A DNA stretch of 64,000 nucleotides, from positions 372,001 through 436,000 of the forward strand of contig NZ_FPCH01000002.1 in assembly GCF_900116175.1 (NCBI RefSeq), read 5' to 3'. Shown here piece after piece: positions 1-64,000 of the stretch (position 1 is its first letter; every line of letters begins with the position of its first letter). Under the pieces are notes generated by a model. It did no database searches and was not told the origin of the DNA. It saw only the letters and a program-made list of their open reading frames with translations. The DNA is from Hyphomicrobium facile (lineage in GTDB: Bacteria > Pseudomonadota > Alphaproteobacteria > Rhizobiales > Hyphomicrobiaceae). The position numbers were made by a program, and so were the translations under genes.

Positions 1-247
1 CTCTTTCCTGGCCGTGCTCGGCGTCATCGTGCTGCGCTGGACCGAGCCCGGTCTACCCCGCCCCTACCGGACCTGGGGTTATCCGGTGACGCCGTTTATC
101 TTCCTCGGTGTGACCGCTTTCATGATGTACTACCTCGTTGTCGAGCGTCCTCTGCAGTCGCTGGCAGGTCTTGCCATCATGCTGACGGGTTTGGCCGTTT
201 ATGCCTTTTCGCAACGGCGTTCGTTGATTGGTGCAAGACCTCAATAG
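1..247 (+). CDS. APC-family amino acid permease, C-terminal fragment
   Basis: This is the 3' end of a gene cut by the left edge; about 81 residues are readable in frame from base 2. They contain a cytoplasmic loop with the PRPYRTWGYP motif, common just before the last helices of APC-superfamily transporters, then two hydrophobic segments (roughly PFIFLGVTAFMMYYLV and LAGLAIMLTGLAVYAF) and a short basic tail. The likely role is amino acid uptake or exchange across the inner membrane. The substrate cannot be told from this fragment. The next gene starts 8 bases after the stop, so the two may be cotranscribed. Confidence 0.8.
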   Translation, partial: SFLAVLGVIVLRWTEPGLPRPYRTWGYPVTPFIFLGVTAFMMYYLVVERPLQSLAGLAIMLTGLAVYAFSQRRSLIGARPQ

Positions 248-255
248 GACCAAAC

Positions 256-1545
256 ATGGCTAGAATGCGCGTCTCCGTTGCGATCGCCGCCGTCATGGCT
301 GTTGCCTTCGCAATCCTTCCCGTTTCCGCGCAGGCCGAGCCGAGCGCCAGTATCAACGATACGGCCCGTTTCATCGCCGGGTTGCAGCCGTCGGAGGGCT
401 CGCCCCTTACGGCGTACACGAACGAAGGGTACTGGAAGCAGTACGCTCGCAGTTTCGACGAGGCTTGGGCCGGACTCGAGCGGCGCCAGCTGTCGAAGAT
501 CCGCACCATGGTTGCGCGCGATTTCAACAACCCTCAGCCGGTGCTGTTCTATCTCTTCAGCGGGCCGGACTTTCTCTATGCGGACGCATTCTTTCCGTCG
601 GCCGACACTTATGTGATGGCGGGTCTGGAGCCTCCGGGCCAGATCCCGGATCTGCGCAAGTTTTCCCGCGGCGAGATCGCGAGCTCGCTCCGGGACCTTC
701 GCTCGTCGTTGAGCTCGGTGCTGAGCTACAGCTTCTTCCAGACGAAATTCATGCGCGTCGATTTCAGCCGCGCCAAGCTCAACGGCACGCTGCCTGTGCT
801 GATGACCTTCCTGGCGCGCTCCGGCAAGACGATCTACGACATCTCGCTGTTCGATCTGCAGAGCGACGGCACGCTGCATCCCGTCGAAGAGAACATCGCG
901 AACGCCACGGGCCGCGGCGCGAAAATCGTATTCTCGGACGCCAATGTCGGCAAGAAGCGCACGATCTACTACTTCAGCACGGACTTGTCCGACGGCGGCA
1001 TCAAGAACAGCGGGTTTCTCACCTTCTGTGACACGCTCGGACATGGCGACAGCTTCTTGAAGAGCGCGTCGTATCTGATGCACTCGGATAATTTCTCGAC
1101 GGTGCGCGACTTCCTGCTTTCGCACAGCGTTTCGCTGCTCGAAGATGACTCAGGCATCCCCATACGTTTCTTCGCGCAAGGCTGGCAGCTTCATCCGTAC
1201 GGCCGTTACGTGGGGCCCATCAGCCTCTTCGGCGGCCAATATCAGGCGAAGCTCAAGGACGTTTTCGCAAAGGGGAACGCGAAGCCGATCGATTTCAGCC
1301 TCGGCTACCGCTGGAGGCCGACGGAGTCGAACATCCTGCTCGCCGTCAAAGATCCGTCCGCAACGGCTTTCGAGGTTGCTCCGGCGACGGGCAAGCAGAG
1401 CGCGTCGGATTCCGAGACCGGTTCGGTAACGAAGGCGAAGGCTGAGTCCAAGTCCGATACTCCCGCCCGGCAACGCAGCCGGCACAACCGGGAGCAGAAG
1501 ACGGTCAGCAATCCGTGGCCGAAGCTATTCGGCTACGCTCCCTGA
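256..1545 (+). CDS. Exported protein of unknown function (429 aa)
   Basis: I do not recognise a named family. The N-terminus is a clear Sec signal peptide (MARMRVSV, an alanine/valine-rich core, then a VSAQA-EP cleavage site near residue 28), so the protein should be periplasmic. The rest is soluble and mixed alpha/beta, ending in a charged Lys/Ser/Arg-rich tail of about 55 residues that looks disordered. No catalytic signature is evident; one Cys lies mid-protein (FLTFCDTLGHGDSF). The ATG at 256 is preceded by AGGA at a good distance, and the gene follows the permease by 8 bases. It may be a periplasmic sensor or structural protein, but that is speculation. Confidence 0.8.
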   Translation: MARMRVSVAIAAVMAVAFAILPVSAQAEPSASINDTARFIAGLQPSEGSPLTAYTNEGYWKQYARSFDEAWAGLERRQLSKIRTMVARDFNNPQPVLFYLFSGPDFLYADAFFPSADTYVMAGLEPPGQIPDLRKFSRGEIASSLRDLRSSLSSVLSYSFFQTKFMRVDFSRAKLNGTLPVLMTFLARSGKTIYDISLFDLQSDGTLHPVEENIANATGRGAKIVFSDANVGKKRTIYYFSTDLSDGGIKNSGFLTFCDTLGHGDSFLKSASYLMHSDNFSTVRDFLLSHSVSLLEDDSGIPIRFFAQGWQLHPYGRYVGPISLFGGQYQAKLKDVFAKGNAKPIDFSLGYRWRPTESNILLAVKDPSATAFEVAPATGKQSASDSETGSVTKAKAESKSDTPARQRSRHNREQKTVSNPWPKLFGYAP

Positions 1546-1573
1546 TCGCGGATCACGTTCCGGACGCTGGCCG

Positions 1574-2350
1574 TCATTTGCCTCTTATGAACCCGACGAG
1601 GTTATCGGCGGGGAACGCAAGCACGTCTATTCTTTCAGGAAGACGTTGGGCTGCGACTGCCGCAACGAAGTGATCTCCGACGACGAGATCCCTGATCTCG
1701 AGATCAAATCCTGAACCTTGCGCGCGGGCCGTACGACTGCCTCCAACGACGCCCTGCTCCGTCAGCAATCGGCCGATACCCGAGCCAAGAGCCTTGGCGG
1801 CAGCTTCAAGGCGGACCCACGCCACGATCACGTCGGTGTTGGATGCCGGCGACAATGCCTGTTCAGCTCCCATGCGTTGGGCGGCACTCACGATCCGCTG
1901 GCGCCGGTCATCTGACATACGGATGCGGCGTTCCTTTCGCTCGAGGTCGACGCCGGGCTGCATGTCTTTCGAGACGACGATGAGTGCGGCTCCGCCGGTG
2001 TGCGAGACGTTGAAATGTGGAGCTCCGGCAAGCCTCGGACGGCCGCCGGTCTCGATCTCGAAATTCAATCTCCGGAGGGCTTGGCCCCCAGCGCGCTCAA
2101 GCGCGATGCGGGTGGCAATGCGCGTTGCACGCCAGAGCCGCGCTGCCTCGCGATCGGCCATGGCGCTCGCGCGCTCGTTGTCGGATGGGGAAAGCCGGGG
2201 CGTCGCCTCTTCCTCGGCTTCGAGGAGCGCCGCCGATTTGACGAGGTCGACGAAGAATACCTCGAGATCGTAGAGGGCCTCGTGGGGGCCCTCGTGATGA
2301 GCGGGCATGTCCGTTTGCACCGCGGGGCGAAGCTTATGAACGTCCTGCAC
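1574..2350 (-). CDS. 4'-phosphopantetheinyl transferase, Sfp type
   Basis: This enzyme moves the 4'-phosphopantetheine arm of coenzyme A onto a conserved serine of carrier proteins. The Sfp-type signatures are present in order: FNVSHTGG (about residue 112), GVDLE (about 133, Mg-binding Asp and Glu) and [12 protein letters not shown] (about 178), matching the family W-x-K/R-x-E-A-x-x-K motif. The length of 258 residues is normal. The widest start is a GTG at 2350 that overlaps the MerR gene by 17 bases; an ATG at 2308 is equally possible because family similarity begins only after it. No NRPS or PKS gene is nearby, while fabH and plsX are, so fatty acid or special acyl carrier proteins are the likeliest targets. 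Confidence 0.85.
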
Positions 2351-2861
2351 GCGGCTTCTTCAGATCGTCGGCACTATCCGTTGCGTTGAGCGGCTGGCCG
2401 AGGAGAATGGCGCGCGCGATTTCGAGTTCGCGCATTGCAGCCAGAATCTGAACTTTGACCGGCACGACGGTTTTCTCGGGTCCTTTGTTTTCGGGTTGTG
2501 CGGCCGTTGCCGTCGCTCGCGCTACGGGCTTCCTTCCGCGCTTGCGGCTCGCCGGTTCGGCCGGAGCCGCCGCGGCCTGCGCCGCCGCAACCCGGTGAGC
2601 CGCGGCCTTGACCTGCTCGACGCCGTGTTCGCGGAGGATCTTCTGGACGCCGCGTATCGTGTATCCTTCAGCATGAAGCAGCGCGCGGATGCCCCGCAGC
2701 AGCTCCATATCCTCAGGCCGATAGTAACGCCGGCCGCCGCCGCGCTTCATCGGGCGGATTTGTGGGAAACGTCCTTCCCAAAAGCGCAGAACATGCTTCG
2801 GAATCTGCAGCTCGTCGGCCACTTCTCCGATCGTGCGAAACGCCTCCGCAGACTTGTTCAT
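2334..2861 (-). CDS. MerR-family transcriptional regulator
   Basis: The first 75 residues form a MerR-type winged-helix DNA-binding domain: [20 protein letters not shown] followed by [18 protein letters not shown]. The rest is an Ala/Lys/Arg-rich linker and a short C-terminal segment with no cysteines, so a metal-sensing role is unlikely. At 175 residues it matches the MerR protein commonly encoded next to ihfA in alphaproteobacteria. It lies downstream of ihfA on the same strand and overlaps the phosphopantetheinyl transferase. Target genes are unknown. Confidence 0.85.
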
Positions 2862-2934
2862 GGAATCGTGCCCTCGCGAGTACCGTAGCTACGAACGATT
2901 GAACGCTCAGTTGCGTCGCGATGCAATCGGATCT

Positions 2935-3240
2935 CTAGCGCTTCGCGTGACCCTTGTTGATACGGTCCTTCATGATGTTCGATGGACGGAACACCAAGAC
3001 GCGCCGCGGCGTGATCGGAACTTCCTCGCCGGTTTTGGGATTGCGTCCGACCCGTTCGCCTTTTTGGCGAATGCCGAAGGATCCGAAGGACGAAAGCTTA
3101 ACCGCATCGCCTTCCGCCAAGCTTCCCGAAATCTCATCCAGCACACGCTCAACGAGATCCTGGCTCTCGTTGCGCGGCAACCCCACTTTCTCGACGACGG
3201 CTTCAGCAAGATCTGCCCGCGTCAAAGTCTTGCCCGCCAT
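2935..3240 (-). CDS. ihfA: Integration host factor subunit alpha
   Basis: IHF alpha pairs with IHF beta to bind and sharply bend DNA at specific sites in replication, recombination and sigma-54 promoters. The 101-residue product starts [15 protein letters not shown] and carries the HU/IHF core, with [19 protein letters not shown] and the beta-arm region [18 protein letters not shown]. The reading frame is open further upstream, but the start at 3240 gives the standard family length. Within the cluster it lies between fabH and the MerR gene, the usual alphaproteobacterial order. Confidence 0.95.
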
Positions 3241-3367
3241 TTTGTTCTCCCAGCCGAACATTCGTTCTGACCGGTTATGGTAGCGGCGGTTGGTCGCGGG
3301 GTCAACGGGAGGGGCTAACAAGCGACTGAAAAATCACGACTTTCTACGCTGCAACGCAGCATTTTCA

Positions 3368-4345
3368 TTACCAGCGGGCAAGCACGGCGCCCCAGGTAAA
3401 GCCGCCACCCATGGCTTCCATCAGGACCAGGCTGCCTTCCTTAACCCTGTGGGCTTCGAAGGCGTCATTGAGAGCCAATGGGATGGATGCCGCCGACGTA
3501 TTGCCGTGCTTGTCGAGCGTAATCACGATCTTCTCGGGCGCGACGCCCAGCTTTTTCGCGATACCGTCGAGAATGCGCTTGTTGGCCTGGTGGGGAATGT
3601 AGAGATCGATCTCGTCGGCGGCGTAGCCTGTTTCGACGAGCGTTTCTTCGATGACGCCCGAGATCTTCTGGACTGCGTGCCGGAAAACCTCGCGGCCATT
3701 CATGCGGAGGTGGCCAACGGTTTTCGTCGATCCGGGGCCGCCGTCGACGTAGAGCAAATCCTCGAAGCGGCCGTCCGACCGAATTCTCGTCGAAAGAATA
3801 CCCCTGTCGTCGTTGGTTCCGTGCTGCGGCTGCGCCTCGAGCACGACCGCGCCGGCGCCGTCGCCGAATAGAACGCACGTTGAACGATCTGACCAATCGA
3901 GAATGCGCGAGAACGTTTCGGCGCCGATGACGAGCGCGCGCTTCGATTGCCCGAGTTTCAGAAAGTTGTCGGCAACGGTCATAGCGTAGACGAAGCCCGA
4001 GCACACCGCCTGTACGTCGAAGGCGGCGCCCTTCGTGACGCCGAGCATTGATTGGATTCGGACTGCCGTTGCCGGGAAGGTGCGGTCGGGGGTCGCCGTT
4101 GCGCAGACGATGAGGTCGATGTCGACGGGATCGATCCCTGCCCGGACCAATGCCTGCTTGGCCGCGGCCGCGCCGAGGTCGGACGTCAACTCATTTTCAT
4201 CGGCGATGTGGCGGCAGACGATGCCGGATCGTTCCTGTATCCAGCTGTCGCTCGTATCGACGATTTTTGCGAGGTCGTCATTGGTCACGATGCGCTTCGG
4301 CAAATGTGCACCGACGCCGCGAATGACAGAACGAAGGACTGCCAA
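3368..4345 (-). CDS. fabH: Beta-ketoacyl-ACP synthase III
   Basis: FabH condenses acetyl-CoA with malonyl-ACP to start each round of type II fatty acid synthesis in the cytoplasm. The Cys-His-Asn triad is complete: Cys115 in VQAVCSGF, His252 in IPHQANKR and Asn282 in HGNTSAAS. The 325-residue length is typical. The start is a TTG two bases after the plsX stop; GGAAAGG seven bases upstream, inside the end of plsX, supports it and suggests translational coupling. The gene forms a fatty acid/phospholipid precursor unit with plsX. Confidence 0.96.
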
Positions 4346-4347
4346 AT

Positions 4348-5433
4348 CTATGCCTTTCCGAGTGGGCTGCCTGTTGCGCTCTGCGGCTGCGAACCGCCGG
4401 CAGCGCCCGAAAGCCTATGATGAAAAACGTCGATATCCGCCGTGAGGCGCGCGATCAAACCGGAATCGGCCATCTCGTAAGCAAGATCCACCGCGCTCGC
4501 AAATCCAAAGGCGTCCGTGCCGCCATGGCTCTTCACCGCAATACCGTTGAGGCCCAGGAACGTGCCGCCGTTGACGCGCCTCGGGTCCATCTTTTCTTTC
4601 AGCACGCGGAAGCCGCCTTGCGCCAGAAAGGCGCCAATCTTGCTCAGCACCGAACTCGTCATGGCGGCGCGGAGATAGCTGCTGATCTGCTTTGCCGTGC
4701 CTTCCGCGGTTTTCAAGGCGATGTTGCCTGCAAAGCCTTCCACGACAATGACATCGACCGTGCCGCGGCCGATCTGATCGCCTTCGACAAAGCCCTTGTA
4801 TTCGAGCGGCAGGGCATCGATCGACTTCAGCAGCGCGTGCGCGGCCTTGACGTCCTCGTTACCCTTCATCTCTTCGGTGCCGACGTTCAAGAGGCCGACG
4901 GACGGCCGCTCGATATGGAATACGGCGCGCGCCATCGCGGCGCCCATCAGCGAAAAATCGGCAAGCTGGCCGGCTGTCGCGCCGATATTGGCGCCGACAT
5001 CGAGGACGATGCATTCTGATTTGATGGTCGGCCAAATGGCGGCGATTGCCGGGCGTTCAATGCCGGCGATCGGCCGAAGCACGAGCTTCGCGATGGCCAT
5101 CAGGGCGCCGGTGTTGCCTGCCGAGACCGCAGCATCCGCCTCGCCGGTCTTCACGGCTTCGAGCGGCAGCCACATGCTGGAGCCCTTGCCACGCCGCAAG
5201 GCTTGGCTCGGCTTCTCGTGCATCGCGATCACATGATCCGTGTGCACGATACGCGCCTTTGCCCTGAGCGCGGGATGTCGCGCGATCGCTGCTTCGATGC
5301 GCGGCTGGTCGCCATAGAAGATGAAGCTCAGCGCAGGCTGGCGCTCCAGGGACAATGCCGCCCCGGGGACAACAACCTCCGGACCGTGATCGCCACCCAT
5401 TGCGTCCAGCGCGATAGTCTTTGGACTCGCCAT
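4348..5433 (-). CDS. plsX: Phosphate acyltransferase PlsX
   Basis: PlsX converts acyl-ACP to acyl-phosphate, the acyl donor for the first acylation of glycerol-3-phosphate. The family N-terminus [19 protein letters not shown] begins just after the chosen ATG, and [20 protein letters not shown] and [11 protein letters not shown] follow. The frame is open upstream to 5577, but those 48 residues are low-complexity and unlike the family, so the start at 5433 (361 aa) is preferred. The stop lies two bases from the fabH start, and DUF177 is upstream, a standard arrangement. Confidence 0.95.
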
Positions 5434-5642
5434 TCTTGATTGCCGTTGAAGCCGTATTGGCACTGAGGAGGTGCCAGACCCGGCATTGGTCTTATATTTC
5501 CCCGAAATCCGGCGAGACCATAGCCTTTTGGAGCCCGCCCACAAGGCGAAATCGCGCCTCGTGACAGAAGCACTCATATCCCCCGGTTTTGGCTTGACTT
5601 TTTATCCACTTCGGCTGTCTCCCGCGCCGAAGCAGGGATACT

Positions 5643-6161
5643 TCAGCCGGGTGGCTTCAGCTTGGACAAAGCCGCGAAGGGGCTCACCTTTTCGGGGTCC
5701 TTGGCCTTCGGGTCCTCCCAATTGAACTCGGCGTCCGGACGGCGCGGATAGGGGTCGAGTGACGCGGACAATGTCTCGTAGACGATCCGGCCTACCGGAA
5801 TGATGCCGTGCTCCAGCACTTCGATGTCGGTGCCTTCGAGGATCGAAGCTTCCTCTTCGTCATCCTTGACGTCGACGGCCGGAAAGAACTCGACCTCGTA
5901 GTCCGCGTTCACCTTGCCGCTCACGGGCTCGAGCGACACAACGCACGCCTGCTCGACGTTCGCCGTGATCCTGCCGCGCAGCCGGTAGCCGTTTCCGGCT
6001 ATCGCATTGATGCGATAGTTCGTGGAAAGGCTGGCGACCTTCAGGATATCGAGAGCCTGCGCAACGGCCTGAAGCTCGGCCGCCGTCGCCTCGCGGTCGC
6101 GTTCCAATCCGCTGGCCGGAATATCCGTCGCCTTTTCGATCCAATTCAGTTGGTCAGTCAC
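5643..6161 (-). CDS. DUF177 (YceD-like) protein
   Basis: This 172-residue protein belongs to the DUF177/YceD family. In plants and several bacteria such proteins affect 23S rRNA accumulation, but the biochemical role is not settled. Visible features are a Cys in the conserved core (ANVEQACVVSLEPVSG), an acidic stretch (VKDDEEEA) and a C-terminus ending AALSKLKPP. The GTG start overlaps the stop of the upstream chaperone gene by four bases (GTGA), so the two are probably translated together. It lies upstream of plsX, as in many alphaproteobacteria; I find no rpmF in the gap between them. Confidence 0.85.
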   Translation of the reverse strand: MTDQLNWIEKATDIPASGLERDREATAAELQAVAQALDILKVASLSTNYRINAIAGNGYRLRGRITANVEQACVVSLEPVSGKVNADYEVEFFPAVDVKDDEEEASILEGTDIEVLEHGIIPVGRIVYETLSASLDPYPRRPDAEFNWEDPKAKDPEKVSPFAALSKLKPPG

Positions 6162-6766
6162 GTCATCGATACCTTGTGTTTTGATGTGGCGGCCGCAAGC
6201 AGCCGGCTCGCCATTCCTGCATTGACGAATTCGCCGAATGCGTGATCGGCGAGAGCGGATGAAGCGGCTTGCATGTAGTGCGCAAGTCCGGCTGCGCCCT
6301 CTCCCCGCTCGACGGAATTCGCAAAGACATAGCCGCGGAGGCTCTTGGTCAGTCGCGGAGCGCCTGGCTCAGCCTGGGCTAGATTCTGGGCCAGATCCTG
6401 GGCCAGATCCTCAATCAGATCTTGGCGATAGATCGAAGCGCGCTCGTAGAAGGCCGCCGCTGCCCGCTTAACCTTCTTCGGCACCGTTAGATCCCCGACC
6501 CCCATCTCGCGCATGCAGTCGTCCATATCAATGACGAAAGTTTCTATCGTGCGCCGCGCGAGCGCTTCGGCGTCGGCCCCCTTCCCGCGCAGAACCTCGA
6601 GCGCCAGAAAAAGGTGGAGCGCGACCAGCTCGAACCTGCCTTCTGGTGTGTCCGGAACACCGAGGGCACCGTAAAAATCCGGCTGCCGCGCCGCGGCCAC
6701 GACGTTGCCATAAAGCTCTTCTGCTTTGCGGCTGGTTTCGGCCCGTTGCCTTAGCCATCGCAACAT
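6158..6766 (-). CDS. Ubiquinol-cytochrome c chaperone (CBP3-like)
   Basis: This is a homologue of the mitochondrial bc1 assembly factor Cbp3/UQCC1, which helps synthesis and assembly of cytochrome b. Family features are YGNVVAAARQPDFYGALGVPD near the start, FELVALHLFLALEVLRG and FVIDMDDCMREMGVGDL. Its 202 residues are normal for the bacterial form. Near residues 115-130 the run LAQDLAQNLAQ is encoded by a short tandem DNA repeat (about 6380-6415), which may vary in copy number between strains. It is the first gene of the minus-strand unit and is divergent from bamE. Confidence 0.85.
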   Translation of the reverse strand: MLRWLRQRAETSRKAEELYGNVVAAARQPDFYGALGVPDTPEGRFELVALHLFLALEVLRGKGADAEALARRTIETFVIDMDDCMREMGVGDLTVPKKVKRAAAAFYERASIYRQDLIEDLAQDLAQNLAQAEPGAPRLTKSLRGYVFANSVERGEGAAGLAHYMQAASSALADHAFGEFVNAGMASRLLAAATSKHKVSMT

Positions 6767-6906
6767 AATCGGATTCCTTGGTTAGCAGCACGAGCAGAGC
6801 AAATGTCTGGGGATCATGCCGTGCGGCCACGTGGGCGCGCAGTTGCCGGCTTTTGACGCACAATCTAAACACACGGCGGCGAGAGGGCGAAGAGATTCGC
6901 GCCAGA

Positions 6907-7395
6907 ATGAAAGTTCAAATGAAAAAGCACGGCCATTCAAGTGAGCTACTCAAGGCGATCCTTCGCTCAGGCTTACTGGCGTCAACCGTCATCCTGGCGG
7001 CGTGTGGCAGTCCGACGATCACCAAGCACGGCCAGCAGTTCCGTGCCACAGACTTGCAGTCCGTTCAGCCCGGAATGAGCCAGGACCAAGTGCGCACATC
7101 GCTCGGCACTCCGGCGACCACGGCGGTCGTCGGCGACGGGCGCGCCTTCTACTATATATCGAGCACCGACAGCCAGAAGTCGTTTTTCCTTCCGACCGAG
7201 ACCGACCGGCAAGTCGTCGCGGTCTATTTCAACCAGGGCGGCACCGTCGACAGTATTGCGAATTACGGCCTGAAAGACGGAAAGATCTTCGATTTCGTCA
7301 GCCGCAAAACACCGGCTCCTGGCGGCAAAGACGAAGGCATCCTGAAGCAATTGTTCCGGAACCTCGGCAAGCAACAGCTCTTCGGCGGCGGCTAA
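6907..7395 (+). CDS. bamE: Outer membrane assembly lipoprotein BamE (SmpA/OmlA)
   Basis: BamE is a lipoprotein of the BAM complex that inserts beta-barrel proteins into the outer membrane. The product has a lipoprotein signal with lipobox ILAAC (acylated Cys33), then the SmpA/OmlA fold with LQSVQPGMSQDQVRTSLGTP, the hallmark of the family. The frame is open upstream to 6778, but the ATG at 6907 puts the signal peptide at the N-terminus (162 aa). Divergent transcription from the bc1 chaperone gene is a common alphaproteobacterial arrangement. Confidence 0.9.
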   Translation: MKVQMKKHGHSSELLKAILRSGLLASTVILAACGSPTITKHGQQFRATDLQSVQPGMSQDQVRTSLGTPATTAVVGDGRAFYYISSTDSQKSFFLPTETDRQVVAVYFNQGGTVDSIANYGLKDGKIFDFVSRKTPAPGGKDEGILKQLFRNLGKQQLFGGG

Positions 7396-7594
7396 CCGGA
7401 TATTTACTCTACCTGATCTCGCGATCGGATGATCTCGCCCATCGTCGCCTATCGTTCCGGGCGCGGCGACTGCTATATATTCTTTCCTCACAGCGGCGGT
7501 GCGCTTGCAACGGCACCGCGGAAGACGCAGATCAACCGTGGTTCGGGCGGCTCGTTCCAGGTCGGCCCTCAACGCAACAGCGCAGGGATAACAC

Positions 7595-7849
7595 ATGACC
7601 GAACACATCGAAGTTGGCTTCATGGCTTTCCTGGTTGACGGCAAGGACGGCATCGGCGCCGTCCGCGAAGTCACCCCCACATCGCTCGTCATCTACGTGG
7701 AGAACGCAGGCGAGTTCGTCATACCGCGCTCGGCGGTGAAGGATGTCCACTCGGGAAAGGTGCTTCTGAAGCCTTCGCTTCTCGACAAGCGCTTTCTCAA
7801 AGCCATCGGGCACGTGCACGACAGCGAAGACCCGAAGCTGGTCGGCTGA
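7595..7849 (+). CDS. Small soluble protein, possible PRC-barrel/DUF2171-like fold
   Basis: The 84-residue protein has no signal peptide or membrane segment. Its pattern of short beta-strands (VGFMAFLVDGKDGIGAVREV, SLVIYVENAGEFVIPRSAVKDVHSGKVLL) recalls PRC-barrel or DUF2171 proteins, where a small beta-barrel precedes residues such as IPRSAVKDV. This assignment rests on pattern only. A purine-rich AGGGATAA precedes the ATG. A strong bidirectional hairpin follows the gene, so it is probably monocistronic. The 199 bases between bamE and this gene show nothing recognisable. Confidence 0.7.
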   Translation: MTEHIEVGFMAFLVDGKDGIGAVREVTPTSLVIYVENAGEFVIPRSAVKDVHSGKVLLKPSLLDKRFLKAIGHVHDSEDPKLVG

Positions 7850-7886
7850 TCTCCGCTTAAGCGACGGCCGGCGAACGGATACGAAA

Positions 7887-7914
7887 AAGGCCCCGAAGCG
7901 AGCTCCGGGGCCTT
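7887..7914. terminator. Bidirectional intrinsic terminator
   Basis: A perfect 9-bp stem, AAGGCCCCG paired with CGGGGCCTT around a 10-base loop, lies between two converging genes (the 84-aa protein and hppA). A-rich sequence on the left and TTCATCATTT on the right give weak U-tracts on both strands. Confidence 0.75.
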
Positions 7915-7938
7915 CATCATTTCAAAGCGCTTTGCCGA

Positions 7939-10095
7939 TTACCAGTGCGCGAGCACGGCGAGCAGCAGGAGCGCCACGATGTTGGTGATCTTGATCGCCG
8001 GGTTGACGGCTGGACCGGCGGTATCCTTGTAGGGATCGCCGACCGTATCGCCGGTAACGGATGCCTTGTGGGCTTCCGAACCCTTCATGTGCTTGACCCC
8101 GTCCTTGTCGACGAAGCCGTCTTCGAAGCTCTTCTTCGCGTTGTCCCAGGCGCCGCCGCCCGACGTCATCGAGATGGCGACGAAGATGCCGGTCACGATG
8201 ACGCCCAACAGCATCGCACCGACCGCGGAGAACGCCGCGCCCTTACCCGCAATCGCGTTGACGACGACGAACAGCACTATCGGCGAGAGCACAGGCAGCA
8301 ACGACGGTACGACCATTTCCTTGATCGCCGCACGCGTCAGCAAGTCGACGGCGCGTGCGTAGTCGGGCTTCGAGGTACCTTTCATGATCCCCGGGTTCGC
8401 CTTGAACTGGCGGCGTACCTCTTCGACGATCGAGCCCGCTGCGCGGCCAACGGCCGTCATCGCGAGGCCGCCGAACAGGAAGGGGATGAGACCGCCGAGC
8501 AGAAGACCCGCGACGACGTAGGGATTGTCGAGGCCGAAGTTCACCTGCACGTCCTTGAAGAACTGATAGCTCGTCGCGCCGGGAGCGTTGCCCTCGGCGA
8601 TGAAGTGCTGCAGGTCGTAGTTGTAGGCCGCGAAGAGCACGAGAGCGCCGAGACCGGCCGAGCCGATCGCGTAGCCTTTCGTAACGGCCTTCGTGGTGTT
8701 GCCGACGGCGTCGAGCGCGTCGGTCGAACGGCGCACTTCCTTCGGCAGACCGGCCATCTCGGCGATGCCGCCGGCGTTGTCCGTTACGGGACCGAAGGCG
8801 TCGAGCGCAACGATCATGCCGGCAAGGCCGAGCATCGTCGTCGTCGCGATCGCCGTGCCGAACAGGCCGCCGAGCTTGTAGGTCGCGATGATGGCCGCCA
8901 CGATTGCGATCGTCGGCAGTGCGCAGGCTTCGAGAGAGACCGCAAGGCCCTGGATGACGTTCGTGCCGTGGCCGGTGACGGACGCCTGACTGATCGACCG
9001 AACCGGTCGATAACCGATGCCCGTGTAGTATTCCGTGATCCAGACGATGAGGCCCGTGAGGCCCAAGCCGACGATACCGCAGAGGAACAGGTTCCAGCCG
9101 GAGATCGTCTGACCGGCCGCGGTGCCGACGTCTCCGAAGCCGCCGAGCACGTATTCGGTCGCTGCCCAGAGTCCGGCGATCGACAAGACCGCCGAGGCAA
9201 TGACGCCGCGATAGAGGGCACCCATGATCGAGCCATTGGTGCCGAGCTTCACGAAGTAGGTACCGATGATCGAGGTCACGATGCAGGCCGCGCAAATAGC
9301 GAGCGGGTAAAGCATCAACACCGCGAGATTCTGCTGGCCGGCAAAGAAGATCGCTGCCAACACCATCGTGGCGACGACGGTCACGGCGTAGGTCTCGAAG
9401 AGGTCCGCCGCCATGCCTGCGCAGTCACCCACGTTGTCACCGACGTTGTCGGCAATGGTTGCGGGATTGCGCGGGTCGTCTTCCGGAATGCCGGCCTCGA
9501 CCTTGCCGACGAGATCGCCGCCGACGTCAGCGCCTTTTGTAAAGATGCCGCCGCCGAGACGTGCGAAGATCGAAATGAGCGATGCGCCGAAGCCCAGCGA
9601 GACAAGCGCGTCGACGACGTCGCGGCTACCTGGCTCCTTGCCGAGACCGGCTGTGAGGAACGCGTAGTAGACGGCAACACCCAGCAACGCCAAGCCCGCA
9701 ACCAAAAGGCCGGTGATCGCACCGGCCTTGAAGGCGATGTCGAGGCCCTTGGCGAGCGAGACCGTCGCCGCCTGGGCGGTTCGAACGTTGGCCCGCACAG
9801 AAACGTTCATGCCGATGAAGCCCGCGAGGCCCGACAGGACCGCGCCAATCAAAAATCCAAATGCCTGAAGCGGCCCGAGAAGCAGCCACGCCAATACGAA
9901 GATGGCCACGCCGACGATGCCAATCGTGCGGTACTGTCTATTGAGATAGGCTTGTGCACCTTCGCGCACGGCTGCAGCGATTTCCTGCATCCGGGCATTG
10001 CCCTGGTCGGCGCTCATCACCGTGCGGGCTGTTATGAATGCATAGAGGATCGACAGCGCCCCGCAGGCGATGATCCCCCAAAGTATATTGCTCAT
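7939..10095 (-). CDS. hppA: Membrane-bound proton-pumping pyrophosphatase, K+-independent type
   Basis: HppA couples pyrophosphate hydrolysis to proton transport across the membrane. The 718-residue protein has about 16 hydrophobic segments and the pyrophosphate-binding signatures [40 protein letters not shown] and [18 protein letters not shown]. The motif [16 protein letters not shown] has Lys (about residue 464) where K+-dependent enzymes have Ala, which marks the K+-independent H+-pump class. Neighbours give no operon; hairpins bracket the gene on both sides. Such pumps help growth under energy limitation or acid stress. Confidence 0.96.
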
Positions 10096-10295
10096 TGAGT
10101 GGTCCCTTTTAGCACGCTTCCATCGAGGTCCGTTTGCTCGGACCTATATTCCAGGTGCTTTCAGGCGCTGCCGAAACAGCTGTCCCGCCCCCGGCATTTT
10201 TCGCACTCTCACATTTGAGTCGTCGGCTGAGAGCCGCGGCGGACCATGCCAAAAGTGTCGCAGTGTTGCAACTCGGACAGTCGGAGAATACGGAC

Positions 10296-10335
10296 AAAAA
10301 AAGCGACCCGGGCGGATGAACCCACGCGGATCGCT
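10296..10335 (-). terminator. Intrinsic terminator of the His/Trp-rich protein gene
   Basis: On the minus strand a hairpin (AGCGATCCG pairing imperfectly with a CGGGTCGCT arm) is followed by a run of seven T. It begins about 33 bases after the stop of the gene at 10369 and separates it from hppA. Confidence 0.65.
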
Positions 10336-10368
10336 CAAAAGTCGCCTTCTGGCTTGGGCTATCGGGCG

Positions 10369-10848
10369 CTAGCGGCGATGATGGCCTCCGTGCCCACGGT
10401 GGCCCCAGCCGCGGTGATGGCCCCAACCGCGGTGGCCGCCCCATCCATGATGGCGCCAGCCACGATGCCATCCGTGATGATGCCAGCGGCGATGTCCCCA
10501 GCGATAGCGATAGTAGGGGCCACCATAATAGTAGTCGTCATAGTAGTAATGACGTCGAGGATAGTAGCCGTAATAGTAAGGCCAGCCGATGCCGTAGTAG
10601 AGGCCGCCGCCCCACCAACGGCGATGGTGCCGCCAACCCCAACCGCGATGGCCCCAACCGCCGTGCCAGCCGCGGTGACCCCATCCACCATGGCCCCATC
10701 CACCGTGCCAACGGGCCTCAGTCACGAGGCCCGCAGATTTCTCCACTTGCATTGCTGTCAGACCGGCCGCCGCGTTAGCGGAAGCTGGGAGTGTTCCCGC
10801 AAAAATGAGTCCGGCGAGAACGGACATCGAGATTACGAGCTTTCGCAT
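10369..10848 (-). CDS. Exported His/Trp/Gly/Tyr-rich low-complexity protein
   Basis: The 159-residue product has a Sec signal peptide (MRKLVISMSVLAGLIFAGTL, cleavage near SANA-AA at residue 27). From residue 47 on it is almost entirely Gly, Trp, His, Arg and Tyr: repeats of GWGHRGW and GWHGGW, then a tyrosine block (YYYGYYPRRHYYYDDYYYGG), then more GWRHHGWGGHR. No enzyme fold is visible. The ATG at 10848 has GGAG six bases upstream. Such composition suggests an envelope or surface protein that binds metals, heme or polysaccharide, but function is unknown. The opposite strand is also open here, but that frame lacks these signals. Confidence 0.8.
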   Translation of the reverse strand: MRKLVISMSVLAGLIFAGTLPASANAAAGLTAMQVEKSAGLVTEARWHGGWGHGGWGHRGWHGGWGHRGWGWRHHRRWWGGGLYYGIGWPYYYGYYPRRHYYYDDYYYGGPYYRYRWGHRRWHHHGWHRGWRHHGWGGHRGWGHHRGWGHRGHGGHHRR

Positions 10849-11115
10849 TGGTCTCTCCACAGGGGCATTCGCCCTCGGACTTTTTTTCCGGGCGCGAGCC
10901 CGGCGCACTTTAACGCACGCCATCGCGAAACGGGTCCCCTGACGTGTGATGTACATCAGTGTACCTTCTTCGCATCAGTGAGGTTGATTCCGGCTGGTTC
11001 ACAGGTGAACGACCATCACTCTCGCCCTCTCCATCCGACGAACAGGCGAGTTGCTGTCAGCCGGAGTTCGCCATGATAGGTAAGCGGACAAGTTCGACCA
11101 TCACCGGAGTTCAGC

Positions 11116-12015
11116 GTGACCATCGACGAGAGCCTTCGGAGCGCGGCGGGCCAAGAACTCATTGGAAGAGTTGCTGACGCATTCGCCATTGACGAGCAGA
11201 GCGCACGCAGTGCGGTTTACGCGCTCGGTGATGAATTGGCGGCTCGCATCCAACGCACGATGCTGTCGCGCGGCGGCGTTGCGGACGTGGTCTCTCTCGT
11301 CACGGCGCCCGGAGCGTCTCGTGCGCTATCAGATTCCGACGGGCTCTCCTCGCCTGAGATGATTGCGAACGGCGATCAGATCCTCGATGTGCTGATCGGC
11401 AACAAGCATGTGAGCCGCAAAATTGCGGCGCGAGCGGCATCCAGAAGCGGCATCGATGCTGCGACCGCTCAAAAGATGCTGCCAGTGGTCGCGACTTTGT
11501 TGATCGGCGAACTGCAAAAACAATCGGGCCCGGCGATCGCCAAGGTCGCGAGCCTCATTCCGGCGTTTTCGGGCGCGGGCGGCAGTCCGTTGCCGATGCC
11601 GGGCGATACGTTTCCGCCTGCTAGGCGAGACGTTAATTCGACGCCCGACGATCAGCCTCCGATCGGCGCGCCGGGCCGTCCGGCCGACATTCCAAGAGGG
11701 CCCATCGACGCCGGCAATCCTTTGCCCATCCCAGGCGACAATATTCCCGGCGTCGGACGCAGAAACCGCTATCCGGGGCCAGCATCCGAGCCCGAAGACA
11801 ATCCTTACAGCCGGCTTCCCGATATCGTCCGCCGTGGCGGTGAGCAGGTTCCGGGACCCGACGGCGGCTCACTGGAAAATGTCATCCGGTCGATCCTCGG
11901 AAATCTTCTCGGCTCGAACAGCGGCGTCGTCGGCACGATGATAAAGCTGTTCCTGATCCGCTGGATCGCTTCGATCGTGCGCCGGGTGCTGTCGCAAGTG
12001 CTGGTGCGCCGCTAG
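11116..12015 (+). CDS. DUF937-domain protein
   Basis: The N-terminal 150 residues match the DUF937 (YidB-like) pattern: QILDVLIGNKHVSRKIAARA, then SGIDAATAQKMLPVVATLLI. No enzymatic role is known for the family. After it come about 100 Pro/Gly/Asp-rich residues with an internal repeat (GSPLPMPGDTFPPARR and GNPLPIPGDNIPGVGRR), then a C-terminal amphipathic basic helix (GTMIKLFLIRWIASIVRRVL) that could sit on a membrane. The GTG start has GGAG at good spacing. A terminator hairpin follows, so the gene appears to stand alone. Confidence 0.75.
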   Translation: MTIDESLRSAAGQELIGRVADAFAIDEQSARSAVYALGDELAARIQRTMLSRGGVADVVSLVTAPGASRALSDSDGLSSPEMIANGDQILDVLIGNKHVSRKIAARAASRSGIDAATAQKMLPVVATLLIGELQKQSGPAIAKVASLIPAFSGAGGSPLPMPGDTFPPARRDVNSTPDDQPPIGAPGRPADIPRGPIDAGNPLPIPGDNIPGVGRRNRYPGPASEPEDNPYSRLPDIVRRGGEQVPGPDGGSLENVIRSILGNLLGSNSGVVGTMIKLFLIRWIASIVRRVLSQVLVRR

Positions 12016-12053
12016 CCGTGCGACCGGCATTCGCGCGCTCGAGCCCAAAGAAA

Positions 12054-12078
12054 AAGGCCGGCTCGAAAGCGCGGCCTT
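12054..12078 (+). terminator. Intrinsic terminator after the DUF937 gene
   Basis: A 7-bp stem AAGGCCG/CGGCCTT with a GCTCGAAAGCG loop is followed by TTCTT, 38 bases after the stop codon. On the other strand the A-run on its left gives a U-tract, so it may also serve the converging gene at 12137. Confidence 0.6.
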
Positions 12079-12136
12079 CTTAGATCCCAAGACAACAAGC
12101 CTTAAGCGGCAGGGTCCATTCAGCGGCAGGGTCTCG

Positions 12137-12484
12137 TTAGCGACAGGGTCTGGCGCTGATATCGCAGCCCCAGGAACCGCCGATACCGGATTGCGAGCAC
12201 TTCGCGCTCTTCTCCGCTGCACGGCCCCAGCGCGCCCAGTCTGAGCCGTATTCGAAATCGGTGAAATCGGCCCAGGACTTAATTCCGGCAGCAAGAGCCG
12301 CCTTCTTCGACGACAGCCCCGCGCTCGAACCGTAATGGTAATGGTCGACGAAGCAGGTGCGGCCGCCCTCGCGCCGCTGTTCGTGAATTGCGGCCACGCC
12401 GGTATCGTCAGCGAGCGCCGGTGCGGCGCAGGCGAAAAGCGCGGCCATGGCGAACGCCGGCCTCATCCATCCGAAGCGAATCAT
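12137..12484 (-). CDS. Small exported protein of unknown function
   Basis: The 115-residue product has a Sec signal peptide (MIRFGWMRPAFAMAALFACAAPALA-DD, cleavage near residue 25). The mature part is about 90 residues with four Cys (RTCFVDHYHYG, KCSQSG, WGCDIS, ARPC), enough for two disulfides, and a Trp/Lys-rich centre (KKAALAAGIKSWADFTDFEYG). I do not recognise a named domain. The 205 bases before the next gene at 12690 show nothing clear. Confidence 0.75.
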   Translation of the reverse strand: MIRFGWMRPAFAMAALFACAAPALADDTGVAAIHEQRREGGRTCFVDHYHYGSSAGLSSKKAALAAGIKSWADFTDFEYGSDWARWGRAAEKSAKCSQSGIGGSWGCDISARPCR

Positions 12485-12689
12485 TTTTTACCGTCTCCGA
12501 AGACAATCGAGGGCCAGATCCCCCCATCGCGTATTTCGCAGATTCAGCGATGCTCTCATTGGCTTTTCGAGCGGCGGCGAAAGAATTTCTACGTGAGAGG
12601 TAATCGGGGCACAGATTGTTGCCGAAGCGCAAACTCCTCGATCGCGCTTCGGCAAACGTTGGTCTTCCAGCACTCTGGATGTGAGCGTC

Positions 12690-13037
12690 CTACTTGACGG
12701 CGACGACCGAGATCTCGACGAGCATTTTCGGATCGATGACCTTGGCTTCGACACACGCGCGGGCCGGTGCGCCCTTGCCATCGAGCCAAACGCCCCATGC
12801 TTTGTTCATTCCATCGCGATGGCGGATGTCGTTGAGCCAGACGGTTGCCTGGACGACTTTCGACTTGTCGGTACCGGCCAGCGCCAGCAGGCGGTCGATC
12901 TCGGTCAGGACTTCGGCAGTCTGGCCTTCGACGTCCTTGGAAAGATCGGTCGGGATAACGCCTGCTGTGAATACGAAGCCGTTGGCCTCCGTGACCTTCG
13001 AATAGACGGGTGATGTTTCATAGCGGGTGACGGTCAC
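12690..13037 (-). CDS. RidA-family protein (YjgF/YER057c/UK114)
   Basis: RidA-family proteins hydrolyse reactive enamine/imine intermediates made by PLP enzymes, although several subfamilies have no known activity. Present are FVFTAGVIPTDLSKDVEGQT, LLALAGTDKSKVVQATVWL and the PARACVEAKV strand, with the key Arg but Ala in place of the usual Ser/Thr after it. The frame is open to 13088, but a GTG at 13037 with GGAG seven bases upstream gives the usual length (115 aa). It is on the same strand as the membrane pair upstream, 78 bases apart. Confidence 0.88.
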   Translation of the reverse strand: MTVTRYETSPVYSKVTEANGFVFTAGVIPTDLSKDVEGQTAEVLTEIDRLLALAGTDKSKVVQATVWLNDIRHRDGMNKAWGVWLDGKGAPARACVEAKVIDPKMLVEISVVAVK

Positions 13038-13115
13038 TTGAGGTCTCCATTTCCGGTTTTGCCATTTCGCGTTTTGCGGCCGCCTCATAGCAGGTGGCCG
13101 GGCGCGCCTGAAGCC

Positions 13116-13703
13116 TCAAAGAAGCGGTGGGTCCTCGTGCCGCTCACCATCGACGATAAGACCCTTGAGGGCGGCCGTTCCGTCGGCGGCGACCGCTACG
13201 ACTGCCTCGATCTTGTGGGAGCGCACCTTGTCTTCCAGCGCGCGGCCCGTGCCTTCCGGGACGAAGTAGTTTTCGATGCCGTAGCGCACCTGGATTGTCA
13301 TTTCCGGGTCGTTGCCGGCATTCCAGACGTACTTTACGCGGCCTTTGAGGACGACCTCATCCGATGCAACCTCAGATGGATATCGACTGCCGACGTGCGT
13401 CACCGTCCAATCGCCGCCGGGCGCGCCCTTCAGGGTGACGTAAGCGACAGAGCCCGGTGAGACACCATTGAAATCCGGGTCCGTTTCGGTCGACGACTTC
13501 TTGAGCGTGCTGATGTCGTAGCCCAGCGTCACGTAATCGCCGCGGAAGATGTCGCGCGGATCGAGCGGCCGCACGGCCAGCGTAATTTCGCGTCCCGTCT
13601 TCAGCAGCCGATCACGCGCATAGACCATATCGAAGAGCGCTGCCGACTGGGCCAACGCCACAGCGCCGAGCAGCGGCCAGATCAATGTCCGCTTCGTGAT
13701 CAT
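13116..13703 (-). CDS. GDYXXLXY-domain membrane-anchored protein
   Basis: The 195-residue protein has one N-terminal hydrophobic helix (RTLIWPLLGAVALAQSAALF) and then the family-defining FRGDYVTLGYDIS. Members are usually encoded next to DUF2157 membrane proteins, as here: its ATG overlaps the stop of the DUF2157 gene by four bases (ATGA). The soluble part probably faces the periplasm. Function is unknown; the tight coupling implies the two products act together. Confidence 0.85.
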   Translation of the reverse strand: MITKRTLIWPLLGAVALAQSAALFDMVYARDRLLKTGREITLAVRPLDPRDIFRGDYVTLGYDISTLKKSSTETDPDFNGVSPGSVAYVTLKGAPGGDWTVTHVGSRYPSEVASDEVVLKGRVKYVWNAGNDPEMTIQVRYGIENYFVPEGTGRALEDKVRSHKIEAVVAVAADGTAALKGLIVDGERHEDPPLL

Positions 13704-14803
13704 GTCAGACCTCCTCCCGTCGCCCGGCGCGCCAAATTCAAAGCCGCGTAGGCGAGAAGCGAGACGATGATCGCGGCGATCAGGAAGAACAGAGACGTTC
13801 CGAGGATGGTGCCGACCGTGACGCCGTAGAGCGTGAGTATTTCGGCCGAGAAGCCCAAATAGCCGACCCAGAGCGCGCCCCGGTTCCCCGCCGACAGGGC
13901 GTAGGCGATGGCTCCGAGGATCAAAACGAGAGACGCCGCGGCGAGGACGATGAGCGTTCCCATCCGCGGAACTTCCAAAAATTGCTGCGCAAACAGGCCC
14001 GAGAATGCGACGGCGAGCGCGTACGCAAAAAGCGGAGCCGCGATATGATCGTAAGCGGCATCAAGGTCCGGCCGCAGCTTTTCCGCCGCGATCGCGGCGA
14101 CGGCGGTAAGAAGCCCAATCATGGCGACGAGACCATGCTGGTGCCCTCCGTCCAACTGGTACCCGAGCGAGACCACGAACGCCGACAATGTCAGGGCCGA
14201 GAGATGGAGGCCGGGGCGCCAGCGCTGCCAGATGAAGGCGGCGGTGACCAGAGCCCAGCCGATAAGAAACGGCCAGTGGACTTCGTTGCGTTCCGATGTT
14301 TCCATGAACGACCAAACGCAGACGAGGATCATCGCCAAAGCAAGCGCAGGGTTCGACCGCAGCACTGCTCCCGCAAGGAGCGTCCCGACCCACCACATCA
14401 GAACGCCGTCCGACGGATTGCCGCCGATGTTGTACATCTGGCTGATCAGCATGATGCTGGCGCCGAACATTCCGCAAGCGAACAGAACCCCTGCATCGGC
14501 CAACACAGTGTGACCGCGCGTTGCGAGCCAACCGGCCGCTCCGTAACCGGACCAAACGCAGGCGAGCAGCAGGGCGAGGCGGCCCAATCGCGGCATGTCT
14601 TCCCAGTGCGCGGCGACGAATGAAATCGCTGCGAACCCGAACAGGATGCTCGCGAGAATTCCGAGCGCCGGTGCGAGGCCGAATTCGCGTCCGCTGCTGT
14701 CGACGTCGGCGGCAATCGCCGCCCGCCCCTCGGCGCTGACCCAGCCGTTCGATTGCCAGCGCTCGAGGTCGCGCTTGATACGTCTTTTATAGGGGGACCA
14801 CAT
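13700..14803 (-). CDS. DUF2157-domain integral membrane protein
   Basis: A soluble N-terminal stretch of about 45 residues (YKRRIKRDLERWQSNGWVSAEGRAAI) matches the DUF2157 opening and is followed by nine or ten hydrophobic segments, for example ILASILFGFAAISFVAAHWE and LLALAMILVCVW-like helices. The total is 367 residues. It is the first gene of a two-gene unit with the GDYXXLXY protein. Its substrate or role is unknown. Confidence 0.85.
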   Translation of the reverse strand: MWSPYKRRIKRDLERWQSNGWVSAEGRAAIAADVDSSGREFGLAPALGILASILFGFAAISFVAAHWEDMPRLGRLALLLACVWSGYGAAGWLATRGHTVLADAGVLFACGMFGASIMLISQMYNIGGNPSDGVLMWWVGTLLAGAVLRSNPALALAMILVCVWSFMETSERNEVHWPFLIGWALVTAAFIWQRWRPGLHLSALTLSAFVVSLGYQLDGGHQHGLVAMIGLLTAVAAIAAEKLRPDLDAAYDHIAAPLFAYALAVAFSGLFAQQFLEVPRMGTLIVLAAASLVLILGAIAYALSAGNRGALWVGYLGFSAEILTLYGVTVGTILGTSLFFLIAAIIVSLLAYAALNLARRATGGGLT

Positions 14804-15011
14804 CGCGAGGCTTCACCGCCTGTATTGTTGCTTGTTCTGTGACAATTGCAGACCACGACGGCGGGGCGTTGGCTAGACCGCGGCGGTGGTATGATGGCGG
14901 CAAACTCCACTTTCTCCGGCCATTTATCCTCACTTCTCCCCTCCGAATTTGTCACAGCGGGCCGGGTCGCGCCGGTTCTTGACGGCCGCGCGCCCATGGG
15001 CCACTCTAGTT

Positions 15012-15030
15012 GCAAATGATTGTCATTTGC
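15012..15030. promoter_or_regulatory. Palindromic operator upstream of mntH, probably Fur-family (Mur-like)
   Basis: A perfect 19-base palindrome, GCAAATGA-TTG-TCATTTGC, ends 12 bases before the mntH ATG, so a bound protein would block initiation of transcription or translation. The architecture (inverted AT-rich octamers around a TTG centre) resembles Fur-superfamily boxes; in alphaproteobacteria mntH is often controlled by the manganese-responsive Fur relative Mur. The symmetry is seen directly; the identity of the regulator is inferred. Confidence 0.65.
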
Positions 15031-15042
15031 GAAAAGTGATCC

Positions 15043-16413
15043 ATGGACGCCCGTACTGAAGTTGCCGCTCCCCCAACTGAGACTGCCGAGCAGGCTCGCG
15101 GAAGCTGGCGGAAGCCTATTTCGGAGCGTTCTCTGAGCGACGTTTTCCGCACCGTGAAGGTCTCCGGGCATGCGAGCTCATGGCGGCGTCTCGCTGCGTT
15201 TTTCGGCCCCGGCTACCTGGTGGCGGTCGGCTACATGGACCCCGGCAACTGGGCGACGTCGATCGCGGGTGGCTCGAAATTCGGCTACGCGCTGCTGTTC
15301 GTTGCTCTTCTCTCGAACATCATGGCGATCATTCTGCAATCGCTGTGCGCACGCCTCGCCATCGGATCGGGGCGCGATCTCGCGCAGGCGTGCCGCGACG
15401 GTTATCCTCAGTGGGCTTCCTTTCCTTTATGGCTTCTGGCTGAGCTTGCGATCATCGCGACTGACGTCGCCGAAGTGATCGGCACGGCCATCGGCCTCAA
15501 TCTTCTCTTCGGCATCCCGCTCGAGATCGGCGTTCTACTGACCGCGCTCGACGTGTTCGTCGTTCTGCTTTTGCAGCGGGCGGGCTTCCGGTACCTCGAA
15601 GCTTTCATCATCACGATGCTCATCGTCATCGCGATTTGCTTCGGCGTTCAGATCGCGCTTGCGGATCCCGAATGGGGCGCCGTCATCCGCGGCTTCGCGC
15701 CGACGACGGAACTCGTGCGCAATCCCGAAATGCTCTATCTGGCGCTCGGGATCATCGGTGCGACCGTGATGCCGCATAATCTCTATCTGCATTCGGCAAT
15801 CGTTCAGACGCGCGCGTTCGGCACATCGACCAAAGAGAAGCGCGAGGCGCTGAAATTCGCGACGATCGACTCGACGGTCGCGTTGTGCCTGGCGCTGCTC
15901 GTCAATGCGTCGATCCTGATCCTCGCCGCCGCCACGTTCTACAAATCCGGAAACACCGAGGTCGTGGAACTTGGCCAAGCGCAATCGTTGCTGCATCCGC
16001 TGCTCGGGTCGGCCATTGCGCCGACGCTCTTCGGCATCGCTCTCTTATGCTGCGGCTTGAACTCAACCGTTACGGCCACGCTCGCGGGCCAGACCGTTAT
16101 GGAGGGCTTCCTGCAAATCGGGCTGGCGCCTTGGCTGCGGCGGCTCATTACACGTTCCGTCGCGCTCATACCGGCAGCGGGCGTGACCCTTCTCTATGGT
16201 GAAGCGGAAACGGCGAAGCTGTTGATCCTGTCGCAAGTGGTGCTGAGCCTGCAGCTTCCTTTCGCGATCGTGCCGCTGGTGCAGTTCACGGCGAGCCGAA
16301 GCAAGCTCGGCGATCTCGTGTCGCCCCGCTGGCTGACCTTCGTCGCCGTCCTCATTGCGCTGTTGATCATCGTGCTCAACGCGAAGCTGACGTGGGATTA
16401 TTTCGTGGGCTAA
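15043..16413 (+). CDS. mntH: Nramp-family divalent metal transporter
   Basis: MntH imports Mn2+ (and Fe2+) with protons across the inner membrane. The metal-binding motif of helix 1, MDPGNWATS, and that of helix 6, [11 protein letters not shown], are both intact, and eleven hydrophobic segments fit the 456-residue length. An unusually long hydrophilic N-terminus of about 45 residues precedes the first helix. The palindrome just upstream suggests repression by manganese or iron. The gene converges on the lipoprotein gene at 16436. Confidence 0.93.
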
Positions 16414-16435
16414 CCGCAGCGGCTGCGAACGGCCG

Positions 16436-17086
16436 CTACTTCTGCGCGACCGGAAGGCTCCCCAGGTCTTCGATGTACCACTTCTCGACCTCGACCACTG
16501 CCGGGTTCACGCCGTTGGCGTAGATCCAGCTATCGATGGCCCAACGCTGGCCGTTCGAATTCTCCTTCAGCACCGCGGTCCAATGCGTCCAACCGGAGAC
16601 GCCTTTCCAGAGCTGATCTTTCGAGAACGGCGTGCCGACGGTGTGATATTTGAGAAGGCCATTGTTCTGCATGACGAGCATATAGCTCGTCGTGTTCGTC
16701 GATTCATCGACACAGTCCATCTGGCTCGGATCGCCCGACGCCGCGAAGTCCATGCCGGCGCGGTCGGTCGATGTGCCGATTGCGGCGCCGACGCGCGTTT
16801 CGATCCAGCCGATCGAATAGGCGACCGCGCGGCGCTCTTCCTCCGCCGTATCGGCCTTCTTGATCTTCTTGAAAATTGCTCGAAGCTCGTCGATGTCCGC
16901 GTCGGTGAAGCGGAACTTCGTCATCATCTTGCACGTGTAGGCGTGACAGACGGTAACCGTGTTTTTGTTGGGCGGATCGACCTGGAAATCCTGATAATGG
17001 CCCTCCACGGGGCCCAGACGGTCATGCGTACATCCCGCGATCGCTATCGAAAGCAGCGCAGACCACACAACACGTTGCAAGCCCAT
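16436..17086 (-). CDS. Lipoprotein with a possible transglutaminase-like Cys-His-Asp triad
   Basis: I recognise no named family with certainty. With the ATG at 17086 the 216-residue product has a lipoprotein signal ending in IAIAGC (Cys19); the frame is open to 17167, but that adds residues in front of the signal. The C-terminal half contains Cys125 in QMDCVDESTNTTSYM, His168 in GWTHWTAVLKE and Asp185 in QRWAIDSW. This order and spacing, with His and Asp each at the start of a predicted beta-strand, resemble the transglutaminase/papain-like fold. Two more Cys (HAYTCK region) precede it. It is divergent from trmFO. Confidence 0.75.
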   Translation of the reverse strand: MGLQRVVWSALLSIAIAGCTHDRLGPVEGHYQDFQVDPPNKNTVTVCHAYTCKMMTKFRFTDADIDELRAIFKKIKKADTAEEERRAVAYSIGWIETRVGAAIGTSTDRAGMDFAASGDPSQMDCVDESTNTTSYMLVMQNNGLLKYHTVGTPFSKDQLWKGVSGWTHWTAVLKENSNGQRWAIDSWIYANGVNPAVVEVEKWYIEDLGSLPVAQK

Positions 17087-17208
17087 GCCGCCCCGCTTAA
17101 GTAATGCGACAGGCCGCTCCGGTGCTTCCTGCGCAACGTCGCTTAGCACTCGGCCGATTCGCTTCAAAATGACTCAATGGAACTTCGTTCCTCCGCTGTG
17201 GAGCCGCT

Positions 17209-18642
17209 GTGCATATCGCTAAATCATCCTCCGTCCACGTCATTGGTGCAGGGCTCGCAGGCTCGGAAGCAGCACATCAGATTGCTGCTACGGGTACGCC
17301 CGTCGTGCTGCACGAGATGCGGCCGGTGCGCTCGACCGAAGCTCACAAGACTGACGGTTTTGCCGAACTCGTCTGCTCGAATTCATTTCGTTCCGACGAT
17401 TGGGAGAATAACGCCGTCGGACTTCTGCATGAGGAACTTCGCCGTGCAGGGTCGCTCATCATGGCGGCGGCCGATGAGCACAAGTTGCCGGCGGGCGGCG
17501 CTCTCGCCGTCGATCGCGATGCGTTCTCGGCGGAAGTGACTGCGCGGATTTCCGCAAACCCGCTGATCACGATCGTGCGCGGCGAACTCGACGGCCTTCC
17601 GCCGGAAGACTGGAGCAACGTGATCATTGCGACGGGACCGTTGACGTCTCCGGCGTTGAGCGCTGCGCTCGCGACGCTGACGGGAGAAGATTCTCTCGCG
17701 TTCTTCGATGCGATTGCGCCTGTCATTCATCGCGATTCAATCGATACCGAGATAGCGTGGTTTCAGTCGCGTTATGACAAAGCCGGCCCTGCGGGAACCG
17801 GCGCGGACTATCTCAACTGCCCGATGTCGAAAGACGAATATGAAGCGTTCATTGATGCGCTTCTCGCGGGCGAGAAGACGTCCTTCAAGGAATGGGAAGC
17901 GTCCACGCCCTACTTCGACGGCTGTCTGCCAGTCGAGGTGATGGCCGAGCGCGGCCGCGAAACGCTTCGGTTTGGGCCGATGAAGCCGGTTGGCCTCGAT
18001 GATCCGCGGACAGGACGTTGGCCGTATGCGGTCGTTCAGCTTCGCCAGGACAATGCGCTCGGGACACTATGGAACATGGTCGGCTTCCAGACGAAGCTGA
18101 AGCATGCCGAACAGGTGCGTATTTTCCGGATGATCCCGGGTTTAGAGAACGCGGAATTCGCGCGTCTTGGCGGTCTCCATCGCAACACGTATCTCAATTC
18201 GCCAAAGCTTTTGGATCGCTCGCTGCGGCTCAAGGCAATGCCGCGGCTGCGCTTCGCGGGACAGATTACGGGTGTGGAAGGCTATATCGAGAGCGCCGCC
18301 ATCGGCTTGCTTGCCGGTCGCTTCGCTGCGGCGGATGCGATGGGGGTTGTGAGCGATGCGCCGCCTGCCACGACTGCGCTCGGCGCACTGCTCGATCACA
18401 TCACGGGCGGCCATCTCGTCAGCGACGACAGCGAGCGCGGTGCGGCCCGCTCATTCCAGCCGATGAACATCAACTACGGTCTGCTTCCTGATCTCGACGC
18501 CAATCCGACCCACGGTCAGGACGGCAAGAAGCTCAAGGGCCCGGAGCGTGGTCGCGAAAAGAAGCGGGCGATGTCGCGCCGCGCGCTTGCCGATCTCGCG
18601 GGTTGGCTCGGCGAGACGGCGCCTGTGAAGCAATCGGCTTGA
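17209..18642 (+). CDS. trmFO: Methylenetetrahydrofolate-tRNA-(uracil-5-)-methyltransferase
   Basis: TrmFO makes ribothymidine at position 54 of tRNAs using methylenetetrahydrofolate and FADH2. The N-terminus has the FAD-binding [16 protein letters not shown], then [20 protein letters not shown]. The two functionally important cysteines are present: Cys56 in ELVCSNSF and Cys239 in [14 protein letters not shown]. The 477-residue length is normal. It starts at a GTG with GGAG five bases upstream. It stands alone, converging on the SGNH hydrolase gene. Confidence 0.95.
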
Positions 18643-18654
18643 GACGGCAGCCAG

Positions 18655-21105
18655 CTAGGGCGCCGCGTTCGTCGTTCCACCGGAAGCCGGAGCGAAACGT
18701 TGCGGCGTGAACTGCTCGCTGGCCGGTGGTGACGCTGCTGGCGGCGGCGCTGGTTCCGTCGACGTCTGCTGTGGTTCCCGGTTGAGCGGGCGGATTTCTA
18801 TGGGTGTCGCTGGAGGCGCATCAGTTGGAGGTGGTGCCGGTGATGGAACGACCGCTGTCTCCGTCGCAGGCGGCCCGACAACGGCTTCCGGCGGCTGCTC
18901 ATCCGAGGGCGCGCCGGAGGTAACTCCCACGGTCGCGCCGGACGTCGAGCTGTCGTCATCCGTGACGGGCGCCGTTGCGGCGGGCACGGCGGCGGCGGGC
19001 AATGCGCCGGTTACACCTTTTTCGCCACCCGACTTTGAAAGCACCGAATTGATGTCTGGAATTTGCGCATCGGGCTCGTCCGCTGGCGGTGCCGGCATAT
19101 CCTCAGGAGAAGGCACCGTGTAGCCCGTGGGATCGGCGTCGGGGCCCGCCCCATACTTCGCCAGAACGGACCGTGCCTTATCGACGACGGCATCGGCGAT
19201 GGCCGCTTGGCCTTCCGCCGTCGGGTGGAACGCGCCGGAGTACGTCGACGCCAAGATGAGCTGGAACGGCGCGAAGGGCTCGATGCGCAGAACCTTCGTC
19301 AACAGCCCGGCTTCGACGTGGAAGTTACCCGTCATGAAGGCATCGTTCGGCGTTCTGAACCATCGCTGACGCGGCGCGTAGGCCCGATAATCGGCGGGAT
19401 TATAGGGAGTCCATATTCCATCGATCTTGCGGGGAAGCCGGAGGTCATCGACCTCGCTCACGCCTTCGACGCTGAGGCCCGCGCATATTCCGCGTCCGAT
19501 GAAGGCACGCCTGTGCGTTTCAACGAACGTCCAGCCGAATTCGTAAGAGGTCTCACGCATCAGACGATGCAGCTTGTCGGCGAACCATGTGCCGAGCTTC
19601 AGCTTGGTGCGGTCCAACTGGAAGTCAGGCACGACTTCCATGCCGGAGTTGCCGTCGCCGCACATCTGGCTGCCGTCGCCTTCGAGGGCGAGGCCCGGAT
19701 AGGCGACGAGCAAAATGCGATCGCTTTCCTGCCAGGGCACGTAGAGGATGCTGTGAATGGCGCGGTTGAGCGACTTATAGCGTGCGCCCAACGTCGCGAG
19801 TTCGGCGGAAGCTTCGGCCTCGCCGTGGACCTGACCCAACCAGCCGCCGAGTTCACGCAACAGGGATACATTCGAGAGGACCGCATTCGCCAGAAGCCGC
19901 GAGAAGCCGATGTCGTTGCCGCCGATGGAGAGCAGCACGAGGTCGATCTTGCGTGCGTCATCCTGCGGACACTTACGAAGGACGATGTTCTGCAACTGGG
20001 GAATTTGGCCATTCATGTGAAAGGCCTCGGGTAGATCGAGTGGCTGCGTTTTATTGTTTCCGCATTGCGCTTCGGCGACCGCCGAGATTTGCGAGAGGCG
20101 CGGAGGGTTCGGAACCCATTCGTTGCCTTTGTACCGGAGAAAAAGTCCGTCTGTGATCTCTGCGCCTGCGCATGAGACGCCGACGAACGTGACGGCGCGG
20201 TGCGGATCTTCGACGGCGAGCTGCAATGCTGTCCGCAATTGTTCGGAATAGAGCGAACGATGGCAGGCCTGATCGAGCCAGCGTGCGTTCTCCTTGATGA
20301 AGGTTTTATCGCCGAGATCCCGCCACGGCCCGATGCGCGCGGGATATCCGGTGAGACCGCTGTAAAGTCCGATGGTGCTGTAGTCGGACGTCCGTTCGCG
20401 CGAAAAACGGACGGCGCGGTCGGGGTTGCCTTCGCCCGACGCGAAGCTGTCTCCCATTCCGGCGATGAGGACGTCGCGAACCTTGATCAGCGTCTTGGAA
20501 ACTTCCCGGCCGCCTATTTGGACGGTGACCATCGCGCCGCCCGGATAGGGTACGACGAAGCGCGCCGACTCGCTGCAGGGTTGCGTGATCGCATCGCCGC
20601 GAGGATTCTTGGAATCGCCGCGCGGCGCCGTGAGCCACGTGCACGTCAGCGTCGACGCGTCGTCCACGCCCTTGACCTCAACGATGACGGCGTGGTTCGA
20701 GGGGTTGATGTAGTCATCGTACGCATCGCACTTGAAGCGGTTGTTTTTCCAGCACGTCTTTTGGAACATGGATGCGGCCCAGCCGTCGCGGTCGCCGCTC
20801 TGGAGCGCGCGCTCTGCGGCTAAAACGGGCGTTGCCCGTTCTGTCGGCCCGAGCGCCCGATACGTTGCGCGGTGAGCTTCCGTATCGTGAGGGTCGACGA
20901 AGAAGCGGAACGGGTTTTCGAGCTTCCAGGTAATGACAGGCGAAGCAGCTTCAGCGCGGTCCGGCGTGATCAAGCTCGTCGCGACGAAGGCAAGCGAAAG
21001 GACCAGTGCCGCCGCATGCGACCACACTTTGCGGCTGGCTCGCGGGACATCCTGCGCCGCGCGCAAACGTACGCCTTTCAGCCCCCGTCTTGAAATTGAT
21101 GCCAT
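18655..21105 (-). CDS. Large secreted SGNH/GDSL hydrolase with a Pro/Ala-rich tail
   Basis: The product (816 aa from the ATG at 21105, which has GAGGG just upstream) has a long signal sequence with a basic N-region and hydrophobic core near residues 30-50, ending in DRAEA-AS. A region of about 160 residues follows. The SGNH hydrolase domain has the nucleophile motif MGDSFASGEGNPD (Ser220), SIGGNDIGFSRLL (block III) and FHPTAEGQAAIA (block V, His). Many Cys suggest disulfides. The last 170 residues are Pro/Ala/Thr-rich and probably a flexible tail. It may act on acyl or acetyl esters of lipids or polysaccharide outside the cell. The substrate is unknown. Confidence 0.85.
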   Translation of the reverse strand: MASISRRGLKGVRLRAAQDVPRASRKVWSHAAALVLSLAFVATSLITPDRAEAASPVITWKLENPFRFFVDPHDTEAHRATYRALGPTERATPVLAAERALQSGDRDGWAASMFQKTCWKNNRFKCDAYDDYINPSNHAVIVEVKGVDDASTLTCTWLTAPRGDSKNPRGDAITQPCSESARFVVPYPGGAMVTVQIGGREVSKTLIKVRDVLIAGMGDSFASGEGNPDRAVRFSRERTSDYSTIGLYSGLTGYPARIGPWRDLGDKTFIKENARWLDQACHRSLYSEQLRTALQLAVEDPHRAVTFVGVSCAGAEITDGLFLRYKGNEWVPNPPRLSQISAVAEAQCGNNKTQPLDLPEAFHMNGQIPQLQNIVLRKCPQDDARKIDLVLLSIGGNDIGFSRLLANAVLSNVSLLRELGGWLGQVHGEAEASAELATLGARYKSLNRAIHSILYVPWQESDRILLVAYPGLALEGDGSQMCGDGNSGMEVVPDFQLDRTKLKLGTWFADKLHRLMRETSYEFGWTFVETHRRAFIGRGICAGLSVEGVSEVDDLRLPRKIDGIWTPYNPADYRAYAPRQRWFRTPNDAFMTGNFHVEAGLLTKVLRIEPFAPFQLILASTYSGAFHPTAEGQAAIADAVVDKARSVLAKYGAGPDADPTGYTVPSPEDMPAPPADEPDAQIPDINSVLSKSGGEKGVTGALPAAAVPAATAPVTDDDSSTSGATVGVTSGAPSDEQPPEAVVGPPATETAVVPSPAPPPTDAPPATPIEIRPLNREPQQTSTEPAPPPAASPPASEQFTPQRFAPASGGTTNAAP

Positions 21106-21125
21106 CTGCCCTCTTCGCCTGGCCG

Positions 21126-21959
21126 TCAGACGCGACCTGACCAATGCGCGCGTGCAATACGCCACAATCGAGCGATAGGCGCGATTTCCAATATGTCGCG
21201 CGCCGGCTCGTGCCGAGGGTTCTGCAAAGCGCGAAAATAGGGCTCAACGAGGGCAAGCGGTAACAAAGGCGTTGTGAACGTTGCCGGTTTGCCCCTGAGA
21301 TGACGCCGCAGCTCAGCGAGAGCGCTGAGCCCTTCGCTCGCAAGCCACGCCGTTTGCGGGCGCCAATCTTCAGCTTCGTCAGCCGCAAACGGGTTCGGAG
21401 ACCTCGCCTTCGGCAGCAGTGCGCGCCCGCGCATCAGAGCATATGGCAGCTCCATTCCGATGCGGGCGAAGCCCGATGCGCGAGCTGCCGCGTCGATGAT
21501 GGGCTCGTCCAATTCGAGACCCAGGATCGCGCCTGCAAAAGCGAACGGCGTGCCATCGATGATGCGCAATGTTTCGCCGAGTTCCGCATCATCGGCCGGC
21601 GGTTCGCCATAGAGAGCGTGTGCGTGGGCTGCGAGATAATCTTCGATGACGCCGAGAGAGAGTTCGCGGCGCCGGATGACTTCTGCAAAGGCATCGAGCG
21701 TCGGATTGCCGGAGCGGCCGCTTTCGCCTCGGCTCAAAGACGCGTCCCGCCACCATGCGACGCGGATTTCGCCGAGCGCCGCCTCGCTGACTTGGCGCGA
21801 TATCCGTTCGATTTCGCCGGTAAATGCCGCGAGCGCGATGAGATCGTCACGGGCCTCGACGGGGGCGAAGAGCGCGGCGTAGTAACGATCCGGCGCTGAG
21901 GCGCGAGCGGCCAGCCGTACCGCATCGTAATCGATCGCTCGCGTGCCGGAGTTGCTCAC
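21126..21959 (-). CDS. Squalene/phytoene synthase-like protein, NDUFAF6-like
   Basis: The 277-residue protein has the all-helical squalene/phytoene synthase fold pattern (APDRYYAALFAPVEARDDLI, LGEIRVAWWRDASL, GFARIGMELPYALMRGRALL). The Asp-rich prenyl-diphosphate motifs DxxxD expected of true synthases are not intact: the first region reads FTGEIERI. That, and the absence of other carotenoid or hopanoid genes, point to the NDUFAF6/C8orf38 branch, which in mitochondria assists assembly of respiratory complex I. The next gene is an NDUFAF3-like protein. It starts at 21959, 37 bases from that gene's stop. Confidence 0.8.
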   Translation of the reverse strand: MSNSGTRAIDYDAVRLAARASAPDRYYAALFAPVEARDDLIALAAFTGEIERISRQVSEAALGEIRVAWWRDASLSRGESGRSGNPTLDAFAEVIRRRELSLGVIEDYLAAHAHALYGEPPADDAELGETLRIIDGTPFAFAGAILGLELDEPIIDAAARASGFARIGMELPYALMRGRALLPKARSPNPFAADEAEDWRPQTAWLASEGLSALAELRRHLRGKPATFTTPLLPLALVEPYFRALQNPRHEPARDILEIAPIARLWRIARAHWSGRV

Positions 21960-21996
21960 ACGTCACTCGTGGATTGAAGGCGGTTCCTCGCAGGCG

Positions 21997-22374
21997 TCAC
22001 GGCACTGCGATCAGCGCCGCTGCGATCGGTCGCTTTTCTGCGATCAGGATGTTGTACGTGCGCGCCGCGGCTCCTGTCGACATCGGTTCGAGGCCGATGC
22101 CGGCTTTCGCGAATGCGGAATAGACTTCGGGTGAAGGCCAGAGTTGCTTCTCGCCCGTGCCGAGCAGCACCGTGATCGGTGGATCGAGGCGGCTCAGAAG
22201 AAAGTCGATGTCCTCGGCATCGAGTTCCTCGGCGTTGGTCGCGCCCCATGCGTAGACGCCGCTCGGCAGACAGATAATCGAGCCGCGATGGCTCATCTCG
22301 GCAAAACGGAAGCCGCCGTTGCCGTAGGCCGTGATCGCCGTTTCATAGGGATAGCGGGCGACCTCGGGCGTCAT
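21997..22374 (-). CDS. Mth938-domain protein (NDUFAF3-like)
   Basis: The 125-residue protein matches the Mth938/DUF498 domain: GNGGFRFAEMSHRGSIICLP, then ITVLLGTGEKQLWPSPEV and the end TYNILIAEKRPIAAALIAV. The mitochondrial member NDUFAF3 is a complex I assembly factor, and location next to secDF is conserved in alphaproteobacteria. It lies 30 bases after the secF stop on the same strand, so it is likely the fourth gene of a yajC-secD-secF unit. Confidence 0.88.
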   Translation of the reverse strand: MTPEVARYPYETAITAYGNGGFRFAEMSHRGSIICLPSGVYAWGATNAEELDAEDIDFLLSRLDPPITVLLGTGEKQLWPSPEVYSAFAKAGIGLEPMSTGAAARTYNILIAEKRPIAAALIAVP

Positions 22375-22404
22375 TACGGCGGCGTTCCTCGTTCGCGCCG
22401 AGCA

Positions 22405-23382
22405 TCAGGCCTTGGCGCGGCTCGTCTTGGTCTCGGCAACCGCCTTCGCAGCCGCGTCGCTCCAATCGCGCTTGACGCCGAGGTAGCCCAGCAGCGGGGC
22501 TGCGATGAAGATCGACGAATAGGTGCCGATCACAACGCCCAAGAGCATCGCGAGGTTGAAGCTGCGGATGACTTCGCCGCCGAAGATATAGAGCGAAATC
22601 AGCACGGCGATCGCCGTCACACCGGTCAGGATCGTGCGCGACAGCGTCTCGTTGATCGACAGGTTCAGAAGCTGATTGAGCTCCATTTTCTTGAACTTGC
22701 GCAAGTTCTCGCGAATTCGGTCCGACACGACGACGGTGTCGTTGACCGAGTATCCGAGAATGGTCAGCAGCGCCGCGACGGTCGAGAGATCGAATTCAAG
22801 CCGGAAAAAAGAGAAGATACCGGCGGTCAACAGGACGTCGTGGGTCAACGCCACGACGGCGCCTAAAGCGAACTGCCATTCAAAGCGGAACCAGACGTAG
22901 GCCACGATCGCCAAGATACCTGCAGCGACCGCGATGAAGCCGGTCATGCGCAACTCGCTCGACACGGCCGGGCCGACCACTTCGACACGACGCTGGACAT
23001 AGTCGGCGCTCGTTGCGTCAATCACCTTCTGGACGGCGGGCTGTTGAGCGGATTCCCCGCCTGGCTGCTCCTCAAGCCGCACAAGCACGTCGTTGGGCGT
23101 GCCGAACTCCTGAATCTGCACGTTACCGAGGCCTAGAGCGTTGAGCTTCTCACGCAGCGACGAGATGTCGGCATTGCCGCTCTTCGTCTGCAACTCGATC
23201 AACGACCCGCCCTTGAAGTCGACGCCGTAGTTCAGGCCGAGCGTCATGCAGAGCGCAATGGATACCGCCATCGCGACGATAGAGGCGATGAGCGCCTGCC
23301 CCTTGAACCTCATGAAAGGCAAGTTCAAGTCGTGCGGGAAGAAGTCGAACCCCTTGAAGACCGGAATGTATTTCATCAACAC
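22405..23382 (-). CDS. secF: Protein translocase subunit SecF
   Basis: SecF works with SecD at the SecYEG channel and uses the proton gradient to finish export of proteins. The protein has the short N-terminal helix, a periplasmic domain, and the conserved membrane motifs ALTHDVLLTAGIF and LTILGYSVNDTVVVSDRIRE. It is 325 residues long. The start is GTG at 23382, with GGAG nine bases before it; an ATG two codons later is possible. The stop of secD lies 12 bases upstream. Confidence 0.96.
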   Translation of the reverse strand: MLMKYIPVFKGFDFFPHDLNLPFMRFKGQALIASIVAMAVSIALCMTLGLNYGVDFKGGSLIELQTKSGNADISSLREKLNALGLGNVQIQEFGTPNDVLVRLEEQPGGESAQQPAVQKVIDATSADYVQRRVEVVGPAVSSELRMTGFIAVAAGILAIVAYVWFRFEWQFALGAVVALTHDVLLTAGIFSFFRLEFDLSTVAALLTILGYSVNDTVVVSDRIRENLRKFKKMELNQLLNLSINETLSRTILTGVTAIAVLISLYIFGGEVIRSFNLAMLLGVVIGTYSSIFIAAPLLGYLGVKRDWSDAAAKAVAETKTSRAKA

Positions 23383-23394
23383 GGAAGTGGTCTC

Positions 23395-25014
23395 CTAGAC
23401 CGGCACGGTTTGGATACGGCCCTTCGGCTGAGCCTTGAGCCAGAACGAGATGAGCAGCCTGACGACCGTCACGGACGCGAAGATCGACGTCAGAATGCCG
23501 ATTGTCAGCGTCACGGCGAAGCCGCGGATCGGACCGGAGCCCAGCCAGAACATGATGATGGCGCAAGCCAGGGTCGTGAGCTGACTGTCGGCGATCGTCA
23601 CGAAGGCGCGCTGGAAGCCAGCATCGATGCCGGAGATCGCCGTTTTGCCGGCCCTTAATTCTTCACGTATGCGTTCGTAGATCAGCACGTTCGCGTCGAC
23701 GGCCATCGCGACACCCAGGACCAAGCCCGCGATGCCCGGCAGCGTCAACGTGGAGCCGATGAGCGTCATGAGGGCGAGCGTCAAGATCAAGTGCACGACG
23801 AGGCCGACGCAGGCAAAAATACCGAACGTGCCATAGGCGAGGACCGTCAGAATGACGACCGCGATGCCGCCGATGATGCCGGCACGCTTGCCGTCGGCGA
23901 TCGAGTCGGCGCCGAGGGATGGACCGACGGTGCGCTCTTCGACGATCGTCAGCTTCGCCGGCAGCGAGCCGGACCGCAGCTGAACGGCAAGCCGGTTCGA
24001 GCTGTCGATGTCGAAGCTGCCCGAGATCTGGCCGGAACCTCCGAGGATCGGCTCGCGGATGACCGGCGCCGAAAGCACCTTGTTATCGAGCACGATCGCA
24101 AAAGGCTTGCCGACGTTATCTTTGGTGAAGTTGCCGAACTTGCGCGCGCCGCTTTGATTGAAGCGGAAGTTGATCACCGCCTCGTTCGTGCGGTTGTCAA
24201 AGCCCGGCTGCGCGTCGGCGAGGTCATCGCCCTGCACGACCGGCTGCTCACGCAGCAGATACTCCGACGGTCCCTCGCTCTTGTCGCCCGGATAGATCTT
24301 GTAGCCCGCGGGGATGGTCGTCTGCTTGGCCTCTTCGGCACTGAGCGAGGGATGCACTTCGTGGAACGTCAGCTTGGCGGTTTCGCCGATGAGCGCCTTC
24401 AGTTCCTTGGTGTCTTTCAGGCCAGGGAACTGGACAAGGATGCGGTCGGTGCCCTGGCGCACGATCGTCGATTCCGACGTGCCCAAATTGTTGACGCGGC
24501 GGTTGATCGTCTCGATGGAGGCGGCAGCGGCGTTGGAAATACGCGCGCGGAGACCTGCCTCAGTCGGCTTCACGATCACCGTGCCGGGGTCAGTTCCGGC
24601 CGCGACCTCGACATCGTAGCCGCCGGTGCCGAGCACAGCGCTGCCGATCGGCTGCCTGACCTTATCGAGTTGCTTGATCGCCGCGTCGCGCTCTTCCGGC
24701 TTTGCCAGCTTGACGATAAGTTGGGAGCCCTGGATGCCGATGCCGGTGAACCCAATTTTTGCATCGCGAAGAACCTTGCGCGATTCATCGCGCAGGTTGT
24801 TCATCCAATCCTTCTTGATCTCGTCCTGGTCCATGGCGAGCAGAAGATGCGCGCCGCCCTGGAGGTCGAGCCCCAGAGGCAGCTGCTTCTTCGGTACGAA
24901 TGATGGCCACGACGCGACCGTCTCCTTCGAGAAGAAGTTCGGCATTGCGACTGCGAAACCTGCGAGGCAGGTCAGCAGGATCAAGATGATTTTCGTGCGT
25001 GTGAATTGCAGCAT
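23395..25014 (-). CDS. secD: Protein translocase subunit SecD
   Basis: SecD has one N-terminal helix (KIILILLTCLAGFAVA), a large periplasmic P1 domain (residues about 30-350, with LGLDLQGGAHLLLAMD) and five C-terminal helices with the proton-path motif AMAVDANVLIYERIREEL. Its 539 residues are typical. It drives late steps of translocation with SecF. It sits between yajC and secF, the usual order. Confidence 0.97.
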   Translation of the reverse strand: MLQFTRTKIILILLTCLAGFAVAMPNFFSKETVASWPSFVPKKQLPLGLDLQGGAHLLLAMDQDEIKKDWMNNLRDESRKVLRDAKIGFTGIGIQGSQLIVKLAKPEERDAAIKQLDKVRQPIGSAVLGTGGYDVEVAAGTDPGTVIVKPTEAGLRARISNAAAASIETINRRVNNLGTSESTIVRQGTDRILVQFPGLKDTKELKALIGETAKLTFHEVHPSLSAEEAKQTTIPAGYKIYPGDKSEGPSEYLLREQPVVQGDDLADAQPGFDNRTNEAVINFRFNQSGARKFGNFTKDNVGKPFAIVLDNKVLSAPVIREPILGGSGQISGSFDIDSSNRLAVQLRSGSLPAKLTIVEERTVGPSLGADSIADGKRAGIIGGIAVVILTVLAYGTFGIFACVGLVVHLILTLALMTLIGSTLTLPGIAGLVLGVAMAVDANVLIYERIREELRAGKTAISGIDAGFQRAFVTIADSQLTTLACAIIMFWLGSGPIRGFAVTLTIGILTSIFASVTVVRLLISFWLKAQPKGRIQTVPV

Positions 25015-25102
25015 CGGAATAGGGTCTCAGGCGTTAGGAGATGCGCGGATCAAAACTTGCGCATCTGGCGCAGCTACGTTCTCGCACGCGGGGGACGGTC
25101 AA

Positions 25103-25441
25103 TCACGTTGCGTCTTTGACAGGTTCGCCCTTGGAGCGCACATCCAAAAGGGTGCTCTTCACGATGCGGACCTTCAAATTATCGGCAAGCTCGACCTCGA
25201 TTTCGTCGCTCGTGTCGGAAGCCTTCGTAACCTTGCCGAGCATGCCTCCGGCCGTGACGACCGTGTCGCCGCGGCGGACGGCGTTCAAACGCTCCCGGAG
25301 TTGCTTCGCGCGCTGCGATTGCGGACGGATCAGCAGGAAATAGAAGATCGCCAGCATCGCCAGCATCGGAATCAGAAGACCGCCCAGGGGGTCCATCGGG
25401 CTGGCTGCGGCGGTCTGCGCGAAGGCGGAAGTCGTAAACAT
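25103..25441 (-). CDS. yajC: Preprotein translocase accessory subunit YajC
   Basis: YajC is a small single-span inner membrane protein that associates with SecDF. The helix GGLLIPMLAMLAIFYFLLIRPQ is followed by the family motif QRAKQLRERLNAVRRGDTVV and a small beta domain. The frame is open to 25498, but the ATG at 25441 gives the usual length (112 aa). The shine-dalgarno (AGAGGA, 12 bases upstream) is more distant than usual. Confidence 0.93.
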   Translation of the reverse strand: MFTTSAFAQTAAASPMDPLGGLLIPMLAMLAIFYFLLIRPQSQRAKQLRERLNAVRRGDTVVTAGGMLGKVTKASDTSDEIEVELADNLKVRIVKSTLLDVRSKGEPVKDAT

Positions 25442-25669
25442 TGGAAAGGATAGTCCTCTGGATGCGATTGAAATAAGCACTACCGCCCCGGATCCCAATG
25501 GGCCGGAGGGATCAGCCCCTCAAATTCGGGCGGACTATAGTGGTCCGAAGCTCTTTTGCAACCTCGCATAGGGTCGTGAAAGGCCGTTGGCACTGACTTC
25601 CGCAGCGATTAAACACGCTTTTTCCCGGCTCGTAGCGCGCCGGGCTTTTCAGCCCCCTGGAATTCCTTA

Positions 25670-26533
25670 ATGACAGACGCAGATGCCTATCGCCCGCTTC
25701 TGGAGCGGATCGCCCACGCTCTTGAACGCTTGAGCCCTTCCCCGACCCGGGCTGCCGACTTCACCGCAGCCGATGCCTTCGTGTGGCAGGCTGATGCAGC
25801 GACCTTCGAGCCGGTATTGGAGGTTAGCCGCGTTCCTTTGAGGCTTCTCAAAGGTATCGACCGGACCGCCGGCATTCTGCTCGACAACACACGCCGCTTC
25901 GCAGCGGGCCTGCCCGCCAACAACGCCCTGCTCTGGGGCGCGCGCGGCATGGGCAAATCGAGCCTCGTAAAAGCCGCGCACGCCGACGCGCTCGGCACGA
26001 ACGGCGGCCTTAAGCTCATCGAGATCCATCGTGAGGATATCGGCTCGCTGCCCAAATGCCTCACCATCCTCAAAGCCGCGCCGTTTCGATTCATCGTCTT
26101 CAGCGACGACCTTTCCTTCGATCATGACGATACGAGCTACAAATCGCTCAAGGCGGTTCTCGAAGGCGGGATCGAGGGGCGCCCCAAGAACGTGATTTTC
26201 TACGCGACGTCCAACCGCCGTCACCTCATGCCGCGCGACATGATCGACAACGAGCGGGCGACGGCCATCAATCCCGGCGAAGCGACGGAAGAGAAAGTTT
26301 CGCTCTCGGATCGTTTCGGCCTCTGGCTCGGCTTTCACAACGCGAGCCAGGACGATTATCTCGCGATGGTCAGGGCTTATGTCGAGCACTTCGGCATCAA
26401 GGTCGCGGACGACGAATTGCAGCGGGACGCACTCGAATGGGCGACGACGCGCGGCGCGCGCTCGGGCCGTGTCGCGTGGCAATACGTGCAGGATCTCGCG
26501 GGTCGCGCGGGCGTTTCGACGGATAAGGTTTAG
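25670..26533 (+). CDS. DUF815 AAA-type ATPase
   Basis: The 287-residue protein fits the DUF815 family of single-domain AAA ATPases. It has Walker A in LLWGARGMGKSSLVKA (about residue 85-100), Walker B in FIVFSDDLSFD, a sensor-1-like FYATSNRRHLMP and a GLWLGF helix. Function is unknown; members are widespread in proteobacteria. It is divergent from yajC and followed by a palindromic repeat element. Confidence 0.88.
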   Translation: MTDADAYRPLLERIAHALERLSPSPTRAADFTAADAFVWQADAATFEPVLEVSRVPLRLLKGIDRTAGILLDNTRRFAAGLPANNALLWGARGMGKSSLVKAAHADALGTNGGLKLIEIHREDIGSLPKCLTILKAAPFRFIVFSDDLSFDHDDTSYKSLKAVLEGGIEGRPKNVIFYATSNRRHLMPRDMIDNERATAINPGEATEEKVSLSDRFGLWLGFHNASQDDYLAMVRAYVEHFGIKVADDELQRDALEWATTRGARSGRVAWQYVQDLAGRAGVSTDKV

Positions 26534-26555
26534 TTTTTCGCCGATCCATAAACTC

Positions 26556-26645
26556 CGTCATGCCCGCGCAGGCGGGCATCCATCCAATCGTCGTTTCTTG
26601 TTTCTCAAAGGGCTTGGATGGATCCCGGCCTTCGCGGGGATGACG
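26556..26645. repeat. REP-like palindromic repeat, copy 1
   Basis: A 90-base element begins CGTCATGCCCGCGCAGGCGG and ends with CTTCGCGGGGATGACG. Each end forms its own hairpin, and the two ends are inverted relative to each other (CGTCATSCCC against GGGATGACG; ATCCATCCA against TGGATGGAT). An element of exactly the same length and ends occurs at 47366. It lies 23 bases after the DUF815 stop, between converging genes, a typical site for REP-type elements. Confidence 0.8.
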
Positions 26646-26712
26646 TTAAAATGCGGGACGCGCGTCGCCAAAATGGGGAACGCGCGAGCGCCGAGCGCCA
26701 AACAAAAAGAGA

Positions 26713-26733
26713 GCCGGATCGTTTCGATCCGGC
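26713..26733 (-). terminator. Intrinsic terminator of the LysM/M23 gene
   Basis: A perfect 9-bp stem (GCCGGATCG, loop TTT, CGATCCGGC) is followed on the minus strand by TCTCTTTTTGTT, a good U-tract. It lies about 53 bases after the stop at 26786. Confidence 0.8.
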
Positions 26734-26785
26734 CCCCAGTTTTCCCTCAGTGCCAGCGCGTTTTCCCCCGCGCTAGATGAAAGCG

Positions 26786-28474
26786 TCAGAGCTTCTCGAG
26801 ATACGGCATCGGATCTACCGGTTTCGAGCCTTGACGCAATTCGAAGTGGACTTGCGGCTGATCAACAGAGCCGGTTTTGCCGGCCTTCGCGATGACCTGT
26901 CCGCGCTTGATCTTGTCGCCACGCTTCACGAGCAGTTCGTCGTTGTGCGCGTAGGCGGTGACCCAGCCGTTATCGTGGCGAAGCAGCACGAGGTTGCCAT
27001 AGCCTTTGAGTTCGCTGCCTGCGTAGGCGACGACGCCTGACTCTGCGGCGTGGACTTCCGTGCCGAGCGGCACCTGCAGATTGATGCCGTCGTTATGGGT
27101 GCCGTCGGAACGGCTGCCAAAGCCTGCTACAATCTTGCCGATCGTCGGCCAACGGAGCTTGCCGGAATTGTTCGCCGAGCTTGCCGCCCCTTCCGCGACT
27201 GCGGAGGGAACTGCAACAGCGACCTTTTCCTCCGGCGGCGAGGGCTTCTGTTCCGGAGCGGCCGGCAGCGTGGGCTGCGTGGCTTGCACAGGTGCAGCGG
27301 CCGGCGAAGGATCGGGCGATGCGTCCGTCACCTTGTTATCCGAAAGCGATGCAACGCGCCTCTCGCCGTTGATGACGGTCGGCTGCGCCGTCGTCGAGTC
27401 ACCGTAGCGCGCGGGGGGCTCCGATGGCGTGATCGGGGGCACCACGGCCGCAGCTGATTGAGCCGGCGGGAGCGGAGCTGCAGATGCCGACGCTGGGGCA
27501 AGCGGAGGCACAGAATGTGGAGGCGCATAACTGGGTAGCACGGGTTTGCTCTCGGCCATGCGAGACGGCGCTTCGTTGGCGCTTTCGCCCGGCACCTTCA
27601 GCACCGTACCGGGCTTCACGCGACGCGGATCGCTGATGCCGTTGACCTGCTGCAGCTCGGCCAATTTGACATTGTTCGACCGCGCGATGCCGTAGAGGGA
27701 ATCGCCGGGCTTCACGGTGTAGGTGCCGTTGTAGTTCGCCACGACGTCAGGAGCGGCGGGCGCAAGCGGCGCAGGCAACGGCGTTGCGGCCTCGACGGCC
27801 TTCGCCGCAGCAACGCTGCTACGATCGATTGAGGCGCCTGCGGCCGGGAGATAAAGCTTCTGCCCAGGCTTCAAGTTCGGGTTGCTCAGGCCATTCAACG
27901 AGGTCAATTCGGTGAGCGAGACCTGGTGACGCCGCGAAAGCCCATAGAGCGTATCGCCCGGCTGCACCGCGATCATCTCACCCTTGGCGACTGGCGCGGC
28001 CGGCGGCGCCGAGCGAGCAGCTGCCATATCGCGGCCGTAGCTCGGCTCGCTTGGCGTGCGTGCGAAGGGCTTCGCCGGGCGGTAGGAAGTCGACGCGGCA
28101 GGGGCCTGCGGTGGCGGCGGAGGCTGGGGCGCATAATAGTTGGTCGAGCCGTGATCGCCGGTCGCCTCGGGAAGCGCTGCGACTTGTACGGACGAAGCGC
28201 CGGCGCCGTAGGGGCCGCGCGGAGTTGAGCCGCCGACGGTTTGGTTATCGCCCAGTGAACTTGTGCGCACGGGCTCGGACGGGATCGGCGTCGCGCCCGG
28301 ACTATCGTTAAAATTGAAGGACGTGCTGTCGAAGCGCGTAACATCAGCGCTGCAGCCGCTGAGGCCAAGGCTTGCAATTATTAGAGAAACAGCCGTCGCG
28401 GACTTGAGGCTCAAGCGCCCGCATTGGCTAACGCCAAAACAACTCATCATGGTACGCACCTCTACTCGCACCAT
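26786..28474 (-). CDS. LysM/M23 (LytM) lipoprotein, NlpD/DipM-like division factor
   Basis: The 562-residue protein has a lipoprotein signal (LSGC, Cys41 from the ATG at 28474), two LysM peptidoglycan-binding domains (about 167-210 and 250-295), a long Pro/Ala-rich linker and a C-terminal LytM domain (about 450-560) with GYGNLVLLRHDNGWVTAYAH and VHFELR. In the first zinc motif it reads HNDGINL, with Asn where active peptidases have Asp, so it is probably an amidase activator like NlpD/EnvC/DipM rather than an enzyme. The ATG at 28450 is an alternative start. Downstream in serS-surE order, as in many proteobacteria. Confidence 0.9.
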   Translation of the reverse strand: MVRVEVRTMMSCFGVSQCGRLSLKSATAVSLIIASLGLSGCSADVTRFDSTSFNFNDSPGATPIPSEPVRTSSLGDNQTVGGSTPRGPYGAGASSVQVAALPEATGDHGSTNYYAPQPPPPPQAPAASTSYRPAKPFARTPSEPSYGRDMAAARSAPPAAPVAKGEMIAVQPGDTLYGLSRRHQVSLTELTSLNGLSNPNLKPGQKLYLPAAGASIDRSSVAAAKAVEAATPLPAPLAPAAPDVVANYNGTYTVKPGDSLYGIARSNNVKLAELQQVNGISDPRRVKPGTVLKVPGESANEAPSRMAESKPVLPSYAPPHSVPPLAPASASAAPLPPAQSAAAVVPPITPSEPPARYGDSTTAQPTVINGERRVASLSDNKVTDASPDPSPAAAPVQATQPTLPAAPEQKPSPPEEKVAVAVPSAVAEGAASSANNSGKLRWPTIGKIVAGFGSRSDGTHNDGINLQVPLGTEVHAAESGVVAYAGSELKGYGNLVLLRHDNGWVTAYAHNDELLVKRGDKIKRGQVIAKAGKTGSVDQPQVHFELRQGSKPVDPMPYLEKL

Positions 28475-28737
28475 CCATTAACCTTTAACCGGTTAACAGA
28501 GAGTAAACGTTCAGCTGTGATTTTATGTAGAAGTCTCGAGTTGCACTTACTTGCGATTGAGGTGGCTTCCCCGCCCTCACAAGAAATACGACCCGAATAG
28601 GAAAGTGAGTGACCTTCGACGGTGCTTTGCACACCGCCGGAGTTTTTTCGAATTAGATGAGAATTGCGCTCTATTCGCGGACGGATTTCGTCTTTATGGC
28701 GACTTTCGCGGACGCCGGAGCGCGGAAGAGATGCCGT

Positions 28738-29502
28738 TCAGCTCAGCTTGGCGTTGAGCATTTTCAACGAGCCATGATTGGTAAGGTCGACGCTCAGCGG
28801 CGTGACGGAAATTTTGTTTTCCGCAATTGCCGCGAGGTCGCTTCCGGGGACGAGCGTCGATTTCCGCCGTTCGAATCCGAACCAGAAATACGGCGTGCCC
28901 CACGGATCAATTCGGCTGTCGATATCGAGCAGCGCCTGATCTCTGACACCCTGCGATGTGACGGCAATGCCTTTCACTTCATGTGGATCGGCGTCGGGGA
29001 AATTGATGTTGATGAGGGTTTTGGGTTCCCATTCCTCTTCGAGCAATTTCTTGATGAGCGATGGCGCGTGCGCAAGCGGCGTTTCCCACAGCGCGCGCCT
29101 TGCCCCTTCCTCAAAGCCCATCATCAGCGACAGCGCGATCGAGCGGATGCCGAGAAGCGTGCCTTCCATCGCTGCTGCGACGGTGCCGGAATAGGTGGTG
29201 TCCTCGGCGAGGTTCGAGCCGTGATTGACGCCCGATAAAATGAGATCCGGCGGTTGCTGCTTGAGGATGTGGCGGACCGCCATGATTACGCAGTCCGTCG
29301 GCGTACCCGCGATGGCATATGTCCGCTCATCGATCTTTCGCTGGCGAAGCGGCGTATGCAGCGTCATCGAATGCGACGTGCCCGATTGGTTCGTCTCCGG
29401 CGCGACCGTCCAGACATCGGGCGAAATGCCGAGCGCAATCGCTTTCAGGATTTCCAATCCCCGCGCATTGATGCCGTCGTCGTTGGTGATCAGAATTCGC
29501 AT
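28738..29502 (-). CDS. surE: 5'/3'-nucleotidase SurE
   Basis: SurE is a metal-dependent nucleoside monophosphatase with a survival role in stationary phase. The start MRILITNDDGINARGLE contains the metal-binding Asp pair, and PSGTSHS-type (NQSGTSHSMTL) and SGVNHGSNLAEDTTYSGTV loops follow. Length is the usual 254 residues. It lies nine bases from serS, forming serS-surE-LysM/M23. Confidence 0.96.
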   Translation of the reverse strand: MRILITNDDGINARGLEILKAIALGISPDVWTVAPETNQSGTSHSMTLHTPLRQRKIDERTYAIAGTPTDCVIMAVRHILKQQPPDLILSGVNHGSNLAEDTTYSGTVAAAMEGTLLGIRSIALSLMMGFEEGARRALWETPLAHAPSLIKKLLEEEWEPKTLININFPDADPHEVKGIAVTSQGVRDQALLDIDSRIDPWGTPYFWFGFERRKSTLVPGSDLAAIAENKISVTPLSVDLTNHGSLKMLNAKLS

Positions 29503-29511
29503 GGTGAGAAA

Positions 29512-30792
29512 TTACGCTTTCTGTATTTGCGCGAGGCCGCCCATGTAGGGGCGAAGTGCTTCGGGTATGACGACGCTGCCATCGGCCTGCTGATAGTTCT
29601 CGAGAACTGCTATCAGCGTGCGTCCGACGGCGAGGCCGGAGCCGTTCAGCGTGTGGACGTAGATCGGCTTGCCACCGTCCTTCGGGCGATAGCGCGCGTC
29701 CATGCGGCGGGCCTGGAAATCACCGCACACCGAGCAGGACGAAATCTCGCGATAGGTGTTCTGCCCGGGCAGCCAGACTTCGATGTCGTAGGTTTTCTGC
29801 GAGGCAAAGCCCATGTCGCCCGTGCACAGAAGCATCGTGCGGAACGGCAGGCCGAGGCGCTTCAGGACTTCTTCGGCGCACGATGTCATGCGCTCGTGCT
29901 CTTCAATCGCTTTTTCCGGCGTGACGACGGAGACGAGTTCGACCTTCGTGAATTGATGCTGGCGGATCATGCCGCGCGTATCGCGTCCGGCGGCGCCAGC
30001 TTCGGAGCGGAAGCACTGCGTCCAGGCGGTCATGCGCTTGGGGAGCTGCGCTTCATCGAGGATCTGCTCGCGCACGAGGTTCGTCAGCGGGATTTCGGCG
30101 GTCGGGATGAGCCAGAAATCATTCGTGGTCTTGAAAAGGTCCTCGGCGAACTTCGGCAGATTGCCGGTGCCGTATGCCGCCTGATCTTTGACGAGCAGCG
30201 GCGGGTTGACTTCGGTGTAGCTGAACTCGCCCGTGTGCAAATCGAGCATGAAGTTGCCGATGGCGCGTTCGAGGCGCGCGATTGCGCCCTTGGTGACGAC
30301 GAAGCGCGCGCCCGAGATTTTCTGTGCCGCTTCGAAGTCCATCAGACCCAGCGCTTCGCCGATTTCGAAGTGCTGCTTGGGAGCAAAGTCGAATGTTTTC
30401 GGCGTTCCAACTTTGCGAACTTCAACGTTGCCCGACTCGTCCGTTCCGAACGGCACGTCCTCGCGCGGCGTATTGGGTATGACGGAAAGCGCGTCGCGAA
30501 TTTCGGCGTCGAGCTTGCGCTCGTCCTCTTCGCCTTTGGCGATCGCTTGCTTGAGCTCGGCGACCTCGGTCATCAGCCGCGTTGCGGTTGCTTCGTCTTT
30601 CGCGGCCTTCGCCTTGCCGATTTCCTTCGATGCTGCGTTCCGCTGAGATTGCGCTTCCTGCAGCTCGGTCAGAAGAGCGCGGCGCTTTTCGTCGAGAGCA
30701 ATAAGACTCGCCGACTGCGGCTCGAGCCCGCGCTTGCGCAAACCCTCATCGAAAGCGGTGGCGTTGTCTCTGATCCATTTGATGTCGAACAC
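29512..30792 (-). CDS. serS: Seryl-tRNA synthetase
   Basis: SerRS charges tRNA-Ser and tRNA-Sec. The 426-residue protein has the N-terminal helical coiled-coil arm (residues about 30-105, rich in Glu/Lys) and a class II catalytic domain with motif 2 ([20 protein letters not shown]) and motif 3 ([20 protein letters not shown]). The gene opens a serS-surE-LysM/M23 run in the usual order. Confidence 0.97.
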
Positions 30793-30870
30793 GGGTCGGC
30801 CTCTTCACGTGCGGGGTGCGTGGAGCCGTCCTATACGATGCTTTTAGCCCGGTCCAGGGCTGCAGATGAC

Positions 30871-30901
30871 GGGATGACGCCCGATATGCCGGCGTCATCC
30901 C
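30871..30901. repeat. Palindromic hairpin, REP-like or terminator
   Basis: An 11-bp perfect stem, GGGATGACGCC with GGCGTCATCCC, surrounds a 9-base loop. It lies 16 bases after the stop of the small exported peptide on the minus strand. The outer sequence GGGATGACG/CGTCATCCC is the same as the ends of the 90-base repeats at 26556 and 47366, so it could be a short relative that also ends transcription. Confidence 0.55.
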
Positions 30902-30916
30902 TCAAGGGACCTTAGC

Positions 30917-31066
30917 TTAGTGGCAGTCCCAGACGCCATGCAGGGTCAAATCGTCTGCCTGGCAGCCCGCGACCATCCCAGCGTCGCTTGGGGAGGCATT
31001 GGCCAACGTGGTGGCCGCAGCCGATAGGGCGGTGACAGCTACAAGAACTTTTAAGAATGCAGTCAT
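30917..31066 (-). CDS. 49-residue exported peptide
   Basis: This short gene starts at an ATG with a textbook AGGAG seven bases upstream. The product begins with a signal peptide (MTAFLKVLVAVTALSAAATT, cleavage near LANA-SP at residue 30), leaving about 20 residues with two Cys (GCQADDLTLHGVWDCH), which could form one disulfide. I do not recognise a family. A hairpin follows the stop. It sits between tatC and serS on the same strand. Confidence 0.65.
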   Translation of the reverse strand: MTAFLKVLVAVTALSAAATTLANASPSDAGMVAGCQADDLTLHGVWDCH

Positions 31067-31212
31067 CAAAAAACTCCTAGAGCAACATTGATCGTGACGA
31101 GCTCCACCCGCCGAAGCGACGCTCGCGCCTAGAGGTATGTTTGACGATGGGGGTGCGTTACTGCGGCAATTGTGGAATCCGCGCATTTCGTCAGCGCAGA
31201 AACGAATGGCAG

Positions 31213-32046
31213 CTATGACTGCGACTTGTTCTCTTTTGCCTGACGGCTCTCGACGAAGCGGACAGCTAAGATTGAGAGTTCGTAAAGGCCAATCGTCGGC
31301 AACGCCATGATGCACATGCTCAAGGCGTCCGGCGGCGTGAGAAGCGCAGCGGCCGCAAAGATTCCGACGATGGCGTAACGACGGCCCTTGGCCAAGGCAT
31401 CCGACGTCACGATCCCCGTGCGTGCAAGAAGTGTCAGGATGACGGGCAGCTGGAAGACGATGCCGAAGCCGAAGATCAGCGTCATGATCAGCGACAGGTA
31501 TTCAGAAACCTTTGGCAGCAGCTCGATCTCGGGCACGCCCTCGCCCGACATATGCGTCAGTCCGATCGAGAAGCGGATCAGCACCGGCATCGCGATGAAA
31601 TAGACCACCATCGCGCCGATGACGAAAAGCACGGGCGTTGCGAGCAAATACGGCAGGAAAGCGCGGCGTTCGTTTTTGTAGAGACCGGGCGCGACGAACT
31701 TATAAATCTGCGTCGCGATCACCGGGAACGACAGGAAGGCCGCGCCGAACATCGCGAGCTTCACTTGCGTCATGATCTGTTCGAGAAAGTGGGTCGCGAT
31801 CAACTTCACGTGGTCGCTGCCGGACGCCCACATGTAAGGCCACACGAGCACGTTGTAGATGTGGCCCGCAACCGAGAAGCACAGGAAGAACATGACGACG
31901 AAAGCGGCGAGCGCCCAAATCAGCCGCTGGCGCAGTTCGATCAGGTGATCGAGCAACGGTGCCTTGCTGGCGTCAATGTCTTCTTGGCCTTCGCGCACGG
32001 GTTCGATACCCGGGGCTGCTGCCGTCGGCGGTAACCGCTCCTGCAT
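31213..32046 (-). CDS. tatC: Sec-independent translocase subunit TatC
   Basis: TatC is the six-helix receptor of the twin-arginine system, which exports folded proteins. The 277-residue protein has the N-terminal MPLLDHLIELRQRL-type motif (here APLLDHLIELRQRLIWALAA), and VAPGLYKNERRAFLPYLLATP and FQLPVILTLLARTGIV. The N-terminus has about 25 extra Pro/Ala residues. It is the third gene of tatA-tatB-tatC, 4 bases after tatB. Confidence 0.97.
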   Translation of the reverse strand: MQERLPPTAAAPGIEPVREGQEDIDASKAPLLDHLIELRQRLIWALAAFVVMFFLCFSVAGHIYNVLVWPYMWASGSDHVKLIATHFLEQIMTQVKLAMFGAAFLSFPVIATQIYKFVAPGLYKNERRAFLPYLLATPVLFVIGAMVVYFIAMPVLIRFSIGLTHMSGEGVPEIELLPKVSEYLSLIMTLIFGFGIVFQLPVILTLLARTGIVTSDALAKGRRYAIVGIFAAAALLTPPDALSMCIMALPTIGLYELSILAVRFVESRQAKENKSQS

Positions 32047-32050
32047 CGCG

Positions 32051-32500
32051 TTAGGACTCCGTCCGCTCTGCGGGAGATGAATATTTCTCTGGCGACGCCG
32101 GTAGAGGCGGCGCCGGCAACGGGGCCGTCGCCATTGGCGGAGTTGGCGCCACTTCCGGCGACGGCAGTGGCGGCTGAGGCGAAATCGCCTGCGAAGGCTG
32201 CGGCGCGCTCACGTTCGTTTCTATCTTCGTCGCGGAACTCGCTTCGTCGATCGAGGACTTCGCCTTCATGACTTCCGAGTTGATCGAGTTCTGCATCTGC
32301 TCGACTTCCTTGCGCATCGAGTCGAGCTCGGCTTCGCGCATGGCGGCATCGAATTGTGCCTTGAACTCGTTGGCGTGGCGACGCGCGACGCCAGCATAGC
32401 GGCCGAGCGTCCGCATAAACACCGGCAGTTCCTTCGGGCCGACGAAAACCAGCGTCACGATCCCGAGGATCAGAAGCTCGCTCCAGCTGATATCAAACAT
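32051..32500 (-). CDS. tatB: Sec-independent translocase subunit TatB
   Basis: TatB binds TatC to form the substrate receptor. The start MFDISWSELLILGIVTLVFV with GPKELPVFMRTLGRY is the family signature: one helix, then an amphipathic helix. The 60-residue tail is Pro/Ala-rich and probably disordered. It lies 47 bases downstream of tatA. Confidence 0.95.
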   Translation of the reverse strand: MFDISWSELLILGIVTLVFVGPKELPVFMRTLGRYAGVARRHANEFKAQFDAAMREAELDSMRKEVEQMQNSINSEVMKAKSSIDEASSATKIETNVSAPQPSQAISPQPPLPSPEVAPTPPMATAPLPAPPLPASPEKYSSPAERTES

Positions 32501-32547
32501 CCAGCAACCTTGTCGGGATCAGCCGCGAACTTATGAGCGTTAAGGGA

Positions 32548-32757
32548 TCATCCGACCTTGGTGCGGTCAGGATTCACTGCCTCGTTCTCGATCGTACGCG
32601 GCGCAGGCTTAACCGGCTCTTCGTCGTCGGCCATGCCCTTCTTGAAACTCTTGATGCCCTTGGCGACGTCGCCCATCAACTCCGAAATCTTGCCGCGGCC
32701 GAAAAGCAGCAGGGCAATGACCAGGAGCAGAAGGATGTGTTGTGCGCTAAAACCCAT
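32548..32757 (-). CDS. tatA: Sec-independent translocase subunit TatA
   Basis: TatA forms the transport pore. With the ATG at 32757 (GAGG seven bases upstream) the product is 69 residues, beginning [20 protein letters not shown] and continuing with the amphipathic [18 protein letters not shown]. The frame is open to 32805, but the extra residues are not family-like. It opens the tatABC unit; upstream 248 bases separate it from scpB. Confidence 0.95.
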
Positions 32758-33005
32758 TGGAAGACCTCTCGGCGGCAGCACGGCTTTGGCCATTGGCTGA
32801 ACCACTTCTTCGTATCTAAGCCCTTATCGCAGAACCACCAGTGCGCGGCAAGGTTTGCGAACGCGCGGCGGATCGGCAGAGGCTACAAAATTCCTATTCG
32901 GGGTGATGGTTTAGGCCCGCTCCACGGGGCCAAGCAGACAGACGGGGCTCAAATTAATGATAAGTAATATTGCCCCCTCCTATCGACCGGCGAACCTCAA
33001 AGCGG

Positions 33006-33887
33006 TCAGTCCTCGCCCTCTTGTTTCTTGGACTCTCCGCTCTCGTCGGGCTCTTGGGCCTCGTCAGGCTCTTCGCCGTCGTCCTCGAGGGGCAGCACCG
33101 ACTGCTCTTCCTCCTCCTCGTCGCCATCGTCTGTCAGCGGGAGCTCATCCGGCATCAGCGCTGCGACGTCCGTCGGAGAGGGTACGGTGAACCCCGGCGG
33201 CAAGTTGGCATCAAGAAGGCCCGCCGCCTTGAGATCGGCGAGGCCCGGCAGATCCTTGATGTTGTCGAGACCGAAATGGACGAGGAAATCTTCCGTCGTG
33301 CCGTAGGTGAGCGGTCGTCCCGGCGCCCTGCGGCGTCCGCGCGGACGGATCCACCCCGTCTCCATCAAAACGTCGAGCGTTCCTGGCGACGTCGATACGC
33401 CCCTGATCTCTTCGATCTCGGCCCGGGTAACCGGCTGATGATAGGCAATGATGGCGAGCGTCTCGAGCGCCGCTTTCGAAAGCTTGCGCTCTTCCTTCTG
33501 CTGACGTTCGAGCAGAAACGAGAGGTCGTCAGCGGTGCGGAACTGCCAGCGGCCCGCGACGCGAACGAGCGTCACGCCGCGATCCTTGTATTCGGCCTGA
33601 AGGGCGATCAGCAGGCTATGGACATCGTCGTTGGCATCGAGGCAGCGCGCGAGAGACTTGGCGTCGAGGGGTTGAGATGAAGCGAACAGCATGGCTTCGA
33701 GCCGGCGCAGCTTCTCACGCTCGACGCTTTTCGAGAGGTGGTCGATTGCGGCGTCAGGGTCGCTCAGAGCGGCAGTTGGCCGGCTCGCTGCTCCAGCGGC
33801 GCGCGACCCTTCCGCGTCCTCACCAGGAGCCGTTTCACTTTTCTCGCGCGTGTTATCCGACACCAATGTCAGTCTCGGCGGAACCAT
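33006..33887 (-). CDS. scpB: Segregation and condensation protein B
   Basis: ScpB is a dimeric winged-helix subunit of the SMC-ScpAB condensin that compacts and segregates the chromosome. The core has LRRLEAMLFASSQPLDAKSL and ETLAIIAYHQPVTRAEIEEI, then RGVSTSPGTLDVLMETGWI-type motifs. The 293-residue product has about 60 extra N-terminal residues and a very acidic tail (EDDGEEPDEAQEPDESGESK). The ATG at 33887 lies 40 bases after the scpA stop; a longer start would overlap scpA. Confidence 0.93.
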   Translation of the reverse strand: MVPPRLTLVSDNTREKSETAPGEDAEGSRAAGAASRPTAALSDPDAAIDHLSKSVEREKLRRLEAMLFASSQPLDAKSLARCLDANDDVHSLLIALQAEYKDRGVTLVRVAGRWQFRTADDLSFLLERQQKEERKLSKAALETLAIIAYHQPVTRAEIEEIRGVSTSPGTLDVLMETGWIRPRGRRRAPGRPLTYGTTEDFLVHFGLDNIKDLPGLADLKAAGLLDANLPPGFTVPSPTDVAALMPDELPLTDDGDEEEEEQSVLPLEDDGEEPDEAQEPDESGESKKQEGED

Positions 33888-33927
33888 GGCTTTTTCGAGC
33901 CCCCTTATAGCCGTGTTTTCGGCGTCG

Positions 33928-34764
33928 CTAGCCGATCTTTTCCCACGTCGCCCCTGCTTCGCGTTTGCGCATATAGATTGGCGCGAAAGGTTCATCCTGG
34001 CGAAGCTCGATCAACCCTTCGCGCGCCATTTCGAGGGTCGCGCCGAAAGAGCTTGCGAGCGCCGAGCGTTCTTCCTCGTTCCGCGGCAGATATTGTTCGA
34101 GGAACAGATCGAGCTGCGCCCAGTCGCCGGCACTTGCTCCAACCAGACGTTCGAGACGTTGGCGCGCCTCCTTGATCGACCACACGCGCCGTGCCTTTAC
34201 GACGTGGACGACGCGAATGGTGCGCTTTCTCTGGTCGGCATAGGCCTTCAGCAGATCGTAGACGGTCGCGGTGTAGGTCGTGTCGCGCGTGACCTTGACG
34301 TGCTCGGGCTGGCCGCGCGCAAACACATCCTGGTCGAGGCGGCGGCGCGTCAGCAATATAGCTGCCTTGTCGCGCATCGCTTCGAGCCGCATCAGGCGGA
34401 ACGACAGACGCTGCGCCATCTCTTCGGCGGACGCGGTCTCGGCGTTATCCTTTTCCTTCGGCAGCAGAAGGCGCGATTTGAGGTATGCCAGCCATGCCGC
34501 CATGACGAGGTAGTCGGCGGCGAGTTCGAGCTTCATAAGCTGCGCTTCGGCGATAAAGCCGAGGTACTGCTCGACTAAGGCAAGGATCGAAATCTTCGTC
34601 AGGTCGACTTTTTGGGTCCGGGCAAGAGCCAGCAACAGGTCGAGCGGACCTTCGAAACCCTCAATGTCGACGACGAAGGCTTCGCCCTCGGCCGGCATAT
34701 TTTCAAGGCCTGAAGCGTCCCAGCCGGAATGATCGCTTTCGCCTTGTGCTGCCGTCTCGTCCAT
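33928..34764 (-). CDS. scpA: Segregation and condensation protein A
   Basis: ScpA is the kleisin that bridges the SMC heads. The N-terminal motif VDIEGFEGPLDLLLALARTQ is diagnostic and is followed by KVDLTKISILALVEQYLGFI; the winged-helix C-terminal part is also present. Length is 278 residues. It is followed by scpB on the same strand and preceded by nagZ, a common alphaproteobacterial order. Confidence 0.95.
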   Translation of the reverse strand: MDETAAQGESDHSGWDASGLENMPAEGEAFVVDIEGFEGPLDLLLALARTQKVDLTKISILALVEQYLGFIAEAQLMKLELAADYLVMAAWLAYLKSRLLLPKEKDNAETASAEEMAQRLSFRLMRLEAMRDKAAILLTRRRLDQDVFARGQPEHVKVTRDTTYTATVYDLLKAYADQRKRTIRVVHVVKARRVWSIKEARQRLERLVGASAGDWAQLDLFLEQYLPRNEEERSALASSFGATLEMAREGLIELRQDEPFAPIYMRKREAGATWEKIG

Positions 34765-34832
34765 CGGATCTCGATTTTGTTCCTGCTTCGCGCCGCTCGC
34801 GATCGAAGGCGCGGCGTTGACACTACACTGAT

Positions 34833-35858
34833 TCAGACAACGGGAGTCTGCTGGCCCTGGAGGCCCGCCAAGAGTTGCAGAGCCTCCTCTTTATCGTAGG
34901 GTTCGATACGGCCGATGCAAGAGCAAGCGGCTGCGAATCTCTCGGCAGCCCGTCCTCCGAGGGCCGGCACGCCTTCTGCCGCGGCGCGCATTTCATCGAG
35001 ATCGCCGTTGCAATGGAGCGCGAGGTCCGACCCTGCGGCAATAACCGCTTCGGCCCGGGCTCGCATCGGCCCGCTCAGCGCCTTCATGCTGAGATCGTCA
35101 CTCATCAGAAGGTTATCGAAGCCGATTTCGCCGCTGCGGATGACCTCGCGCGTCACGATTGCCGACGTGCTCGCCGGATTCGCGGCATCGATCGCCGAAT
35201 AGACGACGTGGGCCGTCATCGCCGCCGGCAGGCCCGCCAGCGCCTTGAAGGGGGCGAAGTCCGTCTCCGACAGGGTTTGGCGCGAGGTCGAGACGACGGG
35301 CAACGAGAGATGGCTGTCGGCCGTCGCCCGGCCGTGACCGGGAATATGCTTTACGACTGGAACGACGCCGCTCGCGAGGTAGCCGCCGGCAACGGCCTCG
35401 GCCAACGCCACGACCTCCGCGACGGTCGAGCCATAGGCGCGGTCGCTGATGATCTCGTGCGAACCGTCGACGGGAAGGTCGGCGACGGGCGCGCAGTTCA
35501 TCGTGATGCCGAACGCCCGGAGTTCCTCGCCCGTGAGCCTGGCCACCGCAAAGGCTGCACGTTTCGCCCTTTCCGGATTCTGAGCGTAGCATTGGGCGTA
35601 GACGGCCGCGGGTGGAAGCGATCGCGCAATCGGGGGTCTCAGGCGCTGGACGCGGCCTCCCTCCTGATCGATCAGGACAAGGAAATCCTGCCGGCCAACA
35701 GCCTCTCGCGCGTCCTCTACCAAGCGCTTCAGCTGGTCCCGGTCAGCGACGTTGCGGGCAAATAGAATCACTCCGGCGGGCTGGACGTCGCGATAGAAGC
35801 GGCGTTCGTCGTCCGTCATGGCGACGCTGGAGAGGCCGGCAATCAGACTTGCGGTCAT
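34833..35858 (-). CDS. nagZ: Beta-N-acetylhexosaminidase NagZ
   Basis: NagZ removes GlcNAc from cytoplasmic muropeptides in cell-wall recycling (glycoside hydrolase family 3). The catalytic dyad motif VKHIPGHGRATADSH has the His, and DLSMKA carries the Asp nucleophile (LMSDDLSMKALSG). No signal peptide is present, as expected for a cytoplasmic enzyme. The length of 341 residues is normal. It lies between the SPOR protein gene and scpA. Confidence 0.94.
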   Translation of the reverse strand: MTASLIAGLSSVAMTDDERRFYRDVQPAGVILFARNVADRDQLKRLVEDAREAVGRQDFLVLIDQEGGRVQRLRPPIARSLPPAAVYAQCYAQNPERAKRAAFAVARLTGEELRAFGITMNCAPVADLPVDGSHEIISDRAYGSTVAEVVALAEAVAGGYLASGVVPVVKHIPGHGRATADSHLSLPVVSTSRQTLSETDFAPFKALAGLPAAMTAHVVYSAIDAANPASTSAIVTREVIRSGEIGFDNLLMSDDLSMKALSGPMRARAEAVIAAGSDLALHCNGDLDEMRAAAEGVPALGGRAAERFAAACSCIGRIEPYDKEEALQLLAGLQGQQTPVV

Positions 35859-35926
35859 CGCAACTTGGCCCTCCGGGGCCGATGTCTTGGCGTATCAAAC
35901 GCCGCTCAAACGCAGCTCAAACGGAA

Positions 35927-35952
35927 CCGGCCGGTGCGTGTGCACCAGCCGG
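35927..35952. terminator. Possible terminator hairpin after the SPOR gene
   Basis: CCGGCCGGTGC and GCACCAGCCGG form an 11-bp stem with one mismatch and a four-base loop. It lies 26 bases after the stop of the SPOR gene and before nagZ. The U-tract is poor, so it may slow rather than stop transcription. Confidence 0.4.
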
Positions 35953-35977
35953 ATAAATATCACGGACGTTCAGGATA

Positions 35978-37759
35978 TCAGTAAGAGGTGACCCAGCAAT
36001 CTTTGTAGCCTTGAGCCTTGAGCTGCGAACACACGTTGCTCGCCTCTTCCCGCGATCCCGGCGGGCCGACGACAAGGCGGTCGTACGGGCCCTTGGCGAG
36101 GGTTGCCGACGCTATGTCCGGCGTTTTTCCTGCAAGTGCGCTACCGTATTTCTGCTGCATGTCGGCAAAGAGTTTCAGGGCGTCGATGCGGCTTGTATCG
36201 GAGCGGGGGACGGATGCCAGCACGGCGACGAAGCCTGCGCCCCCTGCCGAAGATGGGATGACCGGCGGCGCATCCGCCGTCGCGTCCGTTTCGACCGTCG
36301 GCTCGGCGCGCGCGACCTTCTTGAGCTTCTTCGGCGGCGCGGCCGGGGCTTCGGCGCTGTCGTCGGCGCTGCCGGTCGGATCGACGGAATTGACCTTCGC
36401 GATCTTGACGGGCTTTACGACCTTTTTGACGGGCGCCGCCTCGGCGTTCATCGGTTGTGGGCGAACGGGCGGGCTCGCCATCGTGGGTACGGTCGCCGGA
36501 CCTCCCACACCCATTACCGGGTGCTGCCCGAAGTCGACCAGCGCGGTGCCTGGAACGCCCGTGTCACCCGGCTGAGGCCGCTGTTCAGGGGCCTGCGGCG
36601 GAGACTGGATCGACCCGTCGCGGCCGACGACCAAAGTCGAGACTTTGCGTGCGCCGCCATCGTCGGCGGGCGATGAATTCGCCGAGTTGTCGGCGCTGTC
36701 GGACGGCGCGCCTTGGCCGGAATTGTTCGCCTCATCCGCCTGCGCCGACGAAGTACCGTCGCCCAGGCGGCCCATGATTTTCGTATCGGAATAGGGGAAC
36801 TGCTTTCCGCCGGCGTCAGCGGGCTTCGTCTTCGAGGGCAATTCTGCGCTCTTGATGACCGGCGGATCGCCCTGCTGATTGGGGGTGCCTGTGAGTTTTT
36901 TGTACCCGTAGGCCATGGTGCCGCCGATCACGATGGCGCCGACGAGAGCCGCCACGATCATCAACGGGCGCCGGCCGCGTGGCGCTTCTTCCTCGTCCTC
37001 GTATTCGACCTCTTCCTCGCCGTAGACGGGCTCCAAGTCGCCGCCTTCGGCTTGGCCGAAGCCGAGTTGTGCATCCCCGTGGTGTGGCCCATGATTCTGC
37101 TGATACGGGTCGTGCCCGAAACTATCATGCGGGCCCGCCCAGTCGGCCGCGCTCAACTCGTTGTCGTGATACTGTTGCTGTCCGAAGGTCGGCTGCGCAT
37201 GCACCGGCTGCGGCGCCGGTTGCGGGGTGAACGAGGGAGCGGCGTAGCTGCCGTTATCAAAGCCGTGCGGATCTGCATTCCGGGCAGGCCACTGGGGCGC
37301 CGGTTGGCTCTGCGCGCCGTAACCCTGCGCCGGCTGCGCCTGCTGGGGGGCGAAGCTTGGCCGCGTCGGCGGCACATAGGGCTCGAATTGCGGTGCATAA
37401 GGGTCAGACTGCTCGGCGTGAGCAGGCTGCTGATAACCGCCGTAGTTTCCGCGGCTCGGGGCGGCGGACGGCTGCAGCTCGCTCCACTGGCCACCGCCGC
37501 CATAAGCCTGCTGCTCGGGGGCCTGGGCGCCGAAACCGGGCTGGGGAAAGGTTGGATAGTTCGGCGCGGGCTGCTGATGCTGGCCTTGCTGATGTTGGCC
37601 TGGCTGGTGCTGGCTTGGCCAGCCATTGTCCGATTGCGGCGCGCGGGGTGCCTGCGGCTGCGGATTGACCCACGGCGGCTGGGAATTGTGCGTTTGCGCG
37701 TTGGGGCGGGCAGCCGGCCTGGCGGCGTTCGGCCCGGGAAATGCGTTCTGCGAGGACAT
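35978..37759 (-). CDS. SPOR-domain inner membrane protein
   Basis: The 593-residue protein has a cytoplasmic N-terminal region of about 260 residues rich in Gln, Pro, Ala and Tyr, an acidic stretch (EPVYGEEEVEYEDEEEA), one transmembrane helix (RPLMIVAALVGAIVIGG, about 265-284), a disordered periplasmic linker and a C-terminal SPOR domain (about 510-593). SPOR domains bind denuded glycans at the division septum, which suggests a role in cell division. The low-complexity N-terminus is unusually long. It follows argS. Confidence 0.9.
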   Translation of the reverse strand: MSSQNAFPGPNAARPAARPNAQTHNSQPPWVNPQPQAPRAPQSDNGWPSQHQPGQHQQGQHQQPAPNYPTFPQPGFGAQAPEQQAYGGGGQWSELQPSAAPSRGNYGGYQQPAHAEQSDPYAPQFEPYVPPTRPSFAPQQAQPAQGYGAQSQPAPQWPARNADPHGFDNGSYAAPSFTPQPAPQPVHAQPTFGQQQYHDNELSAADWAGPHDSFGHDPYQQNHGPHHGDAQLGFGQAEGGDLEPVYGEEEVEYEDEEEAPRGRRPLMIVAALVGAIVIGGTMAYGYKKLTGTPNQQGDPPVIKSAELPSKTKPADAGGKQFPYSDTKIMGRLGDGTSSAQADEANNSGQGAPSDSADNSANSSPADDGGARKVSTLVVGRDGSIQSPPQAPEQRPQPGDTGVPGTALVDFGQHPVMGVGGPATVPTMASPPVRPQPMNAEAAPVKKVVKPVKIAKVNSVDPTGSADDSAEAPAAPPKKLKKVARAEPTVETDATADAPPVIPSSAGGAGFVAVLASVPRSDTSRIDALKLFADMQQKYGSALAGKTPDIASATLAKGPYDRLVVGPPGSREEASNVCSQLKAQGYKDCWVTSY

Positions 37760-37821
37760 CGCGGAAACCCCCTTAGAGTGGGGCGCAAGCAGTGGTTGCG
37801 CCTAATCGTCGATTCGAGACT

Positions 37822-39582
37822 TTAGCGCATCGCTTCGGGCGCCTCGACGCCGAGGATTTGAAGCCCCGATCTTATCACCGTCTTTGTCGCGAAAATCAGC
37901 CCCAACCTCGCCGAAGTCGCAACCCCGTCATTTGCCTGAATAAAACGTAAATGTGGCGAATCATTGCCTCGCGTCCATTGGGTGTGGAGAGCGCTCGCGA
38001 GGTCGTACAGATAGAATGCAACCCGATGCGGCTCGTGCGCCGTCGCCGCTCCCTCGATCAGTCGTGGGAAACTCGCGAGGCGCCGGATCAGGTCGAGCTC
38101 TCCCGGATCCGTCAGGATCGAGAGGTCGGCCTTCTCGAGAGCTTCAACAGATATGTCTAATCCAGCAACCTGCTCGACTGCGTTCCTTAGAACACTCGCC
38201 GCCCTAGCATGCGCGTATTGCACGTAGAAGACGGGGTTGTCCTTCGACTGCTCCGTCACTTTGGCGAAGTCGAAGTCCAGCGTTTCCTGGTTTTTCCGGT
38301 AGAGCATCATGAAGCGAACGGGGTCGCGGCCGACCTCGTCGACAACATCGCGCAGCGTGACGAAGGTGCCCGCCCGCTTCGACATCTTGTACGGCTCGCC
38401 GGCTTTGAAGAGCCGCACGAGTTGCACGACCTTCACGTCGAGGTCTGCCGTTCCATCGGACAGCGCCGCGACCGCCGCCTTCATTCTCGGGATGTAGCCG
38501 ACGTGATCCGCGCCGAAGACGTTGATCAGGTGGCGGAAGCCGCGTTGCAACTTGTCGTAGTGGTAGGCGACGTCACCGGCGAAGTACGTGTAGCTGCCAT
38601 CGGATTTCTGCAGCGCGCGGTCCTCGTCGTCGCCGAAGGCCGTCGACTTGAAGAGCGTCTGGACGCGATCTTCCCACTCGGCATCGTCGTGTCCCTTGGG
38701 CTTCTCGAGCGTGCCCTCGTAGATCAACCCTTTCTCGCGCAGCACTTCGATCGCGGCTTTGACCTGATCGCGGCCGTTCGACGTGAGGGACGCTTCCGAG
38801 AAGAACACGTCATGGCGAATGTTGAGGGCGGCCAAATCGTCCCTGATCATCTCCATCATTTTCGCGATGGCGAACGACCGGACGAGCGGCAGCCAGCGTT
38901 CTTCGGGCATGTCGAGCAGCGACGCGCCGTGCTCGGCCGCGAGCGCTTCGCCGACGGGCTTCAGATATTCGCCCGGATAAAGGCCCTCGGGGATGGCGCC
39001 GATGTTCTCGCCCAACGCTTCGCGGTAACGGAGGAACGCGGACCGTGCGAGCACGTTCACCTGGCCGCCGGCGTCGTTGATGTAATATTCGCGCGTCACG
39101 TCGAAGCCCGCGAAGACGAGCAGGTTCGCCAGCGCATCGCCGAAGACGGCGCCGCGGCAATGACCGACGTGCATCGGACCCGTTGGGTTTGCGGAAACGT
39201 ATTCGACGTTGAGCTTCTCGCCATGACCGGCTGCGCCGCTGCCGAAGGCCGATCCTTCTTTCAGAATCGTTCGCACCAGCGACTGCCAGACTCCGGTCGT
39301 GAAGGTGATGTTCAAGAAGCCTGGACCGGCGACGTCGATCTTGGCGATATCGGGCGTGGCTTCGAGCTTGGCCTTCAAAGCTTCCGCGATGTCGCGCGGC
39401 TTCATCTTTGCGGACTTCGCGAGAACCATCGCGGCGTTGACGGCGACATCGCCGTGGCTCGGATCGCGCGGCGGCTCGGCATCGAATGCCGGGAGAGCGA
39501 GGTCCTTGGGAAGAAATCCCTCGGACTGCAGATCTGTCAGCGCAGTGCGGACCCGGGCTGCGACATCAGCAAAAACGTTCAT
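37822..39582 (-). CDS. argS: Arginyl-tRNA synthetase
   Basis: ArgRS charges tRNA-Arg. The 586-residue protein has the N-terminal Add-1 domain, the class I HIGH motif as [19 protein letters not shown] and the KMSK motif as [11 protein letters not shown], and the C-terminal anticodon-binding helical domain. It is part of a minus-strand run with dgt upstream and the SPOR gene downstream. Confidence 0.97.
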
Positions 39583-39658
39583 AGGAATCCTTTATTTTCG
39601 CGCTGGCGCCTCTCCTTCGTCGAGCCGGCCGCCAGCGCGGGAATGCGAAGCCTCGCGC

Positions 39659-40885
39659 CTAGCCCAGTTCCGGGGTGGCGTCAAACAGGCGGCGATGTTC
39701 CGCGAGCGCGTAGCGGTCGGTCTGTCCGGCCAGAAAGTCGCAAGCGACGCGCGCCCGGTGACGGTCATCCAGGCCCCGCAGCGCCTCTCGCCAGCCAGCG
39801 GGCAGCGCAGCGGCATCGGAATAGTATTTCCTAAACAGGTCGCGAACCACGTTTTCGGCCTTTTCCATGACGTCGAGAACCCGCCGGTGGTGATAGACGG
39901 CGCCGAACAGAAAGTTCTTCAGGTGCGCGAGATCGAGCGTCATGGCGTCCGAAAAAGAGATTGCCGCATGGCCCGCGGCGCGGATGTCGTCGGGCGAGCC
40001 TGGAGCCAAACCCGCAAGCCGCCGCCGGCTTTCGGTCACGACGTCACCGACCATCGCGGTGATCATGCGCCGGGTCACTTCGTAGATGGCGCGGCCACTC
40101 TCGGCGCCCTGTGCGACAGCCTTCACCTCGCTCGCGATCGGACCGGCGAGCGGCGCGCCATGGAGCGTATCGAACGTGATCAGCCCGGCGCGAAGCCCGT
40201 CGTCGACGTCGTGCGAGAGGTAGGCGATATCGTCGGCGAGGCTCGCGACTTGCGCTTCGGCAGAGGGCCATTGCTCGAGCTTCAGGGAACACCAGGCCTC
40301 AATATGGCGCGTGACTTTGGCGACGGCGGACGCGCTCCGCACGGGGCCATTGTGTTTTGCCAGCCCTTCGAGCGTTTCCCAGGTGAGGTTCAGGCCATCG
40401 AACGACAGATACTTGCGTTCGAGTGTCGTCACGACGCGAAGCGACTGAGCGTTGTGATCGAAGCCGCCGAAGGGGCGCATCTCGGTATCGAGCGCGCGCT
40501 CGCCCGCATGTCCGAACGGCGAGTGTCCGAGATCATGGGCGAGTGCGATCGTTTCGGCGAGGTCTTCGTCGAGGCGAAGCTGCCGTGCAATCGTGCGGGC
40601 GATCTGCGCCACTTCCAATGAATGGGTGAGCCGCGTTCGAAAGTGATCGCCCTCGTGCGGCAAGAAGACTTGCGTCTTATAGGTCAAACGCCGGAAGGCG
40701 GTCGAATGGAGCACCCGGTCGCGGTCGCGCTGGAAAGGACCGCGTGCGCCGCATTCCGATTCGGCGTGGTAGCGGCCTCGGGATGGGACTCCGCTCGCGG
40801 CATAGGGGGCCGGCGAGCGCTCCCCGGGCCTTAGGCTCAGCCCGTAATCCAGGGTCTCGGAGACCGGTTCAAGGCTCGCTATCAT
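39659..40885 (-). CDS. Deoxyguanosinetriphosphate triphosphohydrolase-like protein (type 2)
   Basis: These HD-domain enzymes split dNTPs into deoxynucleoside and triphosphate. The metal-binding HD motif is present in order: STAFRRLTYKTQVF, RTRLTHSLEVAQIAR (His) and ALAHDLGHSPFGHAGE (HD). Length (408 aa) fits the type 2 family of alphaproteobacteria. The N-terminal RYHAESECGARGPFQRDRDR is also characteristic. It is divergent from the erpA-like gene. Confidence 0.93.
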   Translation of the reverse strand: MIASLEPVSETLDYGLSLRPGERSPAPYAASGVPSRGRYHAESECGARGPFQRDRDRVLHSTAFRRLTYKTQVFLPHEGDHFRTRLTHSLEVAQIARTIARQLRLDEDLAETIALAHDLGHSPFGHAGERALDTEMRPFGGFDHNAQSLRVVTTLERKYLSFDGLNLTWETLEGLAKHNGPVRSASAVAKVTRHIEAWCSLKLEQWPSAEAQVASLADDIAYLSHDVDDGLRAGLITFDTLHGAPLAGPIASEVKAVAQGAESGRAIYEVTRRMITAMVGDVVTESRRRLAGLAPGSPDDIRAAGHAAISFSDAMTLDLAHLKNFLFGAVYHHRRVLDVMEKAENVVRDLFRKYYSDAAALPAGWREALRGLDDRHRARVACDFLAGQTDRYALAEHRRLFDATPELG

Positions 40886-40994
40886 TTGTTCGATGCGCTT
40901 AGCATTTGACTTCGTCAGCCGCTTTCCTATCTCTTGCGTACCGCTACCGCTAGTAGGCCCCTAGTGGCCATGGCCGGATAACCGTCTGCAACCG

Positions 40995-41327
40995 ATGACA
41001 CAAATGACCATAACCGTCACAGAGCGCGCCGCGACCCGCATTTCCGAGATTACCGCGACCGAATCGGAATCGCCGATATTGCGCGTTTCGGTCGAGGGCG
41101 GTGGTTGCTCCGGTTTTCAATATAAGTTCGATCTGGTCGGCGCCCGCACCGATGACGACCTCGTCATCGAACGAAACGGCGCAGTCGTCGTCATCGACCC
41201 GGTTTCGGCGCAGTACATGGAGGGCGCCCAGATCGATTTCGTCGACGATCTCATCGGCGCCGCTTTCAAGATCACCAACCCGGTCGCCACAGCCTCATGC
41301 GGCTGCGGGACCAGTTTTTCCATCTAA
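40995..41327 (+). CDS. erpA: Fe-S cluster carrier/insertion protein of the ErpA/IscA/HesB family
   Basis: A-type carriers accept iron-sulfur clusters and pass them to apo-enzymes. The three ligand cysteines are present: Cys38 in GGGCSGFQY and Cys102 and Cys104 in SCGCGTSFSI. The protein is 110 residues long. Sequence and solitary position resemble ErpA of alphaproteobacteria, so the symbol is likely but not certain. Its clusters would be needed by respiratory complexes and by IlvD in this window. Confidence 0.88.
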   Translation: MTQMTITVTERAATRISEITATESESPILRVSVEGGGCSGFQYKFDLVGARTDDDLVIERNGAVVVIDPVSAQYMEGAQIDFVDDLIGAAFKITNPVATASCGCGTSFSI

Positions 41328-41405
41328 GCCTTCCGGATTTGATTTGTCGCGGATTGAGTGGCACATCTGGTTTTTGCCACCTTCGCTTGAAATCGCTCCC
41401 TCGCC

Positions 41406-42188
41406 ATGATCATCGCAACTTGGAATATAAACGGCGTCAAGGCGCGGCTTGAATCGGCGCTCGCATACCTGCGCCAGCATTCCCCCGACGTCGTCTGTCT
41501 TCAGGAAATCAAATCAGTCGACGAAGGCTTCCCGACTTCGGCGTTTCAGGATCTCGGCTACAACGTCGCGACCCTTGGGCAGAAGGGGTTCAATGGCGTT
41601 GCGCTTCTATCGAAGTCTCCGCTCGAGGATGTGACGCGCGGTTTGCCCGGCGACGAACTCGATCAGCATGCGCGCTGGATCGAGGCGTCCGTTGCGCTTG
41701 GCGATCGCATGGTTCGCATCGTTTCCCTTTATCTGCCGAACGGCAATCCGATCGGCACAGAGAAGTTCGCCTACAAGCTCGCATGGATGAAGCGGATGCA
41801 GGCTCGGGCAGCCGCTCTGCTCGAAGACGAGATGCCGCTTGTGCTCGCGGGCGACTTCAATGTCATTCCGGAAAGCGAAGATGCGAAACGTCCACAGGCC
41901 TGGGTAAACGACGCACTGTTTCAGCCAGAGAGCCGCGCCGCTTGGCGCTCGCTCGTCAATCTCGGTTTTACGGATGCGACGCGCGCCTGCCATCCGGGAC
42001 CGGGCGTCTACACGTTCTGGGATTATCAGGCCGGAGCATTTCAGAAGGACGACGGCATCCGGATCGATCACATGCTGCTGTCGAGCCAAGCCGCCGATCT
42101 TTTGCGGTCGTCAGGCATCGACCGCGATACGCGGGCGCAAGAAAAGCCATCCGATCACGTGCCAGTCTGGATCAAGCTGGATTCTTGA
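41406..42188 (+). CDS. xth: Exodeoxyribonuclease III
   Basis: Exonuclease III is the AP endonuclease and 3' exonuclease of base excision repair. The endonuclease/exonuclease/phosphatase motifs are in order: WNINGVKARL, VCLQEIKSVDEGFP, GDFNVIPESED, RIDHMLLSSQ and the terminal SDHVPVWIKL. It is 260 residues long and starts 78 bases after the erpA stop; the two may be cotranscribed. Confidence 0.95.
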   Translation: MIIATWNINGVKARLESALAYLRQHSPDVVCLQEIKSVDEGFPTSAFQDLGYNVATLGQKGFNGVALLSKSPLEDVTRGLPGDELDQHARWIEASVALGDRMVRIVSLYLPNGNPIGTEKFAYKLAWMKRMQARAAALLEDEMPLVLAGDFNVIPESEDAKRPQAWVNDALFQPESRAAWRSLVNLGFTDATRACHPGPGVYTFWDYQAGAFQKDDGIRIDHMLLSSQAADLLRSSGIDRDTRAQEKPSDHVPVWIKLDS

Positions 42189-42197
42189 TTGGTTTAT

Positions 42198-42238
42198 GCG
42201 TTTGGCGGCCGGCTCGACGAAGGAGAGTCGCCAAACGC
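42198..42238. terminator. Possible bidirectional terminator between xth and the Sel1 gene
   Basis: A perfect 10-bp inverted repeat (GCGTTTGGCG and CGCCAAACGC) lies between two converging genes, with A/T-rich flanks on both sides. The loop is 21 bases long, longer than usual for a terminator. Confidence 0.4.
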
Positions 42239-42251
42239 AAATCAAAAGCTC

Positions 42252-43346
42252 TTAGCGAGCCGTGGGCTCGCCCGCTCCAAAGCCGAGCATCGGGGCTGAC
42301 GACGACAATGCAGGCGCCGACTGCGACGCCGCAGCGGGCTGCAATGAGGTCGCCGCCGGAATGACCGCGTTTCGCTGGGGCGAGACCGACGGTGTCGACG
42401 TAATGACTTGCGTCGCGGGTGTCGGCGTTGCGACGCCCATCGGACGGACCAGTTCGCCGTTCGAGCACGTTCTTACCGGTTCGGCCGCCAAATTATCGAG
42501 ACCGTCCTTGTCGTCGCGCGCCGCGGGGCTGCGGCCATAGAGGTTATGCCATTCGGCGACGCGTCCCGTCGCTTGCTGGCGGACGCCCTCGCCCGCATTG
42601 CAGAAGATGTTCTGATAGATGTCCTCGATCCACACGCGCTCGCTCGGCGGCGCGTTGGCGACGGCAACGTCGATGAGGTTCAGCGCGGCAGTTGGGTTCT
42701 TCTCGACGAACTTTCCGCGCCACATCAAATCGGCGAGGAACGCCTGGGCGCCGGGATGACCGGCTTGCGACAGGCGCGACAGCCAGTGGCGGCCGTTAGC
42801 GATCTTGCTTGAGGGGTCTTCGAAACCGGCGACCGAAATGTCCGGCCCCTCGCCTCTCAGAAATACCTTGGCGAGTTCGAACTGCGCGTCCTCGTCGTTG
42901 AAGGTCAGCGCGGCCCGTTGCAGAGCGCGATTCGCTGCTTCGACGTCCGGCTTCACGCCGGCATTGGCAACGCCATTTCGCAGATATGTCGAAACGGCTG
43001 TCAGGGATTTCGCGGCGATCGGCGCGAGACTATCGTCGTCCGGATCGACGTCTTGCAGATCGTCCGCAAGGGACTTGTACAAGCGGAAAGCTTTGCCGTG
43101 ATCGGTGTAGGCACCTTCGTTATCGCCGTAGATGCGCGCCATGTAAAAGCGCGCGATCTGCGGTTTCGAAGTCTCAAGAGCTTCGAATGCGGGCAACGCC
43201 AGTTCGTAGTAACCGCCGTTGAACGCCGATATTCCTTGCTTCATCGCATCATCCGGCGAGCGGAAGACAATGTCTCCCGCCATCGCCGAACCCAGCATCA
43301 GAAGGGTCGCAACGCTTCCCGCAAGTGCAAGCCTAAATGTCCGCAT
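42252..43346 (-). CDS. Exported Sel1-repeat protein, ExoR-like
   Basis: The product (364 aa from the ATG at 43346) has a Sec signal peptide ([23 protein letters not shown], near residue 24) and then helical repeats of TPR/Sel1 type: [36 protein letters not shown] and [20 protein letters not shown]. Periplasmic Sel1 proteins of this sort in Hyphomicrobiales include ExoR, which restrains the ExoS/ChvG sensor kinase. The resemblance is in layout, not proven. The last 80 residues are Ala/Pro/Ser-rich. The start overlaps the ilvD stop by 14 bases. Confidence 0.75.
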
Positions 43347-45057
43347 AGCAGAGAACTTCCGCCTTTCCTCCCGCATGGGTAACAGCGCCGTAGCGCGCCG
43401 GTCCCACTTGGTCCGCAAATTTTCTCAGTGCCCCCGACTGGTACACGTTCGGAGGCGCCTTCCAGGTCTTGCGACGCCGTTCCAGCTCTTCCTCACTGAC
43501 CTCGAGGTCGAGCGTGCCCTTTTCAGCGTCGATCGTGATGATGTCGCCATCCTGAACCAGCGCAATCGGACCACCGACGGCGGCTTCCGGTCCGACGTGG
43601 CCGATGCAGAGCCCGCGTGTGCCGCCCGAGAAGCGTCCGTCCGTTATGAGTGCAACGTTATCGCCAGCGCCTTGGCCGTAAAGTGCGGCCGTCGTCGACA
43701 GCATTTCGCGCATGCCCGGACCGCCCTTCGGTCCCTCGTAACGGATGATGATCACGTCGCCAGCCTTATACTTCCGATCCTCAACCGCCTGGAACGCATC
43801 TTCCTCACAGTCGAAGCACAATGCCGTGCCGCGGAACTTCTGCGTCTTCAGACCCGCGACTTTCACAATCGCACCGTCTGGTGCGAGCGTGCCTTTGAGG
43901 CCTACGACGCCGCCCGTCGGCGTGATCGGATTGGAAACCGGAAATACGACTTTCTGATCGTGATTGAATTTCACGCTCTCGAGATTTTGAGCGAGTGTCT
44001 TCCCGGTCACGGTGATGCAGTCGCCGTGCAAAATTCCGCCTTCGAGCAGAGCCTTCAGGATCTGCTGAACGCCACCGATGTCGTAGACGTCCTTGGCGAC
44101 GTATTTTCCACCCGGCTTCAAGTCGGCGATATAGGGCGTCCGCTTGAAGATCTCGGCGACGTCGAACAGATCGAAATCGATGCCGACTTCGTGAGCCATG
44201 GCGGGCAAATGCAGCGCGCCGTTGGTCGAGCCGCCGGTTGCCGCAACGATGATAGCGGCGTTCTCGAAGGCCTTGCGCGTGCAGATTTCGCGCGGACGAA
44301 GGCCATCGGCGATGAGACGCATGACGGCTTTGCCGCTTTCGTGCGCGTAGGCATCGCGGCTTTCGTACGGAGCCGGTGCGCCAGCCGAACCCGGAAGCGC
44401 CAAGCCGATGGCTTCCGAAACGCAGGCCATCGTGTTCGCGGTGAACTGGCCACCGCAAGATCCGGCCGACGGACAGGCGACGCATTCAAGCTCGTGGAGC
44501 TCCGCCGCCGACATTTTTCCGGCATTGTGCATACCGACGCCCTCGAAAACGTCGACGACGGTGACGTCACGGTCCTTGAAGCGGCCCGGAAGGATCGAGC
44601 CGCCGTACATGAAGACGCTCGGCACGTTGAGCCGCAGCATCGACATCATCATGCCGGGCAAGCTCTTATCGCAGCCGGCGATGCCGACGAGAGCGTCATA
44701 GGAATGGCCACGCATCGTCAGCTCGATCGAATCGGCGATGACTTCGCGCGAGACGAGGCTCGACTTCATGCCCTGGTGGCCCATGGCGATGCCGTCGGTG
44801 ACGGTGATGGTGCAGAATTCGCGCGGCGTGCCGCCTGCTTCCTTGACGCCGGTCTTGACCGCTTGCGCCTGGCGCATCAGCGAGATGTTGCATGGCGCGG
44901 CTTCGTTCCAGCAGGAGGCGACGCCGACGAACGGGCGGTTGATCTCCTCCTCGGTCAGGCCCATCGCATAATAATACGAACGGTGCGGCGCCCTCGAGGG
45001 ACCCTGCGTCACGTGACGGCTCGGAAGCTTCGATTTATCGAACGTCTTGGCGTCCAT
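43333..45057 (-). CDS. ilvD: Dihydroxy-acid dehydratase
   Basis: IlvD makes the 2-keto acids leading to valine, isoleucine, leucine and pantothenate. The Fe-S ligating regions [14 protein letters not shown] and [20 protein letters not shown] are complete, as are the C-terminal [19 protein letters not shown] motifs. The length is 574 residues. It is upstream of the Sel1 gene and overlaps it, so the two are probably cotranscribed although functionally unrelated. Confidence 0.97.
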
Positions 45058-45475
45058 TTATTCCTCTTTGGGCATCCTTGCCCTTGTCAAACCACCCGAA
45101 TTCGGATGGCGCAGGGATGCCAGTCGCGTGGGCTCGGCGAAAGTGCTCTGCCTGATAAAAAATGACGCTGCATAAGCCGACGTCGCAAGTCAGCAGGTGC
45201 GCGGTCATTGTGGCTCGAAAGTGGCGCGATGGCTCCAGAAAGTTGCTTAACCGCCACATCAGCTATGCAACCCACCGATCATCGTTAACGGGGGCGCTGA
45301 CTATGTCGAAAATCCCGGCCCCGCGTGTTGCATCGACGACGGCCGCTGGCTTTGCCATTTGGGCTGAGAATTCGACGCGACAAGGGCCCGAGTTTGTCGC
45401 CCGGGAGACATTTCTTTACGGGCAGCCATGCTTAAATGTGGGCGGTCGCGGTCCAACCCTAAGCGGAATTGTTCG
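45058..45475. other. 418-base intergenic region between ilvD and the M48 peptidase gene
   Basis: The region should hold both divergent promoters. It also contains a 58-codon open frame on the plus strand (45303-45479, MSKIPAPRVASTTAAGFAIW at the start), preceded by GGGGGCG at suitable distance and ending in an ATGA overlap with the M48 start. I cannot tell whether it is translated. Nothing else is recognisable. Confidence 0.4.
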
Positions 45476-46606
45476 ATGACTTCAGCCCCGGCGGCCAATC
45501 CGGCCTTCCCGAGTTACTGCCGCTTTACCGCCAGCCGCGGGGCACCCCCCGTCGACGGCACCGTGTCCCTCGGCGCGTCCGGTATCGAGATCGACCTCCC
45601 CGGCGGTTCACGGCATATCTGGACGTACGGCAAACTCCGCTCCGAGGAGCCTATCCGGCGAAACGCCATCGACGTTCTTCTGACGTCCGGCGATGAGCCG
45701 GGCGCGTCGCTCTTCGTCCAGGGGGCGGGCTTTGCCGCGGCGCTCAGGGAGCGCGCGCCGCGTCTGTCCGTGCGCGCGGCATGGCTTCGCGAGAAGCGCA
45801 TGTGGTTTTTCATTCTCGCGTTCGTCGCGGGGCTGATCGCTGCGGTCTACCTGCTCGGCTTCAGTCCGTCGAAATCGATCGCGCAACACCTTCCCAACAG
45901 CTGGCGCGAGCGGCTCGGCGATGCCACCCGGTCATCGATGACCAAGGGTCATAAGGAGTGCGTCGACCCTGCCGGTCTCGCGGCTCTCACGCTGTTGACC
46001 GAGCGTCTTTCGCAAGGCGCGTCGGGAAGCATCCCGTTCCATATCCACGTTTACGACTGGCCTTTGATGAACGCCTTTGCTGTGCCGGGCGGCCAGATCG
46101 TCCTGACCAGCGGCTTGCTCGACAAATCGGAAAGTCCGGACGAAGCGGCCGGCGTGCTCGCCCATGAAATGGGACATGGGATCGAACTCCATCCGGAATC
46201 TGCGATCATTCGCGGCGTCGGTCTTGGCGCGACGCTCGAGGTCATGCTCGGCAATACGACTGGAGGCGGGCTCGCCAACGTCGGGCTCATGCTGGCGCAG
46301 CTCGGATATTCCCGGAGCGCCGAACGCGAGGCCGACAAGCATGCGCTCGAGCTTCTGAAGGCAGCGGACATTTCGCCCAAAGGTCTCGGAAACTTCTTCA
46401 CGCGCGTCACGAAGATGGAAGCCGAAGATGGCGACGAAGGGCCGGGCGCTTACAGCTGGTTTCGCACGCACCCTCCGGCCGCCGAACGCGCACGCGTCGT
46501 CAGCGAGCAGAAGGACTATCCGTCAAGCCCGGCGCTCAGTGCGGAAGCCTGGCAAAATCTGAAATCGGTGTGCAAGAAAACGCGCGACCCGGATCAGGCT
46601 GAATAG
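45476..46606 (+). CDS. M48-family metallopeptidase, membrane-anchored
   Basis: From the ATG at 45476 the product is 376 residues. An N-terminal domain of about 115 residues (PSYCRFTASRG, IEIDLPGGSRHIWTYGKLRS) is followed by one transmembrane helix (MWFFILAFVAGLIAAVYLLG), then a peptidase domain with the zinc motif AHEMGHGIELHP and the downstream SAEREADKHALELL, which supplies the third ligand. This is the M48 (Ste24/HtpX/BepA-like) pattern, with the catalytic part probably periplasmic. A quality-control role for envelope proteins is plausible but not shown. Confidence 0.88.
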   Translation: MTSAPAANPAFPSYCRFTASRGAPPVDGTVSLGASGIEIDLPGGSRHIWTYGKLRSEEPIRRNAIDVLLTSGDEPGASLFVQGAGFAAALRERAPRLSVRAAWLREKRMWFFILAFVAGLIAAVYLLGFSPSKSIAQHLPNSWRERLGDATRSSMTKGHKECVDPAGLAALTLLTERLSQGASGSIPFHIHVYDWPLMNAFAVPGGQIVLTSGLLDKSESPDEAAGVLAHEMGHGIELHPESAIIRGVGLGATLEVMLGNTTGGGLANVGLMLAQLGYSRSAEREADKHALELLKAADISPKGLGNFFTRVTKMEAEDGDEGPGAYSWFRTHPPAAERARVVSEQKDYPSSPALSAEAWQNLKSVCKKTRDPDQAE

Positions 46607-46704
46607 CGGCACGGAACGGCATGTTTGGCCCGAAGTTCGTCAGATTTTGTCCGTAAGGGGACAATGACGGCGCGAGATGATCGCGCGCTTCAACGGAACT
46701 CTGC

Positions 46705-47310
46705 ATGAAGCCCGTATCAATCGTATTCGGATTTTTTCTCGTTGCCGCAGCGATTTATATCGGCTCGCCCTTCGCGACGGCCTGGGGCATTCGCGAAGCG
46801 GTCCGCAACGGCGATTCGAACTACCTTGCCACCGCCATCGAGTGGCCGACGGTTCGCGAAACGCTAAAGCCCTCGATTGCGCGGATCGCACTCAATCTTC
46901 CCGACACGAATGCCGATCCGGCAGCGAGCAATGGGCTCTGGACGCGCTTCAAAGCCTATTGGGGCCAAAGCGCCGTCGACAGCGTGGTCGAAAAGTACGT
47001 GACCCCCGAGGGACTTCCGCAGCTATTCACACTGCGGACCAAGTACCGCGATCTGGTCGGAAGTGATGCCGACGAAGCGAAGACCACGCCAATCCTCGAG
47101 CGGATCCAGCGCGCGTGGGCTCGCGTGAAGCGCGCGGAGTTCACGAGCCCGACGAGCTTCGAGATCGACATGGAAGACAAGTACGACCCGACGCGGATTT
47201 ATCTCGGCAAGCTCGAGCTTCGATCAGTCGGATGGAAGCTCACGGAGCTGCGCGTCAAATTTCTGACGACGGCGAATACAGCCGTGCAGAAGTTCAGCAC
47301 GATTGAGTAG
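46705..47310 (+). CDS. DUF2939-domain protein
   Basis: The 201-residue protein starts with a hydrophobic anchor or signal segment (KPVSIVFGFFLVAAAIYIGS) followed by the DUF2939 pattern (FATAWGIREAVRNGDSNYLATAIEWPTVRETLK). The C-terminal half forms predicted beta-strands (SFEIDMEDKYDPTRIYLGKL, GWKLTELRVKF). The family has no known function. It lies 98 bases after the M48 gene on the same strand and may be cotranscribed. Confidence 0.82.
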   Translation: MKPVSIVFGFFLVAAAIYIGSPFATAWGIREAVRNGDSNYLATAIEWPTVRETLKPSIARIALNLPDTNADPAASNGLWTRFKAYWGQSAVDSVVEKYVTPEGLPQLFTLRTKYRDLVGSDADEAKTTPILERIQRAWARVKRAEFTSPTSFEIDMEDKYDPTRIYLGKLELRSVGWKLTELRVKFLTTANTAVQKFSTIE

Positions 47311-47365
47311 CGCGACCGCGTGCGCCTGTCGCTCTGGGTCCCGCTCGTCGCTGTCTATCCCGGAG

Positions 47366-47455
47366 CGTCATCCCCGCGCAGGCGGGGATCTGTCCAAGCG
47401 TCCGTTCCTCGCAAGTATCCGGCCTGGATGGATCCCGGCCTACGCCGGGATGACG
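47366..47455. repeat. REP-like palindromic repeat, copy 2
   Basis: This 90-base element has the same ends and length as the copy at 26556: it starts CGTCATCCCCGCGCAGGCGG, ends CCTACGCCGGGATGACG and shares the internal TGGATGGATCCCGGCCT. The central 30 bases differ. Its position just after a stop codon is also shared. Confidence 0.8.
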
Positions 47456-47496
47456 GTGATGGAGAAGCGCATCACATCACTACACCGCGATGTCAT

Positions 47497-47575
47497 CCTC
47501 GGGCTTGGCCCGAGGATCCATCGTTCCGCATCAGTGGTGCCCGCTGCCTAATGGATCCTCGGGCCAAGCCCGAGG
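47497..47575. repeat. Long inverted repeat between DUF2939 and valS genes
   Basis: Two 25-base arms (47497-47521 and 47551-47575) are exact reverse complements around a 29-base centre. Each arm is itself a near-palindrome (CCTCGGGCTTGGCCCGAGG), so three hairpin conformations are possible. It ends 11 bases before the valS stop codon, and could act as a terminator for both converging genes. The sequence is different from the neighbouring 90-base REP-like element. Confidence 0.75.
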
Positions 47576-47585
47576 GAGGGTCGCG

Positions 47586-50354
<2,769 letters not shown>

Positions 50355-50483
50355 CTGAGGGAGCGTCGCTTATCAGCTATCTGGCCGGGGTTTTGGACCC
50401 CCGGTCGTACGGCCGACCTTCGCCGGCTGTCAACCTTCGCTCCCTAATGTCCGGATATTCTCCGTTGGCAGGCAACCTTCGCG

Positions 50484-51206
50484 TCAACGACGCGAAGGTC
50501 CATTGAGCCCGGCGCCGGCCTCGTTCAAGAGGGCCTTCTCGACGATTTTGGGCATATTCTCGGTTAGCCACTGTCTCAGGATCGGCCGCAAAAGCTGCGC
50601 TGCCGCATCCTCAGCACCGTCCGCCGGTTCGTGGGAGGCGTAGAGCTCAGGCAGGCGCGGCGGTTGCGGGCGCTGCGGAAACTCGGCTTTGGGTGCGGGG
50701 GCCGCCGGTGCAGGTGCCGGAGCGGGCTGCGGCGCCTCGGGCGGCCGCGACATCGCGCTCATGCGATTGAGGCGGGTATCGAAGAATGTCGGCATGTTCC
50801 GCTTCTGGCTGTCGTTTTCAGCGGCAATCTTCTCCGCTGCCGCCGAAGAGTCTTCCTCGACCGCGACCAGGGTGACCGGCGGCGGTTCGATCATACGGCC
50901 GTGCGCCGGCTCGAACGGTATTACCGTGCGGGAGCGGTCGCGCTCCTGATGTCCACTTGATGCCAATGCTTCACTCAGCCTCCCAAGTAAATTGGGCCGC
51001 TCGGAGGTCTGTTGCGCTGCCGTCTTGAATATGGCCGGCAGTTCGAACTCCGCGGCTTCATCTGCGATCGTGCTTCGGCCGCGCAGGGTCGTGATGCGGA
51101 CCTCGCGCTTTTCGCTTTCAAACATCGGGGATCGATCGGCAATGCTGGTCCGGATCGATGCCAGAATGTCTTCGACGTCGTGTTTCGCACCATTCATCAT
51201 TGTCAT
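50484..51206 (-). CDS. PopZ-like polar organising protein (DUF2497), shorter paralogue
   Basis: The 240-residue protein has the two conserved ends of the PopZ/DUF2497 family: an N-terminal helix (KHDVEDILASIRTSIAD) and a C-terminal domain (AAQLLRPILRQWLTENMPKIVEKAL). The middle is Pro/Ala-rich. PopZ assembles at the cell pole and anchors the origin region and signalling proteins. From the ATG at 51206 (GAGGAAG upstream) length is like Caulobacter PopZ. The N-terminal helix is less like the consensus than that of the paralogue at 51538. It sits between that paralogue and valS. Confidence 0.88.
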   Translation of the reverse strand: MTMMNGAKHDVEDILASIRTSIADRSPMFESEKREVRITTLRGRSTIADEAAEFELPAIFKTAAQQTSERPNLLGRLSEALASSGHQERDRSRTVIPFEPAHGRMIEPPPVTLVAVEEDSSAAAEKIAAENDSQKRNMPTFFDTRLNRMSAMSRPPEAPQPAPAPAPAAPAPKAEFPQRPQPPRLPELYASHEPADGAEDAAAQLLRPILRQWLTENMPKIVEKALLNEAGAGLNGPSRR

Positions 51207-51537
51207 GACGCTTCCTCTTCTGCGTACGAACTTCAAATTCGCAGAACCGCGTCGGCAGCCCCGTGTTGCCCCTCCGGTTCGTCGTATCTGGACAGATGAG
51301 GTAGTGTCTAACGCGCCCCCATCACCCCAGTGACGTAGCGGGCGTCCCGATCATTTTCGCTTTGATCGATGCGTCCCCCCGCTGACGCGAAGTTAGGACG
51401 AGGTCGAGGCAGCCGTGTGGCGAAAGCCACGCGCAAGAAAAAAATTTGTTGTAGCGGCTTGGCGTGTGGATGCGCAGCCGTCACCGATCTCCAAGACAAA
51501 CGTCATGGAGTTGGGTTTTCCGGCGTTGATCAATGAG
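51207..51537. other. 331-base intergenic region between the two popZ-like genes
   Basis: It must carry any separate promoter for the shorter paralogue. I see no RNA gene, clear hairpin or repeat. An A-rich patch (AAGAAAAAAATTTG near 51434) is the only feature that differs from the surroundings. Confidence 0.5.
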
Positions 51538-53178
51538 CTAGTCGCGGGGGTTCTTCTGGCCTGGCAACAGCCGCTCGGACATTTCGCGGCGGAGCGCACG
51601 CTCGAGGATCTTCGGCATGTTCTCGGCGAGCCAAGTTTTGAGCAGCGGCCGCAGCAGATCGGCGACCGCATCTTCCATCGGCCGATCCCCGGTGGTCAGT
51701 TCGTTCGACAGAGATGTCGCCGGGAGGGTGGATTCGTTGCTCTCGCTGCGGAGTGCGGGCGCAGCCGACGGCTCCTGACCGGTGCGAACGGGCTCCGGTG
51801 AGCGAACAGGTTGCTGCGCGACCGGTTCGGGTGCGAGTTCCGCAGTTGGAAGAACCTGCTGGGGCGGGCTCAGTCCGTACGACGGCCGGAACGCTTCCGA
51901 CAGAGGCTCGAGCTTGCGCGATGGTCCGAGCGTCGCGGAAACGCTTGGAACGACGAACGTCTGACGCGGCTTCTGTGCGGACGCCGGTGCTTCCGAGCTT
52001 CCGAAACCGGCGCTCTTCGAGACCTCGAAGGCGTGACTTGCGTGCGAACCGTTGGCCGCGCCGTTCACTGGCGTTTCGTTAGCGCCGGAATAGGCCGGCC
52101 GTGCGTTGGCGAACGGCGGTTCGAATGGCGCCATCGCCGGCTTGGGCGCAGGTGCGGCTTCGATTGGCCGGGCCGGTTCGACCTTCGGTTCGAATTTAGC
52201 TTCGAATTTCGGTTCAGCCTTGGCTTCGAATTTCGGTTCGATCTTGGGTTCGAGTTTCGGCTCGATCTTGGCTTCGAACTTCGGTTCGATTTTCGGTTCG
52301 AACTTCGGCTCGATCTTCAGATCAGCCTTGGCTTCGGGTTGCAGCTCAATCTTAGGCTCGCTCTTCGCGAACGGCGACGGTCCAAGATCGAAGGCGAACG
52401 GGTCGACGCTGTCCGCCGGCTCGTTGGAGGGAGCGTCTGAAGGCGTCTTGCTCGGCGACACTGCGGGCCCTTCCTCCTTGCCAACAACCGTGTCGTGAGC
52501 CGGCGCGCTGCGGCCCTGGCGAAGAGCATTCAGATCATCATTGAGCAGCTCAGCAAGCTGCGCCTCGATCCGTGCGGTATCGCTTTCGACGACCGGATGA
52601 ACATCGACGGGCGTCGCATCAACGACCACGGCCGGCTCGATGGGTTCAGCTTGTGCCGCGATCGTCTCGATCGAAATCGACTCTATCGTGATCGATTCAA
52701 CCGTCACCGATTTTGGCGACGCTTCGGGTGACGCGGATCCGTTGCGCTGTGTCGGCGCGGGCTCCGCGGCCGGGAAATCATTTTTCTCGATCGGCGTGAA
52801 GGACGGCGTCCGCCGCTCGGCTTTGGCCGCCGCAGTTCCCGATTCCCGGCTGTCTTCAGCGGGGCGCGACCTCGATGGCTTTTCCGCATCGATGGATGGG
52901 GCCGGATTTGAGAAACTGTGCGCCGGCTTGATTTCAGGCTCGGTATCAGCCGGGTGTGAGGATTTCAGAAAAGCCTCACGCGACATGAAACCACGCTGCG
53001 GCGTGGGCGCGGACGGCGACGGCGCGGGCGACGTCTTCATGGCCGGGGAAAACGGAGCACCTGGTCTCGGCGGCGCCGATGGCGATCTCAGGCCGGACGA
53101 ATCCTCCGCGATAATCTTGCGGATCGAGGCGAGGATTTCCTCCATGCTCGGCTCGGCTGTGGATTCCAGTCTCGACAT
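51538..53178 (-). CDS. popZ: PopZ-like polar organising protein (DUF2497), long paralogue
   Basis: The 546-residue protein starts MSRLESTAEPSMEEILASIRKIIAED, the canonical PopZ N-terminal helix, and ends in the C-terminal oligomerisation region (AVADLLRPLLKTWLAENMPKILERAL). Between them lie about 440 disordered residues, far longer than the about 80-residue linker of Caulobacter PopZ, with charged repeats of the FEPKIEPKFEAK type near 288-335. AAGGTAGGGT precedes the ATG. Long linkers would alter the fluidity of the polar condensate; this is an inference. Confidence 0.9.
   Translation of the reverse strand: MSRLESTAEPSMEEILASIRKIIAEDSSGLRSPSAPPRPGAPFSPAMKTSPAPSPSAPTPQRGFMSREAFLKSSHPADTEPEIKPAHSFSNPAPSIDAEKPSRSRPAEDSRESGTAAAKAERRTPSFTPIEKNDFPAAEPAPTQRNGSASPEASPKSVTVESITIESISIETIAAQAEPIEPAVVVDATPVDVHPVVESDTARIEAQLAELLNDDLNALRQGRSAPAHDTVVGKEEGPAVSPSKTPSDAPSNEPADSVDPFAFDLGPSPFAKSEPKIELQPEAKADLKIEPKFEPKIEPKFEAKIEPKLEPKIEPKFEAKAEPKFEAKFEPKVEPARPIEAAPAPKPAMAPFEPPFANARPAYSGANETPVNGAANGSHASHAFEVSKSAGFGSSEAPASAQKPRQTFVVPSVSATLGPSRKLEPLSEAFRPSYGLSPPQQVLPTAELAPEPVAQQPVRSPEPVRTGQEPSAAPALRSESNESTLPATSLSNELTTGDRPMEDAVADLLRPLLKTWLAENMPKILERALRREMSERLLPGQKNPRD
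52174..52317 (-). repeat. In-frame tandem repeat in the long popZ-like gene
   Basis: About twelve copies of a 12-base unit encode alternating EPKF/EPKI/EAKI tetrapeptides (residues about 288-335). The DNA copies are similar enough to slip during replication. The repeat keeps a strict alternation of acidic and basic residues. Confidence 0.75.
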
Positions 53179-53430
53179 ACCCTACCTTTTCGCAAACAGG
53201 CCGCTTTCACCGAAAGCGTAGCGAACTCACCACACCCAACCGCCCTTGCCTTCCGTAGGACTCATTGAAGGCCCTCGGAGATCCAGCATGGTGGCAGGTT
53301 GCGGAAAAACCGCAACGATCCCACGAGCAGTTATCCCCGGAGAGAGGCACTCTCAAGGCGACGGGACACAATGAAATCTAAATCTTTCGGGCAAAAAATC
53401 CAGCCCTGGCAAAGCATAAGTTCAGGCCGC

Positions 53431-54894
53431 TCACTTGATCGGCGCGACTTCCATATGCTCCCGGCGCCCATCGTCGTGCGTGATGTCCAGGCCGAACCAC
53501 TTGTTCCGGACTTCGAGGTAATGCACGTCCGGATTATAAACTGCGGTCGCGGCGCCGACCTCGGAGACGCTCAGGCGCCCGATGGCAGAGACCACCGTAT
53601 AGGACGCAACCAAGATATTCCGCTTCGTTGTCTCGAGGTTCACCTGGGACTGAAGCAGTTCCTGCTGGGCGTTCAACACGTCTAGAACGGTACGCTGGCC
53701 AACCCGCTCTTCTTCACGCACGCCGTTGAGAGCGGTCGTGTTGGCGACGATCGAGGCCTTGTCGGATTCCTGCTGAGCCTTGAAGCCCTGCAGCTGCGCC
53801 CAGGCCTGAACGACTTGGGATTGAGAGGCTGCGCGCGCCACTTCGATTTGCTGAAGTGCTGCGATGTGATTGTGTTTGGCCTGCCGCACGCGGGCGTAGA
53901 CTTCGCCGCCCGCCGGATAGATCGGAACGGTCACACGCCCGACGATCGAAGCCGATGTCGCCTCGTCGATGCCGTCCGACGGATCGAACTGATCGGTGTA
54001 ATTTGCTTCAAGTTGTGCCTGAGGAAGCAAGGCGCCCCGAATTTGATCGACCGTGAACCGCTGAGCCTGCTCGAGATAGAGAGCCTGCACGACCTGGGGA
54101 TTTTCTTTCACGCCTATCGCAATTGCATCTTCGAGCGACCGCGGGACGAGCTTCGTATTCGGATTTGCTTCGATCAGCCCCGTCGGCGGATGGCCGACGA
54201 CCTGCTCGAAGATGGCGCGGCTCGACTTCAGATTGGCTTTGGCCTGATCGAGATCCGACTGGCCGAGGGCGCGCCGGGCTTCCGACTGCGCAACGTCGGT
54301 TCTCGTCACCTCGCCGACGCTGAAGCGGTCCCGCTGCGCTTTCAGCTCGGCATCGAGAAACTTCAAGTTGTTTTCGTTCAACTTAACGATGGCCTGGTCG
54401 CGAGTCACGTCGCCGAACGCGGTCACCGCATCGAGCAAAACCTGCTGTTCCGTCTGCCTCAGCGTCTCGCGCCCGGCGCGGTCGTTGGCTTCGGCGGCGT
54501 TGACAGCGTTCGTGACCTGAAAGCCGGTGAAGAGGGGCTGCACGAGATCGAGCGCATAGCCGCGCGGGGACGTAATCGCGCGGTTGGATTGTCCGATGAG
54601 CGGTGAGATGGTCGTGCTCTTCTCGCGGCCGACATTGGCGGAAGCGTTGATGTCCGGCCGATAGCCGGCATTGGCTCTCGCGATATCCTCGTCGCGCGCC
54701 CTTTGCGTCGCGCGGGCAGAATCGAGTGTCGGACTGTACTGATAGGTCGCCGTCAGCGCATCGAGCAGCGTTTCCGCGTGCGCCGTTGCAGTCATTGCGA
54801 CGCCAACTGCCAAAGCCAGGAAAGTTCTAGACGCGTAACGGCCGACCGAGGTCGCGCCATTGCGTGACGATACTTTGCTCTTGGTTCTAGCCAA
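53431..54894 (-). CDS. TolC-family outer membrane channel protein
   Basis: TolC-type proteins form the outer membrane duct of type I secretion and efflux systems. The 487-residue protein has a signal peptide (FLALAVGVAMTATAHA-ET) and the duplicated outer membrane efflux repeat, with ALTATYQYSPTLDSARATQR and YRPDINASANVGREKS. It starts at TTG (54894) with AGGTGA upstream; no other start precedes the signal. A degenerate isoaspartyl methyltransferase gene is upstream, a recurrent alphaproteobacterial pairing. No partner transporter is nearby. The 252 bases after it hold no clear gene. Confidence 0.93.
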   Translation of the reverse strand: MARTKSKVSSRNGATSVGRYASRTFLALAVGVAMTATAHAETLLDALTATYQYSPTLDSARATQRARDEDIARANAGYRPDINASANVGREKSTTISPLIGQSNRAITSPRGYALDLVQPLFTGFQVTNAVNAAEANDRAGRETLRQTEQQVLLDAVTAFGDVTRDQAIVKLNENNLKFLDAELKAQRDRFSVGEVTRTDVAQSEARRALGQSDLDQAKANLKSSRAIFEQVVGHPPTGLIEANPNTKLVPRSLEDAIAIGVKENPQVVQALYLEQAQRFTVDQIRGALLPQAQLEANYTDQFDPSDGIDEATSASIVGRVTVPIYPAGGEVYARVRQAKHNHIAALQQIEVARAASQSQVVQAWAQLQGFKAQQESDKASIVANTTALNGVREEERVGQRTVLDVLNAQQELLQSQVNLETTKRNILVASYTVVSAIGRLSVSEVGAATAVYNPDVHYLEVRNKWFGLDITHDDGRREHMEVAPIK

Positions 54895-55185
54895 TGGAAT
54901 TCACCTGCACACCACTCTGCCCACCCTGAACAGAGAGGTCCCCCAATTATCCCCGTCTAGCCGATTCGATCTCGATCGACTAACCGGTTTCACTTCCCCT
55001 GAGCCCGACTGCTAACTTATGGCGGTATTCGCGCCACGCCAGAGCTCTCCGCTAATTTCTTCGAAAGAGTTGCTTTTTTCGCGCTTCCCCCGAAGCTCCC
55101 CCCGTAAACGTCTTAGCTTGCAAATCCCGTCTGCGACGGCCGCATACGGCTACCTGTGACCGGTTTGCCTCACTCAGCATGCGAT

Positions 55186-55839
55186 TCAAAAAACGAAAGC
55201 CGGCCGCGCCTCTGCAAAGCCGGAAATCAAAGGTGCGGCAGCCTGGAACCCGTCTCGCCTTGCGAAGATGCTCGCGCGCTTATGCAGGACGACAGCACGA
55301 CCTATCTTGTCATTTATCGCAATCGAGACCAACCGGCCGTTTTCGCGTATCTGATCCTTGATTGTGTCGGGTATCTTTTCGATGCCGCCTTCGATCAGCA
55401 CGACGTCATAGGGGCCTTTCGCCGGCCAACCCGATGCGGCGGCACCCGAGACAGCGACGACATTTCCGATCGCAAGCGACGCGAACGCTTCGGCGGCGGC
55501 CTTCGCCCCTTGGCCGTCAGCAAAAAGTGCGACGACCGTCTTTGCCATCTCAGCCACGACGGCCGCGGCATAGCCCGACTCGCTGATCACGAGAACATTG
55601 TCGCCAGCGTCGAACTCGGCAAGCTGGATCAGTTTAGCGAGCACCACCGGTGGCAACGTTTCCTGCCCCGGCGCGATCGTTAAGCTCTCGTCGCTGTAAG
55701 CGAGGCTTGCGAGGCGAGCGGGAAGAAATTTTTCGCGCGGGATGTCCGTCATTGCTGCCGTGATGCGCCGGTCCGTCACGTCGCTTGGACGGATCTGGCT
55801 TTCGACCATGTTCTTGCGCTGCAATGCCACGTCTGCCAT
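55186..55839 (-). CDS. Protein-L-isoaspartate O-methyltransferase-like protein, degenerate
   Basis: The 217-residue protein has the fold pattern of PIMT: REKFLPARLASLAYSDESLT, APGQETLPPVVLAKLIQLAE and a C-terminal YDVVLIEGGIEKIPDTIKDQ. But the SAM-binding glycine motif, normally close to VLEIGTGSGYQ, reads VLVISESGYAAAV, so SAM binding is doubtful. Proteins of this kind are often annotated as PIMT family next to tolC. GGAGATAGG precedes the ATG. It may have a structural or regulatory role instead of repair of damaged proteins. Confidence 0.82.
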   Translation of the reverse strand: MADVALQRKNMVESQIRPSDVTDRRITAAMTDIPREKFLPARLASLAYSDESLTIAPGQETLPPVVLAKLIQLAEFDAGDNVLVISESGYAAAVVAEMAKTVVALFADGQGAKAAAEAFASLAIGNVVAVSGAAASGWPAKGPYDVVLIEGGIEKIPDTIKDQIRENGRLVSIAINDKIGRAVVLHKRASIFARRDGFQAAAPLISGFAEARPAFVF

Positions 55840-56093
55840 CGCCTATCTCCCCGCCCCCGAGATTTGTCGCCGAGGAGACCTCTATAGACGACGCGCCAAC
55901 CGAGTGCGACGGGAACGCCGTCGCATGTGGAAAATTCATTCGTGGCCGTAACGGCTTGTAAGGAGAGACCGGTGTATGGTAGATGCCCGATCGGTCGACG
56001 GGCGTCTCGTCATGGTCCAGTGGAAGCATTTCCGAAACTTCGGAACCGCGTTCCATTTCAGATCCGATAAAGACGGCCGCACGATCGCAGAGA

Positions 56094-56167
56094 GGCCACG
56101 TGGCGGAGTGGTTACGTAGCGGACTGCAAATCCGCGTACCCCGGTTCAATTCCGGGCGTGGCCTCCA
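56094..56167 (+). tRNA. tRNA-Cys (anticodon GCA)
   Basis: The acceptor GGCCACG pairs with CGTGGCC; the anticodon stem GCGGA/TCCGC encloses CTGCAAA with anticodon GCA; the T arm is CCCGG-TTCAATT-CCGGG. The 3' CCA is encoded. Total 74 bases. Confidence 0.97.
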
Positions 56168-56269
56168 TAAATCTTCATAGAAAATTGATAACTTTCAATG
56201 GATGGGGACGTACTCTCCCCTCCTGCCGGAAACTGCTGGTTTCATCGCTGCCCAACCGCTTTTCGCGGA

Positions 56270-56491
56270 TCAGTCCCGCCGCGCACTATTCCGGGCCGTC
56301 CGCAACACGCTTCCAGCCAGAACCAAAACAATTGCGATCAGCAGGAATGCCCCTGCCCAGCTCGGCTGATTCTCAAGCCCGATGGTCAGTAAGGCCGTCA
56401 ACGCGACGACGCCGAGGATTGCGATGGCGAGAAACTCGTCGTCCAGGAAAAGGCCGATGAGGCTGCGGAAAATTTCTGCGATCGTCGTCAT
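56270..56491 (-). CDS. Small two-helix membrane protein
   Basis: The 73-residue product starts MTTIAEIFRSLIGLFLDDEF and has two hydrophobic segments (FLAIAILGVVALTALLTIG and WAGAFLLIAIVLVLAGSVL). The ATG overlaps the stop of the membrane gene at 56488 by four bases (ATGA), so the two are likely made together. No family is recognised; it may be an accessory subunit of that protein. Confidence 0.7.
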   Translation of the reverse strand: MTTIAEIFRSLIGLFLDDEFLAIAILGVVALTALLTIGLENQPSWAGAFLLIAIVLVLAGSVLRTARNSARRD

Positions 56492-57237
56492 TGAGAAACC
56501 CTTCCGGTCGTGCGCCGGAGCAGTGCTGCGAGCGCGAGGCCGGTGATCAAAAACACGCCGACGAATTCGATGATCACCAGATCCTCTCCGTGCCACGCGA
56601 TGCCGAGCCCTTCTCCCGTCCAAAACACGCCAAACGCCGACAGCATGACTCCGACGCCGAATTTCAGGGCGTTCTCAGGCACGCGCGACAACGGCTTGTG
56701 GACGGCGAGCCCGATCAGAAGGACGAGGCCGCAGGCTGCCAAGGCGCCGACGCTCGCCGGCCAGAGCATGTCGCGCACCGAGCCGACCGCGATGACGATG
56801 AAAACGACCTCGAGACCTTCAAGCAAGACCGCCTTGAACGATGTCACGCCCGCAATCCAATCAAGCCGGGATTTATGGCGCGCGCCTTCGTCGCGAATGA
56901 GTGACGTTTCCTTGGTGAAGGCGATCGCTTCGTCGTGCAGCGGGATGATGCCTGCGGCGCGCAGAATAGCTTTCCTCAGCCACCGCATGCCGAACAATAG
57001 AAGCAGCACGCCGATGACGAACTGTAGCGCGTGAATGGGAAAGATGCTGAGAACCGGTCCCAGCGCGATCACGATTGCCGCAAGCGTTGCCAATCCAGCG
57101 ACGGACCCGAGTATTGCAGGACGCCAACCTTGGAACGTGCTGGCCGCGAGGACGATGGTGAAGGCTTCAACCGCTTCCACCAGCGAGGCCAGAAAGGCCG
57201 TGGCGACCGCGGGCCAGACAATCGAGAAACTGCTCAT
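56488..57237 (-). CDS. COG4280-like integral membrane protein
   Basis: The 249-residue protein has about seven hydrophobic segments. It begins FSIVWPAVATAFLASLVEAVEAFTIVLAAS and repeats a related pattern in the second half (SFKAVLLEGLEVVFIVIAVGS), so an inverted two-fold layout like many transporters is likely. The two acidic residues in E-A-V-E-A and L-E-G-L-E could bind cations, as in iron-permease and TMEM165-like proteins. The substrate is not known. It is coupled to the small membrane gene downstream. Confidence 0.75.
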   Translation of the reverse strand: MSSFSIVWPAVATAFLASLVEAVEAFTIVLAASTFQGWRPAILGSVAGLATLAAIVIALGPVLSIFPIHALQFVIGVLLLLFGMRWLRKAILRAAGIIPLHDEAIAFTKETSLIRDEGARHKSRLDWIAGVTSFKAVLLEGLEVVFIVIAVGSVRDMLWPASVGALAACGLVLLIGLAVHKPLSRVPENALKFGVGVMLSAFGVFWTGEGLGIAWHGEDLVIIEFVGVFLITGLALAALLRRTTGRVSQ

Positions 57238-57616
57238 CGAAAATGCATTCCATCACTAGCGGCCGCCGATGTTGGCAAGCCTCGGCCGTTGGCCTGCCTC
57301 GGCGCGGGAGCGATCCTAGCATGAAAGCCACCCGTCGAGCTGTCGCAGGCAAAGTTGCGCAGGTCGCGGAGTTCGCTCGTGAATTCCCTTCCAACGCGTC
57401 GTTCGCCCCTTGCGCACCCCATCAAAGAAGGCTACCAACCCGCCCTGTCGGATGGACTGAAGACCAGCGCGTGCCACTACTTTTCCGCCTGGTCGCCGCC
57501 TTCGACGCATGTGCTTCCACTTGTCGCCGCTTGGCGCCGTTGAAGGCACTGAAGAAAATAGCCTTGAGGCCTCGCCAGCGCGGATACGTTCTGCTATGCG
57601 GGGCGCTTCTCGGCAT
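57238..57616. other. 379-base region between the COG4280 gene and tRNA-Asn
   Basis: It should hold the promoters of the membrane pair and of the tRNA. An open frame across it (57243-57626) has no recognisable protein features and runs into the tRNA, so I do not call it. No repeat or RNA is evident. Confidence 0.5.
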
Positions 57617-57691
57617 TCCGCGGTAGCTCAGTGGTAGAGCGTCCGACTGTTAATCGGATGGTCGTAGGTTCGAATCCTACCCGCGGAGCCA
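57617..57691 (+). tRNA. tRNA-Asn (anticodon GTT)
   Basis: The acceptor TCCGCGG pairs with CCGCGGA; the anticodon loop CTGTTAA gives anticodon GTT; the T arm is GTAGG-TTCGAAT-CCTAC. The 3' CCA is encoded. Total 75 bases. Confidence 0.97.
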
Positions 57692-58058
57692 ATTTTCCAC
57701 TTACGACTGCTAAATCTTCAAATATTCCAATATGTTATTTCTGAATTTTAGGTCTAACATTTGGGCCTAAAAAAGCGAATCGAACCCGAAGACGGGCCGC
57801 CTTGCTCCCGACGACCGAGGAAGCCAGCAAAACGGCCCCAGAAATTTGGCAGTAATCAACCGCTTCTTATGACTTCGCGAGTTTTCCGAACACGGCTTCA
57901 GCACCCAGAACCAGCGGATCGAATTGGTCGGTCTTGGCCGCGGCCCATGTCATCCAGTCCGTGAGGTTGCAACCGGCGACTTCAACTGATCCTGAACTCT
58001 CGCAATGAGTGGATTCCGGACTATTCTGGATTGAGCCTGATGCCGCCGTTGACCGTAC
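57692..58058. other. 367-base region between tRNA-Asn and the mrp operon
   Basis: The first 80 bases are clearly AT-richer than the surroundings and hold a hairpin of 7 bp (TTTTAGG/CCTAAAA, 57746-57772) that could end the tRNA transcript. The remainder holds no supported gene. I see no integrase, and no copy of the tRNA 3' end within the window. Confidence 0.5.
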
Positions 58059-58403
58059 TCAGTCTGCAGGGTGCGAAGGCATGTGGTCCTTGCCCGCGTC
58101 CTTGTCACGGTGCAGGGCTGCTTTTACCAGCAGCATCAGGGTGATCGGAGTCGTGACCGTCACAAAGATCATGATCAGGACCTCGTGGAAGACCGGCCGC
58201 GACTGCAGCACTGAGAAATAAATGATCGAGGCGATCAGGACGCATCCGATCCCGAGCGTCGTCCCGATGGTCGGCGCGTGCACGCGCGCATAGAAGCTCT
58301 TGAAGCGCAGAAGGCCGATGGTCCCGATCAGCGTTAGGATCGAGCCAAGAAGCACGAGAATGGCGGTCAGTACTGCGACCCAATCGGGCAATCCGGGCGT
58401 CAT
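58059..58403 (-). CDS. mrpG: Na+/H+ antiporter subunit G
   Basis: MrpG is a small subunit of the multi-subunit Mrp (Pha/Mnh) cation/proton antiporter. The 114-residue protein has three helices with the family motif GLLRFKSFYARVHAPTIGTTLG. Its ATG overlaps the mrpF stop by four bases. It is the last gene of the operon. Confidence 0.93.
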   Translation of the reverse strand: MTPGLPDWVAVLTAILVLLGSILTLIGTIGLLRFKSFYARVHAPTIGTTLGIGCVLIASIIYFSVLQSRPVFHEVLIMIFVTVTTPITLMLLVKAALHRDKDAGKDHMPSHPAD

Positions 58404-58684
58404 TCGATCGTCTCCCCGCGCATGAGGAACTTGGCCAACGCGGACGTACCGACAAATCCGAGCAGTGCGATCACCAGTGCGGCCTCGAAGTAGACGGTAT
58501 CTCCGGTCTGGATACCGAAGGTCAAAATGAGACCCATCCCGGCGACATAGAATGCGTCGAGTGCCAGTACGCGGTTTTGCGCACTGGGTCCCCGCAGCAT
58601 CCGAATGACTGAAAAGGCCATGGCCATCACGAAGAGCAACTCAGCGAGCGCGAGCGACCACAGCAGAAACGTCTGTGCGTTCAT
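58400..58684 (-). CDS. mrpF: Na+/H+ antiporter subunit F
   Basis: The 94-residue protein has three helices and the motif GPSAQNRVLALDAFYVAGMG of MrpF. The start at 58684 overlaps the mrpE stop (ATGA); the frame is open further upstream without family similarity. Confidence 0.92.
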   Translation of the reverse strand: MNAQTFLLWSLALAELLFVMAMAFSVIRMLRGPSAQNRVLALDAFYVAGMGLILTFGIQTGDTVYFEAALVIALLGFVGTSALAKFLMRGETIE

Positions 58685-59166
58685 TCGAAAATCTCCATGA
58701 GAGCTCGTTCGTAGCGTGTTTTGATGAGCTGGACCCATGTCGTCTCGTCGATCAGGTCGAGAACATGGATCAGGAGCAATCCCTTCGCGCTGTCGAAGCT
58801 GACCCACACTGTACCCGGCGTCGATGTGATGATGCACGCAAGGGTCGCTAAGGCGTAGTGATCGCGGAGCTCGAGAGGGATCGTCACAAATCCGGACTTT
58901 GCCGGCGGGGTCGGAGCAAGGATGATGCGGGTAACGGCGATGTTGGACCGCACGATATCCAATAGAACTACGAAGGCGAGCCGGACGATCGCAAATGGTT
59001 TTCGAACGCGCGTTCTCGGCATCTCGAGCGTCGAAATCGCGAGCCCGCCCGCAACGGCGATGACACCGCCGAGAAGAACGTGTCCTGGCGATAGTGACTG
59101 GTTAAGCAACAGCCAGAGACCAAGCAGGAACACTGAGAGGACTGGGTGGGGAACCAGGGCCGTCAT
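58681..59166 (-). CDS. mrpE: Na+/H+ antiporter subunit E
   Basis: The 161-residue protein has two N-terminal helices and the MrpE features VLDIVRSNIAVTRIILAP and LACIITSTPGTVWVSFDSAK. It overlaps mrpD upstream and mrpF downstream by four bases each. Confidence 0.93.
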   Translation of the reverse strand: MTALVPHPVLSVFLLGLWLLLNQSLSPGHVLLGGVIAVAGGLAISTLEMPRTRVRKPFAIVRLAFVVLLDIVRSNIAVTRIILAPTPPAKSGFVTIPLELRDHYALATLACIITSTPGTVWVSFDSAKGLLLIHVLDLIDETTWVQLIKTRYERALMEIFE

Positions 59167-60785
59167 GGGCTGCCCTCCAGTGGCCGTTCGACCCGCGGCG
59201 CAGATAGAACTCCTTTTATATAGGTCTCCGGCGCGTGAAGATCATGCGCTGTGGCCTGCATGAAGCGCGCCGCGGGTTCAGCCTTGATCGTGAGGACAAC
59301 GCAGAGCGCTAACAAGCCGACGATGGGCAATACCTCCAGAAAGCGGACGGTCGGCACATTGCTTTCGACGGGGACCCAGAACACCCGAATGCCGGCGCGC
59401 ATCAATGCGAACAACACCGCGAGGCCCGACACCAGCAAGAGAGCCATCAGAACCCATGGCGTGGCGTCCGCGCTCAGATCGGGCAGCTGAAAGAGCGCGG
59501 TTAGCATGAGGAACTTTGCGATGAATCCCGATAGCGGGGGAAGTCCAGCCAGCAGCAGCGCACAGATGGCGAACCCGATGCCGAGGATGGCCATCGTGGC
59601 CGGGAACGCGATGCCGACCGGTTCGATCTCGTTTTCCTCACCGTCACCGAATGCTTCCAACGTCACGGCGATCAAATCAGCGCCTGCAATCCTGCCGCGC
59701 TCGATCACCTCGATCAGCAGAAAGAAGGCGGCAAGCGCGAGCGTCGAGATGACGAGATAGAACAAGGCGCCGCCGGTCACGCCCGCGTTGCCGACAGTGA
59801 TAACGGCGAGCAAAGTCCCAGACGATACCAGCACGCTGTACGAAGCGAGACGCGCGAGATCCTGAGATGCAAGAAGGCCGACCGAGCCGAATATCACGGT
59901 CGCGATACCGCCGATCAGGAGCCATTCATGGCCGAAGGCAGCGGATGCCCCGGCTCCCGCGCCGAACAGCAAGAGCCACAGCCGCAGAATCGCATAGATG
60001 CCGACCTTCGTCATGATTGCGAACATGGCCGCCACTGGCGGCGCCACGACGGAGTAGGTCGCGGGCAACCAGAAGCAGAGCGGCCACATCCCCGCCTTGA
60101 TGAGAAACGCAACGCCAAGAATAGCGGCTCCGGCCTCGAGCAACATTCGCTCGCTCTCGGGCACAGCCGGGATGCGGGCCGCAAGGTCCGCCATGTTGAG
60201 CGTGCCTGTCGCACCGTAAATCAGACTGACGCCGATCAGGAACAGCGAAGAGGCCGCGAGGTTGATTGCGATGTAGTGCAAGCCAGCCTTCACCCTCAAC
60301 ACCCCGGAACCGTGAAGCGCAAGGCCGTAAGAGGCTGCGAGGAGCACCTCGAAGAAGACAAACAGGTTGAACAAATCGCCGGTGAGGAACACGCCGTTCA
60401 AGCCCGCCAGCATGAACTGCACAAGAGCATGGAAATAGGATCCCGCACTGTGCCAGCGAGCGATCGAGAACATGAGCCCGGCAAGCACAACCACGCCGGT
60501 TAACGCCAGCATGAGCGCGGAAAGCCGGTCCACGACGAGGACGATCCCGAAAGGCGCTGGCCAATTGCCCAGCTGATAGACGCTTACCGCGCTTCCCCCG
60601 TCGGGTGCCTGCGCATCGGCGATGCCGAGCAGGGTGAACGCAATGGCGATTGTGCCCAGGGTCGAAATGAGTGCGATGGCGGCCTTGAGGGTCCGCATGC
60701 GCTCCGGCAGCGGCACCATCAGTGCCGCCGTTACAAGCGGTAGCAGGATGGGGGCGATAACAAGATGCTCGACAGTGACGCTCAC
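59163..60785 (-). CDS. mrpD: Na+/H+ antiporter subunit D
   Basis: MrpD is related to the NuoM/NuoN proton channels of complex I. The 540-residue protein has 13 or more helices with FVFFEVLLAASYGLALHGSG (a key Glu in helix 5) and HYIAINLAASSLFLIG, and IKAGMWPLCFWLPATYSVVA with a Lys. A polar stretch (EAFGDGEENEIEPVG) interrupts the C-terminal half. It starts at GTG, overlapping mrpC by four bases. Confidence 0.94.
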   Translation of the reverse strand: MSVTVEHLVIAPILLPLVTAALMVPLPERMRTLKAAIALISTLGTIAIAFTLLGIADAQAPDGGSAVSVYQLGNWPAPFGIVLVVDRLSALMLALTGVVVLAGLMFSIARWHSAGSYFHALVQFMLAGLNGVFLTGDLFNLFVFFEVLLAASYGLALHGSGVLRVKAGLHYIAINLAASSLFLIGVSLIYGATGTLNMADLAARIPAVPESERMLLEAGAAILGVAFLIKAGMWPLCFWLPATYSVVAPPVAAMFAIMTKVGIYAILRLWLLLFGAGAGASAAFGHEWLLIGGIATVIFGSVGLLASQDLARLASYSVLVSSGTLLAVITVGNAGVTGGALFYLVISTLALAAFFLLIEVIERGRIAGADLIAVTLEAFGDGEENEIEPVGIAFPATMAILGIGFAICALLLAGLPPLSGFIAKFLMLTALFQLPDLSADATPWVLMALLLVSGLAVLFALMRAGIRVFWVPVESNVPTVRFLEVLPIVGLLALCVVLTIKAEPAARFMQATAHDLHAPETYIKGVLSAPRVERPLEGSP

Positions 60786-61126
60786 GTGCCTGACCTCCGC
60801 CCATCGACGTGATCGGTACGTGTCAAGCCACGCGCTGCGAGAAGAACGACGAGAAAAAGGGCCGTCATCGCAAAGGTGATTACGATAGCTGTCAACACCA
60901 GCGCCTGCGGCACCGGATCAGCATAGTGCGCAAGGTCGGCGGGTACGCCCGGTTTGAGGAGAGGTGGCGCGGCGGACTGAACGCGGCCCATCGAAAAAAT
61001 GAAAAGGTTGACCGCATACGATAGCAACGACAGTCCGATAAGAACCTGATAGGTGCGCGACCGCAGCAGCAGCCAGATGCCGGAACTCGTCAATGCGCCG
61101 ATGCTGAGCGCGAGAATGATCTCCAT
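60782..61126 (-). CDS. mrpC: Na+/H+ antiporter subunit C
   Basis: MrpC resembles NuoK. The 114-residue protein has three helices with YQVLIGLSLLSYAVNLFIFS and DPVPQALVLTAIVITFAMTA. Its ATG shares one base with the stop of the upstream mrpA/B gene. Confidence 0.94.
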   Translation of the reverse strand: MEIILALSIGALTSSGIWLLLRSRTYQVLIGLSLLSYAVNLFIFSMGRVQSAAPPLLKPGVPADLAHYADPVPQALVLTAIVITFAMTALFLVVLLAARGLTRTDHVDGRRSGT

Positions 61127-64000
61127 TATCCGACTCCGTCTGCTACGGCCGACGGCATGCTTGGCTTGCGATGCGTGCGGATCGTTTGATGCGCCAGCGC
61201 GATCAGGATTAGGACCGTGGCGCCCAGCACGATCGCCAGGACGCCAAAATCGAAAAAGAGCGTGCTCGAGATGTGGACGTCTCCGATGATCGGCAGATGC
61301 GCAATGAACATGTGCGACGTCAGGAAGGGGTAGCCGACGAGCCAAGCGGCAATGCCCGTCGCAAACGCAAATGCGAACCCGAGGGCCATCCAGCGCAGCG
61401 GGTAGACCCGGATCCGATGTTCCACCCAAACAGTGCCCATTGCCATGTACTGGAGAATAATGGCGATCGCCATCGAGAGCCCGGCGACGAATCCGCCGCC
61501 CGGGAAGTCGTGGCCGCGCAGGAACAGGTAGATGGCGAAGGTACCGATAACCGGAAACAGAAGACGCATGATGACGGACGGGACCAGCAAATAGTCGGCA
61601 AAGGTCTCGCCGGGCTGCCGGTCGGGATGGTCGACGTCAAAGGCTTCCTGCACGCGCTTCCGCTCAGGAACAGACAAACTCTCAGGGGCCGGCCGGAAGC
61701 GGCGCAGAAGTGCGAAGACAGAGAGCGCCACAATGCAAAGCACCGAAACTTCACCGAGCGTGTCGAACCCTCGGAAGTCGACCAGGATCACATTGACGAC
61801 GTTGCGGCCACCACCCTCCGTGTAGGAGCGTTCCAGGAAATGATCTGCGATGCCATCGGGCAGGACCTGCCGCGTCAGGACCGCGAACGAAACCGCCGCG
61901 AGCCCCGCGCCCGCAGCCAGCGCGATCGAGAGATCGACGTAGCGTCTCATCAATGTCGACGAGTCGGCCTGCCGCAATCCCTCGTCAAGCCGTTTGGGAA
62001 GCCAGCGCAAGCCGAGAAGGATGAGCACCATCGTCACGACTTCGACCAGCAGCTGTGTGAGGGCGAGATCTGGCGCGGACAAGTAAATGAAGGTGATGCA
62101 GGTAGCGAGCCCTGCTCCACCCATTAAAATGAGCGCCGCCAGCCGGTGAAACTTCGCCTGCTGCGCCGTCGCCAAAGCGCAAACGATGCCAATGATCCAG
62201 ACGAGTGCGAACGCGGGGTCGATGGGCGTGAGCTCCATGGTCTCCGGCAGAAGCTTGTGGCCCACTAGCGGCAAAAACCCGGCGACAAGCGCGACGCAGA
62301 CCAGAATTCGCAACTGCGTTTGTAGCCTCTGTGTACCCAGCAAGCCCAATATGCGTCGTGCCCAGGCGCTGACCGTGTCGCCCACCGACAGCCGGCTCTT
62401 TGCCAAAACGAACAGGGGGCCGGTATCGAGGTTATAAACGCGGAGCACCGCGTAGGTCGCGACGCCGCCCGCGAGGGCGATGATGCTCATAAGAAACGGC
62501 AGCGTGAAGCCGTGCCAAACCGCGAGATCGAACACAGGCGCATTGGGCCCCAGGACCGAGGCGACGGCGATATTCAGGAACGGCCCGATGGTCAAGTTCG
62601 GTACGATGCCGACCACCAGACACACGACGACGAGAAGTTCGATGGGGAAGCGCATCCAGTGCGGCGGCTCTTTTGGCGTCCGAGGCAACGTGGCCGGCGG
62701 ACCGAAGAATACGTCCCGGATAAACCGTAAGGAGTAGGCAACGCTGAACATGGCTGCCAGGGTCGCGACGTAGGGCAGAGCGTCGTCAAGCAACGACCCG
62801 TTGTGCGTCGCGATGGTCTCCGCAAAGAACATCTCCTTGGATAGAAACCCGTTGAGCAGCGGCACGCCCGCCATCGCCGCAGCGGCGACCATCGCCAACG
62901 TCGCCGTCACCGGCAAGAAGCGGTAAAGCCCGCTGAGCCGTCTGATGTCCCGCGTGCCGGTCTCGTGATCTATGATGCCGACCCCCATGAACAGCGACGC
63001 CTTGAACGTCGCATGGTTCAGCATGTGGAAGATGGCTGCCACCGTTGCGAGCGGCGAATCCAAGCCGAGAAGCAGCGTGATCAACCCCAGATGGCTGAGG
63101 GTGGAGTACGCCAGGACACTCTTGAGGTCGTTCTGGAACATGGCAAGGAACGCACCCATGACGAACGTCACGAGACCTGCCGAGCCTACGATGTAGAGCC
63201 AATAGTCGGTGCCGCCGAGCACCGGCCACAACCTTGCCAGCAGGAACACTCCCGCCTTCACCATTGTTGCCGAATGCAGGTACGCCGACACCGGCGTCGG
63301 CGCGGCCATGGCGCGCGGAAGCCAGAAGTGGAACGGAAACTGTGCGCTTTTTGTCAGCGCGCCGATGAGGATAAGAACCAGCGCGGGGAGATAGAGCGCG
63401 TGACCACGGATGACATCTCCGGCCGCGAGAACACGGTCGAGATCGTAGCTTCCAGCGATATGACCGAGCACGATAACGCCGGCGAACAGACATAGGCCGC
63501 CAGAGGCGGTAACTGTCAGTGCTATACGCGCGCCGGCCCGCGCGCTGGCGTCGTGATGCCAATAGCCGATCAGCAGGAATGAGAAAAAGCTCGTCAGCTC
63601 CCAAAAGAACACCAGCTGGATCAGGTTGCCCGAGAGCGCGATGCCGAGCATCGACCCCATGAAGGCGAGCAGAAACGCGAAGAAGCGCGGAACGGGATCC
63701 TCAGGCGACATGTAATACCGCGCATAGAGGAACACGAGGAACCCCACGCCGGTAATGAGAAGCGCGAAAATCCAGGCAAACCCGTCGACCCGCAGCACGA
63801 AGGAAAGCCCCGCTGACGGTATCCATTCGAACTCGGAACGGACAATCTGCTCATCCGCCATTGCGGGGTAGAGGAGCGACAGGGAGACCAGTACGCAAAG
63901 TGCGGTCCCGCAGGCCAACCACGCTTCCGCATTGCGCGCGTTTGTGGGGAGTAACGACGCGACGAGACTGCCGACGAACGGAAGTGCTATCGTCGCGAGT
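61126..64000 (-). CDS. mrpA: Fused Na+/H+ antiporter subunits A and B, N-terminus beyond the window
   Basis: The gene is cut by the right edge: the frame stays open past a TTG at 63918 to the end (reading ALPFVGSLVASLLPT), so about 957 residues are visible and the true start is outside. The N-terminal two thirds are MrpA, related to NuoL, with FFWELTSFFSFLLIGYWH and TKSAQFPFHFWLPRAMAAPT. The C-terminal 140 residues are a MrpB domain (PVIGTFAIYLFLRGHDFPGG). This AB fusion, as in rhizobial phaAB, replaces a separate mrpB. Mrp expels Na+ or K+ in exchange for protons. Confidence 0.94.
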   Translation of the reverse strand, partial: LATIALPFVGSLVASLLPTNARNAEAWLACGTALCVLVSLSLLYPAMADEQIVRSEFEWIPSAGLSFVLRVDGFAWIFALLITGVGFLVFLYARYYMSPEDPVPRFFAFLLAFMGSMLGIALSGNLIQLVFFWELTSFFSFLLIGYWHHDASARAGARIALTVTASGGLCLFAGVIVLGHIAGSYDLDRVLAAGDVIRGHALYLPALVLILIGALTKSAQFPFHFWLPRAMAAPTPVSAYLHSATMVKAGVFLLARLWPVLGGTDYWLYIVGSAGLVTFVMGAFLAMFQNDLKSVLAYSTLSHLGLITLLLGLDSPLATVAAIFHMLNHATFKASLFMGVGIIDHETGTRDIRRLSGLYRFLPVTATLAMVAAAAMAGVPLLNGFLSKEMFFAETIATHNGSLLDDALPYVATLAAMFSVAYSLRFIRDVFFGPPATLPRTPKEPPHWMRFPIELLVVVCLVVGIVPNLTIGPFLNIAVASVLGPNAPVFDLAVWHGFTLPFLMSIIALAGGVATYAVLRVYNLDTGPLFVLAKSRLSVGDTVSAWARRILGLLGTQRLQTQLRILVCVALVAGFLPLVGHKLLPETMELTPIDPAFALVWIIGIVCALATAQQAKFHRLAALILMGGAGLATCITFIYLSAPDLALTQLLVEVVTMVLILLGLRWLPKRLDEGLRQADSSTLMRRYVDLSIALAAGAGLAAVSFAVLTRQVLPDGIADHFLERSYTEGGGRNVVNVILVDFRGFDTLGEVSVLCIVALSVFALLRRFRPAPESLSVPERKRVQEAFDVDHPDRQPGETFADYLLVPSVIMRLLFPVIGTFAIYLFLRGHDFPGGGFVAGLSMAIAIILQYMAMGTVWVEHRIRVYPLRWMALGFAFAFATGIAAWLVGYPFLTSHMFIAHLPIIGDVHISSTLFFDFGVLAIVLGATVLILIALAHQTIRTHRKPSMPSAVADGVG

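Follow-up and report, generated by a model that had tools for sequence, protein, structure and literature searches.

Genes and gene order at the locus

The window, as we call the whole 64,000-nucleotide stretch of Hyphomicrobium facile DNA analysed here, contains a run of five genes on one strand, in the order yajC, secD, secF, DUF498 gene, and NDUFAF6-like gene, with gaps of 88, 12, 30, and 37 bases between the ends of the open reading frames (Table 1). The initial annotation had placed the last two genes side by side and in linkage with secD-secF-yajC; its coordinates agree exactly with the ends of the open reading frames, and the linkage recurs well beyond this genome. Of the genomes from the window's order that were searched, 50 of 61 gave a match, and the 29 best-scoring loci of the order, the window's own excluded, contain secF in all cases and DUF498 in 27. 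Similarly, DUF498 is found in 78 of the best 80 named loci (of 591 confirmed), and 72 of these 80 combine DUF498 with secF, secD, and yajC, some of the loci being cut by contig ends. The arrangement with the sec genes seen in the window is not due to chance.

Table 1. Coordinates of the five-gene run in the window.
Gene	Position	Strand	Open reading frame	Profile match
yajC, first gene of the run	25103..25498	-		NCBIfam TIGR00739, 78 bits
secD	23395..25014	-		NCBIfam TIGR01129, 452 bits
secF, upstream in the same run	22405..23382	-		Pfam SecD_SecF_C; NCBIfam TIGR00966, 317 bits
NDUFAF3-like gene, DUF498/Mth938 type	21997..22374	-	125 aa	Pfam DUF498, 112.2 bits (cut-off 33)
NDUFAF6-like gene, squalene/phytoene-synthase fold without Asp-rich (DxxxD) motifs	21126..21959	-	277 aa, GTG start	Pfam SQS_PSY, 60.4 bits (cut-off 26)

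Across the class, 118 genomes carry both genes, and the distance between them is at most 0.4 kb in 16, 0.4-2 kb in 50, 2-10 kb in 25, and more than 10 kb in 7 genomes, while in 20 genomes they are located on different contigs. The tight pair in the window therefore represents one form of a looser linkage.

Several other genes recur close to the NDUFAF6-like gene. A trmFO-type gene of the GIDA family (window positions 17209-18642, plus strand) is a frequent neighbour, with a match to the L036 TrmFO in 119 of the 214 loci examined. An open reading frame of 836 aa for a GDSL-like esterase (18655-21165, minus strand) overlaps the end of the NDUFAF6-like gene, and GDSL-like esterase matches also adjoin the gene in loci L005, L007, L008, and L016. 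In 25 of 60 class loci (L034-L063 and L144-L173), a membrane-type protein of about 200 aa with a partial match to Urate_ox_N (PF06181, 52 bits) is encoded nearby, e.g. at L036:815-1429(+), and in some loci it is positioned between secF or DUF498 and the NDUFAF6-like gene. The flanks examined at the 29 order loci and the 80 named loci gave no match to this protein, which is a possible third partner.

Fold, motifs, and kinship of the two proteins

The protein encoded by the last gene of the run belongs to the SQS_PSY family (Table 1) and scores 31 bits with the HpnD equivalog model, far below the cut-off of 278.6. Its AlphaFold2 model, computed from a 28-row alignment, has a pLDDT of 92.6, and Foldseek matched this model to HpnC, CrtM, and a carbazole prenyltransferase, with TMq values of 0.68-0.78 over 14 matches at E <= 0.001. 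The window's genome encodes two additional SQS_PSY proteins from neighbouring genes (218 and 168 bits), which are of HpnC and HpnD type and keep the Asp-rich motifs. When aligned to the HpnD of its own genome, the window protein reads ERISR in place of DDVAD at motif 1, and ELPYA in place of DIDED at motif 2. The window protein retains the prenyl-synthase fold but has lost the catalytic motifs.

In an alignment of 109 rows (human NDUFAF6 and 108 family members), one row still has acidic residues at the first and last position of motif 1, and two rows have them at those of motif 2, which places the loss of the motifs already in bacteria. The lack of Asp-rich motifs in NDUFAF6 and its Candida relative NDU1 has been published (PMC8007014). 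Human and Arabidopsis NDUFAF6 are described as carrying AxxxD and AxxxH/SxxxH where the synthases have DxxxD, and the same source reports this pattern missing in fly NDUFAF6 and in the nematode protein (PMC12470011). Among our 109 rows, AxxxD occurs at the former motif 1 in 12 and AxxxH at motif 2 in 37, including the human protein. Since the pattern is variable, we did not treat it as defining NDUFAF6; the window protein does not have it.

For the comparison with the human protein, we used a reconstructed NDUFAF6 sequence. It comprises 333 aa, the length given for the human protein (PMC8007014), and has the wild-type residue at all 12 positions described in two studies of patients (PMC13036829, PMC9157758). 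This sequence scored 204 bits against profile A1, which was built from 28 bacterial NDUFAF6-like relatives, and with three further profiles it obtained 234 bits for the family (108 rows), 95 bits for HpnD (18 rows), and 22 bits for HpnC (15 rows). A 145-row tree splits off 36 HpnC-, HpnD-, or CrtB-like rows with an SH-aLRT support of 100. The window protein lies outside of this clade, and human NDUFAF6 falls among the bacterial family on the side opposite HpnC and HpnD, its placement within the family being loose. Two long rows, L159 from genome G121 and a second protein of genome G117, attach basally to the HpnC/HpnD group with a support of 89. By profiles and tree, and with the human sequence as reconstructed, the window protein is closer to human NDUFAF6 than to the prenyl synthases, and on these comparisons the gene is the predicted alphaproteobacterial orthologue of NDUFAF6.

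The family match and an overall fold like that of HpnC and CrtM could also be explained if the protein were an active prenyl synthase involved in making hopanoids or carotenoids, that is a variant of HpnC, HpnD, or CrtB. We consider this highly improbable and rejected it on motifs, tree, and distribution: both Asp-rich motifs are missing not only from the window protein but from nearly all of its relatives, the same genome has distinct HpnC- and HpnD-type genes that carry both motifs, and the tree divides the two groups with full support. In addition, the carriers of the NDUFAF6-like gene include several genomes (e.g. G106, G115, G141, G205, and G218), all of whose first-look candidates were scored, that have no second A1 match at E <= 1e-5, a criterion that detects HpnD-type genes, which score about 60-111 bits in the fetched loci, while HpnC-type genes score too low for certainty.

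In the neighbouring protein, the match to Pfam DUF498 spans the entire domain (profile positions 1-109 of 109), and the nearest solved structures by sequence are PDB 2fi9 (E 3.8e-27) and 2fvt (E 1.7e-26). A likewise reconstructed human NDUFAF3 sequence (184 aa, with G77 and R122) scored 68 bits with A2, the 28-row DUF498 profile. Judged by these scores, the second gene is the putative NDUFAF3 orthologue. The two identities proposed in the initial annotation, an NDUFAF6-type protein lacking intact Asp-rich motifs and a homologue of NDUFAF3, are thus borne out, and the first protein does not group with true prenyl synthases, the phylogenetic outcome that had been named as refuting the proposal.

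Co-occurrence with complex I across the Alphaproteobacteria

We surveyed 222 alphaproteobacterial genomes of at least 95% completeness, using NuoD, the NDUFAF6-like profile, and DUF498 as markers, and NuoH for doubtful cases. The NDUFAF6-like gene was present in 145 of the 200 genomes with complex I and DUF498 in 130, and neither was found in any of the 22 genomes without complex I. In the samples searched, the two genes are almost entirely restricted to genomes with complex I. Both genes were found in 118 of the 200 genomes and neither in 43; the NDUFAF6-like gene is missing from 55, and some of these absences may be misses, as first-look candidates were only partly scored in large genomes. 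Genomes without any match (41 for the NDUFAF6-like gene, 3 for NuoD, and 72 for DUF498) were counted as absences by subtraction from 222. The window's own genome has NuoD and NuoH, and its nuo run contains an unfused NuoD (the other nuo genes were named by eye).

The scoring of the NDUFAF6-like gene required care at the lower end. Rows with a DDxxD motif reach 111 bits with A1, and second matches within a genome reach 129 bits; weak matches were therefore sorted by the DDxxD motif, the tree, and further profiles. Removing 16 genomes with HpnC/HpnD-type matches only from the 161 initial positives left the 145 given above, about 77 of which were accepted on an A1 score of at least 160 bits. G232, first flagged for DDxxD, was scored as present after inspection of tree and profiles, as were G121 and G137 despite their long branches, and G196 and G078, in which a stop interrupts the gene. 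The NuoD-less genome G230 has NuoH and was scored with complex I. Of the 22 genomes counted as lacking complex I, 21 have no NuoH match, including G260, G267, and G277, in which a NuoH profile search in the absence of NuoD found none, and the remaining one, G186, has a weak match of 81 bits.

Genome size complicates this association. Of the 22 genomes without complex I, 21 measure at most 1.8 Mb and one measures 2.0 Mb. When the comparison is limited to genomes of up to 2.0 Mb, the NDUFAF6-like gene is present in 11 of 52 genomes with complex I and in 0 of 22 without (Fisher p = 0.027), and DUF498 in 9 of 52 and 0 of 22 (Fisher p = 0.050), so that the class-wide figure alone is modest. Genome reduction accounts for part of the class-wide association. 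This, together with the conserved linkage to yajC-secD-secF, would also fit two general factors for Sec or membrane proteins that aid SecDF-YajC-YidC and that disappear along with complex I merely through genome reduction. We regard such a role as distinctly unlikely, on account of the family examined below and of the human relatives, which are complex I factors (PMC6056720).

Native and foreign complex I in one family

A stronger contrast comes from one family, here the G246 family, represented by 120 genomes from 77 genera (1.9-7.7 Mb). The family is probably the Acetobacteraceae, an assignment that rests in part on its two nuo operon types; for the Acetobacteraceae, two types of complex I operon, nuo13 and nuo14, have been described (PMC10715153). 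A 27-row NuoD tree separates two types by a branch with 100/100 support: a native NuoD, and a foreign NuoC-NuoD fusion (NuoCD). All 12 genomes with only the foreign type were placed by the tree, and the NuoC domain was shown with Pfam in 4 of them. The length of the open reading frame proved unreliable as a sign of the fusion and was abandoned in favour of this tree, as the native NuoD of eight genomes lies in frames of 605-663 aa; a scan of seven of these eight showed no NuoC domain, and the same holds for an eighth scanned protein, from G077.

Of the 95 genomes with native NuoD, 92 have the NDUFAF6-like gene; outside of the 27-row tree, the native type was assigned by score and frame, and one of the 95, G291, has only a partial NuoD match. 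The gene is present in none of the 12 genomes with only the foreign NuoCD, and in none of 10 genomes that lack both NuoD and NuoH. Three other NuoD-less drafts of the family carry it, one with NuoH, one with a contig-end fragment, and one with neither of native type; among the NuoD-less carriers, G230 and G389 have NuoH, G298 has a piece of it at a contig end, and G342, an assembly of 160 contigs, shows neither NuoD nor a native-type NuoH. In the family, 90 of 95 carriers were checked by sequence, and G286, G337, G358, G368, and G385 were accepted on an A1 score of at least 155 bits. Eight genomes with both NuoD types by score and frame (G309, G325, G336, G344, G350, G369, G374, and G392) keep the NDUFAF6-like gene, and both types of G325 were placed in the 27-row tree.

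An HpnD-type gene with DDxxD is retained in all 22 genomes of the family that have no native complex I, and the NDUFAF6-like gene is absent from them; the latter therefore tracks native complex I rather than the hopanoid genes. This argues against a prenyl synthase, and the alternative outcome raised at the outset, co-occurrence with hopanoid genes instead of nuo, is not what we found.

The contrast between 92 of 95 and 0 of 22 genomes might be read as many independent cases, a reading that we discarded with the help of a SecD tree. This tree covers the window and 90 of the 118 SecD-bearing genomes of the family, i.e. all 25 without and 65 with the NDUFAF6-like gene. Native nuo changes once on it, and the NDUFAF6-like gene four times, namely on the same branch and in three separate losses; the contrast thus amounts to one concordant event, which does not constitute a statistical test. 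The separate losses occurred despite native complex I in G327, G338, and G393, where the matches that are left belong to the HpnD type or else show DDxxD. In G338, broken remnants of the NDUFAF6-like gene with stop codons were seen at G338:C1:289812-290130 (L313), with native NuoD and NuoH kept. From this distribution, native complex I seems to benefit from the gene without strictly depending on it. A similar suggestion has been made for certain animals without NDUFAF6 (PMC12470011).

The same family bears on a general Sec function. Here, secD is present in 118 of 120 genomes, including all 25 without the NDUFAF6-like gene, and genomes without native complex I reach 3.7 Mb, so that reduction is not the cause of the absence in this family. 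Pointing in the other direction, 18 of the 30 loci fetched from the family have a YajC match close to the gene, although secD is no longer nearby in the genomes checked and in several of them (e.g. G312, G325, and G353) lies distant on the same contig.

In this family, 107 of the 120 genomes have NuoD, yet just 2 were found to contain DUF498. The two genes are also separable in the class, where the NDUFAF6-like gene occurs alone in 27 genomes with complex I and DUF498 alone in 12. It is conceivable, if rather unlikely in our judgement, that one of the genes alone serves complex I, with the other retained in the cluster by gene-order ancestry; against this stand the equally complete absence of DUF498 from class genomes without complex I and the function of human NDUFAF3 as a complex I factor (PMC6056720). 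The earlier proposal of one unit holds in so far as both genes are restricted to complex I genomes in the class survey, and fails in so far as the pair is not obligate. Their distribution suggests that the two genes may act in the same process without forming one obligate unit.

Discussion

We consider it probable that the two genes encode orthologues of NDUFAF6 and NDUFAF3 that act as early complex I assembly factors and may be coupled to the Sec-dependent insertion of NuoH, the bacterial counterpart of ND1. Human NDUFAF3, NDUFAF4, and NDUFAF6 are required for normal ND1 synthesis (PMC6056720). By analogy, we infer an assembly role in bacteria, in which the NDUFAF6-like protein would most likely be a chaperone at the membrane surface during early complex I assembly, with NuoH as its probable client, and the DUF498 protein would most likely work at the adjacent step, when the Q module joins NuoH. 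Both proteins would then act at the membrane, where Sec-inserted NuoH meets the Q module, and their position behind yajC-secD-secF could allow their synthesis to coincide with that of the translocon through which NuoH is inserted.

With less confidence, we lean towards the view that alphaproteobacteria already possessed a non-catalytic NDUFAF6 that was linked to Sec and served specifically their native complex I, the form in which NuoC and NuoD are separate, and that the motifs were not lost upon mitochondrial recruitment. If true, the mitochondrial ND1 assembly step would have been inherited directly, and laboratory bacteria could serve as a system to study it. Mutations in NDUFAF6 cause Leigh syndrome (PMC9157758), and the molecular role of NDUFAF6 relatives in mitochondria is called unknown in PMC8007014. 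Should the bacterial gene prove to be a functional orthologue, simple bacterial genetics could address how it acts, and a part of complex I assembly would predate mitochondria. The distribution also supplies a clean natural contrast, in a clade whose genomes have either the NuoCD-type complex I alone or no complex I, and from which the NDUFAF6-like gene has disappeared. Among the matches listed for the open-licence literature, we found no bacterial experiments on either gene; the evolution of NDUFAF6 is treated in Lemire 2017, which other papers cite.

How does the locus compare with known systems? NDUFAF6 (C8orf38) in humans and NDU1 in Candida share with the window protein the squalene/phytoene-synthase fold without DxxxD. 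Unlike them, the window gene is bacterial and located in a sec run, and even the residual motif pattern is gone (ERISR/ELPYA). HpnC and HpnD, the squalene and presqualene diphosphate synthases, have the same Pfam family and fold, but differ from the window protein by the retained Asp-rich motifs and by falling into a group of their own in the tree. The second protein shares its full-length DUF498 domain with NDUFAF3 (C3orf60) and the Mth938/DUF498 family. As for the gene order, Saada et al. (Am J Hum Genet 84:718) reportedly linked NDUFAF3 in 2009 to a bacterial SecF/SecD/YajC cluster and to C8ORF38, another name for NDUFAF6. The linkage attributed to that work is the one seen in the window, so the NDUFAF6-like partner of the NDUFAF3-secDF cluster, put forward as the lead in the initial annotation, is not new: the connection was probably reported in 2009, and the window adds an ordinary new instance to an arrangement already known. 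What the present analysis adds to this linkage are the counts against the presence of nuo, the type of nuo, and genome size.
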